Origin: Sipunculus nudus
Taxonomy: Eukaryota > Annelida > Sipuncula > Golfingiida > Sipunculidae
Assembly (NCBI GenBank): GCA_026874595.1
Contig: CM049313.1
Coordinates: forward strand, 65,910,159-65,974,158
DNA: 64,000 nt
Direction of reading: 5' to 3'
Program-made: the position numbers and the translations under genes
In this document: positions 1 to 64,000 of the stretch, one piece after another
Layout: each line of letters begins with the position of its first letter
Position numbering within the stretch: position 1 is the first letter of the stretch
The notes under the pieces: model-generated
The model's input: the letters and a program-made list of their open reading frames with translations, nothing else
What the model was told of the DNA's origin: nothing
Database searches by the model: none

Positions 1-100
1 GATCAACCCAAAAGACAGCATCAAGTGTTTCACTTCTCCCTGAGACATTATGAATATTTATGGTGCTGAAAATTAATAAATTGTCTGTATAACCAATACA

Positions 101-242
101 TTTGGGTATTTGTAATTGTATTTCTATTTGATATTCTGTATTTGTATTTGTATTTATCTTCACTCACTCAAATTTGCATTTGTATTTGGACGGGATCCGT
201 TTTCGTATTTTAGTTTGTATTTGTATTTGACACACTCTATTT
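101..242. repeat. Degenerate TATTTG hexamer array
   Basis: The block is built from imperfect tandem copies of TATTTG (GTATTTGTATTTGTATTT and variants), interrupted by a short non-repeat segment near 155-165 and 195-215. It ends in a unique phrase ending CCCCAACCCTGG. The layout, a degenerate hexamer array with a unique tail, resembles the GAGTCC arrays at 25.3-25.8 kb, although the hexamer differs. No coding function is inferred. Confidence 0.7.
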
Positions 243-2149
243 GACCCCAACCCTGGTAATGACAGACTGTGAACACTTCTTCATTTTATATTTGCCATAT
301 CAGAAGCATGATTTGATTACATGTCTATTTATATGGATCTATGTACGTATAATTGAACGTTAAAGTTAAAAAGTATATGATAATCTTAAAATTCCATTTT
401 GACATCTTTTGTTCAATAAAAAATATTTTTATAGGAAACGGACTCGGTCTCTGACTCTGCCAGTGTTTCAGGCGTTTTGAATCGACGTTTGTCGACTGGG
501 ACTATAGACACTTGGACTGAACTTGTTCTGGTCTCAAGCTTGCACCAGGGCTTTATTGGTACAGATCAGCCTAAAATAGCCTGACTATAACCCTAATCTG
601 ACAAAAAGAATTTATAAACTGAACAAAAATGTCTTTAAAATAAGGACAGTGGCTTTCTTTGTAGTTCGGGCTCTTACAGTTTTAACCCTCACTATGGGGA
701 AAGTCACTCCCTCAATAAATAATAATGGTCAATATATAATAATGGAACCATATTTTCATTACCCGATCAATTTACACCGTAGCTTTTACTAATAGATACT
801 TAGCGTCTATAATCAGAGAAAAAGTATCATCACCGTGCTAGAGCCTGCATGATACAAACTACCGAGACAGACCAGAGACGGAGGGATGTGAACCATATGG
901 ACCACCTGGTCGCCGCCTGTAAGTTTTAAAAATCCCATGACGGGCTGCAATACATAGGAAGTCTGTACATCATTTTTTTGGGGTTAGTGAACTCGCCGCT
1001 CGAAATTGACAATCCTTACTTTCTTCAGAATAAGGTTTCCTGTGTTATGAACACGTGAATGAAAGGGGGCATGGGCTGTAGCTTCGCCTGTAGACTAATA
1101 TTGGATTGTCTGTTTTCTGATTTTTGTATTACAAAGAATTCAGAGAAGGCACTACCGGGAGTGGGGGAAAAATGGCAAGTTATATTAACTGCTGCAAGGT
1201 CTGCTGTCAAAAACCATTGAACTGTAATACATTAGTCGTGTTGGGGCGCTGTGGGTCGTTGTAAGTCAGTAATATCAATCTCTTGGTACCTGTGTTAAAG
1301 TTTGATTATGAATAATGTCTAGGGGATGATAAATTGCTGTGTACCGGTGCAAGGCTGGTAATAAATTGAATTTTCAGTGATTTTTACCATGTTCGATATT
1401 TGGGGCGTAATGAGCTGTAACAAGTCGCTTTGTTACTAATACACATTATCATGAATCATTCATAGCTGTGCCGTGCCGTGACCTGCAACAATCACTTCAT
1501 CATAACGTCATCAGTGTGATAAATGTGGTGATATAAAATCATTAATTACTAAGCCGCTTTAGTATTTTTTTTTGTCCTCCTCTGCTTTAATACGACCTGG
1601 CACCGGTTTCGTTCTAGATAATGAAGATTGGTAAAATACACGACATCAAGAGTTCTTTTAAGTTTGGTGAGTGACAGCAAACAACAGTGATAGTTCCTAG
1701 ACGCCAGCTGTTTGCACTCCGAGCTTAAAGTGCCATTTGTCAACCGGTGTATTTATTTATTAAAGGGATCAATGGTATGATGGATCCCGGTCATGCCCCA
1801 GACATGATGGTCACAGCTCCAACTGTAGAAAACAAGGGATTCCTTTGCGTAAGATCTAAATAGTAGATACCGGGTTCGTATTCCACCACTTATGAATGGC
1901 TCCACTACAGTGACACAGCCGGGATCTGCGGGTACCGATTTTTGGATTGGGGAAATGCTGGGCTGAATGGTACATTATCTCAAGTTTCTAAGTTTTTATT
2001 TATTATTTTTGTAAATTGTCTTTTAAGTAACCGCCTTTACTTTTTAAATGCTAGCTTAACTAAGTATAAGTACATCTGCATAATGCCATTCCGGTGTCGG
2101 ATTACGTGGCAGGGCAGTATCACACAATTCCTAAATGTTTTATCCTGTT
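243..2149. other. Non-coding stretch, no gene seen
   Basis: Only short open frames (under 75 codons) without domains, signal peptides or convincing codon structure occur here. The part at 1745-1945 has a tail-like phrase (a CTGCGGGTACC segment) faintly similar to the 3' part of the SINE at 2150-2565, but too diverged to call. Confidence 0.5.
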
Positions 2150-2565
2150 TTTACAAGACACAGTGACTATTGCACCTGCGGGTCCTGGGTATGTAATCAC
2201 CCCCATAGCTCGGTTAAATCGGGAACACCCGAAGGGCGCGTGTGTGAGTGAAATGCAGTAGCTGGGCACGGCTTTCCCATTAAGGGATCATTATTATCTA
2301 AAACCCCTGTGAAAACGAATGAAAAATTAACAAATATGTATATCATAAGAAAGATCAAAGTACCAGGTTTAGAATACTTCATGGCATCTTTTCTTAATTG
2401 AAAGCACTTTTGTACTGAAATTAGGTATCGGGATTTCACGCAATAATGATACTTTAAACCTGCAGATCGCTCACCCTGTGTGGAGGCCGACGTGAAAAAC
2501 CCACCGCCGAGGCTGAGATTAGAACTCATGATCTACCCCTAGCCACAGAAGTCGGTGCCCAAGAC
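2150..2565 (-). mobile_element. tRNA-derived SINE copy with altered middle
   Basis: Read on the minus strand, the segment starts with a tRNA-like head. An A-box-like stretch (CTAGGGGTAGATCA) is followed by a B-box-like stretch (GAGTTCTAATCTCAGCC), then a GCGGTGGGTTTTTC region and a GAGCGATCTGCAGG phrase. The same order of phrases occurs in the plus-strand copy at 14361-14606. The 3' segment, with a GGTGATTACATACCCAG-type phrase and a CCCGCAG core, is also shared. The middle (about 2220-2460) is unlike the other copy, so this one may carry an insertion or replacement. A 110-codon open frame runs through it and is probably not real. Confidence 0.55.
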
Positions 2566-4617
2566 AAATTAAGAAATAAGGATCCCAGGATTGATCTTTT
2601 TCTATGTATAAATTGTTGTAACTTGAATACACAACTCGGTAGGTTTATAAATTGGACTTGGAAGACTGCCCTGACCCTGATCGTAGACTCTAATGTTAAA
2701 GGTTCGAATGGCAATGAAATTGTTGCAGGTGAAAGTGTACAGAAGTGAAAGTTAATGTGAATTGGACTGATAATTTCCCGTTACAGTTTTACTTGCAGAT
2801 ATATGTAGTGTATGGAAAGAGTATCCTCAATATTACGTGCAAGGGCAGACTGGCGGGGGGGGGGGGGGAGGACAAGGATAGGCCCCGTGGGGGAAACCAG
2901 CCCCTCCCCACCCCCACCCGTACCACCACCACCCTGCATCGGCACTGCGCTATCGAACTTACAAATATCTGAGACATTCGCCCTAATGATTAAACAATAG
3001 GCTATTTATTGTTGGTATACAAGAAAAACAAGAAGACAACATGTCGTTCTTAGCATATTGTCATCTTCGTCGTCATTCAACAGACACCGCCACCTACAGG
3101 CGATGAACCTAAATATTGCAGCTTTCTGTTTATCTGTAGTAAATCAATAAGCAAAAAAAAATAATAAGTTGGTTAATGGTGTTAAATTTAATTTAATATT
3201 ACGCGAGTGGTTAGGGTTTACTGAGTGGAGGGGGCACCCTTGTGGTAAAGACTTATGTCACGGGTCTTCGCACGAAAGGCAGATGCGAGTCCACAGACTT
3301 GCGGTCACAAGCCATGCCTTCTAAACATATTGCTACCTTGCCTTCATGCTAGAAAGTTATACTGAGTGAGTAAATATAAATGTTTTGCCAACATTTAAAA
3401 GACGGTCATCTTGCGGCAATTTATTTAACTTATTAAATATTCTAGGTCAAACCTGCTTATTAAAGGTTCCGTTTGTTTAGTAAAAGATTCATGAAATTAT
3501 CACGCAGAAAGCTGACGACCTCCTAGAGTTCAATAACTTACTTCAGCTAAATTTTGCCCCATTATCTTGATTTAATTCTCGGAGACAGAGCCCGAAATAA
3601 GGGTCATTTCACGATGAAAATGGAAATAATTGTGTAGTCAAGAGACGTTTTGTTAATAATCGCAGGTCATCGGGCACTGCCGTCCCTTGTTATTAAATCG
3701 ACCATTGGGGGTGTTATCAATCCTATCAGCAAACATAAAAAGAAATGTTTCTATTATGAAGAAAAGAAGTTTCCAGCTGTCTAAAAAGCCGAGCCAGTGA
3801 ACTTAGCCGATCAATTCGGTGAACCATCGGCAAAACTATTAGATTAAGAAAGGGGCTGATATAATCCACTTATCTCATATGAGATTTACTCTGGCTCAAG
3901 TAAACATCTCATTTACCAGACTGAATTGGATTATCTCCTGTTTGCGCAGGTCCACGCTGTGGCCTCACCAGCCTTACAGACAATATAACAGGGACGGGCA
4001 GGGATGCCAAAACAATGACTTGGCTCCGATCCATCTGTAAAGCAGCTAGGTTCAGTTATTTTTCTCTCAGGGTTGTAGGCCTACTTGGACATGAATATAT
4101 TCTTTGTCTTAGTCTAATAATGGAATTTTTGTCTTATAAGGCGCAGCTATCTTTTGAATTAAGCTTAATGTTTTACCAGGGACAATATCAAATCCGTTCT
4201 TGGCCATTCTATGGAATTCATTGTCTCTGGCAAGGTCTGCGTATAAACAAAATAACAGTCATTTCGAGATATGTTGTAAATTTTAAAAGTAAAATGTTAA
4301 GTATGTCTAGAAAAAAAACTGATTTCATAATATCAGTCCATTGATTTATTTCATGGTATAAGCATTGTATATTAGAAGAAAGGGAACAAGTTCAATCTGA
4401 TCAATACTTTATTCAATGCCATATGTACATTTGTAATTGTTAGTATGGTTACCACAGTCAATCCAGGAAAACACATAAACCCGTCACCGTACATCTCCTT
4501 ATCCATCCGCTTTATATAAGATTTGATACATCATTATTTGATTGATGGATGATGTTATGCTTGCTTGCTTCACTCTTCAGTTCTTCATGTAATCCGGTAC
4601 TTTGAATCCTGCCGTTT
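2566..4617. other. Non-coding stretch with a G-run/C-run pocket
   Basis: No gene is supported. Positions 2853-2870 are a pure G run followed by C-rich CCCACCC repeats up to about 2930, which makes short frames appear on both strands. The rest is ordinary AT-rich sequence. The 109-codon frame at 4015-4344 has no recognisable domain. Confidence 0.5.
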
Positions 4618-4618
4618 G

Positions 4619-4701
<83 letters not shown>
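4619..4701. repeat. (TA)n microsatellite
   Basis: Pure TA dinucleotide array broken once by GTAAA near 4670. Confidence 0.95.
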
Positions 4702-5394
4702 CTTCTTCTTAATTATGGTTATCTTTTATATTAAAATCGATTGCGTGTATTAGGCAAACTATCAAAGAAAAAAATAATTTTATTCTGTACTTATAATAAC
4801 GGTATTTCTCATTATCCAATTTCTTGCTTTTCTTCCAACAAACTACTTAGAATATTTTATATGACCAAAAGGAAACAGTGGCGCTCATGTTATGTTGAAT
4901 AGTTGCTATTTTTTGTGATTTGCACAAAACACTTACCTTAGACCAATAAAACACAGAGAATTAAATCCATGGAACTGCTGAAGATCTGTATACAAACCCT
5001 ATATATAACGTACATAACAGAAACGAGGTTATACATCAAAATTTTGAACGAAGTCCTAAATATTTCTGTGCAAATCTGCTGATGTTCTATATGTGATACG
5101 TAATAATTTATCTCAATTGGAAATTATTTGCAGCACATTCAAAATTGGAATACCTCAAGCCTGCTCAAGCAGTGAACAACTAAAATCCAGGGTTTGTACC
5201 ACTATCATTCTGAGCACACTCGAAGAACCAAAAAAAAACTAAAAATATGCATCTAAATGGATACATGCCTCCGGCATGGGAACACAAGTTTTTCAAGTGG
5301 CCCATGGGCCATGACGCTCAGCTTATTTTGACTTGTAGCTCTATGTCATTTTATTAATGTTATATATTTTGCCTGTGAGAATAGCCTAGGGCTA
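4702..5394. other. Non-coding stretch, nothing recognised
   Basis: AT-rich sequence without open frames over 60 codons, repeats or RNA motifs that I can recognise. Confidence 0.5.
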
Positions 5395-6206
5395 ATGTTA
5401 TTGTGTTGAAAAAAGGACAGAAAATAGAAATTTTAGGATTCTTTGGCGACCTGCCTAGGAACCCCCTGGATTTCACAATAGAGGGTTCAAAAGAAAATGG
5501 AAACAGTTTGTACCCTGTCTGTCTGTCTGTCTGGGTGCTCAAAATCATGTTTCTGGTCCATAGCCAGCAGAATATAGGTCATCATGACCCAATTTCAGGT
5601 TTCCAAGGAGAATTGCCAAGGACTTGCCTGAATGTCATGTTAGAAGAGTCTAGAGCTAATGGACACAATTTGTGCCATCTCTGACTGCTTCTGGCCAGCA
5701 GCTTGCAGAATATACGTCACCATGACCTAATTTCAGGTTGGTTTACAAGGAGATTTGCTTTGAAAGTCCCAGGATATTGTGTTTGAAGATTCTAGACCTC
5801 ACAGGACGATTTGTTCTCATCTGACATTCAGGGTGCTCCTATGACATCTTTTCCCTATAAGTCGCAGAATATAGGTCACAGTGACATAGTTTCAGGTTTC
5901 CAAGGACATGTGTCTAGGATCTCCCTCAAAGTTTTGTTAGAGGATTCTAGGCCCTATGGATACCATATGTGCGCCGTATGACTGAGTGCTCAAAATTATG
6001 TTTTCGGCCCGTAGGTCACAAGATATAGGTCAACATGACCTAATTTCGGGTTTCCAAGAGATCTGCTCAGGACCTCCCTGGATGTACAGTAAGAAGTTTC
6101 TTGGTCTAACGGTTACGATTTGTGCCCTGTTAACGGACGGACGGCCGGCCGGGGGGGGGGGGGGGGTTATCGCTATAGCTCAGCTGACTGTAAGTCATCT
6201 GAGCTA
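5395..6206 (-). mobile_element. Palindrome-ended repeat with ~145-bp tandem units
   Basis: On the minus strand the element starts with a 31-bp imperfect palindrome (6176-6206). A G/C run and a CCGTCCGT tract (6133-6147) follow, then about four diverged copies of a ~145-bp unit. The unit's anchor phrase (plus strand, AGAATATAGGTCA followed by TGACC) appears near 5570, 5706, 5868 and 6011, each followed by TTTCAGG/TTTCGGG and a CCAAG stretch. The palindrome and CCGTCCGT tract recur in the opposite orientation at 57902-57985 with a different body. This type of ending is familiar from bivalve repeats (family knowledge). No protein is encoded; the 93-codon frame at 5403-5684 lies inside the repeat. 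Confidence 0.7.
6176..6206. repeat. 31-bp terminal palindrome
   Basis: TAGCTCAGCTGACT and AGTCATCTGAGCTA are inverted copies with one mismatch around a 3-base loop (GTA). A nearly identical palindrome lies at 57902-57932 (loop ATA). It marks the edge of the repeat element at 5395-6206. Confidence 0.85.
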
Positions 6207-6473
6207 AAAAACACTTTGCGAGTACAGTGGAAACTGCCACTCGCAGGTACTGGTGGCTCGACCGTGACCTGAACAGGCAGCATGATCACACTGAAGAGGC
6301 TGGACCTTCTGTGCATTCATATCTTTTTTTTTGCCCATATTCCCGGGTTCATTCGTGCCTAAGTGACCGCACATTTGTGAATATTCCTTGATGACGATCC
6401 TCAATCAAGAGAAGATGCTGGCAGAACATCAACATCTAATCGATTCGTCCTTGGCCTATTCTCTAAATACCCT

Positions 6474-6537
6474 GATTCCTTTAATGACTGCGTGAGTTAT
6501 GTTGTAAACAAACACACACACAAACACAAACACACAT
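6474..6537 (+). repeat. Short tail fragment of an interspersed repeat
   Basis: The phrase CCTTTAATGACTGCGTGAGT, followed by a TTGTAAACAAACACAC tract, matches the end of the repeats at 9318-9550 (CCTTTAATAACTGTTCGAGT plus AGACAAACAGACAAAC) and, inverted, 40110-40360. Only the tail is preserved. Confidence 0.45.
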
Positions 6538-6813
6538 CCACGAATGAGAACGATCGCATACCTTCCTGGCGGATGATAGCTCAGAATCAATAATAAATAA
6601 CGATATACATGCCAGTCAAGGTAATATGTACTCATTATCCCTCAATATCGTCTTATCCTCAAGGAGTCTCCCAAAATAAAACCTACATAACATCTCGTAT
6701 GGCTCAATCCTCTTGACGTGGACCTATATTCGCATAAATAATTGAACCTTCATTTTACTGTGGCCTTTACTGTGGTCCATTCAAAGAGTTTAGGGTAAAA
6801 CAACGTTATACAA

Positions 6814-6817
<4 letters not shown>

Positions 6818-6880
<63 letters not shown>

Positions 6881-6916
6881 CATATATATATATTTATGTA
6901 TATATATATATATAAA
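6818..6916. repeat. (TA)n microsatellite
   Basis: Long TA array with interruptions near 6880 and 6896. Confidence 0.95.
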
Positions 6917-9317
6917 TGACACATGAGACTTAATAATGGAATAAATTATACTTATAAAAACTATAAATATTGTATATTGATATCGAATATCATATAAATA
7001 TATAAAATAAGACACCTTACATTCTCTGGTCCTATTTACAATTACAAAGTACGAGTGCGATACAAAACATTGCACTTTTAATGCATATTGAGAATGGAAA
7101 AGACTAACCATCGCTTTAGGACCGCCTATAGCTGTCCCTGGGGAGGATGGCATCGGTCAAGCACGAGAACATTCTAAAAGTCGGATAGTCATTACAAATA
7201 TCGTCACCTCCGTTTCAAAGTCACTGCCTCGTACCAAACGGCCCATTTACGTAATTTTAAGTTATAAGGTCTGAAAAGTGAGGCCCCACTGGTGGCCGAG
7301 AACTATCCCTGAGGGGGAAACACTGAAGAAAATTCTTTTCGTTCCTTCTTAGTCAAGTCGCATTATTTCCGGTTCCTGTCCACTAGGGTATAATAAATTT
7401 CAATCACTGTCACCGTGTCTTGTCACCAATACGTCTACACGTGGAGATTATTGAATCTCAAGAAAAAGTGTCCGCCAGCTTGGACGGTAAATGCTTTTCA
7501 AAGAAATAACATCCAAGGTAATACGGCCTTGCTTGGTGTTTACCCCGTGCCACACGTTTGCGGGAAAGACCAGTTTGAAAAAAAAAAAAATCAGTGAAAT
7601 TAATGGGAATGATTTTGCACTGATAATGAGGTATGTGGAAAACAAAGCATTTAATAATTAAAAAAAAAGGTTTGTTTTGGCCGTTTAAATGGACAGTGCT
7701 TGTGCGCCGCTTTAAGCATTAAATGGTTTTACGGCTATAGGGCGGTAAAACTTATTTGAGCTACCGTGTACAAAAGGTTATGGCGTATGTGTGTAAATAA
7801 AGGAGCTACAAAAACACTTTATTATGACTGATTTTATCAGATGTTTCAGTTGAAATAAATAAAGCTAATGAATAAAGACATTGGGGGGGGGGGGTATGTA
7901 AGTAGCAATTTGACTATTGCTGAATAAATTTTTTAAAGTTTTTGAAAGAGTATTTTATTGATCAAGTTCGTCTTGAAAGAACTATTAAAAAGATGACATT
8001 GTATATAAATTTTAACAGTCGGTTCACAAACAAACATTATCAAATTCAGTTTGTGAAGAACAGCTCGGTAAATGCAGCCAGCAACCTTGGCAATGGTTAT
8101 GATTATAGAGGAAGTCAGAAGGAACAATCAGTGTAATAGTGATTTAAATATTTTTTTTTATGTTTTGCCAGGGACAAATATAATTTAAACTATTGAATCA
8201 TGAGAAGAGCAAGGAACAAATAGATCATTTTATTTGGTAACCACCGCCAGTTATCCAGAATTTATATTCAGTTGTTATGAACTTTCGATATATTCAAAGC
8301 CATCATAGTGTCAAAGGTCAATTAAAATTATCAACCACTAAAATTTTTAAAGTCTTTTTGCTGCAACACGGAATGTTTCAATCAATGCTGAAAACAGAAA
8401 TACAAATACATTTAATTTAAACCTTATATAAAGGACTATGGCTTAAGGTACTTTTATAAATTATTTTGAAGAACTCTCTTAAACTAACCGTTGACATAAG
8501 GTTAATTACCTAATATTATCTTAATTTTACTTTTCAAAGATCAAAATTACTATGACTTAATAAGTCCGCTCCTCTGCCTACATTTAAATAGATAACATTC
8601 AATAAATGCTGACAGAAGAGAGAAAGTTTCTCATTTAGGGGATTCTTCTTTTCCCGTTTTCCATTACTGGTGTACTGACTTCCACCTGTAACAGTGGCAA
8701 AGTAGCCTGTACAAGATACGGCACCCGATTTGTTCAGTCTCCATCGTCAGGCATAGGGTGACTTTGTGACATATAACACGTGTTTCGCTCACTCTTTCCA
8801 GGGTCTTATCTTGCCAATGTGACACATGGCACGCTTTTTTCATACTCCCCTCCGTGTGGCTTAAGTTCATTCGTATCCTTCACTTACGATATTTCCGGGT
8901 TCTAGGCAGAGACCTTATTTGATCTGTCTCCTCGTTAACGTAGCGAAAAATCTGGTCGGGTGACAGTGGATCGCCGTGATTGCACAGGTAGGCTATTAGC
9001 GTAGCTCGAAAGGAATCTGAATTTAACCTGGATTTCTGCGGTTTCCGCGTCTAAGGATGTCATGTAATTAGTACAGAGGCGCCTCGTGACCAGATTTCAC
9101 ACTGTCTGCCACGAAGTTTGTAATTAGGACGAAGAGACGACGAAAGCGACTGAGATATGTCTACAATGATTCATCGCATAGTAAAAGTAACTTTAATGCT
9201 TTGTCTTTAGAACGGTGTACTCCATGTTCCGTATATACCTCTATTCTCCTTCTTCGGATGTTTTCTTAAAGGAACCATAATTTCTCCAAAGCAACTTTGT
9301 GTGTTTGTAATTTAGAA
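6917..9317. other. Non-coding stretch, no gene seen
   Basis: Only short frames (60-91 codons) without features. A 12-base G run lies near 7884. Nothing else is recognised. Confidence 0.5.
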
Positions 9318-9550
9318 AAGCATTCAGAGAGTGCATACCTCCGCCAGGCCAGCTCATTATCCCATATGGCATTGTCAGAAATGCAGCGCTTTTCCTCAAA
9401 AAAGTTCCTGGGTCCAGATGGTGATCCGAATCACCCCCACAATTTAAACAGTTGTTTCTTGTATCATTGCCGAGCTATCCTGCACGTTTCACCAAATCCT
9501 TTAATAACTGTTCGAGTAAATAGACAAACAGACAAACAAGTTTACAGAGA
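9318..9550 (+). repeat. Interspersed repeat, plus copy
   Basis: This copy shares an ordered set of phrases with the inverted copy at 40110-40360. They are GCATTCAGAGAG, CCTCCGCCA, CATATGGCATTGTCAGAAAT, CATTGCCGAGCT, a TTAATAA...GAGTAA phrase and a final AGACAAACAGACAAAC tail. Tails of the form 'short phrase, GAGTTATG/GAGTAA, then ACAAACAAAC' are known from the 3' ends of many invertebrate retroposon families, so this is likely the 3' end of a non-LTR element or a SINE. An 87-codon frame running through it is part of the repeat. Confidence 0.65.
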
Positions 9551-10104
9551 CATGAAATAGACATAAGAAATACCGGTTGGAAGCGTGAAAAGTCTTGATC
9601 TCTGAAGCTGCGCAGTGTGACCATAGATGGCGTCAGCGCAATGTTTATGGATATTGCTTCATCGCGCCCTGTGTAAGTTTTTTTTTCATTTTTGGGCAAG
9701 AAAGCAAACGGATTTGGAACTAAATATTGGCGGATACAGTTGTTGTTATTTTAGAAAAAAAAACATATTTCATGTTTATTTACCATGGAAAGAGGATAGG
9801 TCCCTTTAACTTCAAGGCTAAATCCTGCCCATTTCATAGAATATCTGAATATGATTAATATATTACAAAATTTTACCCTGTTGATAAGTATTATTGTAAA
9901 CCCACATGTATAAATGTACACCAACGGACTAATATTAAAACTTAAATGAATCATGTACTACGATGCAAGGCGGACATTGACAGCGTTGTTTTACCGCCTC
10001 TTCCCAATTGCACTTTCTGCATACTTTTGGCGCCTTACCACCATACCGGTTTAAATCTCCTAAGATTCGCTGTAGCAAATCATGTATTCAATTGTCATTA
10101 ATTT

Positions 10105-10106
<2 letters not shown>
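9551..10106. other. Non-coding stretch
   Basis: Short frames only; nothing recognised. Confidence 0.45.
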
Positions 10107-10150
<44 letters not shown>

Positions 10151-10190
10151 ATCTGTCTCTCACTCGTCTGTCTGTCTGTCTGTCTCTCGC
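10107..10190. repeat. (CT)n microsatellite passing into CTGT repeats
   Basis: CT dinucleotides to about 10146, then CTGTCTGT units. It produces Ser/Leu-rich open frames that should be ignored. Confidence 0.95.
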
Positions 10191-12680
10191 TCTTATCAGC
10201 TGACCATTCCAGGTCATTCCTTTCTGCAGCTTATGTCAGTCTGCTTCCATGTATTGATTCGTCCCATCAATTAATAACCAATATGGTAACAGAAAGGCGA
10301 TTTAAGCATGAGTTTCTCTTATTGTTTAATTAAAGTTACAAAAACTAGAGTAGACCTAAACATTACCTGACACGATAGAGTTTGCACCATGTCATATATG
10401 GCAATAAATAAAGTGACCTCTATATAATCCTTCAGGTTTTTAATTTGCACCAAGTATACAATGTTATAACGGGTTACGGGGAGCGGACATCGGTTAAATA
10501 TCAGATGGTTACTGACCTTTATAATTGGAGAGCTTCATAATTCCAGTAGGAGGGGGGACCCGTGTCGTAACTAGAATTCTGCTGCTGCAATGTGAATCTG
10601 ACATGCAATGTGATCCCGTTGGCATTTTTTAAATGTCACCACAACCAGCCAGTAAAATATTCAATAGCTCTAAGAGATGCTTCTAAATCTCTCCGCAAAG
10701 CTAATTTCTAAAAGAACACAATCTCAAATATAAGTGGCTAAGATAGAAATGTCATGTTTTCTTGAGTCTTAAAACAAGATAAGAGGAGAAGCGCAGGATA
10801 ACACATTAGTTTTACTGATACTTCATGGCAATGTATGAGAATACGATATATAAACAGCTTATTAAGTTGAACATGTACATCATTTGTCCTGTTTCCGCCA
10901 TATTCCGTATTGTTGAATAATTTTGTAAGATTACAAAGAACTGCGCTAACGTTGAACACCCATTTAGTATAACATTTTATTGTCTGGAACTACCTTGACA
11001 GTGATTAATAATATATTTTAATTTTAATTTGAAATCTATCATCTCACATGCAAAGCACAGTCAGAAAAGAAAGGAACGTCAAGTGATAGAGAGGCATTTG
11101 CTTTTACATCAAGGTCACAGTTGAAATGAGCAGGGAGCCTGTAGTTGATGTCACGGCAAAAACGATTTAAGCATAAACCTTCGGCCAACAGCCAATCTGG
11201 ATTGCTAGAGTTGTGCAAAGCGTTTTTGAAAGGATATTGGATAGGGAGAAAATGAATGACTTTAACCCTACCGAGATACTTTTAAACTGTATTTGACTCG
11301 TTCAATGGACCCCCAAGCCGAATCGGAGGCTATATAAAATTTTACCGGAAGCAAGAATCTGCTTTCATTTGCATTAAATCAAAAAGTTCCATCGCAGTTA
11401 GAGATTGCGTCACAACTTGACACCAGACGTATGCCATATTTGATTTGCCCCATATGTTGCATGAGATGTCGTAATATAACCTAGCTAAAGGAACTTTGGA
11501 ATGTTTAGTGTTCGCCACTGGCATTAGTTAGCAACGAAGATCGCTGCGTTGGTGTTTTGGGGTTTCTTTCTTCTGCTACAATACGGGACTCTCTGAGTTA
11601 AATTGTCATTGTATATCAAAGTGTTTCTTTTGGCCCACCAGGCTTGGGTGACAGGTTTATTTTCATACATGGGAACTCTTCCGACCTTTATGGTTTTGGC
11701 TTTGATCTGACAGGTGTGATTTTGTGTTTACTGGGGTCCATGTACTAGTGTATCCATGAATATAACATGTAGTTTCTTGTCACGCTCCATCTAAAACTAT
11801 AAAGGTAAAATATAACTATAATATAACTATAAAAAACGACCCTAATACACCTGTAACATCATGTCGGACGATGTCATGAACCTGCATACCATTGAAGTAT
11901 GGTCCAGACATTTCCTTGTTCAAGCTAAAGATATCGTTATGCACACATTAAGTTTTAAACGAACATCCCTGGACCACAAACTCGCTCCAACCCTAAATAA
12001 CTGCGACGACTTTGTGGCTGTTTCTAGTGTTGCGATAAACCAGCATTTTACGATATATTCCAACTACTGTGGGTTAAACTTATTGATCATCGATACATGA
12101 TAAATGTAGAAGGGTAAAGGATATTATTATAATATGATATCACCTACAAAACTAGCTCCATTGTTTTACCGGTCTTCATATATGGTTACATATAAACCTT
12201 GCTCAAATACCACGCTTAGTGCTTTTTTGTTTGCGCTCTTTCGCCGTATGATCTGTGTGGCTGACGGTAAAAAATCCGCTCCAAATTTGTTATTTTTAAT
12301 CAGTTAATGTCAGAAGCTGAAAAGCTACTCCTTGTTATATACAGAGACCTCCTTATTTGTTTGGGCTAAATGGTTTTTTTTTAGTATTGTGAGTTTAGAT
12401 AATGGACGGGCATGTACTGTTTCTCGGTTAAATTATGAAACGGACGAGTTGCAACGTACCCATAGTGACCGCCTGCTGCCTGGATGCATGAATATCTATG
12501 TGGCAGGCAGCAGTGAAACCAGAGCTTACTGCTGCTCATGAAATTTTATCATAGGTGGAACTAGATAACCCGTTGCACCAGCTGTCAGGCAGAGCGCTCC
12601 ATGCTAGATGTTTCAAATAAATTAATATTGTTGTGTTAGGGAAACATTAATCCCTCACTAGACTTGGTCTTCAATTAGAT
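10191..12680. other. Non-coding stretch, no gene seen
   Basis: Frames are at most 79 codons (for example 11861-12100) and show no domain, no signal peptide and no splice context I would trust. Confidence 0.5.
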
Positions 12681-13568
12681 AGGAATTGTAACTATCAGCA
12701 TACAAAACTTACGTGTTTATGTATGGAGAACATATCATTACGCCTACAGGGGCGGATTTAGAAGGGGCAGGGTTGGACGCCATCTCCTTTTCGATCTAAC
12801 TTTTTTTTATAGGAAAATATACGATTAATTTAAAATATCACCGCCAGATTTTGCATTCAGCACCTTTTTTCTCGTTTTAAACCTGCATGCGAGAGTTATG
12901 TATAAGTTTACAAGTACTGTCGGAGAACTTGTTTTCCGCCCCCCCCCCCCACCCCCCTTCTAAGATCCTGTTTGCGCCCTTTTCGTTTATAAGAGGTTGT
13001 CCTCTTGCCATCTTTTATGTTCCAAGATTCTAGTTTGGCTTGCATATGTTCGACAGATACATTTTTAAAGAAATGATACATAAAAAACAGCATTCTTATA
13101 AATGTATATGTATCGCACGGTTTTCGGCAGAAAAAAATTGATTCTCAGGCATCGGTGGATAGAGCCGGAAGCGTCATGTATACGAATCCCGCAGGATGTA
13201 TGTCTCCATTGTATTATCGTCTGTTTGAGTCGGAATACTCAGATGAAGATTAATGGAATAAATATATATACACTTGTGCAGGAATCTGCAGTCCTTGTGG
13301 TTCACTTACACTAACCTGACCCTTTCCCTTTGGAAAGGACATATATATTTGAGCACGGATACAAGGACTGCGTGAATTATTAAACCGAGACTGGTAAAAC
13401 TATGTATCATTTTATGTGACATATCAGACCACTGACTGAGATAAAAAAAATATTCCAGTGTCTTTGTGTAGATGGGATTGCATTTTAAGTCCGCCTTTAG
13501 TCGAGACGGATAAAAAAGAATGTCGTTTTATCTGGCAGAAAGCTACTGCGTCTTAAACAGAGAAATGC
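12681..13568. repeat. Near-identical duplicated block, copy A
   Basis: The block starts at AGGAATTGTAACTATCAG and ends at AAACAGAGAAATGC. It repeats in direct orientation at 16752-17638. By eye I find two differences: AAAATATC against AAAAAATC near 12835, and a C run one base longer here. Flanking sequence differs completely on both sides. The ends show no inverted repeats and no convincing target duplication, so this looks like a recent segmental duplication (or an assembly artefact) rather than a simple transposon. Each copy contains a G/C-run MITE-like piece. Confidence 0.9.
12747..12983. mobile_element. G-run MITE-like piece inside duplicated block A
   Basis: The left end is CAGGGGCGGATTTAGAAGGG. 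The right end, read in reverse complement, is AAAAGGGCGCAAACAGGATC followed by TTAGAAGGGG. The two termini are imperfect inverted repeats with a TAGAAGGGG core next to the C run at 12939-12950. This resembles the other CAGGGGCG termini in the window. I cannot see a target duplication, so the superfamily is unassigned. Confidence 0.45.
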
Positions 13569-14360
13569 TACCAGAGGCAGCTTGGTAGGGGGCACAGGGT
13601 AGTCTTTTTTTACAATTAAGTCATAGGAGAAGAATAATATACCTTAATACCGAAAAGCAGCACCGGATTTTTTGTCTCACGTCTTTTGTTCCCTATACTA
13701 CTGTATGCGACAGATGTGTCTACTTATCACTCCCGGCACACCTGTTTACCTTTGCCAGCTGCACCTTTATGAGCTGCACCCCCCCCCCCCCCCACCCTTC
13801 CACTTAGATTCTGGATCCGTCCCTGGATCCCTCATGAGGACACGAGGAGGATGAACCGTAATGTTGCTCTCGTAATCCGTAGATAAGGTATGGAATATTT
13901 CAGATCTCAAAAACAAAAGTTATGTGTTATTTATTGACATGGCAGTTCCACATATGTTTAGTTAGTCCACCAAAGAGAGAGAAGAAAGATTTTCTCGCTT
14001 CTGTGGAATGTTTTTATATACTTCATTCGAAAGAACAGCAAAAAAATCATACTCGATAACGGTCAGGAATGAACGCCGACACAAGAAGCCTGTGCTTACT
14101 GATTTATTTTAACTCCATCAACGAAGTAATAGCCTCGGTTTTATGTTTGCAACTTAACTTGAAAAAGTAATAAATACATTTTGATTACTTTTTTGTGGAT
14201 GGTAAGGATATACAAAAACTACGTTTTTAAGTTAATCTTGATCACCATTCAGATAAAGAATTTTTAAAGGACTTTCTACACTTTGCGAGAAAGGGGACTG
14301 TATATGCCCTGGTCCAAGGCAAGGCTATCGTCATTCATTTGGCAAAGAGCCAAGAATCAG
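13569..14360. other. Non-coding, with a C-run/CAGGGACGGATCCAG-type end
   Basis: A C run at 13779-13792 is followed by CTGGATCCGTCCCTG (13811-13825), which in reverse complement resembles the CAGGGGCGGATCC termini at 51 kb. A partner end was not found. No gene is supported. Confidence 0.4.
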
Positions 14361-14606
14361 ACCGGCTTTTGTGGATCAGGGGTAGAGCACACGAGTCACG
14401 AGTTAAAATCTAAGCCGAGGCGGTGAGATTTTCATGGTCATCCCGCCCAGGCTGAGCGCTCTGCAGGCTGTTCCCTACAGCCGTGTATCGCTTATAAACG
14501 AATGAGCCTTTGGTGGGTTCCTGGATGTTATGACCCAGCAGCAATTGGGATGATTACACACCCAGAACCCGCAGTTGCGGTAGACAATGGGCCTTGGTGA
14601 CACAAG
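14361..14606 (+). mobile_element. tRNA-derived SINE copy
   Basis: The tRNA-like head carries an A-box-like stretch (GATCAGGGGTAGAGCA) and a B-box-like stretch (GAGTTAAAATCTAAGCC) about 30 bases apart. A body and a 3' segment with GATGATTACACACCCAG and an AACCCGCAG core follow. Head, middle marker (GAGCGCTCTGCAGG) and 3' segment align in order with the minus-strand copy at 2150-2565. The length of about 245 bp is typical of a SINE. Confidence 0.6.
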
Positions 14607-16751
14607 GATACAACAGTAATATTATAGGAAGGGAGTGCTACTTCCATGTCAAGCAGTCATCAAACCGAAATGGAACTCTGCAGATGTATATACTTGGATT
14701 AATAATTAGATAAAGAGCATAAAGGGAAGCAGTTACCATCACCCAAAAAAAAAATTAAAACAACAAAATAAAGGACCAACGAGAGCGGGTGTTGTATGTT
14801 TAAAATCTGGAGCAAAATGCACAATTCGATACCACGCTGTCACTGGTCTAATTACAATTCTTTGCCCCGTGTCCATCCTGGTGGTCCATCCTACTGCCCA
14901 GAGAACCTTAACAGCCCTTTAAAACAGCAGTTAAAACAAAAAGGAGACCTTCGACGACTGAAGTATATACCCGCTTCATGGTAGCGCAACCGCAATCTCG
15001 TAAATTACAATTACTGGCAATATGGAGAAACGGACCTGCTTTGACGTAGGCCTGCGCTCGCCGAGAGGTTTGTTTCTAGTTGCCAATGTTATCAGTAAAC
15101 TAAGGCGTGCCTGAATTAGTGACACTTCGCTTGGCTAATTTATTCCTATAGTGTTTTTTTGAAGGGCCAGTTTAGTCCATTTTATAGAGCTGTAGAACCG
15201 ACGAAAACCTTAGACTTTTTATATAGTAATTATTTGTTGAAACTTTCAATACATACGCATCAGAATTTAATTTAATAAACTGGGAAGAAATAAACTTGGA
15301 GTAGCCATAAAGAAATCCGCCACAACAAATTTGTAAGCAGCAAAATATTTCTGTGACCTTTATAGTTTATCAAGAGATGCCAGCAGGGGGAGCCAACCTG
15401 AACTATAATCCCCTTGAAAATAACATGAGACGTTCGTTGATGGATCTGTTGAGCTGCACGGTAAAACGGTTCTGCGGATGTATTGCGTGACCAGAACTGT
15501 GCTACTCGGGTACGCCTTTTATTGAATGATCCCTAGTATTGTAATGCATTGGCCGCGGTGAAGTATGGTGACCCCCCGTGGCAGACTGGTCCAAGTTTTG
15601 CAAATGTTACCTGTGACTTTGCTGTAACAACACGCCATCCGTCATTTATAGAGCAGCTATTACTGAAATTATTCATCTCCTGCTGGAATGAAAGTCAGGT
15701 AGATGGGCTGTTTCAGCTTGACTGCTGTTTTTCCATAATTTCGTTTATATTTGTGATGGATTGGACACAAAAAACAGACTTGACTTGCATCCATTTCGGC
15801 CACGTTCTACTTGTTGGATTAAACAGAGTATACATAATTATGTCGAGGTAAATCGATTTGTATTATTTATATACCTGTTATTTGAGACTACCTCTGACCT
15901 ATTTCGAATAAAAGGTATCCTTTTGCAGTAAAACGATTGTCTCTCTCTTTAGGTAATGTAGTAGATACAATTAAATGTTCGCTACTTAAGCAAAAATAAC
16001 TTTAAGATAAAGCCTTAACAAAAATTATTCCGTTTTTGTGAGTTTACCTTAAAGTTTATCAAGATATTATACCGAAATTAAGTGCAGTTACAATGTTCCG
16101 CAGAATGTGAGGTCGTTTATTGTCATGAATCAAAATGTAATATGTTCTTCAAAATAGTTTATTTAAGATTATTGTATTAAGATTATTTAAGCGATCGAAG
16201 GGGTCTGCCGCCAAGGTTGATAAGTCCACTCCCCAAAGGGTCAACAGTTTTACTATTTGGTGAATGGTCACTTATCTTGTCATGTTCTTTTCATGATAAT
16301 CTGTCACAAGAATGTTTATTATCAGTATTTATCAACAGTTTTTATGTACTCAAGTCGCGTACTGGGTGTGTGAAAAATTTGATTTCTTAGTCTGGGTAAT
16401 GTGTCTCAGTTACCTCTTTTTGTGTCACTACACTATGCGGTTCAGGATATTACACTAATCCTTTTTTTCAAGGTGTAAATTATTTTCCTTCAAAACAATC
16501 TTTTGGTCTCGCCATACATTATAAAGATAAGACTGGTGATAAAAATGAAGTATGTTAACAATGATCATATGAGTGGACATGTTGACCCAAACTAAATTTA
16601 TTTCCAAATATTTATATTTATATATTATATATTTTTTATAACTCTTGGATATTTTTATCCTTTTCCTAGCAGGGACTTTTACTATTAAATCAAAGCATTT
16701 TCCTTTCATCTATGATGTTTTACTAGCAAGTATAGATGAAAGAAATCCTGC
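14607..16751. other. Non-coding stretch, no gene seen
   Basis: The longest frames (100 codons at 15549-15851; 84 codons at 16455-16709 and 16645-16899) have no recognisable domain, and two of them overlap on opposite strands. Confidence 0.5.
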
Positions 16752-17638
16752 AGGAATTGTAACTATCAGCATACAAAACTTACGTGTTTATGTATGGAGA
16801 ACATATCATTACGCCTACAGGGGCGGATTTAGAAGGGGCAGGGTTGGACGCCATCTCCTTTTCGATCTAACTTTTTTTTATAGGAAAATATACGATTAAT
16901 TTAAAAAATCACCGCCAGATTTTGCATTCAGCACCTTTTTTCTCGTTTTAAACCTGCATGCGAGAGTTATGTATAAGTTTACAAGTACTGTCGGAGAACT
17001 TGTTTTCCGCCCCCCCCCCCACCCCCCTTCTAAGATCCTGTTTGCGCCCTTTTCGTTTATAAGAGGTTGTCCTCTTGCCATCTTTTATGTTCCAAGATTC
17101 TAGTTTGGCTTGCATATGTTCGACAGATACATTTTTAAAGAAATGATACATAAAAAACAGCATTCTTATAAATGTATATGTATCGCACGGTTTTCGGCAG
17201 AAAAAAATTGATTCTCAGGCATCGGTGGATAGAGCCGGAAGCGTCATGTATACGAATCCCGCAGGATGTATGTCTCCATTGTATTATCGTCTGTTTGAGT
17301 CGGAATACTCAGATGAAGATTAATGGAATAAATATATATACACTTGTGCAGGAATCTGCAGTCCTTGTGGTTCACTTACACTAACCTGACCCTTTCCCTT
17401 TGGAAAGGACATATATATTTGAGCACGGATACAAGGACTGCGTGAATTATTAAACCGAGACTGGTAAAACTATGTATCATTTTATGTGACATATCAGACC
17501 ACTGACTGAGATAAAAAAAATATTCCAGTGTCTTTGTGTAGATGGGATTGCATTTTAAGTCCGCCTTTAGTCGAGACGGATAAAAAAGAATGTCGTTTTA
17601 TCTGGCAGAAAGCTACTGCGTCTTAAACAGAGAAATGC
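16752..17638. repeat. Near-identical duplicated block, copy B
   Basis: Second copy of the block at 12681-13568, in the same orientation, offset by 4071 bases and by 4070 after the C run. The embedded short frames (61-71 codons) are identical in both copies except around the C run. There is no sign that they are coding. Confidence 0.9.
16818..17053. mobile_element. G-run MITE-like piece inside duplicated block B
   Basis: The same MITE-like piece as at 12747-12983, carried along by the duplication. Confidence 0.45.
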
Positions 17639-20600
17639 CGCGTGGATTATTAATGTAGACGCGTCAGATTAAATCACAACAAGCTCACGAAATTGGAAAA
17701 AAATAAGGTCTCCTACAAACGACTCTAGCGGGCACTCACCTTCCCTAAAGTAATCTCGCAAACACGGTTCTATGTCACCTGTCTTGTGCAATGCACGCGC
17801 ACCGAATTGCACTTTTTTTTTGTTCTTGCCGTTTATATACCTCACCTCATAATGCGACACCTCCAAGGATTTATAAATCTTTCTTCTTATACCTATTGTG
17901 CTTTTGTATTATTGGCTAAAAGGTATTTGGCGGTTTTCCAATTTATTACAGGTTCGAATCATTACCATGAACAAATCTGTCGTGAAGACTCTTGATGCTA
18001 AATGTCGGGAAAAATTTACCTTTTACATAAATGTTCTAATTGTTGCTTTTTGGTTTACCAAGAACACTATAATATATGTTTTACATAATATAATTGATCA
18101 GCTGAGCGGTTGCAACCATCCCTTCTTATTGAATGCAATATTTTTCTTTTAGTTTCCCCTGACTGTGTGAAGATTGGTGATTTGGCGATCAGCTAAACTT
18201 TCTTAAACTTTTGAAGCAATGACACATTCAGCGCTCTTTTGAATAAAGGAAAAATGTCCCAGGGAATGTGAGAAAACATCAAGCAAGTTCTTTCCACTCT
18301 TATATAATATATGATTGAAAACGTGCTTTCCCATGATTCATGTTCGTGAATTTTGACGAATTGCAAAAGTCACTCTTGAACTTTAAGGGATATGTTATCT
18401 ATGGAATCTGACAGAACCCTGGATAATATGTCAAGGAAACATTTCTAAAGTATGTATAACAGCGCTTACCTATCTATCTTCTTTGAAGTGTCTGCAACTT
18501 AGAAGCCAACCAGCGGATTCCTTTCCGCTTCAAGTCAGTGGAGAATTCACAACGAGGCTCGGAGGGAGCTCTGAAGAATTGTCTGATTTAAACAATCATC
18601 GCTAGCCGTCATAGGTAAGAATTAACATCGCTTTGTCATTCGCCTGGTCGGTCTGAGGGCCGCCGATGAACTGAGCCGCAAGGGAAAGAGACAAAATCAA
18701 TGGTTATCGATTTTTATCGAACCTTTCGTAAGTGATATACGAAGTCATTAGGCTATTGGACGACATTAGATTTGCCACGCCCAATTCCAGTATAGGCTAT
18801 CATCTGACATAAAGTAGATAAATGGACCCCGTAAGGGGAGGCCTGCCTGGAATTCACGCGTGGCTGCGTTTTCCACAACCAATGCCCTTTAGATCTGCTG
18901 TTATTTACGGGAGTATTTTGTCTGCTAGCGTTCAGTCTATGTCGATAACTCCTACTTTAAATACGCTCCATTAAAACGACGATGTCATTTTAACACAGCT
19001 GATTTGGTATGCCCGCTGCACTTAGCTTCAGTTCGCCGTGTTAATAGAGAGGAGTTAAAGATTTTGGACGCAAGAGTGAACTTAATGAAAGTTCCATAAG
19101 TTTACACATTACAACTATGTATGTTGCATTCACTCGTATGATGACCTGTGGAAATGCTGAATTTAAATACTAAAATGTAGAATTTTGTAAAACATCAAAT
19201 ATTAGAGGTTAAAAACAGGCCAGGTATAACTTTTCGTGTATTTTTTTATTATTTTTAAAATATGCTTTTTAAAGGTACTAAATAAGGAAAAATTTTAAAC
19301 AACTTAATTAATTTTTGGGTAATTGAACAAACTTGTAATAGGAACAAAATGTGTAAAAAATTAAATCATAAAAACATGTCATTTATGACACTTAAGGGTT
19401 ACATTAATATCGATTGACTGATAGATATCACTCATTCATTATAACATCCTGATGTGTTGACGTTATAGGTTATGCTTCCATATTACACAGTCAATATCAG
19501 TCAATATTTTCAGTATATATATGAAACTGACCAGATGAGAATCTTAATCGCAGTTTTAACATCGATGACTCAGGGTGCACATTTTACATTTGCAAGCTCC
19601 TTATCGGCCTCGCTAGTTTAATACCTTCCTGTCAGCAAAAGTGTCCAAGGTGAAATCTCGGACACTCATCCCAATATTCTGGCACGCCGACACGCTATTT
19701 GTTAAGAATGCATCACAGTGCAGTACCTCCGGGAGGTCACAGAGTTGTTCGTGCAGCAACGACCATGAAAGACTTCGTGGTCAACATCACTCTTTAGCAA
19801 CCACTCGCGCCCTGTCGCATAAAATTGGTCTAGCGGTCACAAGATGGGCCACGCCACGTTATGAGCGGTCCACATGGAAGTCGTTGCAGATGTTAGGAAT
19901 TGTCTTCGGGCAGTACATATTACTTGCGTGTACGTTGGACTAGGTCAAACAGCACGTATGACTACATAATTGAAAGCTTGACCTGGAGTCTTATGGACAT
20001 TTGCTGGAGTCACGTGACCATGACACATCGCACTATGCACTATCGGTTCTTAATGTCAGACAGAATCGGTCGTTACAATTTTTAAGCTCTCGGAAATCGG
20101 CCCTAGCTTGCGTTAAAACGAATTGTGCGAAGGTTGAATACTGGGCGAGAACCGCTTTGGACTTGGGCGGAGAGGAACAGACCAGTAAGAACTGCCTTAA
20201 ACAAATGACGACTTCTGACGAGTCATGGGGACCTCTCACGCGACATTTCACCGACCTTCGACCATTTTTAGGCCATAATTGCATGGTCGTGACCTGCCGC
20301 AAACCAGTTCTATTTTGCTATTGAAAATTTGCATGTACTTAATATTTTTTGGGGGGCACTAACGGGCCACTGTAGGCATGGGACAAGGCCTGCCACCGTT
20401 AATTGAAGTGGAACTTTGTTAAAATCTGAACGTCTTGGACTGGGAAACATTCTGTGAAAGGGAGACCTCTTGTACAGTTTATACCAATATCAGCTGGTTA
20501 TTTGAAACACAGTACACACAATTTGCGGTCTATCTTTAACATTTTGCTCTATACTGGGTAACTACAGAAAACAGAAATTTATCATGACGATATTGTTCCG

Positions 20601-20639
20601 TAGCTTTAAAGGCTATTTGAAAGTGCTTGTATGACCTGG
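17639..20639. other. Non-coding stretch, no gene seen
   Basis: Several frames of 60-107 codons lie at 19641-20324 on both strands. They overlap each other, and none has a domain, signal peptide or family resemblance that I recognise. Confidence 0.45.
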
Positions 20640-21755
20640 GGAATTTAACAGTTTGACCTGATTTTCTTTGACAGTTTTGAACCAGGATATTTGGACAGTA
20701 ATGGACCTGGATATTTGAACAATGTCGGAGCTTCTTATTTCGATAGTGATGGACCTGAATATTTTGACAGTGTTGGACCTGAACATTAGGACAGTGTTGG
20801 ACCTGAATATTTCAACAGTGTTGGACATGAATATAAGAACAGTGTTGGCCCTAGATATTTGGACAGTGTTGGACCTGAATATTTCGACGGTGTTTGACCT
20901 GGATATTTCGAAAGTGTTGGACCTGAATATTTTGAGAGCGTTAGACCAGGATATTTCGACAGTGTTGAACCTGGATATTTGGACTGTCTTGGACCCCAAT
21001 ATTTCGATAGTGTTGGACCCGAATATTAGGACAGGGTTGAACCCTGATATTTCGACAGTATTGGACCAGAACATTATTAGGACAGTGTTTGACCTGTATG
21101 TTTGGACAGCGTTTAACCTGAATATTTCGACGGTGTTTAACCTGAATATTTCGACGGTGTTTGACCTAAATATTTCGACTGTGTTGGACCTGAATATTTG
21201 GAGAGCGTTAGACCAGGATATTTCGACTGTGTTGGACGTAGATATTTGGACAGTGTTTAACCTAGATATTTGGACTGTGTTGGACCCTAATTTTTTCGAT
21301 AATGTTGGACCTGAATATTAGGAAAGGGTTGAACCTGGACATTTCGATATTGTTAGACCTGAATATTAGGACAGTGTTTGGCCTGAATATTTGGACAGCG
21401 TTGGACCTGAATATTTCGACGGTGTTTGACCTGGATCTTTGACTGTGTTTGACCTGAATATTTGGAGAGCGTAAGACCAGAATATTTGGACTGTTTTGGA
21501 CCTGAATATTTCGATAGTGTTGGATATAGATATTAGGACAGCGTTGGACCTGAATATATGGACAGTGTTGGATTTGAATATTAGGACCGAGTTGGACCTG
21601 GGTATTTCGACAGTGTTGGACATGAATATTTAGGGAGTGTTGGACCTGATTATTAGAACAGTGCTTGACCAGGATATTTCGACAGTGTTTCGACCTGAAT
21701 ATTTTGACTGCTAGTGTTCGATCTGAATATTTGGCCTGTGTTGGACCTTTTATTT
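20640..21755. repeat. 24-bp minisatellite, about 45 units
   Basis: Degenerate tandem units with the consensus TTGGACCTGAATATTTCGAC followed by AGTG. Because 24 is a multiple of three, open frames persist on both strands: plus strand 20722-21321 (199 codons, an eight-residue pattern like TVLDLNIS) and minus strand 20613-21074 (153 codons, a pattern like VEISRSNT). These frames follow from the period and are not taken as genes. The array abuts the candidate exon at 21750-22001. Confidence 0.9.
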
Positions 21756-22001
21756 CTGATCTGTTGATCCGGTCTCCTCCACCACCGCCAGTGGCCTAAA
21801 TACCAGGAACCTTGCGACATCTGGAATCTTTATCGCAATATTATCAAGACTCTTACAGCCACCATTTTTATCAGAGGTGTTGATCCACTTAGCCGCTCTG
21901 GCGTCTATTTCATGAAGAGTGGACAAGCTTAAAGTGTTTGAGCCGCAAGTCAGAAATGCCAGTAAAATCCAAATGTAAACAATCCATTTTTCACACGCCA
22001 T
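21750..22001 (-). CDS. Candidate first coding exon of a secreted or membrane protein
   Basis: This is the best candidate for host coding sequence. The 83-codon frame begins in a good initiation context (G at -3 and G at +4 around the ATG). Residues 5-26 form a textbook signal peptide: a basic N-terminus, a hydrophobic core (IVYIWILLAFLTCGS), then small residues where cleavage could occur. The mature part has one NTS glycosylation sequon (WINTSDK) and a GGCKSLDN segment. The true exon probably ends at a splice donor before the stop codon; GT dinucleotides lie within the last 25 codons, for example in the GGCGGTGGTGG stretch, but I cannot choose between them. Downstream on the same strand lies the minisatellite, so the next exon would be beyond 20.6 kb. 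I do not recognise the family. It could still be a chance frame. Confidence 0.4.
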   Translation of the reverse strand: MACEKWIVYIWILLAFLTCGSNTLSLSTLHEIDARAAKWINTSDKNGGCKSLDNIAIKIPDVARFLVFRPLAVVEETGSTDQK

Positions 22002-23939
22002 CTCAACAATAACACATTACCAGAAACGGGTTTTATGAATTTGTCATTATCTCGATGCACGGACTTCAATGATAAACCTTTGGTTCCAAAATAGCCCCTG
22101 ATGCTGAACCACTTGAATAATATATTAGTTATTTTTTATGAGTTTATTTCTGTATCAATAGTCAAAAGATTGTTGGTAGACTTGCTTACCACCCCATCCC
22201 CCGGATTCCAAATGCAATACCATCGTTTAATTTTCCCTCTTCTTTTCTTCCTCCTGCCCGTGTTTGCATTGTATCTCTAATATGATCGATCTTGTAGCAC
22301 AAAATCAGTCATAGGTGACAGATTTGCACCTGATATATATTTTTGACCTTGCCCTAATTTCCAAGGCCGTACACTTATTGTCGGTTTCTCCATTATCGCC
22401 CATATTTACTTTTGGTTTTGCTGGATCTCAAATATGGCTTCTTTTCAAACACTTCCCTATATGGTCCTAGTGATATAATCACAGCCATAGCCGGTTCCCC
22501 ACTATATCGCTCGATCCCTGTTTACGTTCACTGATCTTTGGCCGAATTATTATAATAGACACGACTAAAAAATTTGCACCATATATTTATTTTGGACCAT
22601 AACTCAATCTTCAAGTTACCTAGGCTGTCCGAGCTATCCTTTTCCAAGTTCTTGTCTGCTTTTAATATGTGATTTCATAAATATATCCATATTAGAAATT
22701 TATTTCTTTCATAAATAACCCGTGGTTGATTGGCCTGAGGTATCTCAAAAACTGATCTATATACAATGGACGCATTATCCATTCTCTGTTATTGGTTGTG
22801 ACAACAGTCCGTTCCACCCCTGTCCACCTGATTTACTCGATTATTTCCACCTAAGACAAACTCATATATACTTGGTTCATGACGTGTTTATCCTTCTTGG
22901 ATATGGATACGAAGTAATGCGACGTAATAGTGAATCGCGTGCAAGAGGAAAATCAAAGTCTTACTGTAAACTGGGGTCAGTAGCTCTCAATCATAACGGT
23001 CCCGTGAAAATAGGGTGACAGGATTGATGGAACAGTTTTACTTCTAACCCGTCTCAAAATTGATGAAATCGGAGATGACCTAATGTTTAATGGCAGTCAT
23101 GTAATGTAACATTGGCATAATGTATGTATTTATCAGAAAATGTTATACCTGATCCATCAAGCAACTGGGTAATCATTTCTTCCAGAGTGTTAGTTCATAC
23201 ATCTTCCCTTAATACACACAATTTTTAACAAATATCGAAATCATAGCAGATGTATTAAGTTCCCAGTCAATCTAGGCTATTTAGACACTACTATTCGAAA
23301 GCTGTAATATTATACTTTCTGTTTCAACAGTTGCCTCGTAATAGTCTAATTGTTCTGATGAATTAACTGTACCACGAGCTTATTTTCATTAAATATACAT
23401 GTTTTTACTTTAACGATACATCTAGTGCTGATACATGGTAAAGATACACTATTTACCACTGTGATAAACACTGAGATTGCCCTCTTATAGTTAAATGCAT
23501 TTTACTGAATAAGAGGTAAACCGTACCTAGTTTTCATATGAAATGATACCATTTTTTTTTTAGTTTGAAAAAATTTAAATGGTACATGATCTTAACTAAC
23601 CACTGGCAGGAAAACTAATGTCAGACTAATGACAATATATAAACACTTTTTTTTTGGGGGGGGGGGGTTCCTCGAACACCAAACCAGATTTTAAAATGAC
23701 ATCTACCTCGAGGATGTAAAATTATGTTTAAATGACTTTTTGGTTGATTTTTATTGAAGGGGAGTTTGACCAGGGAAACTACCTTAATAGGCTACTACCG
23801 TTATAAGGTATCTCGTACAAGACAAGGCCCTTGTATGTTGTGTCATTTATTAAGCATTAAATTATTACATTTATACATATTCCCACGTTTAATTACATTA
23901 TTACGCGATGTAACTCTGACCAGAAGATTAGCGCTTTAA

Positions 23940-23940
<1 letters not shown>
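22002..23940. other. Non-coding, with a weak internal repeat
   Basis: A phrase of the type 'GCACAAAATCAGTCATAGG ... TTTGCACC ... TTTTTGACC' near 22295-22345 recurs diverged near 22560-22605. Phrases such as 'CGGTTTCTCCATTATCGC' (22382) resemble 'CCGATTCCCCCATTATCGC' at 52978. The 98-codon frame at 22722-23018 has no recognisable domain. A G run lies at 23657-23667. Confidence 0.35.

Positions 23941-23998
<58 letters not shown>
23941..23998. repeat. (TA)n microsatellite
   Basis: Pure TA array immediately before the pol relic. Confidence 0.95.
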
Positions 23999-24001
<3 letters not shown>

Positions 24002-24021
24002 ACAGGTGTGTTTTCAGACAA

Positions 24022-24800
24022 GCACACTTCATTTCCGCTTCACAGTGTACATTTAAATTTCTGGGAATATTACTGTGGGCGTAAGAACTACTTTACCCTT
24101 TGAGGGAATTCAGTTGCTAATAGGCCATGATGTTGCATGGGACAAAGTACAGCCTGTACCAATAGTGACAGAAAAGCCGTCACTTGATCAGGACACTGAT
24201 CCTGAAATTCAGGAAATTCCTAGTTTGTATCCTTCATGTGCTGTAACTAGATATATGGCCAAGAAAAACACACATGAGGATAATGGTCAAGATAATAACA
24301 CTCTGGGAGTCACTTGTGACTCGTCTAACGACTCGCCAGTACAGAATGCAGCATTTTCAAGGTCAGAACTTATCGCGGAACAGCATAAGGACCCTGATAT
24401 TTCAAGTTTGTTTCCCAGGCGGTTTCTAAAGATGAACTGTCACAGAACCCAGTTTGTATCCTAGGTAAAATTGGAGTGCTTATGCGTAAATGGTGACCAC
24501 CTGATGTATGCGCTGATGATGAGTGGGCCATCAAACATCAAATCGTAGTGCCCAAAAGTTATCGGAATAAAATTCTAAGCATGGCACATGAGGCTCCTTT
24601 ATCTGGCCATTTAGGTATAAATAAAACTAATCAGAAAGTTAGTATACACTTCTATTGGCCTAACCTCAAGACAGATTTGGTACAATAGTGTAAGTCATGC
24701 CATACATGCCAGATGGTAAGCAAGCCCAATAAAATTCCTCCTTAAGCCCCACTTAGGCCTATTCCTGCTTTCGAGAAACCATTTAGTAGGATTATTGCTG
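24022..24800 (+). pseudogene. Ty3/Gypsy pol relic: end of protease, linker, integrase zinc domain
   Basis: Three recognisable parts lie in order. First is a post-protease segment typical of animal Gypsy polyproteins (VGVRTTLPFEGIQLLIGHDV, in frame from about 24056, with a frameshift just upstream). Second is an acidic linker with an AVTR motif and a SELIAEQHKDPDISSLF segment (to about 24420). Third is the H2C2 integrase zinc-binding domain at 24540-24720, where HEAPLSGHLG and CKSCHTCQ supply the His and Cys ligands. A short start of the integrase core (AFEKPFSRIIADC) follows near 24770. No reverse transcriptase lies between protease and integrase, which fits the Gmr1-like order (integrase before RT) known in some animal Gypsy elements. 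Stops and frameshifts (24464, 24690, 24747, 24808) make it non-functional, and it breaks off into LTR-like sequence. Confidence 0.8.
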
Positions 24801-24874
24801 ATTGTTGAGGTTGAGTTTGTTTTTACAGGATTACAATCTTGAAATAAGACACATTGAATTGTTCATCTGGATTA

Positions 24875-25233
24875 TATGTTTAAAGGACTTGTAGAGCTGT
24901 GACAGTGCTGTGACAGTATCATGAATCAAAGCCTAGGATCCGGACAATCTAGTACTGTACACTTCATTTATTATACTGTGTTATTATTGTATTGATTTAC
25001 TGTCATACTGTTGATTTACTGTGTAACTGTATTGATTTAGTGTATTGTAATGTTAGGGTTGTTTTAAGAATATATTATTACTATTGGTTTTCAAAAAAAC
25101 AATGAATTCTTTATTCATTCCCCTAGACATTCACGCTGCCTAGTGTTACAGAATCTAATTTTTTTCATCTCTGTAACAAAATGTATGTTCGTCACGACTA
25201 CGCGATATGTTGTTATTAGGTTCCGTAACTACA
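24875..25233 (+). mobile_element. LTR-like sequence following the pol relic
   Basis: This matches the 3' half of the probable solo LTR at 45314-46046 through many shared phrases: TGTGACAGTG, AATCAAAGCCTAGGATCCGG, TACTGTACA, GTATTGATTTAGTG, TTCTTTATTCATTCCCCTAG, ACGCTGCCTAGTGTT and GTTGTTATTAGGTTCCGT. It ends near the same point as the solo LTR. Its position directly after a pol relic supports a 3' LTR of a Gypsy element with a large internal deletion. Confidence 0.65.
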
Positions 25234-25317
25234 TGATAAACTGACGAACTTATCCTATAAGATAATATCTTTTTTTACGAAAAGTTATTACAATATTTAC
25301 CTTATACGTGATTACCA
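25234..25317. other. Short AT-rich spacer
   Basis: Unique AT-rich spacer between the LTR-like end and the hexamer array. Confidence 0.4.
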
Positions 25318-25440
25318 GTGATGGAGTAGAGTCTACACCATCCGAGTCGGAGTGCAAGTCCGAGTCCAGGCCACTCGCGTCTAAGTCCGAGTCCTCGAGG
25401 TTCGAGTCCAAGTCGACCTTTTCGAGTCTGAGTCAATTGG
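25318..25440. repeat. GAGTCC/AAGTCC hexamer array, first block
   Basis: Degenerate six-base tandem units (GAGTCC, AAGTCC, GAGTCG). They give Ser-Glu-Ser-Lys frames that are a by-product of the repeat. A second block lies at 25695-25840 and a reverse-oriented relative at 32096-32180. Confidence 0.75.
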
Positions 25441-25694
25441 AAAGCAATTCAAAATGGAAATTTCTAATGATCATGTTCATGATTTATAAATTTAAGTTAG
25501 TTCACACATCCTTTTACTACAATGATTAATACATTTATTGCTCCCGATGCTGTGTATAGCGAGGTATATATAGTGTTGTTATTTTGTTATTGTCTTGTAT
25601 TATATGTAGTTCGCACATGTACATACGTCTTTATACAAAGTGACAGATATTTTTTCTACTGGACTCGAGACAGACTCTGCCTGATTTCTCGAGT

Positions 25695-25840
25695 TCTTAC
25701 CTCCGAGTCCGAGTACAAGTCCGAGTCCAGGACCCTCGAGTCCGAGTCCAAGTCCAAGTCAAGGACCCTCGAGTCCAAGTCAAAGTCCGAGTCCAGGACT
25801 CTTAAGTGCAAGTGCGAGTCTGAGTCGCTAAAATAGCGGA
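25695..25840. repeat. GAGTCC/AAGTCC hexamer array, second block
   Basis: Same hexamer theme as 25318-25440, separated by about 250 bases of unique sequence. The 104-codon frame crossing it (25522-25836) is a repeat by-product. Confidence 0.75.
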
Positions 25841-26674
25841 CTCGGGTCCTGTAAAACTGCTGAACACTTCGAGGTTATATATCGACAATATTTTAAAATT
25901 TGAGCTTCTCTTCCAATATAGCTATATTTCTTTATGATAATTTCTTATAGCATATTCACACCTGTATATAATGTTTAACTATATGTTATAGTGACATTTT
26001 TATATGACAAGCTATTATGTGATACATCACATATATATTTAGCGAGGTTCTTATATGACAAGTCATTACGTTATAGATCATATTGCCTGCTGGTGTGTTA
26101 TTTGTAGTCTAGGTCGCCTTATGTCTTCCAGAAGGGACCTTTTTGCGAAGCAGCCAGGGTACGGCCAGACATATAGATTATCATTCTGACGAGGATTGAT
26201 CAGACTCCAGATGATACGGAGACTGCACTAATGGACTTAACACATGCCCAAAGCGGCCTTGCCATTTACTGGAAAGGCTAATGGTTTAAGCTAAGGCAAG
26301 ATGGCCATCTCGCATGTAATATACTAAGCGAGGTTAACTGAATATCCCAGCTGTATAAGACTCTGATTGAAAATCCTTTATAAGGTTATGTGTAGGAAAA
26401 TAAGTCTGTATTATGTCGGGGACCTGCCTGCATTTGGCTTTTATCGAAGCTAATGAAAATCATAGCATAGCTGCACACGGGTATTATGTTTTAACGAGGT
26501 AATGTTTATAAATTGCAATCAGAGTCGGGATATTGGCAACCGTAAAATCTAAAACAAGGCTTCCTTTATCCTGCACTATGTTTTGTAAAAGCCCCACAAT
26601 CAGGCCGTTGTAAATGACATAATGTCATTAAACGGAACTATAATACGTCATTTTATATTATTGTATAATTAATT
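25841..26674. other. Non-coding stretch, nothing recognised
   Basis: No open frames over 60 codons and no repeat or RNA signature that I can name. Confidence 0.45.
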
Positions 26675-26839
26675 TACAGTGGAACCATCCAACAATTGTT
26701 ACCACCCCGACAATAACGACCACTTGTCTTGGTTCCGAATATATGATCCAGGTATCTTGGATTTTCACATATACGTCCACCCCAAAATTACGACCATTTT
26801 GGTGAGTCCTAAGGTGGTCGTAATTTAGGGGGATTCTAC

Positions 26840-26842
<3 letters not shown>
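26675..26842. mobile_element. Tc1/mariner-like MITE
   Basis: The left end is TA followed by CAGTGGAACCATCC. The right end, in reverse complement, is TA-CGTAGAATCCCCCTAAATTACG. Both ends carry ACCACC/ACGACCAC phrases slightly inside, so they are imperfect terminal inverted repeats flanked by TA. Length is about 164 bp between the TAs. TA target sites and CAGT-type ends are features of the Tc1/mariner/pogo group. The right TA is the first unit of the TA array that follows, so insertion into a TA repeat is plausible. A relative of the inner phrase (GGTGGTCGTTTAGAGAGATT) lies at 46047-46175. Confidence 0.55.

Positions 26843-26884
<42 letters not shown>
26841..26884. repeat. (TA)n microsatellite
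   Basis: TA array directly following the MITE's right end. Confidence 0.9.
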
Positions 26885-26891
<7 letters not shown>

Positions 26892-28907
26892 TTATATTTA
26901 TATTTATCATCCACCATATGCATATGACTTCTGAAGTATCTGTTTGAAATCTTTTAAATCCAAACTGAAAACTCAATTTACAGACAATTGTATGGTTCTT
27001 GTGATCTATGAATTTGTTGTATGTAATATGGATTCTAATATGAATCCAATATTGTTTAAGATTTATATTTTAATTGTAAATTTAATTAATATAATTTCAT
27101 TTATAACCTTTTATTTATGTACGATTTTTAAGGGCACCGTTTCTGATGGATTTTCAAAATTAAAATTTTAATAAATAATTACTGTATAATACCAACAAGA
27201 TAAATAAGCACCCCCAATATGGCATAACCTGAATAATTTCTGATATTGATCGTTAAAAAAAGAAACAAATAGGTGTATTCCAGCAAGAAATAAAAATACC
27301 GCTTATGCCGCGACGAGGTATTGGATAATTTTGGTTATCGTAAGACCTCTTCAAACAATCGACGAAGTTCACAAGTAAAGGTATCGGAAGCGTGTTCACT
27401 GCCTTGTAAAAGCTCCGCAAGATCGTCAGAAATTTCAATGTTTGCATTGAAATTTGGTCGCGAGGTTTTGTGGCAAGAAAAGAAGGCGAAATATTAGCGA
27501 ACCTCGTGAAAACTTCGGAAATTAATCCACAGCCGTCCGGCGAAGCATCACAGACAGTTTATGTCCCAAAGCATCTAGGTTGTGTCCGCGATAAGACGCC
27601 TAAATATCTGTAAAGTTTTGAAGAACCACGGATGATGATATGTTTTCGGTGGTAAGTAGCCGAATATCAGAAGAAGATCTCTGATCAGAAGATCACATCG
27701 GTGCCCTTTCGGCAATCAGAAGAATTTGCATTTGTGCTTTCGCCAATTGGTGGAATACCCATTGCATTTTCTTCCATTTTTCTGCTTTTGGTGGCGATGT
27801 GAAATCTGCAACTGCCAAAGAGAGAATGAGGCTGGGTTATGGAAATGTTCATATTTATACCCCACCCATAAGACATCCCTGATACATCTGTAATTGTTCG
27901 GCAAAGTTCGGCTTTGCGTCTGCAACAGTTCTGGGATGCTCATCCGATGCTATGCCTGTCCTGACAAGCCTTCTGCGAACATTCGAAAAACATCACCGAT
28001 GCATAAGAAAACAATGGCCGAACTATCACCTAGCTTCGCCGAACATCACCAACTATTTGCAGAATATTAGCCTGAACTTCGCATAATAATCACAAGTCAG
28101 CTTTATAATGGGACTGCTCAGTTCTTTTTAACATTTTGCACGCAAGCAGTCTCGAGTCTCGATTGTTTTCAAGGAAGCAATGAAATAGGAATGTTTTGTT
28201 TAACAAATACCCCTGGTACAGAAATAAATAATGCCGATATCTCCGGTAATATGACTGGCAGTGATAAATGACTTGAAAGAGATAGAGACTTAAGCATGGC
28301 GCTGAATCAGTAAACGTACAGTTTATTCATGATCAAACGCTCTGCCAAAAAATACAGGGTTTTCTTTTTGTCCAAGTCTATTACTAAGAGCGCTCCTACG
28401 CAATTAATGACCCACATTCAATCCTGGCTGGCAGCTCCTTGAATCTACCATAAAAGAAATCAGCAGCCCATGTGACTGGGTTGTTTTCTGATGGGATTTG
28501 CTGACGACCTCGCGGCCTGCTGATCTAACCAACTCTAAAGACACAGTCTGACAAATTGAATCGGGGATATGAGATCGCCAAACTGATGAACTGAATGAAA
28601 TACATGATTTCAATCAGCCGTACTTTTGCCTCAGTATGGATTTTTTTTATGTAATACTATACATATATCGATATACATTGCTTCAGCGGTAATAGCAATC
28701 AAAAATGGGCAGTCATTTTTTTTGTCACGTTGGTATAGAGCGTCACTTTGAAGAATGAAATATCAGCTATATTTGCTATATAAGTATGGTGATCTACGGC
28801 GGAAAGATGACAGTATATCTTATGTTATCTACGGCACCCGTTTTTAACACTTTACCGCCTTGAATGATCGTCTGCCGTGGTCGAGTAAGTGTGCTTTATG
28901 CCGGCAG
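26885..28907. other. Non-coding, with scattered CGAA/TTCG motifs
   Basis: No gene is supported. Between about 27290 and 28090 the short motifs CGAACATCAC, TTCGCCGAAC, CGAACCTCG and ACTTCGG recur. They suggest a decayed repeat, but no unit length could be fixed by eye. Confidence 0.35.
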
Positions 28908-28970
28908 TGGCGTATCTTGGGTCATTTCATTGGGGGGTGGGGGGGGGGGGGGGAAGGGGAAGGGGGCACC
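28908..28970 (+). mobile_element. CAGTGGCGTA-type terminus with G run
   Basis: CAGTGGCGTATCTTGGG, followed about 20 bases later by a long G run, matches the form of the other CAGGGGCG termini in this window (12.7, 32.6, 51.1, 55.3 and 56.4 kb). Its partner end was not located. Confidence 0.4.
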
Positions 28971-29033
28971 GGAAAAGTGTGTATGTGTCTCTGCGTGTGT
29001 ACGTATGTGTGTGTGTACGCTTGCGTGTGATAC

Positions 29034-29035
<2 letters not shown>

Positions 29036-29112
<77 letters not shown>
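29036..29112. repeat. (TA)n microsatellite
   Basis: Pure TA array, preceded by a GTGTGT tract (28977-29030). Confidence 0.95.
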
Positions 29113-29115
<3 letters not shown>

Positions 29116-30695
29116 ATTGGTGGTGTTACTGATGACAGTGTTGAAAAACTCTATCCCGAACATTAATCAGTTAATAATATCAATTCAACCAGTCATATAT
29201 TCATCATTCATATAAGTTTAAATGTGTGTGTTTGCTCACAACGGTCGGAGGTAATGGGAAATTATATGCAGTAACCAAGCTAGATTACATGGCTGCTTTT
29301 CTTGAATGATTCTCATGTAATAAGTTTTCGAATACAACCGGTAATTTTTCATTCACGTGTTTATGATTGCGGGATTTACACCATATATTTGTGTGTGAAA
29401 AAAATCACGACGTCGTCGACGTTACAATGAAAACGTGAGTTATTTCAGTTCATGTATCACTTTATATCACAAGGCCATTCTGCTTGCAGCAAATTTGATT
29501 TCAGGCGCCTCGTCAGTCGATGAGTGATAAGTCGCAAACTCTTGCCAGAATTGTTTTGTTTTTATTTTATTGAATGTTCTATCTCGGCAAATTATGTTGG
29601 GGTATATTTATATCCCGAGTCTATAATGTTTCTTCCTGTCGGTAAATGTAACTAACTGTAGTCTGACTTACATTAGTTTATAGATACTTCAAAAGTTGAT
29701 TTGTGTAAATATAGATATAAAAGTATAATTCTTTCATCTTGATTTTCTCAGTACCTTGCCCTCTCCCACACATTCTCTCTTGCTGTATAAACATTATTTG
29801 ATAAATGGTATGTGATTATAAGGATGTCTCCTATTATATAATTATAATGACCAATTTGAAACCTGAGGCCAGCGATTCCCTTATTTTATGCCAAACACAA
29901 GATTCATTTTGGGAAACCACAATCTGCAATTTAACTTGATCCAAACTTGATCCAAAACCCCCTTTTCAACAGCCATTCTGTAAGGCAGCTGCAACTTAGC
30001 CCATGCTACGAGAGGACTCTCATAGATTATAAGAATAGAATTCTCTGCCATTACCCAAGGATATAAACTCTCTATTTGAAATCAAGACGCACTTAACTTA
30101 GGGGAACCCTTAATTGTGCCGATTGATATGGGAGATTTATAATGCCTCCCAGACAGGCCATACAGTTAAATTGTCAATTTGAGTCTCGGATGGGACAAGT
30201 GACCTAAGTGTCTTGTTCAATATCAATCCGCCTGTGTCAGCGCCTCCAGGCGCATGCGCATCCGAATCTCTTCTATCACAGATAATTCCTGAGTGAATTC
30301 AGTTACAGGCAATCACATCCAGAGGTCTAATGAACTTTATGGTAACGGCACAATTCAATTTCCTATTCCGTTGTTAAATGTTCTTACATCACTAAGGATT
30401 ATGAAGTTCTCTATGTTCAAACTTAAATGATTTTAGACGTCAGTAATTATTTTAATGACACATTCGCTAACTACTTGCGGTAAGTTTCTATTCCTTTGTT
30501 GTGTATATTTCATTACTTTGATCTAGTTATTCTAGTAAACTATATGAAGTCCGCTGAAGCAAAAACGTTAAGTTGGGTAAATGTATGGTTATGTACCGTA
30601 GGTATATTAAGCCAATTGGTGGATGGTTACCAAGGTTATATAAAAATATTGAGGCAGGAAATCAGTTGTGCGTTTTAGTGATTATTCTCCCTCAA
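29113..30695. other. Non-coding stretch, no gene seen
   Basis: AT-rich, no supported frames, no recognised repeat. Confidence 0.5.
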
Positions 30696-30703
30696 GTTAA
30701 AAC
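30696..30703. repeat. 8-bp target-site duplication, left
   Basis: GTTAAAAC, identical to 31602-31609 at the other end of the hAT-like element. Confidence 0.85.
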
Positions 30704-31601
30704 TAGTGGTGGGCCGATCATCGAGTTTTATCGAAAGTCAGTCGGTTTGCTGCCACTTTCAAGCGCTCGATTTCGAAAGGCAGCTATCGATTACATCATA
30801 ATAAAGATTGTTTTCTTTCCAGAATGCCTTTATGTTTTGGGCAAAAATTATTCTTCCATTTTTTACCACATTCCATGCTTCATAAAATGAGTCTGCGTTC
30901 CCAAATAACTTCCGTATGTAACCGAGTATGACACGGTAGATGCGAGAACGGAGGACTTATTATATGTAAACTATCAGGGAGCTGAAGAATTAGCGGAGAG
31001 TTTACTAACGAGATGTACATTGCAAATTTGGGCGGGATGGCGTTAAAACACTCCATAAATTCTCCAGGTCTATGCCAATTTTGCGAGATTCTCTTAAAAA
31101 AAAAATATTCAACCGATGCCAGGTGCCGCTGTTTAGGCCGTCCTTAAAAAATTCTTTGTTGGGGCTAAATCGGCTGGTCGAGTATTTGGATTTTGGCTGG
31201 ATTTTTTTTTGACTAGTCTGCAATTTTTTTTTTCGTTATGGTCTGCCCCAAGCCCACCTGGGCCCATAAAATCTGCCTTCATGTACAGGAAAACAGCCCC
31301 TCTATAGGCCTTACATTCTTAGATGCTCTTAATTCCCATATAGAAAGATATTACCCGACGTTGCCGATCGTTTAATATGATCCTTAAAATTAGTCTGATT
31401 GTATCTTTATACGTGGAAGGATTGTTACACTCATGCGCGACAGGAGAATACCTGCCGGCGAAACGCCGGTAGAGTTTCACAGATAATTACATATTTCTTT
31501 GATAATTGCATATATTTGTCTGAACCGATTAATAATCGATCATCAGTCGGTTTGCTCAAACCGATGATCGATTATGAAAAAGGAACCGACTCCCACCACT
31601 A
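30704..31601. mobile_element. Non-autonomous hAT-like DNA transposon
   Basis: The ends are TAGTGGTGGG and CCCACCACTA, a perfect 10-bp terminal inverted repeat. CGATCATCG-type motifs occur further in on both sides (30715 and about 31540-31570). The element is flanked by a perfect 8-bp direct repeat, GTTAAAAC (30696-30703 and 31602-31609). An 8-bp target duplication and a YAGNG-type start are hAT hallmarks (family knowledge). At 898 bp it has no transposase: the 72-codon frame at 31005-31223 on the minus strand shows no hAT domain. It must therefore depend on a transposase supplied elsewhere. Confidence 0.85.
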
Positions 31602-31609
31602 GTTAAAAC
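31602..31609. repeat. 8-bp target-site duplication, right
   Basis: GTTAAAAC, identical to 30696-30703. Confidence 0.85.
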
Positions 31610-32095
31610 CCAAGATATTTCGTTTGAGGTTAGTCCATTAGCTATATGCTTCGTTCCGTCAGTTACAACATATACTTTTAGAATGATCTGGAGATTGATT
31701 TAGAAATATAAGTTTCTATAGGCCTACATATATTGGACAGACAGTAACACCCCAGCAGCCAGTTTCTAGCGCAAGACGATTCTTTTAGCACGAGGTAATA
31801 TGGTGCCATGGAAAGGGACCACTGACTTGCTTGCTTGACGGTGTATTATAGAGATATAATAGAGATATTAAAAACTCTGTCACCTGAGGCCTGAAATTCA
31901 ATTTAGAAAACCCACCATAAAGACTTGCATACCCGAACTAATGACAGAATATTAAACAACAAAAAATTATCAAATCATGTACCAAACTAAGTCTCAGCGT
32001 TAGATGTGAAATGTTTTCAATATTTAAATAAACACCTAAAATACTTACAAAAATACACATGATAATCTTAAATTCGAATTTAAATAAAAGCATTC

Positions 32096-32180
32096 TAGAC
32101 TCGGACTTGGGACTCCTGTTCCAAAAGACTTAGGTGGACTTGGACTCGAATCTTAAGAACTAGGACTTGGACTTAAGTAG
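32096..32180. repeat. GGACTT/GGACTC hexamer relic
   Basis: Degenerate GACTCG/GGACTTG units, the reverse complement of the GAGTCC/AAGTCC theme at 25.3-25.8 kb. Confidence 0.6.
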
Positions 32181-32610
32181 GTGACGATCCGGCTTATTTA
32201 GTAAAATCATCGTTTTATATGTTTATTTTTCACTACATGTCAACATTAAACCTCTACCAAACCTGTTTAAAGCTATCTTTTCACATGCCTTATTTGTAGA
32301 CTTTATGTGATGTCTGGCATCTAATCCATTTACTGTAGGTAATTCCTGCTAAGAAAGGTTCTTGTTTACCCCTCTAATGGATGTATTTGGTTGTGTATCT
32401 ACAAGTCTTTAGCTAGTAAACATGGTATATAAGTGTAGATAAATAAATAAAAACTTTTGACAGAAGGTAGTTGTTGCAAATGTGTAAAAAGGTGAAAGGT
32501 CGCTCTGACTGCAATAGACCATTTGCAAAACGCTGGTTCTTCTCATTTGCCACCAGATGTCCTTGTTGATGATGTTTGGTTTACGACCGACGGCCATTTT
32601 GATGGGCCCA
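32181..32610. other. Non-coding stretch
   Basis: Nothing recognised. Confidence 0.45.
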
Positions 32611-32660
32611 CAGGGGCGTGTTTAGAGGGGGGCGCAACAGGCGCGCGCCCCCTAAAATTT
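32611..32660 (+). mobile_element. CAGGGGCGTG-type terminus
   Basis: CAGGGGCGTGTTTAGAGGGG starts here, followed by GCGCGCGCCCCC. It has the same form as the other G-run termini in the window. The other end was not found. Confidence 0.4.
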
Positions 32661-34704
32661 GTTAAACATTTTTAAGCAGGCACCCAATTTCGTGAATTGT
32701 CCGGGCCTGCCGAAACCTTTCGCAAAATAAGCTCACAAAGTCGTATTTGTAATGCCCAGAACCTAGTTAAAACTAGTTTAACTTTAGGGATGACACCCTT
32801 TATTGGACCAAACAAAATCCTCATTGGAAGCTGCTGCTCATGCATAGGACATATCGTGTTATGCATGGAGCACGGCAGTCCTGGCGGTTATAGCCAAAAG
32901 ATACCGGTTCCCACTTCTGTGATTGCTTAAGGAAACGTCAGTGTGTGGTGTTCAATCCCCGTCGTGGTTTGTCTGACTTAAAACAGGCCCTAAAAAAGGT
33001 GGGGTCAGCAGGCACAAGGTACCGGAACCGAACGGGAACAAGGGGGCCCAGATCAACTAGGAATTACCGAGTAGAAAAAGTTTGGAAATGTTCATGTCTC
33101 ATATAGTTTTATTTTAGCTTTTATGAATTTAAGTTAAGAGACCCCGCGAGGGTCCGGGTCGTTAGGGGTGCAAAAAAGCAAAAGGAATGCACATCATGTT
33201 TGCCATTTGAGAATGTTGCATGTGTACGGAGTTTTAATCGATACTGAGGGGCCCATATTAACGGAACCGTTCCGGCCAGGAATTTCCTATAAGACCCAAT
33301 GATATGTCTAACTTAGTTTTATTTAAGCCTGGGAATTTACGTGATTTACGAAACGTAAATATAGAGTTTCTAATAGTGAGTGATTCAAAGGGGCGCGGGC
33401 CCGTCAGGTGTTTTCTTTGTGAAGAACACCTGAAAATACTTGAAAATGAGAAAATCTCTTTTGGCTTTTAAGTTAACTTGCATTTATTTAGCTGTCATCA
33501 TGACAACTCAAACAGGCCCGGCTCGGTCTTTGTCTATTATAGGGCCCAGTTAAATTTAATTGTTAATGCGGAACTTTGTGTTTTCTCATTGGTTTTAGCT
33601 TAGAGTTTTAATTGGAAGTGATCCCGCCTATATGAGACTCGGGGCCTAGGAGTTCCCAAGGGCAAAAGAACAGACATGACGATAAAGTCTCAAATTTAAG
33701 TCTCTCATTAGTCTTAAATAGAATTAGCAAGTTTTAACCCGTTAGGTCCAAAGGGCCTTGATGGGCCAGGAGTTCTTAAGGCCCATTTGAATGCATGGAA
33801 ATCGTAATTTTTCGTTCCTGAAGAACATGCCGGTTTTTCCAATTTATTTATGTACTCTGTTTTAAGTTTAGATCAGGTATAAATGTAGGTTAGAGGCCTT
33901 TGTTGAGTGCTCATGAATATAAATATTCAAGGCACCAAATTTAATTATTGATTCACGCTAAATATAAAACGATTTAGTGGAGAGGCCCCTTTCATTTTAT
34001 TTTTTTTAAATTTATATTTGTGCTTTTCTTTGTGTGTGCGTGAGTGGTTGGGGTCGCTTTCATTTTTTTATAAATCCCGTGCTCCGTTTATTGTTTACAG
34101 ATCCCGTGCTATATATATTTTCAGTTATCAACTTATCGCGAACCCATATAGCTTTCTATTATGGTGACAAACCAAGTATTGATGCGTTTGAGATGCAAAT
34201 ATTAATTATTTAAATTCGTACCAGGAAATGCAGGTCTGGTCTTATTTATTACTAGCCGTTTCTATAATACATGGCGAATGTCCCCAGAAAGTAAACATCC
34301 TTCAGTCTATTTGGTGGAATATGATGAAAGCTGCAATATTAACACTGTGTGATATTGTATATAAAAAAAGAAAAAAGTAATCACTGAATCACAGTAGTCA
34401 CCGATACAGCTTCCACTGCTGATCTGACCCCTGTCGAAGTATGTAACAGTCTGACGCATCTGCACTCGCCTTAGCTGCGGCGGCACTATTTTAACCTCTT
34501 CTTATATTCCTGTAAATATTTTTTGTTCTTCCAATTTTCAATTCGTTTGTCGTTATTATGATCTCGTTGTTGATAGTACACATAGCATGAGAGACACAGA
34601 TTGTTGTGTGGGTAACCTTTTGTAGGTTGCTTGCTTTGGGTTATAGGGATGCCTGTTTAGACCTGCATATATGACTTTTTTTTCAGTGTTGCATAGTGGA
34701 TAGA
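32661..34704. other. Non-coding, with recurring GGGCCCA/GGCCAGGA phrases
   Basis: Between about 33040 and 33930 the phrases GGGCCCAGATC, GGGGCCCATATTA, AGGGCCCAGTTAA and GGGCCAGGAGTTC recur 200-300 bases apart. Each is accompanied by an A/T-rich TTAGTTTTATTTAAG-like stretch, which suggests a very degenerate tandem repeat. There are almost no frames over 60 codons between 32930 and 34556. Confidence 0.4.

Positions 34705-34705
<1 letters not shown>

Positions 34706-34757
<52 letters not shown>
34706..34757. repeat. (TA)n microsatellite
   Basis: Pure TA array. Confidence 0.95.
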
Positions 34758-34760
<3 letters not shown>

Positions 34761-34869
34761 AAATACGTGTATTTATATGCAGAAAAATTATGCATCCCTC
34801 AATTACATTCCATTCTTTAGTATAGCGCATCAATAAGTAGATAGCCCTAGATTTAATGTATGGTGGACC

Positions 34870-35022
34870 AGAATCCGGAGGGGGGGGGGGGGGGACTATA
34901 TAGATAATAGTGCGACTGTCTCGGCCGATGGGGGGGGGGGGGGGGGGAGAGTTGTTTAATGTCAGAAAATTTTCGGTCATGAGCCCCCCCCCCATGCTAA
35001 AATCCTGCGCACGCCCTTGGCC
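34870..35022. mobile_element. G-run MITE-like piece
   Basis: Two long G runs (34880-34894 and 34931-34947) and a C run (34984-34992) are followed by ATGCTAAAATCCTGCGCACG and CCCTTGG. Read in reverse complement, the right end is CAAGGGCGTGCGCAGGATTT, the same form as the CAGGGGCGTAGCCAGGATT ends elsewhere. The left boundary is uncertain. Confidence 0.4.
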
Positions 35023-37991
35023 CCAAAAGTTATAAACAAGTGGATCTATCAAAACGAACCGTCTGTGTACCGTGAGGTCAGCTTGTTACTTATTTTATAA
35101 ATAAGGGTTAAGGGATTTTCTTTATAAAGAAGATAGACGTCAGATTTCAGCACAGACCGCTCTAAACTTGCCTCTAAGTCACATAATTCAACGTCTTTTT
35201 ATAAGGCGAAAGCAAGTAAAGAAAATTTAACTTTGACATGGGAAACACATGCAGACACTCTAAAAGGAAAGAAATATACATACGTGTCAGAGAAGTTTAG
35301 TGCCCACTCTTGGAAAGCACAACACTATACCACATCTAGGTTTTGCTTTATGCCAGGCAAGGTTCTCCATCCCCGCTCTGTCGGCTACAGGGTTTAATAT
35401 ATATAACGCAGAAATAATCACGTCACAAGTCAAGCTTGTTCTTTAAGAACAGATTTATTCTGAAATTTAAAATTTTCTATGCCATCTCATTCCGTTCTGC
35501 AATCGTCTTAAGTGAACCGAATGACAGCGGCATTTCTTGGGATTGTCGAATAGGTTATGGTTTAAATATCAACAAAACAAAACCCGGCATCCTTTCGACT
35601 ACAGGTTATTTGATTTGTGACATTTTCATGATACACGTAAATGTTTCCAGTATCCAATTCTTCCATATATGTAATTTTTCATTTTTGTTTCACTGTTTTA
35701 CATTGTTACTATATATATAATCCTATTGAAGGATAAAATACGTATTTTAAAAACATTTCTTATTAAATAACAAGAATTCTCATCCCTTGCCTCGCTAAAG
35801 TCGCATGCAATGTATAGTCAAAACTGAAATATATTACATGCCAACTGAATTTAAAACCAGCTATTCAACAACCCTTTTCATTAGAACTTATGATTTGGGG
35901 CAAACTTTTCATGCATATTGAAACACACTAGTTAATTTCTATGAGGAAAACCTCTTATAATGCCTCTGTGGTGGATGGATGTAGTCCTTTATACTTTTGT
36001 CAGCTTTTGCTAAAATATCTGTGAGTGGGTTTCATTTTATCGTCATTATCGGGTCCGCTTACGAAGGGGTAACCAAAGGGGTGCTAGGTATAAGGCACGC
36101 AAAATAAAAGTATTGTTCTACGGACTCAGGGAACAGAAAATAATGTGCGAGCAGGCATTTTTTCACTGGTCTAGACACAAACCGTGGAATTTTGCCAGTT
36201 GTCTAGAAAATATAAATGTTCCAGTTCTTGAAATGGTGTACATGATAAACATAAAACTGAGTCAATTTCCCATACCTTTGAGAATTACTTTCAGGAATAT
36301 GTGCCATAAAAGAAATAAACAACAATACCAAGAATCCAACAAAAAAAAACTATAAAGCCATAAATAGGTGGAGAGCAGCAGCTGGACGCAGTATGTATTT
36401 GGCATTCAATAATGGTATTTATCAGCAGCGAATAATCAATACTAGAGCCAGAAAAGATATACAGCATGATTGGAAAAGGGTATGACTGAGTTATCGCGAG
36501 AGATAACACATGTATATAATAGAATAGCATTATTACAGATCCGCTGGGAGGTACAATGACAACACACACTCAAATTATAAACGGCTAAGCTAAGGCTTAA
36601 GACGGGAAGGACGGTACCCGAGCTGAACTGTTGACGCGGACGGAACCGGACCCAGCCAGCTCCCTCAACGAAGGCACCCTGCCCCAGCATGCAGAAAGTT
36701 CGGCCCCAGTCTCGAACCCTTACGACGAATGATGGTGCAGCGATCTTTGTTTCCATCATTGGCCAAAATTATAAACGGAAATTTAAGAAATTATATATTG
36801 TGTATGAGTGTGTGTTGGGAGGGGGGGGGGGGTAACACACTGAGAAAACGTTTGTGGAGTTAATCTTAATCAGTATTATTTGTTTCTGTTCAAATTCTTA
36901 CTTTGCCATTCTGATGTAAGTTGATCCCGATACTCCGAGGACGAGAGGAATTCACTATTAGGCTTACTTTGTTCTGGCCCGCAGAGCTTACCTTTGATGC
37001 TGCTATAGAATCGGTGGACCCTGGGCTTGTATTGCAGCACACACATGGCGGAGGACTGCTTGAGGTCTCTGATTACAATATAGCTAATTCTAGAAAAAAA
37101 ATATATTTTGAATTAAATGTTGGAATGCTATTGTATCCAGAATGAACACGATACTGAATTGTCAGCTGGAAATTTGCATAAACAGACCCATGAAATCAGG
37201 AAGGGGGTACCCTGTTGACCCTAATAGCACTGTATTTTTACTAGAAATGAGCACAGAAGACCATAGCCTTGTCCATCAGGCCAGTCACGTTGGTCTGGTG
37301 TTCTTTTTTTTCTGTTTAAGCGAAAAATATTCGAGTACATTCCTGCAGCTGATTTCCAAAGTTTGGTCTACATAAAACACTGTTAAGTCGGAGCCTGCGA
37401 TCGCAAAACATGGCTTTATGTTTATGTAGAGTCAACATCTGACCTCTCAGAGCATTTGTGAGTCCTCTTCCAACTGGTTCTATTCCTTAAAGGGTCCTAT
37501 TCGCATATCAGATATGTAAAATATACACGATGTACAGTCTTTTTCTCCTTTGGGTTTCTACCAATATTTCGTTGTGAAACCGTGTATCCCATTGGAAATA
37601 AAGTTGCACCGGGCACAATCAGTTTCATAAAGCATACACATAGCATCCAACCACCTGGTAGCCGAATTGCGAAGCTCCACAATTTGATGTGTGTTGTTTC
37701 ACCTTGTTTGGGAGTTTTCGTGCATGCTCAAGATCTAAAATTCACGCGCGTGCACTGCGTGAACTCACACACAAAAACACACCAGCGTATAAAACTGGTG
37801 ACTTGGAGGTGGTTAGTCCATGTGCCTGAAAGGTAAAGCTGGGGAAACTTTTTTTAATGAACTAATAATATGATAACATACACAGTATTGTAAATAATAT
37901 ACGTATCATAAGCAACGGGTGAATGAAATGCTGTGATGCATAGATTGTTTTCTCTTATCTGAAATTAAGTGGATTTCTTATACAAGTTTGA
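35023..37991. other. Non-coding stretch, no gene seen
   Basis: Frames of 61-105 codons on both strands show no recognisable domains. A G run lies at 36821-36832. A GGGTTCGAGACTGGGG phrase (minus strand, about 36700) resembles a Pol III B box but has no credible A box. Confidence 0.45.
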
Positions 37992-37995
37992 ACAT

Positions 37996-38153
37996 TGTTA
38001 CGAAGACAAATAAATGAGGGGAAAATCCTGGGCCGATCCGGGAGTCGAACCCAGGTCGGTGGCGCACAAGTCCGGCGTACAACAACCGCTTCGCTAGCAA
38101 AGCATGCTTCTCTAGCGAGACAGTTCGGTCCGCTTTTATTTCACCCCGTAACA
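37996..38153 (-). repeat. TRIM LTR, full copy with tRNA-like segment (3' LTR)
   Basis: This 158-bp LTR contains, on the minus strand, an A-box-like TAGCGAAGCGGTT. About 35 bases downstream comes a perfect-looking T-arm (CTGGG, loop TTCGACT, CCCGG), in which GGTTCGACTCC is a good B box. A GCCGGACTTGT phrase between them resembles an anticodon arm. The acceptor strands do not pair, so it is a tRNA-derived module and not a tRNA gene. Confidence 0.75.
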
Positions 38154-38267
38154 CACCCCCTCTTAAAAGCGCTATCACAACAGGACTCATAATCCCAGGA
38201 GTCACACTTTGGTGAGCTTATTCCCTGGGCTACAAAGTTAACCGGTACGTTAGACGAGCCCCAATTT

Positions 38268-38380
38268 TGTTACGAAGACAAATTTTTGAGGGGAAAAAAC
38301 CTGGGCTGATCCCGGAGTCGAACCCAAAGCAAGTTTCGCTAGCGAGACAGTTTGGTCCGCTTTTATGTCACCCCGTAACA
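38268..38380 (-). repeat. TRIM LTR, shortened copy (5' LTR)
   Basis: This 113-bp LTR has the same ends and the same GGAGTCGAACCC (T-arm) core as the full copy. It lacks about 45 bases that contain the A-box half. The deletion lies between the AACCC core and the TTCGCTAGCGAGACAG segment, which is itself partly duplicated in the full copy. Confidence 0.75.
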
Positions 38381-38384
38381 ACAT

Positions 38385-40109
38385 AAAGAGCCAGGTGATA
38401 CTTTTTAATTATTATAATACACTTGATGGTAGCTGTTTTATTCCACTGCTGAGACTTATTAATATTGTCGATATTAGCTTTGGAGCTTCTGTTTATAGTA
38501 ACAAAATAGCAAACCCGATTGGACAGGATTTCGTGAAACGGTGTGTATATATCAAACAATTTCCTATTCTACATAAAACATCCGAATACAGCTTCAGCCA
38601 ACGTATTTACAGTCAGTATTCCGTGCGCATCTGCCTGTAAACTTTACAATGACGGCTTCGTTTTGATCTGAATGTTTATGGGACAGAATCAAACAACAGA
38701 AGATCCCAGATAGCCCGGCATCAAAGATTTAATATTGAGTTACGAGACGTAAGCTAATAAATGGCGTCACTATGACGTGTGGGGTCTGATCTTAGTGGGC
38801 GGTCACCGGTCTCAAGTCTATATTTCTTTAAACGTCGTTTTGTAGCATAGTGCTTCTTTGAACGCAGCAATCAAACATGTTGACTAAAGGCATTACCCTA
38901 CTGCTAATCATGGAAGAAGTCATGTGTACATCTGAATCCTTTAACACGTTTAAGAATCATCTGTCCTCAAACAGGACTTAGTGATCAGCCAGCATAATTT
39001 TGGAACCACATCATCAAAAATATTTTGTATGTTTTGAATGTTCTTATGAACATCTCAATACCAATTTATTTGGCTGAGCTTTTTATTTTGTGATAACTAA
39101 TCCGGTAATAGTATTTTTTAACCTTTCTGATTACCGAGTTGTGATTTGAAGTATGAAACTTCTCAACGCAGTCGACATGGTTAAAGTAACTGGAGGTCCT
39201 AGGATAATAAAACTTGGGAGGCCAAATTTTAATTTTATTGCTGATTAGTTTATTAAAGGATTAATAAAAAAACATTATTTATACTATCTAACTCTACTAG
39301 GCTCAGAAGGTCCTCAGGACCTGTTATATATTGGTTGCGGATATATTAACTGTTTAATGGTTACTGTTTGTTTAACTAGGCTTAGATCCTAAGATCAAAG
39401 GCGAATTGTTCAGAGCTCCTGCCAATGTGTTCCTGGATCAACAGTTTCCACCGAAGATTTAAAAAGTCCTAATGATGAGAGACCAGAGATTTCTATATCA
39501 AAACCAGGGCGGGCTGGCCCACGGCGGCATCTCAGGTTTTAGACCTTCGAAGGATGCTAAGGAATATCTGGAATACATGAACAGGACGTAGCCTATATTG
39601 TACCATAAACCTACCTACAGTGGCCTTTTACCCTTTTCTTCAGAGCAAGGTCTCGGGCACAGTTTAGTAGAGACCTTGCTTCCGCGAGCCCCAGTGGTGC
39701 TACTTCATGGGTTATTAATGACACGATTGGGCAAATCAGGTTGTTCACGTACACTTGCTTCAGTGGGCCCCAGCGCATGCTCATTAACATGACTCATGAC
39801 ATGAGTTATTAATATAAGACACTTAAGTCAATCAGACCGCTGGCCTTTCACAAAGGGGAAAACAAATCGGTTGCTCTTTTTAGATTTACCGTCTGGCGAA
39901 GGGAGAAGTTATTGAGAATCTGTCCAATCAAATAACGGCTTGTACAGCTTATGAGTTTTCGGTGTGTGTTCCTGTTGATAATCTCGTTAACCGTTAAATA
40001 TAGAATTAATTTATTTTACATGGACTGTACAACTAGTAATAATAACTATATGAACAGTTTAGATTGATGTGTATATTCAAAGGAGGTTATGTTTTTGCCT
40101 GCATTGGAT
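38385..40109. other. Non-coding stretch, no gene seen
   Basis: Frames of up to 91 codons show no features. Nothing else is recognised. Confidence 0.5.
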
Positions 40110-40360
40110 TGTTTGTCTCTTTGTTCGTCTGTCTGTCTGTTCGTCTTCAGTTTGTTTGTCTCTCTTTTCGTTTGTTTGTTGGTTGTTAGCAACATTACTC
40201 AAAAAATTATTAACGGATCTTGTAGAATTTTTTTAGGAGAGCTCGGCAATGATTCCAAAACTAATTGATATTTTAAAAAGGAATAAATGCTACATTTCTG
40301 ACAATGCCATATGAGGGTAAAAAGCTGCTTTGGCGGAGGTCTGCGCTCTCTGAATGCAAA
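40110..40360 (-). repeat. Interspersed repeat, minus copy
   Basis: Inverted relative of the copy at 9318-9550: GCATTCAGAGAG, CCTCCGCCA, CATATGGCATTGTCAGAAAT, CATTGCCGAGCT and a TTAATAA...GAGTAA phrase in the same order. It ends in a long ACAAACAAACGAAAAGAGAG/AGACAGACAG tail. Confidence 0.65.
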
Positions 40361-41145
40361 TTTCAAGTATACAAATGGGTTTAAATGGCCGTTATGATTC
40401 CTGTCATCAAATACGCGCGTCTGTTCAAAATGCATGATATAGCAGGCCGGGAAACCCGCTGGTTCTCAAGAAGAACCTCGAATTGGATGGTACCCGGTTC
40501 GAACCCCGCTGATGGCTCAGATACGGAATGGTATAAATCTCGATAAAACCACAGCGGTACGGTTTGATGTCTTAAACACAGGTTTTGAGCTCTGGAACAT
40601 TCTTAGCCCTTGCATATAAAGAAATGAACCCCAGAATGCTTAAGACAGATCATTCCTGTCGTGTAGTTTCCTACATCCCCTTGTACCCCTTACATGTTAT
40701 ATTGTGACGTTGTTTGAAGTTTGTTTTCAAAGTCGGGGGCCATTTGTTGAAATTCTGTGGTAGAAAACTTCGATCCCGATGAACAGACCAAGATTTGAGG
40801 TAATTTGGATCACCAACATATGTTTTTATTCACCTTTTTTCCTAGCCGAAGACGTGGGTCGTACTCAGGTAAAAAGGATGCCGTTCTTCTGGTCCGTATA
40901 TTCATTAAAACATGACTCACAGGCCTTTTTTAAATGAATGGACTGTGCCTGCCTGTAATTTAATATCGAATGTAATATAAACGTCCAGGTGGCAGGCTGC
41001 CGCTAACTGACCGAAAGAGCTGACCTTTCATGCAACCATGGAGGCTTGTACTTGCATGTTTTCTATGCTTGTGAATTACACAACGGGAGGAATTATTTGT
41101 GTAGTCTATCACTTCTTTCTAGTTATATTATAAGTAATCTTAATT
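40361..41145. other. Non-coding, with a possible Pol III B box
   Basis: CCCGGTTCGAACCCCG at 40494-40509 is a strong T-arm/B-box match, and GTTCTCAAGAAGAACC lies about 30 bases upstream. I cannot fold a tRNA around it and see no second copy, so it may be a lone SINE head. Confidence 0.3.
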
Positions 41146-41232
41146 GTAATAATGCAGTAGCAGCAACATTAGTAGTTGCACTATTTGTAGTAGAGGTAGT
41201 AGAAGTAATACTAGTAGTAGTAGTAGTAGTTA
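41146..41232. repeat. GTA/AGT trinucleotide repeat
   Basis: Interrupted TAGTAG/GTAGTA units, purest at 41211-41230. Confidence 0.85.
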
Positions 41233-42339
41233 GTTGTGATTGTATATTGCATGCTCTATAGGAATATAGTGGGGAATAACAGATTGTCAGATTGACAGTG
41301 AAAATTATGTTAAAGCCAACCACGTTACAATGTTTATATTCTGTTTATATTCAGTCCTAAGCCGTGGCTACACTTTTACCCATGCATTAAGCCCTGCTTA
41401 TTAACTGAGAAAATATATCTTTTCTGTTTACATTTATTTTAGATTTCCGACCAATTATCACAGTCTTTACAGTCTTAGAGACAATATGCTATTTAAGCTT
41501 TTTGTGTCTTTACCAACATTTTAACATATTTAATTGAGAGTTTTTGCTTAAGGTTATTGGAGATATTTGAAAAATAAAAATAAATATGCAGCACATTTGA
41601 CCTGAAAGAATCAAGCCGTATGTGGGAGTTCTAGATGTCAATTTCAAATTCGCTTTAGTGAGCATGTGAACATAAAGGGCAGAGAGTGGTCCCCAATCTT
41701 CCTTTATTCACTGCAAGCAGAGTACTATGATATTGCCCGATAGTTGGATCCCTTTTCCTAAATCCAATACTTATGTGAGGAGTCTGAAACGGCAGGAAGT
41801 ACACCATAAAAACAGTTTCGATTAAGCAATTTGTAGTGTTAAATGTCGTTCAATATTTGTACCATCTTCTTAAAACAAAATCATTGGCGTTATACGATAC
41901 ATGGCAGCGCGTGTAAAAGAATAATAACAAATTATTTAATACTTCAATTTAATGGTGACATAAAGAAATGAAAGGTCAAAGGTTTAAATATATTCCACAT
42001 GACTATGACCCTTGCCGGGTAATATTGACATTAAACCTCATACACTCGGAGATTACAATGTTTATATACCCATCAACAGGTTAAGCAATATAATACTGAC
42101 CAAAATCAAATTGATCAATACCTCTTGTGTTTTAGAGTACCAACAAACTGACTGCCTATATGGATGCCTTTGGATGATGACTGTGCTGTCTCAGATCATA
42201 ACCCCAACACATCCTGTTCTTGTTCATTCTCAACAGCAAAACTTCAATGATTTATTTGAACTAATTCCAAATAATTTACTAAATCAATACCATTTCATTA
42301 TAATATCATAAAATCAGTGGGTACACTACTTTGCTCTTT
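41233..42339. other. Non-coding stretch, no gene seen
   Basis: The 99-codon frame at 42012-42311 has no recognisable domain. Confidence 0.45.
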
Positions 42340-43400
42340 ATCAGCATTATATAGTCAGTGCATCTTTTCTTTACTCTTACACAGAATCATTAATAATGCG
42401 TTTCCCTTCTTAACTGTTTCATAACACTATAAAGACAGGGACGACAAATTAGTGCGTTCCTTTTTTTTTTTGCTTTTTTATTGTCAAAAAGTCAGTGCGT
42501 CTGTTCTTTACTCTTATTCTCTCAAAATGATAAAGTCTGTGCGTCTCTCCTTTACTCCTTCTTTTCAGCATCATTTGGCCAATGTGTTCCTTCTTCTCCT
42601 TTTAGCAACGTCATTAACTGAGTGCATCCCTTCTTCAGACGTGTCCATCAATATGAAGTCAGTGCATCCCCTTTTCATTCTTAATAAACATCAGAAAGTC
42701 AATGCGTCCCTTCTTTTTCTTTATTGTTTCAGGATCATAAATTGATCCCTTTTTTTCTTCTTACGAAACATCATAAAATCCAGGCACGTCCCTTCTTTCC
42801 CTTTTTTTCATCATCAATGAGTCAGTGCGTCTATTCTTTACTGGTACCCTCTCAACTGATAAAACCACTGCGCCCCTCCTTTCCTCTTTATCAACATCAT
42901 TAACTGAGTGGTCCCTTCTTTATCCGTATACATCATTTGGAGTCAGTGAGTCCCTTGATTTATTCTTAAGAAACGTAACAACGTCAATGCGACCCTTTTT
43001 TCACTTGTTCAGGATCAGGAATTGAATGCTTCCCTTTTTTATTCTAACTCAACATCATAAAGTCAATGCGTCCTTTTTTCCCTTTTTAGCATCATTGTTT
43101 TAAGTGCGTCCCCTTTTTAGTTTTACCCTGTCTTTTTTTAAGTATGATCAAGTCAGTGCCTCCGTTCTTTTCTATTAATTTTAATCATAATGTCGATGTG
43201 TCCTATCTTAACCCTTTGTCACCGACACTACGTCATCGGGTCCTTTGATTACTTCATAGCATTATATAACATAGTAATGCGTCCCTGCTCATCCATAGAA
43301 GCATAGCGTCACTGCATTCTTCCTTTACGCTTTCTCAGTATTTTAGTGTCAATATTTTTTTTACGGTTTTTTAAAATCATCGCGTTATTGCGTCCTGTCT
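42340..43400. repeat. Degenerate ~42-bp tandem array
   Basis: The unit theme is GTCAGTGCGTCCCTTCTTT, then a pyrimidine stretch, then CATCATAAA. Unit starts are at 42491, 42535, 42577, 42618, 42658 and 42698, that is 40-44 bases apart, and continue with more decay to about 43400 (some 24 units). Pyrimidine-rich plus-strand frames here (42452-42745, 42825-43025) are by-products. Confidence 0.75.
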
Positions 43401-44879
43401 CTGGGTTTTTTTTTACCGAACGCGTTTTGGCCAAGCCATTTCCCTGGACTCTGTACTGTTAAAAGGCCGAAACCTTTTGGTCTGTTCACCTCTTTGCCTG
43501 TGACAAGAATGCTGAAAGAGAAATTATCAGCGTTGAAACTCAAACGGAAACTTACAAAATCCTGAATTAATTCAAATCAGTACATTTGATTTGAAAATCG
43601 ATATTGGGCAAAAGAATATTGCAAATAATAAATCAAGTTAATTGATAAGAACGATTTTGCACTGCCTGCTGGTTTATTTGTCTCCAGTCCCCTCAGGCCG
43701 GCTTCCCAAGTTCATGTTTCCAAATAACTATATCAGACAAGGGCTGTCGGCGGATCCCCACGGGGATGCGTGAGTCTCCACTATAATGCGAACCCTTACG
43801 GGTTTGTTTCGTCCAGCACCCAGTTTAAATGATGTGTTATTGCTTCGCAATCTTAATCCCATTCCTTATATTGTGCCTATACCTTTGTTTCCAGTTTGAT
43901 GTAACCGTTTGGCAATGTGCCAATATACGTCAGTGCTTATATGGCCTGAACCACTTGTACACCTCAATGCGCAGAACCGGACTTTTACAATCGTTCGACT
44001 CTTCTGCTTAGGGATTGCAGGCATAAAAATCCTATGCCCACAATGCAGTTTACGTTATAATATACAGCAGCGGCGTTAGTATAAATGCAGTGTAGATTTG
44101 TGATGCCTTCGTTAAAATCTGTTGAGTCAGAATTGTTTCAACGCAAATTAAATGAAATGTGTGTTTTATGTGGTATAAAATTCACGGTATATAAGCGATA
44201 ATTTGTAAAAAATGAGCATGTAAAATGAAAGGAGAAAGTGTTTCCCTGAAATGTAAGATATCTTTAAATTTAAAGTTTGACGATTGAGACAAGTATAGCC
44301 CCGGCCATACCCACGATTCCAAAATGGAAAAGGTTCGTTTTTAGTAGAAACGGCCTCTGGTGGAAGGGTACATGTACATGTTAAGATAAAATAGCACTAT
44401 CAAGTTTATAACCCATGTGCGGGTATATATATGCATATGCGTGAAAAACCGTTTATATGTGTTTGTAACTGTGTTAACTCGCGGAGAAAATACAACCTTA
44501 TCATTTATATTTTCAGAACCTCAAGATCACATTGTTTAAATTAGTAGTTGTCCATCCATTATTATATTAAAGGTCATGTATTTTTTAAAGCACCATCCCA
44601 AAATAGAACGTTGCTTTTTTCTCTATCTCCCAGGTTCTGGTGAAAGACGAAAACGAAACCTCAATTTAAAGTGAATCGTATAGACTAAAACACATTTATT
44701 TAAACTATTTCATAAAATGCCAATCAACTCTGTATTATGTATACATCTATAACTTCAATTATTTGTTTTTGTTGTGTTGTAAATTTTCATAAACGTTATA
44801 CCATTATTATAAAAACGTCTTTTATATTTACTTAAGTAGCATCCCTGGTAAAAACGCCGTTCATGAAAACCATCCAATG
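43401..44879. other. Non-coding stretch, no gene seen
   Basis: Nothing recognised; frames are at most 60 codons. Confidence 0.5.
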
Positions 44880-45245
44880 CCTTTTTTTGTGGCGCGAGCT
44901 AGACCGGTCCAAATAAATATGGAGCGGGCTACATTTTATCTTGCATTCACACTGTGCGGACCAGGTGACCATTTAGAACGCGCTACCCTGTCAAGAAAGG
45001 CCGCATAGCACTTAGCCCGACTTACAAGCTGCATTGCGTTTACACGCATAGCGCGCTCCACTTCTGTTTACACACGTACGAAGCACAAATAGAGGCCGCT
45101 TTAAACGCTGTCTGACACGCGCTAGAAAGTAGAACCGACTCAAACCGCTGGTCATTTTGTAACGCGCTCTAGATGGAAAACCCAAAAACTGGAGCATTAA
45201 GACTTGGAGCGCGCTAAACGATGTAGAGCCGTCAAGAAATAAAAA
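44880..45245. other. CpG-dense island-like patch
   Basis: GCGCGCT, GAGCGGGC, AACGCGCT and GAGCGCGCT motifs recur in both orientations at close spacing, in contrast to the AT-rich surroundings. It may be a decayed mobile element rather than a promoter: it lies just upstream of the solo LTR and no gene follows. Function unknown. Confidence 0.35.
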
Positions 45246-45313
45246 ACGTGTGTAAATGGGGCTAATACATAGTTAAACCTTTATCGTAAGACTAGACAAA
45301 AGATGGTCTTAAT

Positions 45314-46046
45314 TGTTACAGGTGTCTGCGCAGGAGTGTTACATATGTCTGTTGACATTCTAATTCGTGTAGCCCAGGCATAGTTCCTTGTTATGGGAAC
45401 CTCGCTTGTTGGGCGCTTGCTCGCGGGGTCTAAAGCGTAGAGACACAGCGTTCTTTTTTGTTCTAGATGTTTCGGGTCTGTTCATATGCGTGTGTATTGT
45501 TCTTTGAAATTTTCCTTTTCTAGAATTTTCGAGTGAGAAGCTATAAATAGGGCTGTGTTTAGAGCCGGCAGAAAGGAAAATACCGGCGAGCACTTATAAT
45601 AGAGTGTTACTTTCTCGTCAGTTTTGGGACCTTTTCCGATAAATGCAGTGGTGTTAGATATTCATCGGACTTAATACAGATGTAATACGGACTGTCTCCA
45701 GTTTGCCTTTGAATAATTACTATTTACGTTGATTATTGGTATTAAAGGGCTCTAGTTGAGCCGTGACAGTGGTGGTATCCAGAAATCAAAGCCTAGGATC
45801 CGGACACTCTGGTACTGTACATTTTATTGTTATACTCTGTAATTGTATTGATTTAGTGTTTTGTAATGTTAGGATTGCTTAAGAATAAATTATAATTATT
45901 GGTTAACAAAAAAAGCACTGACTTCTTTATTCATTCCCCTAGACATTTTACGCTGCCTAGTGTTCAGAATCTGATTTTTTTTATCTTCGCAACAAAATTT
46001 TTGCTGATCACGATTACGTGATCTGTTGTTATTAGGTTCCGTTACA
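45314..46046 (+). mobile_element. Probable solo LTR of a Gypsy-type element
   Basis: The 733-bp unit runs from TGTTACAGG to CCGTTACA, with TG...CA ends. It contains a TATA box (CTATAAATAG, 45541-45550) and an AATAAA signal (45884-45889), in the right order for U3-R-U5. The five flanking bases are TTAAT on the left and TCAAT on the right, a possible 5-bp target duplication with one change. Its 3' half matches 24875-25233, which follows a Gypsy pol relic. A GTGGTATCCAG phrase at about 45773 looks like a primer-binding site, so the LTR could instead end near 45768 with internal sequence following. Confidence 0.6.
45541..45550 (+). promoter_or_regulatory. LTR TATA box
   Basis: CTATAAATAG, about 230 bases into the LTR and 340 before its AATAAA signal. 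Confidence 0.5.
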
Positions 46047-46175
46047 TCAATTCACAGGTGGTCTTATTAGACTGGTCAGTTTTAACTTATGTGAATGGTT
46101 TCCGTTCACTCAAAGGTGGTCCTAACAGGCAGGTGGTCTTGTTACATAGGTGGTCGTTTAGAGAGATTCTAATGC
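46047..46175. mobile_element. Remnant related to the mariner-like MITE
   Basis: Repeated AGGTGGTC phrases end in GGTGGTCGTTTAGAGAGATT-CTA, similar to the GGTGGTCGTAATTTAGGGGG-ATTCTA end of the MITE at 26675-26842. The other end is missing; the LTR inserted immediately to the left. Confidence 0.45.
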
Positions 46176-49100
46176 TTTCTTTATTCAGTGTTCGTTTTGA
46201 TTAATAATGTGTGAATGAATTTTGTATTCATTTCCTAATTAAATTTGTATAATTCTTTTCTATCATCTTGACACCAGTAAGAGAAAGCACATAAATTTGT
46301 GGGTTTTTTTATTAATCTACGTGACAATATTACAAAGAAACTTTTTTTATCATCTTGCTTTCCAGTTTAAATGAAATTTTGAAATTTAGTTTGAAATTAA
46401 TTTCAAGTCTAACAGAAATACAGTTAAAAAAACTATTAGCTCACTAACGATAGACATAATTTTATTTTAATTCATTTTTAATTTATTTTTATTTAAATGT
46501 TTTATTTCATTTTTATTTAAATAAGTGTCTATTTAACATTCCTGTATGATACGAAAATGAATGAATATATCATCATTAAGTGTACTATCAGATAGAGTCC
46601 CGTGTTTAAATTGCTTTATGATTTATGGCTTACATAGATTTAAACCACTTTACGACTTATTGAACTTGAAGGACTTTTACCAGGGATGCTTCGTCTGCCA
46701 TACGACTGCGATCACCGCCGCAGAAGTGGCGCAGACGTAGCGTTTTGTTTGCACGATATTAATTATTACACTGAGCCCACTTTCGTGAACACACGCGAGG
46801 ATTCTCACCAATCTGTCGGCTTCACCATTAGAAAGCTTAGAACTTGTTTGAACTGTTACCCTAACTGCATGTTATAATGCGGCGTATGTATCTATTCCAT
46901 GGATACCCGCCGCATATGAAGCTTCAAGTAAAACGGAGAACGTAAAACCTGTACTGGGCAAAGATTCCTATATATTGTGTTTGTAACAGGGAAGCTTACG
47001 TCCTCGGGGGCCAAACATTTTAATCTATTCGTCTGAACAAGAAATTTTGTTGTAATCCCTGCTTTAATGCCTAAACAGTACTCGATTTAAAAGTTTACCT
47101 TCCCTGGACCTGACAGTTGTTCCTAAAGTTGGGACAATCGCCAGGTGGCGTGTGTGATGCATCATTCTCCGTACAGAAATTTATCATGAATGCTAAGGAT
47201 TAACACAACATATCTTGACTCTGCGCTGGAGGTTGAAAATGGGTATGACGTTTTATGTTGGGGAACATCAAGGAAATCCCCTCCAGACATGCTTGTTTTT
47301 ACCGCTTGAGATCTAGACCTACCTGATTCAACTGTTTAATGGACATGACGATTTTAAAGTGGTATGTTGTGTTACCATATGATACAAATATGTTTGTATT
47401 CTTATATATGACACATTTTAAGCTGGAAGATTATTGTTTTATTGTCCGGTGGCATGTCTCCAGTTTTCATACACCTCGTACTAGGGCTCTCTCAGCGGAG
47501 GGAACCAAAGCGCAAGGAGAGTGCACGAAAGCTATGAGCTACTGTTACTCCTGCGTCACAAATCATGAAAACCCAGTGTAATATCGTGTACACGAACGCA
47601 TCCTGTTTAGCCTGTTTCAATAATCCTATAGTTATTATTGGTTATTAATTCCAATTAGGATAGTGTGTCATTAAATGTTAGCAATTGACTCGAGATCAAT
47701 TGAATGCATTTACCTCTATAGCTTAGTCCTGATTGGGCTTCAGTCTTTGTTTGTTACTAATACGCGTAGAATAAAACGTGATTCTATGTACGTTAGTCTG
47801 TGCTAGCTCTTATCATTTTTAACCGGCAGCTGTAATTTAGTTATATAATTTACCGCGTGATGGTAGTACCTGGTTCAAGCTTTGCGAAACAACAAAAGCA
47901 AGTTTGATGGCTCTATTAGTGGGCGAATTATGTTTTAACAATTTCATCCACTCTTTAGCTCCGTTATATGATAATATAAGAATATCGCCGTAGGGTCACG
48001 CGTAAAAGTGACACAGTATATTAATTAAAGGAGCCCATCTCACGGGCTTCAGGTTTCATCTGTTTCAGATTATCCCCCTCAAAACAGGTGTGTCTATGTT
48101 TATTTACTTTTACTTAGTAATAATTTACACATAATTTTTTTTTTTATATCTTATGTTTGTATTTCATGTGTCATATTCCTTGGCGACATGTGTAAGTCAA
48201 TATCAATATAACTAACATTACAATTACTTTTTTTATTTTCAAATATTAATTCAAATCAATATATCACGAGTAATATCATTTAACTAAATCAGCTTTAAGG
48301 CGTGGTGTCTGAATAGTGAGGGTTGGCCTTAAGTCAGGTTCAAGCTACCCTGGGAGTTAATCGGAAATGGGGATAGTCGTAAATTTCTATAACAGTTTTT
48401 TTATAACTTGGTCCAGAATAGATCTATGGATGATCGCTCATTCAGGAAAAGATTTTCTTATCACCGGGCCTTTTTGTCAGATTTATTATAATGAAAAAGG
48501 GGCCTATCTGCGGCATCTTATATTTATTTCATATTTAATTTAATAATATAAAAGCAATAATCATATTTTATCTTAATGTAGGCATGTACCTTTTATCATT
48601 TTATCATATCTGCTAGCCTAGAGATTTGTAAAGTCTTATATTTTCGTATGATATCCAATTGTTGGTCTCTAACATTTATCCATGCATGTGTTATGTGTTG
48701 TCAATCAATTTATCACTGAAATAAATGTATATATAGAGTACAATTTATATCCCGGCGCAAAATAAGGTCATCCCGAGCAAAACCAGCCTGAAGAGCAGAA
48801 AAAGCTAATATATTTGGGTTTTACCACAAACGATCATACATGTGGAAAACGGCCATTGTTGCTGCACATTTACTGTTTGCAGGGCGGCAGTCAGCTGGTT
48901 GCCGAGCAGTAATGGCAGTTGCAAACAATCTGTTATGGTCGAGATCTAATGTTATTCCCTCTATTAGTGCTCGTTAAAATTTATCACCGTATTATTTGGA
49001 CGTTAAACAAAATGGTTTCTACAGGAATAACAAATGAGGCGCAAACTGACGTTTATGGCTGATTTAAGCTCTTCATAACCTTATTCCAGGACATAATAAA

Positions 49101-49689
49101 AGCGATATGTGACGATTAATTCCCTGAATAATCCAACTATTTAATACCAGCAAGGACATTCTGTATTCGATTGCGGGAGTAACTTTCTATAACAAGATTT
49201 ACTGACTTCCGTTGGCTTGCCCCGAAGAGTCGGCCATATTTGGAAATCACCGATCATTTTCAAATATTTTTTTTATTGTAAGCCACTAGACTGAGAAAAA
49301 GTATAGTAAATCCTATCAAGGTCTTTCCTTGGATAAATGGATAAATACGAAATTATTATTTGAGATATTTTGACAGACTCCATACATGGCAATTTATATA
49401 ACATCATTTTTATAAGCCTATGTTTCCATATTTATATCTGGGTCAAGATTTTAACTCAGTCATGTCTAGTGATAGCGATGGGCCTCTGTCCTTTCTTTCA
49501 TTGTGTCGTTCGGCCGTCTGTCCATTAGTAGAGCACAGGTAGGTTAGACTTGCTCAACAGCCATGCAGGCAGATATCGGTGAAAATTCTTGGCAAACCCG
49601 GAATAAGGTCACCGACACAAAACCTCCCAAACCTACTCACAAATATACCTGATTTTAGCACTCTTCTGGATCTTGAACAAAATATCACA
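46176..49689. other. Non-coding stretch, no gene seen
   Basis: Frames of 63 and 80 codons only; no repeats recognised. The AT-rich composition is typical of intergenic or intronic DNA. Confidence 0.5.
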
Positions 49690-50420
49690 CACATGTACCT
49701 GCCAGCATGCAACATTTGAAATTATTTTGCCTATCAACTCATTTAAAATATCACAGATATGATATTTCACAGGAATGAGCCCATGTTGAGACAACATGGA
49801 TATAAAATATCCAATTTCACTTTATTGCCCGGAGATTTACTGCCATTATTTATCCTGGGATGCTTCAACTGTATTCTGAGACCAGTGGTGCCATCTATAT
49901 TTATAGTCTTATACGGGACTTCAAGATGGTTTTGAGACGGACAATTGACTTTTATGTGACTGTTTTAACTCTGTTTAGGAATCTGACTCAGGATATTAGA
50001 GCTGATTTAAGTTGCATCCGTCAGACCAATTTCCTGAAGAACATGGAAATTTTGAACAAAATTAGGCCAAGTGTTTTATTAAAAGATCACGAACAAATGT
50101 GAAATGTCATCGTAATCAGTCAATTTTAAGTAAACTTTCATATTAAGCTTCAGTTTCTCAATTCCTTTAGCATGGATGGCCTTGGAATTTTACTGTCATT
50201 ATTCATCTTGGTAAGCTCCCTATATTGTATGAGGCGACTGGTTCCACCGTAATTTTGATCATTTAATACGGATATTCAAGATGGATTTAAGATTAACGGT
50301 TGACATTCATGTAACAATTAAACTCTCCATTTATATATTTGACTAGGGATGATAAAAGTGATATAAAGGATCTGTCATACCGATTTCCCATACATTATCC
50401 AAAATTGGAACAAAAATGCA
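49690..50420. repeat. Diverged tandem duplication, ~351-bp unit
   Basis: Two adjacent copies share a series of phrases in order. Examples are ACTGCCATTATTTATC (49840) with ACTGTCATTATTCATC (50191), ACTTCAAGATGG with ATTCAAGATGG, and CCGTCAGACCAATTTCC with GTCATACCGATTTCC. A GGAAATTTTGAAC/AAAATTGGAAC end closes each unit. The 80-codon frame at 49860-50102 lies in copy 1 and is not conserved in copy 2. Confidence 0.7.
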
Positions 50421-50884
50421 TTAATGCAAAACATTAATTGTATTCTCCAGCGTTTAATTGTCTCTCATTTTGACTGTATTTTCCAAACACTTTTTTCCTT
50501 TATTTAAACTTCCAGAACCGTGTTGCATTTCTTCAACTGTCGACCTTTCTCGGCTCTCTCACTACAAAAAGTTTTCTTTTGTTCTGCTCATTCCTTTCAT
50601 GCCCGTCAATATTTTTTTATATCCAGTAATGTTACCTTCTTTTCTTTTAATATCTGGTAAGGTATATATTTTTTTCTTTTGTCACATGAGTTGGATTGTT
50701 TGTAACGCACAACGTTATGAACAATGATGAAATTATGAGAAGGGTGAGGGTTAATTATAAAAAAGGAACAATCCAGTAAATGTTGGAGGTAGTCTGAATG
50801 ACGATTGAATGTTTTCCAATCCATAGATTCTATAGACCATTTGCACCTTCGGATATTTTGTTATCTCGGGCCGAGAGTCATGAC
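50421..50884. other. Non-coding stretch
   Basis: The 89-codon frame at 50458-50727 is hydrophobic (pyrimidine-rich plus strand) and has no recognisable family. Confidence 0.4.
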
Positions 50885-50990
50885 AATAAGGGGGCCACAG
50901 AGGGCCATGCCCCCCCCCCCCCCCACCCCGGTCCAAACCATGCAGTACTCCCCGTTCTCCCGGAATATCACTTTTAATAAAAAAATGTAT
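50885..50990 (-). mobile_element. G-run MITE-like fragment, minus copy
   Basis: Read on the minus strand, a GTGATATTCCGGGAGAACGG-like start, a GAGTACTGCATG core, a G run and GGGCATGGCCCTCTGTGGCC align in order with 56289-56356 on the plus strand (AAATTCCGAAAGGGCGG, GAGTACTGCATG, G run, GGCCCATGGCCCCCTGCGGCC). Two copies define the family. Confidence 0.6.
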
Positions 50991-51149
50991 CTCATAAACA
51001 ATGTTTTTGTTTTTCCTCTAAAATTGTTTCATTGATATCTAAAATAAAATTTGAATTCTTTTATTGTATCAAAATTCAAAAATTCAAATTTAAGTTAGAA
51101 AAAAGTGATAAGGAAAAAAATGGTTTTTAGATAGTGTTATGATTCTTTA

Positions 51150-51367
51150 CAGAAGCGGATTCGGGGGTTGGGGGTCCAGGGGGTCCTGACCCCCCCCCCC
51201 CCCTTTTTTTCATCAGAAACAACATTTTTATGGACTTCAGACAAAATTTTACTGCCTTGACCCCCCCCCCTTTTCCAGACCTGGGGACTTATTTTGGGGG
51301 TTTTCATAAGTCCTCCTGGGGTGGACCCCCCCCCCCCCCCATTTCCTAAATCCTGGATCCGCCCCTG
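51150..51367. mobile_element. 218-bp G/C-run MITE candidate
   Basis: Starts CAGAAGCGGATTCGGGGG and ends ATCCTGGATCCGCCCCTG. In reverse complement the right end is CAGGGGCGGATCCAGGAT, so the termini are imperfect inverted repeats. Inside are three long C runs and a GGGGGTCCAGGGGGTCC/GGGGTGGACCCCC pair. I find no clean target duplication, so the superfamily stays open. Confidence 0.6.
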
Positions 51368-51663
51368 TTTTATATTATTCCATAAAAATGTGGTTTGCTG
51401 TTACTGTTTGCTTAGAATTGTGCACCATTTGAAATTTTAAACTTTTCGGAAAAGTCAGAATTACATTTGAAAATGAATATGAACTTCTTAAATACATATA
51501 CCATAATAAAGAGTTCTGTACCAGGTCTCAAATGATATATACTTTATAAAGTCTGATATGCATATGATAAAGCCTTTGGATTGATTTTAGATTTAGGAGT
51601 TTTTACCCTAAATTGCACAAATCGCACTAGTAGAAACTACGACTTAACAAGAAATGATTTTAT
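51368..51663. other. Non-coding stretch
   Basis: Short AT-rich spacer, nothing recognised. Confidence 0.4.
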
Positions 51664-51683
51664 TTTACAATCCAGTCCGATTA

Positions 51684-52758
51684 GATCGGATGTTGATTTA
51701 CGCTATATATAGACTTCCTGGTTGTTCTACAGGATTGCTCCTCCTATTAATGCTCCGACAGTAGGAGGGGAGGCTTATAGGGGTTCCGATCTTGATTTAC
51801 GCTATGTAGACTTCCTGGTTGTTCTCCAGGATTGCTCCTCCTATTAATGCTCCGACAGTAGGAGGGGAGGCTTATAGGGGTTCCGATGTTGATTTACGCT
51901 ATATAGACTTCCTCTTTGTTCTCCAGGATTGCTCCTCCTATTACGTCTCCGACAGTAGGAGGGGAGGATTATAGGGGTTCCGATGTTGATTTACGCTATA
52001 TAGAAATCCTGGTTGTTCTCCAGGATTGCTCCTCCTATTAAGGTTCCGACAGTAGGAGGGGAGGCTTACAGGGGTTCCGATCTTGATTTACGCTATATAG
52101 ACTTCCTGGTTGTTCTACAGGATTGCTCCTCCTATTAATGCTCCGACAGTAGGAAGGGAGGCTTATAGGGGTTCCGATGTTGATTTATGCTATATAGACT
52201 TCCTGGTTGTTCTACAGGATTGCTCCTCCTATTACGTCTCTGCCGGTAGGAGGGTAGGCCAATAGGGGTTCCGATGTTGATTAACGCTATATAGACTTCC
52301 TGTTTGTTCTCCAGGATTGCTTCTCCTATTACGTCTCTGCCGGTAGGAGGGGAGGCTTATAGGGGTTCCGATGTTGATTTACGCTATATAGACTTCCTGG
52401 TTGTTCTACAGGATTGCAATTCCTATTACGTCTCTGCCGGTAGGAGGGGAGGCTTATTGGGGTTCCGATGTTGATTTACGCTATATACACTTCATGGTTG
52501 TTCTACAGGATTACTCCTCCTATTAAGGCTCCGACAGTAGGAGGGGAGGCTTAAAAGGGTTCCGATGTTGATTTGCGCTATATAGACTTCCTGGTTGATC
52601 TATAGGAATACTCCTCCTATTAAGTCTCTGCCGGTAGGAGGGGAGGCCTATAGGGGTTCCGATGTTGATTTACGCTATATAGACTTCCTGGTAATTCTCC
52701 AGGATTGCTCCTCCTATTACGTCTCTGCCAGTAGGACGTGATGGTTTATAGGGGTTGA
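51684..52758. repeat. 97-bp satellite, 11 units
   Basis: The anchor TTGATTTACGCTATAT starts at 51693, 51792, 51889, 51986, 52083, 52180, 52277, 52374, 52471, 52568 and 52665. The spacing is exactly 97 bases except for the first step (99). Each unit contains an inverted repeat, CTCCTCCTATT and AGTAGGAGGGGAG around about 11 bases, able to form a hairpin. Two sequence types alternate in the loop region (ATGCTCCGACAG and ACGTCTCTGCCGG). No open frame over 60 codons runs through it. Confidence 0.95.
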
Positions 52759-55293
52759 TGAGTAAATTGCTATATCATTCTTTTGGTAAAATATGTTTGT
52801 GTGTAGACACAGCTAGGTGTTCTGAGATATATTCTTTTTCTTTCTTTAGCCATTTTCTCTTTGCGCTAGATCTCCACTCCGGTTGATTTTTAAAAGCTGA
52901 AATTCTGACACAATATTAGTCCTAGGTCACATAGGTTTACCTACCTAATATTTATTTATTTTTTTTCATGCTATAGCCGATTCCCCCATTATCGCTCAGT
53001 TTCGTGGGCCGGTGGTAGGGGGGGGGGGGATGGAAGGGTCTTCTAGTGTTGGCTTGACGATTGCATGCATCTAGTTTTTGACGAATATTTTTGTTTTATG
53101 AATGAGTGCCTCAGAACAAACGTGGCTAATTGCTAGCTGTTCTGGCCTCAATCCCTTCAACAATGTTTTTGTGATAAGTTGTCATTTACTTAAGTTGTGT
53201 TCATGAGTACCATTTCAAGAGCTGTCTCCCATTGTTGTATATTCTATGTTAGTAACACAAACGTTCACGATTCGGAAAATTATATTAACACGACGCAAAC
53301 AATAATTCGCCCGCCCCTTCCCGAAATGGTATTCGAAATCTCATCACTACTAAGTCGATGAGACAATGTAAAATTTAATTTAGGGACACGTACTTTGCGG
53401 TTTTGTAACATTGAAATCATGCCTTGTAATATGTCTTTTCTTGTTATGTTTTACTTTGGTTATTTGGTTTGTCTGTCTGCGGCATAACTCAGAAATGTAC
53501 GGAGAGATTTCAAATGTAATTTGTTAAATTGAGGGTTAGAATAACATCAAGCAACAAATCGATACATTTTATGAATCAAATCAAAAGATGCAATACCATT
53601 GTGAAATAGAGTAATTTCTTTTTTCAGAGCAAGGATCGGCTCAGTCATTGGTATCTTGGGCCTTGTTTTCTTCTGCGATCCACCTGTGAATCGTGAAAGC
53701 TAGTGCCAAAACAAAGACATTTTTTATTAGGATTTAGGCAGAGGTATCCATGTGGGCTCAGAGTACTACTCTAGTTTTTTTTCTATGGGTACCGTTCTGT
53801 CGTCTCTATTTTAAGTGTTATCAGACCTAATTGTTAAAAGCACCTTTTCCGATATCTAACGCCTATAAACTCATAATAATGCCTTGAAAGCTGTTCATTT
53901 TGTTTATATGGATGTGTTTATAACAGGTGGGGGTCCCGCCAAAATAATCCAACAAATTCATCAAGAACATCTATCAGTCAGTATTTTCACAAGGGGCATT
54001 TTGCAACAAGTGAACTATAAACTTCTCCACTTATAAAATCGACCACCTTAGGTTACATATTGTTCAGTTTGTCAACAATTCTATGTTTACTAACAACTTG
54101 TAGATAAACAAGCTCATACAGCCGTCACAGTGGTGGTAAAAAGACCTGTCTTTACCATAATTTCGTGAGATTCATTAATAAGTATGGATAGTAAGCAAGA
54201 TATCACATAACTCCTTCGAAAAAGTAGTTGCATGAACAGGTGGCTTTAACAATTCCAGAACCATCCAATTACTTTTGGAGAAGTTAATATTCTGTATTTA
54301 AACAGATTTTTTTCACAGAAAGAGGACACACTATTTACTAGCCACATTAAACAGCAACAGAAAATCGTTAAAATAATTTCACCCTCTACGCGTAGGAAAT
54401 TCTAGGGATAATATGTTGTACTTTGAAAGGAAGAAATGCACTTCAGATACGTCTTGAGTTATCTGATTTTGGATAGACTATCAGGACAGCTAGACAGTTT
54501 AGATCACATGGGGAGATTGTAACACTGCTATTACTTTCAGCGTCGCGTAACAGCAGGATACTGTCTGAGCTATGTAAGATTCCGCATGAGGGCTGCTCCA
54601 CCCTTGCCGGTCATCTCTCACAATCAGTCCTACTCCAGACCAAAGCTAACAGCTTTGGGTTTATGGTCTCATTCATATGTTACCAATGATGTCCGGTCGA
54701 CGCAATGGACATCTTTACAATTTGTACCCTGACCGTTCAAGCCACATATTTTTTGTTAGTTTCCTGAGCTCCCTGACGAACTTACAACCCATGCACATAA
54801 ACCAATCGTTATCAACAGACAGTCTAAGGCCAAAAAAAAATATTGTTCTACGGATTCGCCGCTCACTTTTTTTAGTTTAACCTTATTTATTTTTTAATGA
54901 AGAAAAGGTCCTTGGTAATGTTATAAATTTTCGTCATGTTAATAATTCCCTATCAGACTTTTAAAAGGTCTGGAAAATAGACAAAACAAAGTATTGATCA
55001 TCTACAGTTATACAGCATTTCAAGAACTCACGCATTGTATTTTCTATGCAAGCTGGAAAAATCCCACGTATTGTGTCTACACCAGTAAACAAAGTTCTAC
55101 CGCTCGCACCATATTTGTTTCTGTTTCTAGAGGAGGTAGAACAATATTTTTTGTGTGGCCTATAACTGTTTGGGGTCTCTCATCTTCCATGATTCTGTCA
55201 CCCGTGACCCGTGAATATTCTCTTTTTGGCATACTCCTGGGAACCACCGGAGCCTAGTTCACATCTGTTTACAGTGTCTGAGTGCTGTGGTGG
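52759..55293. other. Non-coding stretch, no gene seen
   Basis: No open frames over 60 codons from 51036 to 54676. Later frames (67 and 87 codons) are unremarkable. A G run lies at 53019-53029. Confidence 0.5.
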
Positions 55294-56200
55294 CAGGGGC
55301 GTAGCCAGGATTGAAGGAGGGGAGGGGGCCGGCGAAACCTGAAATTCGAAAAACGGGGGGGGGGGGGGGGGGGGGTAGGGGCGCTTACTATGAAAACTTT
55401 TATATACATACGTGTATATGTATGTATATATATATATATTTTAATATTATTAATATTATTAATATACGTATTATTTTAGTGTATGAAAATATATGTATGT
55501 TTATTTTCAAATATGAACCATTAAGGTTAGTAACAGGTACTGGTGAGGGTATGAGGGTATGGGAGGGGGTATCCCCCTCCCATATTGGAAAAATTTTTTA
55601 ATTATGCAATGAAAAGAGGATATTTTGAGGCAATTTTCAACATATAATGCCTGAAAACCTGTTCTTTTATGTCCTTGCGTTATGTAGTCAAACTGCAGAG
55701 AGGTTCAATATTTAATATTTATATTTCTTCTAAATCATTTTCAAACAAGTCAGTTGCGCAAAAGCGCATTTACGTTTCTTACTTGCAAAATGTTATCTTT
55801 TAAATGTAATGCTCCGAGTGAAATAACTGATAGGTTTAAGTCTTATGTTAAACTTTTCATTTTACCGGGTTCCGTGGTCTCGATAGCACACAAGACTGCT
55901 AAGACCACAGATCAGTACCGGTATCACCAGAGGAACCGTGAGATTGTTCAAGGTCGACCCCATCCAGGGCCTGGTGACCTGCAGGTGTTCTGCAGCTGTT
56001 CATAAATATCCTTATACTCAACTAATAAATTTGAAAGAAGTAAACTGCAGATAACTTTAATCAAATCTAATAGCTATTTAATAAAAAGAAAAAAGAAAAA
56101 GGAAAATAAATTACAAAAATTTGAAAATTGGATAAAATGAGAGATATTGCAGCTCAACGGGTGGCCGCGCGCCGAAGGCGCCCCCGCTGGACACGCCACT
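55294..56200. mobile_element. Possible CAGGGGCGTAGCCAGG element
   Basis: The left end is CAGGGGCGTAGCCAGGATTG with a long G run at 55356-55374. The right end, in reverse complement, is AGTGGCGTGTCCAGCGGGGG with GCGCC next to it. The two ends are similar (GGCGTNNCCAG) and both lead into GGGGGC/GGCG sequence, so a 907-bp element is plausible. The last base differs and I see no target duplication, so the pairing is tentative. Confidence 0.4.
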
Positions 56201-56219
56201 TATAGTTTAGGTAACCTAA

Positions 56220-56226
<7 letters not shown>

Positions 56227-56272
<46 letters not shown>
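56227..56272. repeat. (TA)n microsatellite
   Basis: Pure TA array. Confidence 0.95.
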
Positions 56273-56275
<3 letters not shown>

Positions 56276-56284
56276 TATTAGACT

Positions 56285-56376
56285 AGGTGAAATTCCGAAA
56301 GGGCGGAGAGTACTGCATGTGACGGGGGGGGGGGGGGCCCATGGCCCCCTGCGGCCCCCCCTGGCTACGCCCCTGG
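56285..56376 (+). mobile_element. G-run MITE-like fragment, plus copy
   Basis: Homologous to 50885-50990. Its right end, CCTGGCTACGCCCCTG, is the reverse complement of the CAGGGGCGTAGCCAGG terminus seen at 55294. This links the GAGTACTGCATG body family to the CAGGGGCGTAGCC terminus family. Confidence 0.6.
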
Positions 56377-57901
56377 GTGGGGTTAGGGGGGGGGGATGAA
56401 ATTATAGCTGCATAAAATGTTAGTTGCATGGTTATGCTAATGTCCCATATCATCAAATATATTCCAAAGACCTTCTCATCCACAGACTGTTCGCTCTACG
56501 AACGGGCGAAGTGTAATATTAATAACGGTTGACAGTTGCTGTTGAAGCTATAGTCCATTTCACCACCTGCTGTCCACCTGTTTTTTGTAGATGATATACT
56601 TAAAAGTTTATATTTTTCAATATTTTCAAAGTAAACAATATATGGAAGTGACAACCTAATATGGCAGTTAAGAATTTTACAATAAATACCCCGTTAATGT
56701 TTCACAACATTTTAGTCTCTTTATCATGATCTGGCAGATATGGTGTGTCCCTACATAAGTAGCCATCTTCGTTTTAGCTGGTTATATTTTTTAGAGTGTT
56801 TACATGAGATCATCCAATCAGCAGCTGTCAGTTGAGGCTGTTTTTGCATGTGACCAATGACCTTGACCTCCATAAATGGGTCTGATATGTTGTAAAATGT
56901 AGACTGATTTCTCATATTTTCAGAAAATTCTGTTACTCGAATATGGCATAAGGTAGGAATTTAGTTACCTAGTTGAAAATTAGGTTCTGTAATCCTCTCC
57001 TCTACACTATAATTGTTTCCCTTGAAATGTACCTAATACAAATTTTCATAGCAAAAATCAGGTGGACATGAGGGGATGAAAAGGACTATAGTTATCAGCT
57101 CTTTATACCGTGACACTGACAATAACAGTGACCGTGATATTCACAGCAATAGAACGCAAGGTATCACTAATTGAACCATCAGAGTTAGTAATTACTTTCT
57201 TTGACATCTTTAATTTTTAAAAATTTAAATTGCGTAAACAATTGAACATTTGTTCTTTGTTTCTTTCAGAGACAGACAAAAAGAACAGAAATCGTTCATC
57301 AATCAGCGAACAGAGGGCAGCACATTCCATTCTTATGTGTTTACACTTCTCTGCTGGCACTACTTTTTTGTATTCTGGTGGATTTACTCGTAGGCCACAA
57401 CTACGTGTAAAGATGCATCCTGAGAAGGCCTTGTGGGGTAGATTATATGTGCAGTGTCTAGATGATCCCCGAAGAGTTTTTCTTGAACGGGCTTGGTCTG
57501 TTAGAATTTGATCTGTATCAATAAATATTACAAACATACATCCATATAACCCGCCCAGTAAGGTTGCACATGATGAGTGGTGGATGGCGACGAGGGGTGC
57601 CGCAGGTGGCAATGCCCCATCTGACTTTGCATGTAATATTGAATAAAAAAACTAAATATCTGCTGAGAAACATATAATATGAAAGACATTTTGAAAACAC
57701 GAAAATATCAGTCATGTTCACGTCAAGTTTCATTAGAATACATCAGTTAAGGTGACTTATAAAGTTACATCTGTTATTCCTTGAGAGCAAAATGTAATTA
57801 TGCACCATTTAACTTCTAATACATAGAGTTCAATTGAAAGGAATTAAAAGTTACAATGAATAACTTCAGTTGGACAAATACAATTTCATGAATTCATTTT
57901 T
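56377..57901. other. Non-coding, with one longer uncharacterised frame
   Basis: A 131-codon minus-strand frame (57217-57612) and an overlapping 93-codon plus-strand frame (57230-57511) occupy the same DNA. Neither shows a domain, signal peptide or family I recognise, and no splice context is convincing. Confidence 0.35.
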
Positions 57902-57932
57902 TAGCTCAGCTGACTATAAGTCATCTGAGCTA
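57902..57932. repeat. 31-bp terminal palindrome
   Basis: TAGCTCAGCTGACT, loop ATA, AGTCATCTGAGCTA; the same as 6176-6206 apart from the loop. Confidence 0.85.
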
Positions 57933-59310
57933 TAGTCGTGGTCCATTGTCCGTCGTCCGTCCGTCTGTCCGTCCGTCCGTCCGTAGATGTGGCACGTTTT
58001 GAAACCGTAAGACCTAGGAATCCAAAATTTGGCATAATGTTAGATATCCCCAAGATCTCCTAACAAGCCGAAAACTGGGTCTTTGCGACTTCGTTCCTTT
58101 GAGAAATTAAGGAAAAACCTCAATTTTTTTTATTAAAAACCTATTTTCACATTTCAGGACTGCCAAATATCAAAACTACTCATCTGTTTTTCCTCATATT
58201 TACCATAAATATTCCACTATATAGTTCCTATGTACATGCCAGAAATTATGTCTGTATTATATAATTTAAAAAAGTTATGGGATCAAAAATAATGCATTTT
58301 GTAAAAAATCAGGAAAGATATTTGATCACTTTACACAAAACTTGTTAAAGCTATGGATTTTTTTTTCCAGTAATACAACTTTAAGTAATCAAAATTAAAT
58401 TGTATACCCAAAATTAGATCAAAATCTTTTAAATTTTTTGAAATATTAACAAAAATAAAAAATTAGTACCTTAAATTTTGCCCAAATTTGACCATGGCAC
58501 GTTTTTTTCCTGTAGGTAGTGTGATTTTAATTTTCACAGCATGTTTTTGTTAGCTTTTTGTCTGTTAACACCAAAAATTTGAAACCAGTTGATCAAAAAC
58601 TGTAGATTTTATTCAAGTTTTCAAGCACCATGTAACATATTGTTTACATCAAGCTAGAGTTATGCAGTTTGCAACAGCTCAGCTCCCCAGCTTCAGCTCT
58701 CTGTTCCTAAAATTTGGCATACAGTTAGATGTCTCCAAAATCCCCTACCATGCCAAGAATTTTGTCACTAGGACTTAATACCTTCGAGATATTAATGAAA
58801 AACTTTATTTTTCCATTAAAAACCCATTGTTACACTTCAAGACTGCCTAATATCAAAACCACTGATCTGACTATAATCATATATAATATACATATTTTTC
58901 TATACATTCTCTATGCACATGCCAGAAATGATGTCAGTATAGCGTAATTGTTTTAAGTTTTGGGCCAAAGCATAATGCATTTTGTAAAAAAAATCAAGAA
59001 ATATATTACTCCCTAAACAAGAGGATTGCTAGAGATTTTTTGTCAGGGATTAAACATTATTTTATCAAGATTCAATTGAATACCCAAAATTAGTTCTGAA
59101 TTTTTCAAATTTTATTTAGTTATTAGTATAAATATAAAATTAGTACCTTATATTTTGCCAGACTTTGACCATGGCACGTTTGTTTCCTGTGAGCACAGTT
59201 GATATAATTTTCATATCATGCACACATAAGGATTACAGCTTTTTAGTTTAGAAAGCTGAAAGAAATTGGCCAAAAATTGTTGCTTTTATTTATGTTTTTA
59301 TGAGACCATG
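57902..59310 (+). mobile_element. Palindrome-ended repeat with two ~690-bp tandem units
   Basis: Starts with a 31-bp palindrome (57902-57932), then a CCGTCCGT tract (about 57950-57985). Two diverged direct copies follow, about 58015-58694 and 58695-59310. Shared phrases in order include AAATTTGGCATA, TTAGATATCCCC/TTAGATGTCTCC, ATTAAAAACC, ATGCCAGAAAT, ATAATGCATTTTGTAAAAAA, TACCCAAAATTAG, AAAATTAGTACCTTA and GACCATGGCACGTTT. The opening matches the inverted element at 5395-6206, but the bodies differ. No protein is encoded by the repeat. Confidence 0.75.
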
Positions 59311-59757
59311 TCAGACCGTAGCTCTCCCCAGCACCTCTTGAGTCACCTGTATGTTGACCTTGTTGACCTTTCATCAAATTATGCACGCTTGACCCGAGGC
59401 ATACAATGGGCCAAGCCGAAAGAAGTATACGCTCATCGAGCAGCTACAGGTTGCTGCGGTCAAGACCTCAGCCCTGTGCGCTCCTTAAGCATGTTTTCTG
59501 AGCCAACAGTCGCAGTGCCACGCCAAGCCAAGCAGGGAGCCGTAGAGGGCGCCATCTTCTCTCCTGGGTTGTTGTACTTGTTAGAAAGCTACAGCATCCA
59601 CAGCCACAAAGCCAGAAGCAACCTGCATTCCCTCCACCGATCCCAGCAGCGGAGACCAAACCATGCCATTCGAGAGCCGAACTCGATCCTTGTGAACGAC
59701 CTTACTTCGAGACCCAAAGCCCTTTTACTTGCGATTTTGGTCATTTGGACCGTTTAA
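59266..59757 (+). other. 163-codon open frame of doubtful coding value
   Basis: The frame starts inside the second tandem unit of the repeat at 57902-59310 and runs into more GC-rich unique sequence. It has no signal peptide, no recognised domain and an ordinary composition. A 63-codon frame overlaps it on the minus strand. It could contain a decayed piece of a transposon or an exon fragment, but I cannot identify either. Confidence 0.2.
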
Positions 59758-59969
59758 CCAGTTTCCCGGTTATGCAAGTTTACAAGTTTTTTCGTCATTG
59801 GCAACCTTGCTGCTAGTGTGTTGTTGTGTTTTTAATTTTACTATTACTTAATTTAATATATAAAAGACTGCAAAGGTGTATGCTTGAATTTATGGTGGAG
59901 TGAGGCTTCTATTAATAAATATTTTCGCTAAATATGTTTTGTTGTATTATTGGTGCCTGGTGCAAGGTG
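59311..59969. other. GC-richer unique stretch
   Basis: Relatively GC-rich sequence (about 59330-59760), then AT-rich DNA with a TATATAAAAG motif near 59858. It lies between the palindrome-ended repeat and the LINE tail. Origin not recognised. Confidence 0.3.
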
Positions 59970-60908
59970 ATTTTGCGTTTTGTTCAGGTCACTTTGTGTT
60001 TGGTTCATTTATTTTATATTTTAGGGAAGGTGTTTATTTTTAAGTATTTTTATTTTACTGGGGGGGGGGGGATTTTAAATGGGGGGAGGGTTGTATGTGG
60101 GGTTTTTATTTTATTTCGGTTTGGTGTATTTTGATTTATTGGGTGATGGTTATCCACGACCCAGCCGGGCCAGCAGAAAACTCATCCTATATTCTTTTAT
60201 GCTCTATTTGTTTTAATTTTGAACCTTGGACAATAGATAGTGTCCAAAACAGGACACTTTGTCTTTGGTTCATTGTTTTATATTTTAGGGGAGGTGTTAT
60301 TTATAAATATTTTTTTATTTTACTGGGGGGGGGGGGGGGTTTGAGTGGGGGGGGGGGGTTGTTTTGGTTTTTTTTTTGTTTTATTTCGGAATGGTGTATT
60401 TTGATTTATTAGGTGATGGTTATCCACGACCCATCCGGGCCAGCAGATAACTCATCCTATATTTTGTTTTGACTAATTTATCTTAATTTTAAACCTTGGA
60501 CAATAGATAGTTTCCAAATCAGGGCACTTTGTCCTTGGTTCTTTTATTTCAAATTGCGATGGTTGTTAATTTTTAAGTATTTGGGGGGGGGGGGGTTATA
60601 GTATGTGGGGGGGGGGGGTTAACATTTGGGGAGGGGGATTATTTTAAGTTATTTTAGTTATTTTACTTGGATATAGTACATGATGGTTAATCGCGACCCA
60701 GCTGGGCCTGCAAATAACTCATCCTACATCCGTTTTGGTTATTTTATTTAAATTTTGAACTTTTGGACAATAGATAGTGTCCAGATCAGGCACTTTGTCC
60801 TTAGTTCTTTTATTTTAAATTGTGAGAGGGTAGTAATGTTTAGGTATTTGGGGGGTGGGGGTTATAGCATGTGGGGGGGGTTTAACATGGCGGGGGGCGG
60901 GGGTTATT
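59970..60908 (-). repeat. LINE 3' tail made of ~270-bp tandem units
   Basis: About three and a half units. The anchor GTGATGGTTATCCACGACCC (or a close variant) lies at 60143, 60413 and about 60680, so the period is 267-270. Each unit carries two G runs on the plus strand about 20-30 bases apart (near 60061 and 60080; 60326 and 60348; 60584 and 60606; 60850 and 60870) and a GACAATAGATAG-type phrase. The array begins right after the ORF2 stop codon, so on the element's sense strand it forms a 3' untranslated region full of C runs. The distal end shows no clear poly(A). Confidence 0.75.
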
Positions 60909-63666
60909 TTAATTTGTGTTTTCCTGTAGTATGTTAAGTGGGGTTATGTGTTTGTTTTTAGGTTTAGTTCTTCTATGTGTAGTGATTATTTCAGCAATTT
61001 TGGGATTGTTATTAATTCTTTTGTAGGCGTTTGTTGATTGTTCTGTTATGTAGTCTAGTATTTTTAGTGTATTTGTTTGTTCTCTTAAGATGTTGGTATT
61101 GGTTCTTCTCCTTGCTCTTAGGATGGCTCGGAGTGCATTGTCTTGTTGTACCTCTAATTTTTTTAGGTAAGTTTTGGGGGCACCTAGGAAGGCTATGGAT
61201 CCATATGTGCCTATTGGGCGGATCCATTGTTTGTATAGGTAGGTGGCGGTCTCGATGGAGGGCCCTTCTCTCAGTCTGCACACTTTTTTAAGGGCATTTG
61301 TGCGTTGCCACATTCTGTGTGTTATGTCTTCTATGTGTGTTTTCCAATTGGCTCTTTCATCAAAAGTAAGGCCTAGGAATTTTGCAGTTTTGGATTCTTT
61401 GAGGTCTTTCTCTTGTAATTCGAAGGTTTCAAACCATTTGTTTTTTATGGCCTTGGTGAATAAAACTGTTTGGGTTTTGTCTGGGTTAAGTTTTATTCTC
61501 CATCTGTTGCACCAGTTACTGATGCGGTCTAATTGGGCTTGTACCATGGTGCCAGCAAGTTCGGATTTCTTGCTGGTTGTTCATATGGCTATGTCGTCAG
61601 CAAATTGTGACACTTGGGCCTGCTGGCTGGTTTTTGGTAGGTCATTTACATATATTATAAACAGTACTGGACTCAGGACTGAGCCTTGGGGAGTTCCAGC
61701 CTGTAGTGTTATTTCTCTGGAGTGGGTGCTATTTATGTTTACTTTGAGAGTTCTATCTTGTAGAAATGATGATAAAATTCTAATAAATTTGTTTGGGAGT
61801 TTGGTTCTCATGAGTTTAAGTCTCAGTCCTTCAATCCAGACTGCATCGAAAGCCTTTTCCACATCGAGGAATGTGGCTAGTGTGGCTTCGGATTTTTGGA
61901 ATCCATTGTGGATTGATTGACTTAGTCTGAATAGTTGATCTATAGTGGACCTACCTGCATGTTTTAAAACCTGCCTGGTTTTCATTAAAGAAGGGACCGC
62001 CTAATTCTTGGGCTCTGTTGTTGAGGAAATTTGTAATTTTGTTTTTTATTATTTTTTTAAATAGTTTTCCTAGGCATGGGAGAAGGCTAATTGGCCTGTG
62101 GTTTTTAGGTAATTCTGTGTCTTTGTTTGGTTTAGGAATCATGGTGACTAGAGCAGTTTTCCATACTGCTGGGAAGTAGCCCCATGTCAGGCATAGGTTA
62201 TAAAGGCTTGCAATTTTGTAAAATCCTATGTCTGGTACCTTTTTAAGTATTTTGTAGTTTATTTTATCTATTCCTGGGGCTGATTTTCCTTTGCATGTGT
62301 TTAGTGCTCTTTTTATTTCTATTATTGAGATGGGCCGAGCAGTGTCGGAGTCATCTCCTGGTTCTGTGGTGGGTTGGTTTAGTGGAGTGAATAAAGTTTT
62401 GATAATATCTAAGACTTCATTGACTTGTTGTTTGAATTTGTCATCATAGTGTTCATTTTCTGGTGTTTTATGTATATTTTCTAGTGTTTCAGCGAATAAA
62501 TCTGCCCTCTCATTTGCTGTAGTAGCTGTTGAGCCATCTGGGCGTGTCAGAGTTTTGATTTTGCCGGTGTTTGGGTTTAATTGGGAATCCAGAAATCCCC
62601 TAAGTTTGTAGTGTGGTCTAAGCCTGTAATGTATTCATTCCACTGTTTTCTTTTTTGTGCTAGGATTGAGTCTTTTACTTGTTTACTGAGGTAGTTATAC
62701 TGTGTTTTGTCATCTGGGTGGCTAGTGGTCTTATATTTTGTCCTGGCTTTTCTTCTAAGTTTTACCAGGTGTTTTATGTCTGGGGTAAATTTCCACGAGT
62801 TTCTGTTTGTTACTTCTTGTTCTGGTGCTACTGTGTCTATTGCTTTTTTTATGATGTTTGTGATGCTATCAACTACTATGTCAATTTGTGTGTGTGATAT
62901 TATGAGGGAGTTATTGGGGTCTATCATGTTTTCTGTTATTATTTTATTAAATTTTTTTGGAGGTTTCTATATAATTTTGGTGGGTTGATTATTGGTTGCC
63001 AGTCTAATTTTGTATGTATGGGGTGGTGGTCTGAGTCTAGGTCCTCCCCAACACTGAAGTCTGCGACTATAGCGACATCTGGTGAGGATATTGCTAAGTC
63101 GAGTATATTCCATTGGCCTGTTGTGTTTTGTGTAAAAGTGGGTTCTGTGTTATTTATTAGCACTAGACTGCCGTCAGACGTTTCGTCCATTAGTATTTTC
63201 CCTGATGTGTTTGTGTACCTGGCACCATATTGTGTATGTGGGGAGTTTAGGTCTCCCATTATGATGAAGTGTGGGCTTTTGCTTTTAATTTTCCTGAAAA
63301 TTTCTTTATTTATTTTTTCTTGTGTGGGTTATAGTAGGCAATTATGTCTAGGAATGGCATATTGCCTTCTATACCATTTATTCTGATTGATAGGATTTCA
63401 TCCTCTGTGTTGTTAAACCAGTTATTGATGGAGTAGTCAAGTTTGCTGTTAATAGCATTGGCTACTCCGCCTCCTTTATCCTCCCTGTCTTTTCGACATA
63501 GGGTGTAGTTTCCCAGTGAGAAATGGGAGCTTGGTGATAGCTTTGTTTCTGTAAATAAGGCTATGTCTGTTTTGTGATCTGTTAGGTAGTTTAATATTTC
63601 ATTTTGTTTATTCTCTATAGAATTTGCATTTAGATGCATTATTTTTATTGCGCTTTGTTTATTCAT
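60909..63666 (-). pseudogene. Jockey-like LINE ORF2: endonuclease and reverse transcriptase, frameshifted
   Basis: This would nick the target and copy the element's RNA at the nick. Read from 63666 downward, the start has HLNANS and FTETKL motifs of the apurinic-type endonuclease, then KGGGVANA. GDLNSPH (about 63255), ILDLAISSP and SDHHPIHTKL (about 63030) complete that domain. A linker with LRRKARTKYKT follows (62577-62927). The reverse transcriptase then shows KSAPGIDKI (about 62285), a PKNHRPISLLPCLGKLFKK segment, FLDVEKAFDAVW, AGTPQGSVLSPVLF and FADDIAI (catalytic Asp pair intact, about 61595). The thumb and C-terminal part runs to a stop at 60909. The total of about 919 codons is normal for Jockey ORF2, and there is no RNase H. 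Breaks: single-base frameshifts near 63290, 62935, 62580 and 61970, each at a short homopolymer, and a TGA at 61581-61583 just after FADDIAI. Confidence 0.92.
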
Positions 63667-63695
63667 GTTGTTTTGTGTTGGTTGTGGGTTGAAAG

Positions 63696-64000
63696 TTAAT
63701 TTTGATGCGTCGTGTTTTTGGTGGGTATAGTGTTATTTTCATTTGTGTGTTTTGTGTTGTTTGTTGGTTGCACCCTGGTTGGTCTCTCCATTTTTCCAGG
63801 TTTTTTTATTTTTCTATATCCTCATTAGAGTTGCACCAGAAGGTGACAACTCCTTTGTAGGCGTTGTAATAGGTATTCTTAATGGTGTGTTTTGGATATA
63901 CTTCTCTGATTATGTTTGCCATGTTTATTTCGTTTTGTGCCGTGACGGGGTCAATTCCTGCCACTGACACTGGTTTCAGGGTTTTTTTCTCTGTTTTGTT
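63696..64000 (-). pseudogene. Jockey-like LINE ORF1, C-terminal part
   Basis: From the window edge downward, a frame (64000-63806) contains a VSVAGIDPVTAQNEINMANI segment and a VVTFWCNSNEDIEK segment, which resemble the RRM/pre-zinc-knuckle part of Jockey ORF1 nucleic-acid-binding proteins. It stops at 63806, inside an A run. In the next frame it stays open through a Thr/Asn/Pro-rich end to a stop at 63696, 30 bases before the ORF2 start at 63666. This spacing is usual between the two frames of such elements. The N-terminal part lies outside the window. The identification rests on position and faint similarity. Confidence 0.6.

Follow-up and report, generated by a model that had tools for sequence, protein, structure and literature searches.

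Helenus elements are TRIMs that carry tRNA-derived sequence in their LTRs (Kojima 2024, PMC10886601). According to that paper, their lengths range from 311 to 1263 bp, animal members make 4-bp target duplications, and bivalve families have a tRNA-Pro primer-binding site (PBS), with tandem arrays in one family. Gypsy is proposed there as the helper of animal Helenus, the link being PBS similarity, and Pol III transcription of Helenus is treated as unproven. Two other systems are close. Cassandra is a plant TRIM whose LTRs hold the promoter and terminator of a small-RNA gene, 5S rRNA, and which lacks genes and forms tandem arrays (PMC7215508); its reported transcription spans from one LTR's 5S unit to the 5S unit of the second LTR (PMC10886601). 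The bivalve biv-TRIM is an animal TRIM with high copy number and tandem arrays, and PMC6934838 gives it repeats of 202-218 bp, an internal part of 77-80 bp, the polypurine tract (PPT) GGGGAGA, another inner motif and no unambiguous PBS.

The element studied here lies in a window of Sipunculus nudus DNA, by which we mean the whole stretch of 64,000 nucleotides that was analysed. It is a Helenus-type TRIM (TRIMp3), assigned by the described features. Like Helenus, the family has tRNA-derived sequence in the LTR, a PBS of tRNA-Pro type, a PPT, 4-bp duplications, a fitting length (copies of 385-444 bp) and arrays. The tRNA-like sequence of the LTR was recognised by its A and B boxes, their spacing and a T run, and the tRNA-type PBS is common to a Gypsy element, PBS variants being frequent in the sampled Gypsy copies. 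One difference is that the Helenus paper links TRIM and Gypsy in animals by PBS similarity, whereas here a Gypsy leader and part of gag are joined to the TRIM LTR. The putative small-RNA-gene promoter and terminator in the LTR, the absence of genes and the tandem arrays are shared with Cassandra, which differs by its 5S rRNA in place of a tRNA-like unit, by its PBS and by its plant host. Cassandra was rejected, as Rfam scans of the window copy and 13 other loci gave no 5S match. The bivalve biv-TRIM was likewise rejected: the LTRs are 154-158 bp long in 74 of 93 cases, the internal parts 118-120 bp in 55 of 58 from the first set of loci (114 bp in the window copy), and the PPT is AAGAGGGGGTG. 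A pattern search of viral contigs gave 0 matches.

Anatomy of the window copy

On the minus strand the order is ATGT, a 113-bp 5' LTR, a 114-bp internal part, a 158-bp 3' LTR and ATGT, and the element is 385 bp long without the target duplications.

38381..38384, minus strand: target-site duplication, 5' side (ATGT; ACAT on the plus strand), from the sequence
38268..38380, minus strand: 5' LTR, 113 bp, without the middle of the tRNA-like unit, from the sequence and LTR alignment
38314..38324, minus strand: B-box-like GGTTCGACTCC of the 5' LTR, from the sequence
38294..38299, minus strand: T6 run of the 5' LTR, possible Pol III terminator, from the sequence
38154..38267, minus strand: internal part, 114 bp, from the sequence
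38253..38264, minus strand: primer-binding site TTGGGGCTCGTC, tRNA-Pro type, from the sequence and family comparison
38154..38164, minus strand: polypurine tract AAGAGGGGGTG, from the sequence and family comparison
37996..38153, minus strand: 3' LTR, 158 bp, whole tRNA-like unit present, from the sequence and LTR alignment
38086..38096, minus strand: A-box-like TAGCGAAGCGG of the 3' LTR, from the sequence
38041..38051, minus strand: B-box-like GGTTCGACTCC of the 3' LTR, 45 bases past the start of the A box, from the sequence
38022..38025, minus strand: T4 run of the 3' LTR, 15 bases past the B box, from the sequence
37992..37995, minus strand: target-site duplication, 3' side (ATGT), from the sequence

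Both LTRs start with TGTTACG and end with CGTAACA. Their alignment has 11 mismatches in 112 positions (K2P 0.105), three of the mismatches being adjacent, and 46 positions of the 3' LTR are unpaired in the 5' LTR. The window copy is an old member of its family, in which the 5' LTR promoter and the PBS are both damaged. An imperfect palindrome of 28 bases surrounds the start of the A box in the 3' LTR. Chance is excluded by the E values of the repeated LTR halves (2e-15 to 3e-19), by the rarity of the end pattern (the window has a single TGTTACG N80-110 CGTAACA where 0.01 would be expected) and by the recurrence of the same architecture across the genome. BLAST found no second copy of the element within the window. 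The longest stop-free stretch on either strand is 74 codons, so the element has no coding space.

The first-pass annotation had read this place as a TRIM without coding space, with LTRs of 158 and 113 bp, TGTTACG...CGTAACA ends, a PBS-like sequence and a purine tract directly inside the LTRs and an ACAT duplication outside. All of these features are present, with TTGGGGCTCGTC and AAGAGGGGGTG in the expected places, and with two short TG..CA LTRs, PBS, PPT and target duplication the TRIM reading holds. The minus-strand orientation, the tRNA-like unit of the LTR and the changed base of the primer site had been overlooked. It had considered the example worth describing as a family; this family is not of a new kind, because an LTR with a tRNA-like promoter unit assigns it to the already described Helenus (PMC10886601).

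The window also holds other repeats. An 888-bp direct repeat (12681-13568 and 16752-17638) is 99.8% identical over copies 4071 bp apart, and is either a recent duplication or an assembly artefact. Remains of a non-LTR retrotransposon lie on the minus strand at 60909-63732, with weak endonuclease and reverse transcriptase (RT) matches, both below the Pfam cut-off. Tandem arrays are found at 51689-52756 (97-bp units) and 20651-21748 (24-bp units).

Copies, ends and primer sites in the genome

The Sipunculus nudus genome (1,426,538,692 bases in 153 contigs) was searched with the element. This yielded 3047 first-look candidates, and the 40 that were scored (L001-L040, the first set) were all fetched, and the LTR and internal part were mapped on each. 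The family is very abundant in this 1.43-Gb genome. Both outer ends are present in 35 copies or arrays of the first set; 25 of these have target duplications of at least 4 bp (24 of exactly 4 bp, five of them ATAT, and one of 6 bp inside an AT repeat), and in the other 10 no duplication of this length was found. A second search used the internal part alone as query (808 candidates, 40 scored, 30 fetched). This internal-first sample shares with the first set the window copy (L041) and L042/L043, L050, L057, L058 and L069, and two of its loci, L064 and L065, have common flanks. Duplications of at least 4 bp flank 15 of its 20 complete-ended loci, a count that overlaps the first set. Many copies with TGTTACG and CGTAACA ends and 4-bp duplications, as the first-pass annotation had predicted, are thus found in both samples.

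Complete simple copies with two LTRs measure 385-444 bp. Many of them are 430-433 bp, and the window copy is therefore a shortened one. Arrays of the form LTR-internal-LTR-internal-LTR or longer make up 16 of the 40 first-set loci, with a maximum of five LTRs, and half of them (8/16) are flanked as wholes by duplications. Between the outermost LTRs of a locus, K2P is 0.014-0.166 across 38 loci of the first set, the pairs of L003 and L006 not being sister LTRs, and this range indicates that the family was active over a long span. The first set seemed to have too many short 5' LTRs, which was discarded as a selection effect, since just 1 of 12 is short in the internal-first set.

All 30 internal-first loci have an LTR on one or both sides of the internal part. 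The LTRs are therefore not merely independent short repeats, an outcome that would have spoken against the first-pass reading. The same count bears on whether the family could be a SINE or a dimeric tRNA-derived repeat and not an LTR element. Such a repeat would have a tRNA-like unit with A and B boxes, as seen here, but the TG..CA ends, the PBS and PPT directly inside them, the 4-bp duplications, the adjoining LTRs and the ends of the window copy, which have no poly(A) or tail repeat, make this reading scarcely credible. The single unit, 3' tail, variable duplications and lack of LTRs of a SINE do not describe this family, and the SINE candidate was rejected.

The primer site of the LTR element matches the tRNA-Pro site TGGGGGCTCGTCCGGGAT over at least 12 bases in 33 of the 58 first-set internal parts; 21 others match over fewer than 12 bases and 4 have no TGG there. 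The site of the window copy has one base changed (T for G) from the commonest form, TGGGGGCTCGTC. At the other end, TTAAGAGGGGGTG is the terminal sequence (PPT) of 36 of the 58. The tRNA-Pro site used for this comparison, 18 letters long, is named as complementary to tRNA-Pro in PMC1769482. Two loci, L097 (around 1500, minus strand) and L121 (C1:12760245-12760795), show an LTR, an extended primer site and then an inverted LTR. Their primer site extends along the tRNA-Pro complement over 18 of 18 bases of the published site, and they continue into the inverted LTR through its tRNA-like stretch as fold-back products. It looks as if the tRNA primer had been copied and synthesis had then switched to the tRNA-like unit of the LTR itself. 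Elsewhere, four primer-site matches on one strand (G000:C7:18544281, 18586570, 18626814 and 18665395) follow each other about 40 kb apart, the pattern of a large tandem duplication.

The two LTRs of an insertion are expected to leave reverse transcription with the same U5. In loci L001-L120 a U5 block about 20 bases from the 3' end of the LTR occurs as type 1 (CATTTATTTG), type 2 (CAACAATTTG) and others, and the types differ between both LTRs of some single insertions and inside arrays. The 21 three-piece copies of the first set comprise, as 5'/3' type, seven 2/1, five 1/1, two 2/2, no 1/2 and seven with other letters, and in a side test the observed value was reached in none of 1000 permutations. 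Copies of this set were chosen by likeness to the window copy, itself in the 2/1 state, and the internal-first side test gave p 0.47 (n=11), or 0.24 when restricted to copies with duplications (n=9). The 2/1 excess is therefore attributed to selection, and inherited unequal LTRs, which would go against canonical replication, were rejected as its explanation. Mixed copies do exist. In a set fetched by the type-2 junction pattern (50 loci out of 108 sites), 24 simple copies include 13 with type 2 on both sides, 4 mixed, 5 unclear and 2 unreadable; two of the mixed ones (L071 and L072) are probably one event, and one unclear copy (L075) is by eye type 1 at its 3' side. Arrays whose inner U5 types differ (L102, L110 and L116) suggest recombination of cDNA or of copies, and not only duplication of one element.

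The tRNA-like unit of the LTR

A tRNA gene has its A and B boxes about 44 bases apart and its terminator after the acceptor stem. The transcript strand of the window 3' LTR reads TAGCGAAGCGG, 45 bases on GGTTCGACTCC, and then TTTT. The window contains this A..B pattern a single time, and the pattern appears in none of 20000 shuffled versions of the LTR. It is found in 46 of 93 LTRs, against none of the 93 when reversed and none of the 58 internal parts; two of the 93 were entered as the window's own, the window 3' LTR being recounted through L001. Recognised singly by pattern, the A box is present in 67 LTRs, the B box in 67 and both in 47, and the A-to-B distance is 43 in 40 of these 47. A run of at least four T follows the B box in 59 of the 67 LTRs that have one, 15 bases on in 58. 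The majority share across copies is 0.958 for the A box and 0.959 for the B box, against 0.927-0.940 for their neighbours, 0.959-0.964 for the LTR ends and 0.972 for LTR positions 13-36. Since the boxes are just slightly better kept than their neighbours, a constraint on them is suggested more by the spacing than by conservation.

The unit is not a clean tRNA. ARAGORN called no tRNA in the window and 2 among the 29 LTRs listed, and Rfam gave weak tRNA-like (T-arm) matches in the window copy, below gathering scores, and no tRNA match at E 0.1 in 13 other loci.

Boxes, spacing and T run point to Pol III transcription of the TRIM. An ordinary TRIM transcribed by Pol II, in which the tRNA-like unit would be a roleless fossil of a SINE once inserted in the LTR, is a possible but less probable account. 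It would suit the well-kept CATAAAA-type motif near the LTR start, the T runs of the 5' LTR, which oppose read-through by Pol III, the slight margin in conservation of the boxes, and the roughly half of LTRs in which a box is broken by the patterns used. It would leave the nearly invariant A-to-B spacing and T-run position among copies hard to understand, and the same boxes are kept by Helenus elements of several phyla (PMC10886601).

A proposed Gypsy-type partner and the chimeras

An exact search of the genome for the pattern TAACANNNTGGGGGCTCGTCCGG gave 215 sites, and for its reversed control 0. Ten short pieces were taken from the listed sites; seven are TRIM copies or rearranged TRIMs (L121, L123-L125, L127-L129) and three are not (L122, L126 and L130). 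In L122, the end of another and longer element, an LTR end is followed by the primer site, some 150 bases of leader and a gag-like start. Two 1-kb pieces located 2.2 to 4.8 kb downstream (L131 and L132; G000:C1:30043900-30046500) hold integrase and RT domains, with values of 1.4e-13 for H2C2, 4.9e-15 for RT and 2.2e-7 for rve, the last just under the curated cut-off. By their position, the leader and these domains appear to belong to one Gypsy copy. Integrase stands before RT in the pieces read, 600 bases between them lying outside those pieces. This Copia-like order may be a rearrangement; it is also the order known for Gmr1-like Gypsy elements. Remains of the same family lie about 7.5 and 13 kb from the TRIM element in the window:

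24057..24461, plus strand: pol remnant (before integrase), 82% amino-acid identity over 125 residues to L131, from protein comparison
25024..25229, plus strand: 3' part of an LTR, 85.5% to L122, from sequence match
45840..46047, plus strand: second LTR remnant, 84.3% to L122, from sequence match

A likeness of 20 bases between the element and window positions 45980-45999 had been considered as a shared LTR end; it lies inside the Gypsy LTR remnant 45840-46047 and is treated as chance.

The first-pass annotation had looked for a larger Gypsy element with matching LTR ends and PBS. This is borne out for the primer site and for the last seven bases of the LTR (CGTAACA), which are the same as in the TRIM, but not for the rest of the roughly 200 bases fetched from the end of the Gypsy LTR, which gave no TRIM LTR match at E 1e-4. 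A search with the leader gave 1254 candidates, of which 40 were scored and 20 places sampled. All 20 are in Gypsy context, with an upstream Gypsy LTR (15 by pattern, 5 by eye) and a gag start beside the leader (17 by pattern, 3 with one-base changes by eye). The PBS pattern is present in 14 of the 20, TGGGGGCTCGTCC in 3 only, and several others have variants such as TGGGGGCTCTCGTC.

At four loci (L123, L006, L113 and L117) a TRIM LTR is joined to the Gypsy leader in the order TRIM LTR, PBS, leader, and in three of them also to the gag start. L123 is a TRIM copy in which the leader follows the primer site and precedes the usual internal part. L006 consists of an LTR, a PBS shortened to its first 8 bases, the leader, some 600 bases of gag region interrupted by stops, a partial TRIM LTR, an internal part and an LTR, and is flanked on both sides by AGTT, a 4-bp duplication; as its sequence indicates, it is integrated as one unit. 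L113 together with L133 has the architecture of L006 at 86.4% identity end to end, and no clear duplication was found in the AT-rich flanks of L113. L117 has a TRIM LTR cut at its 5' end, the leader, about 20 bases of gag, a TRIM LTR end, an internal part and an LTR. Switching between TRIM and Gypsy RNAs in reverse transcription would be the simplest account of these chimeras, and some of them could have been made by recombination after integration.

L126 (C3:67375474) and L130 (C6:64299545) represent a second LTR family with the same tRNA-Pro PBS and a TTT spacer. They are 98.9% identical over 453 bp, so this family was probably active recently, and because it has the same PBS the helpers may be several. 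It could be argued that the Gypsy link is due to DNA recombination only, the true helper being another LTR element with the same PBS. The near-identical copies of the second family, the dissimilar end of the linked Gypsy LTR and the frequent PBS variants of the sampled Gypsy leaders are in keeping with that argument. We consider it improbable in view of the LTR-PBS-leader order at four loci, of the AGTT duplications that bound the L006 chimera as a unit and of the same architecture at a second place (L113).

We thus prefer a Gypsy-assisted cycle. The structure, ends, duplications, PBS, PPT, tRNA-like unit, high copy number, arrays and chimeras, all of which are read from the sequence, are probably explained jointly by a Pol III promoter in the tRNA-like unit, priming by tRNA-Pro, helper proteins from a Gypsy family and RNA switching that made the chimeras. 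The tRNA-like unit inside the LTR would act as an internal Pol III promoter through its A and B boxes, and the later T run would set the 3' end. Transcription would start at the unit of the 5' LTR, read past the T run there and stop at the T run of the 3' LTR, which would make the unit the R region. Read-through would be needed in the 5' LTR because the T run stands there too. The tRNA-Pro would prime the minus strand at the PBS and the purine tract the plus strand, and a Gypsy-type family sharing this PBS would supply the proteins that reverse-transcribe the TRIM and integrate it with 4-bp duplications. Template switching between both RNAs in this process may give chimeras, which are then integrated. 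More specifically, we lean towards the view that the Pol III-type TRIM RNA and the RNA of one Gypsy family meet in one particle and are reverse-transcribed together, and that the chimera of tRNA-like LTR, leader and gag has itself multiplied (two loci so far).

A T run in both LTRs sharpens the question of how an RNA that passes this signal in the 5' LTR would be ended by it in the 3' LTR. As to the way in which protein-free LTR elements with promoters of Pol III type come by a helper, the 2024 Helenus description offers PBS likeness for animals, and the chimeras bear on the same matter. If the proposal is true, it would for the first time in the literature searched give a tRNA-bearing animal TRIM a helper identified through recombinants and not through PBS likeness. 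With one target duplication among them, the chimeras single out a definite family of one genome as candidate helper, which makes the pairing testable.
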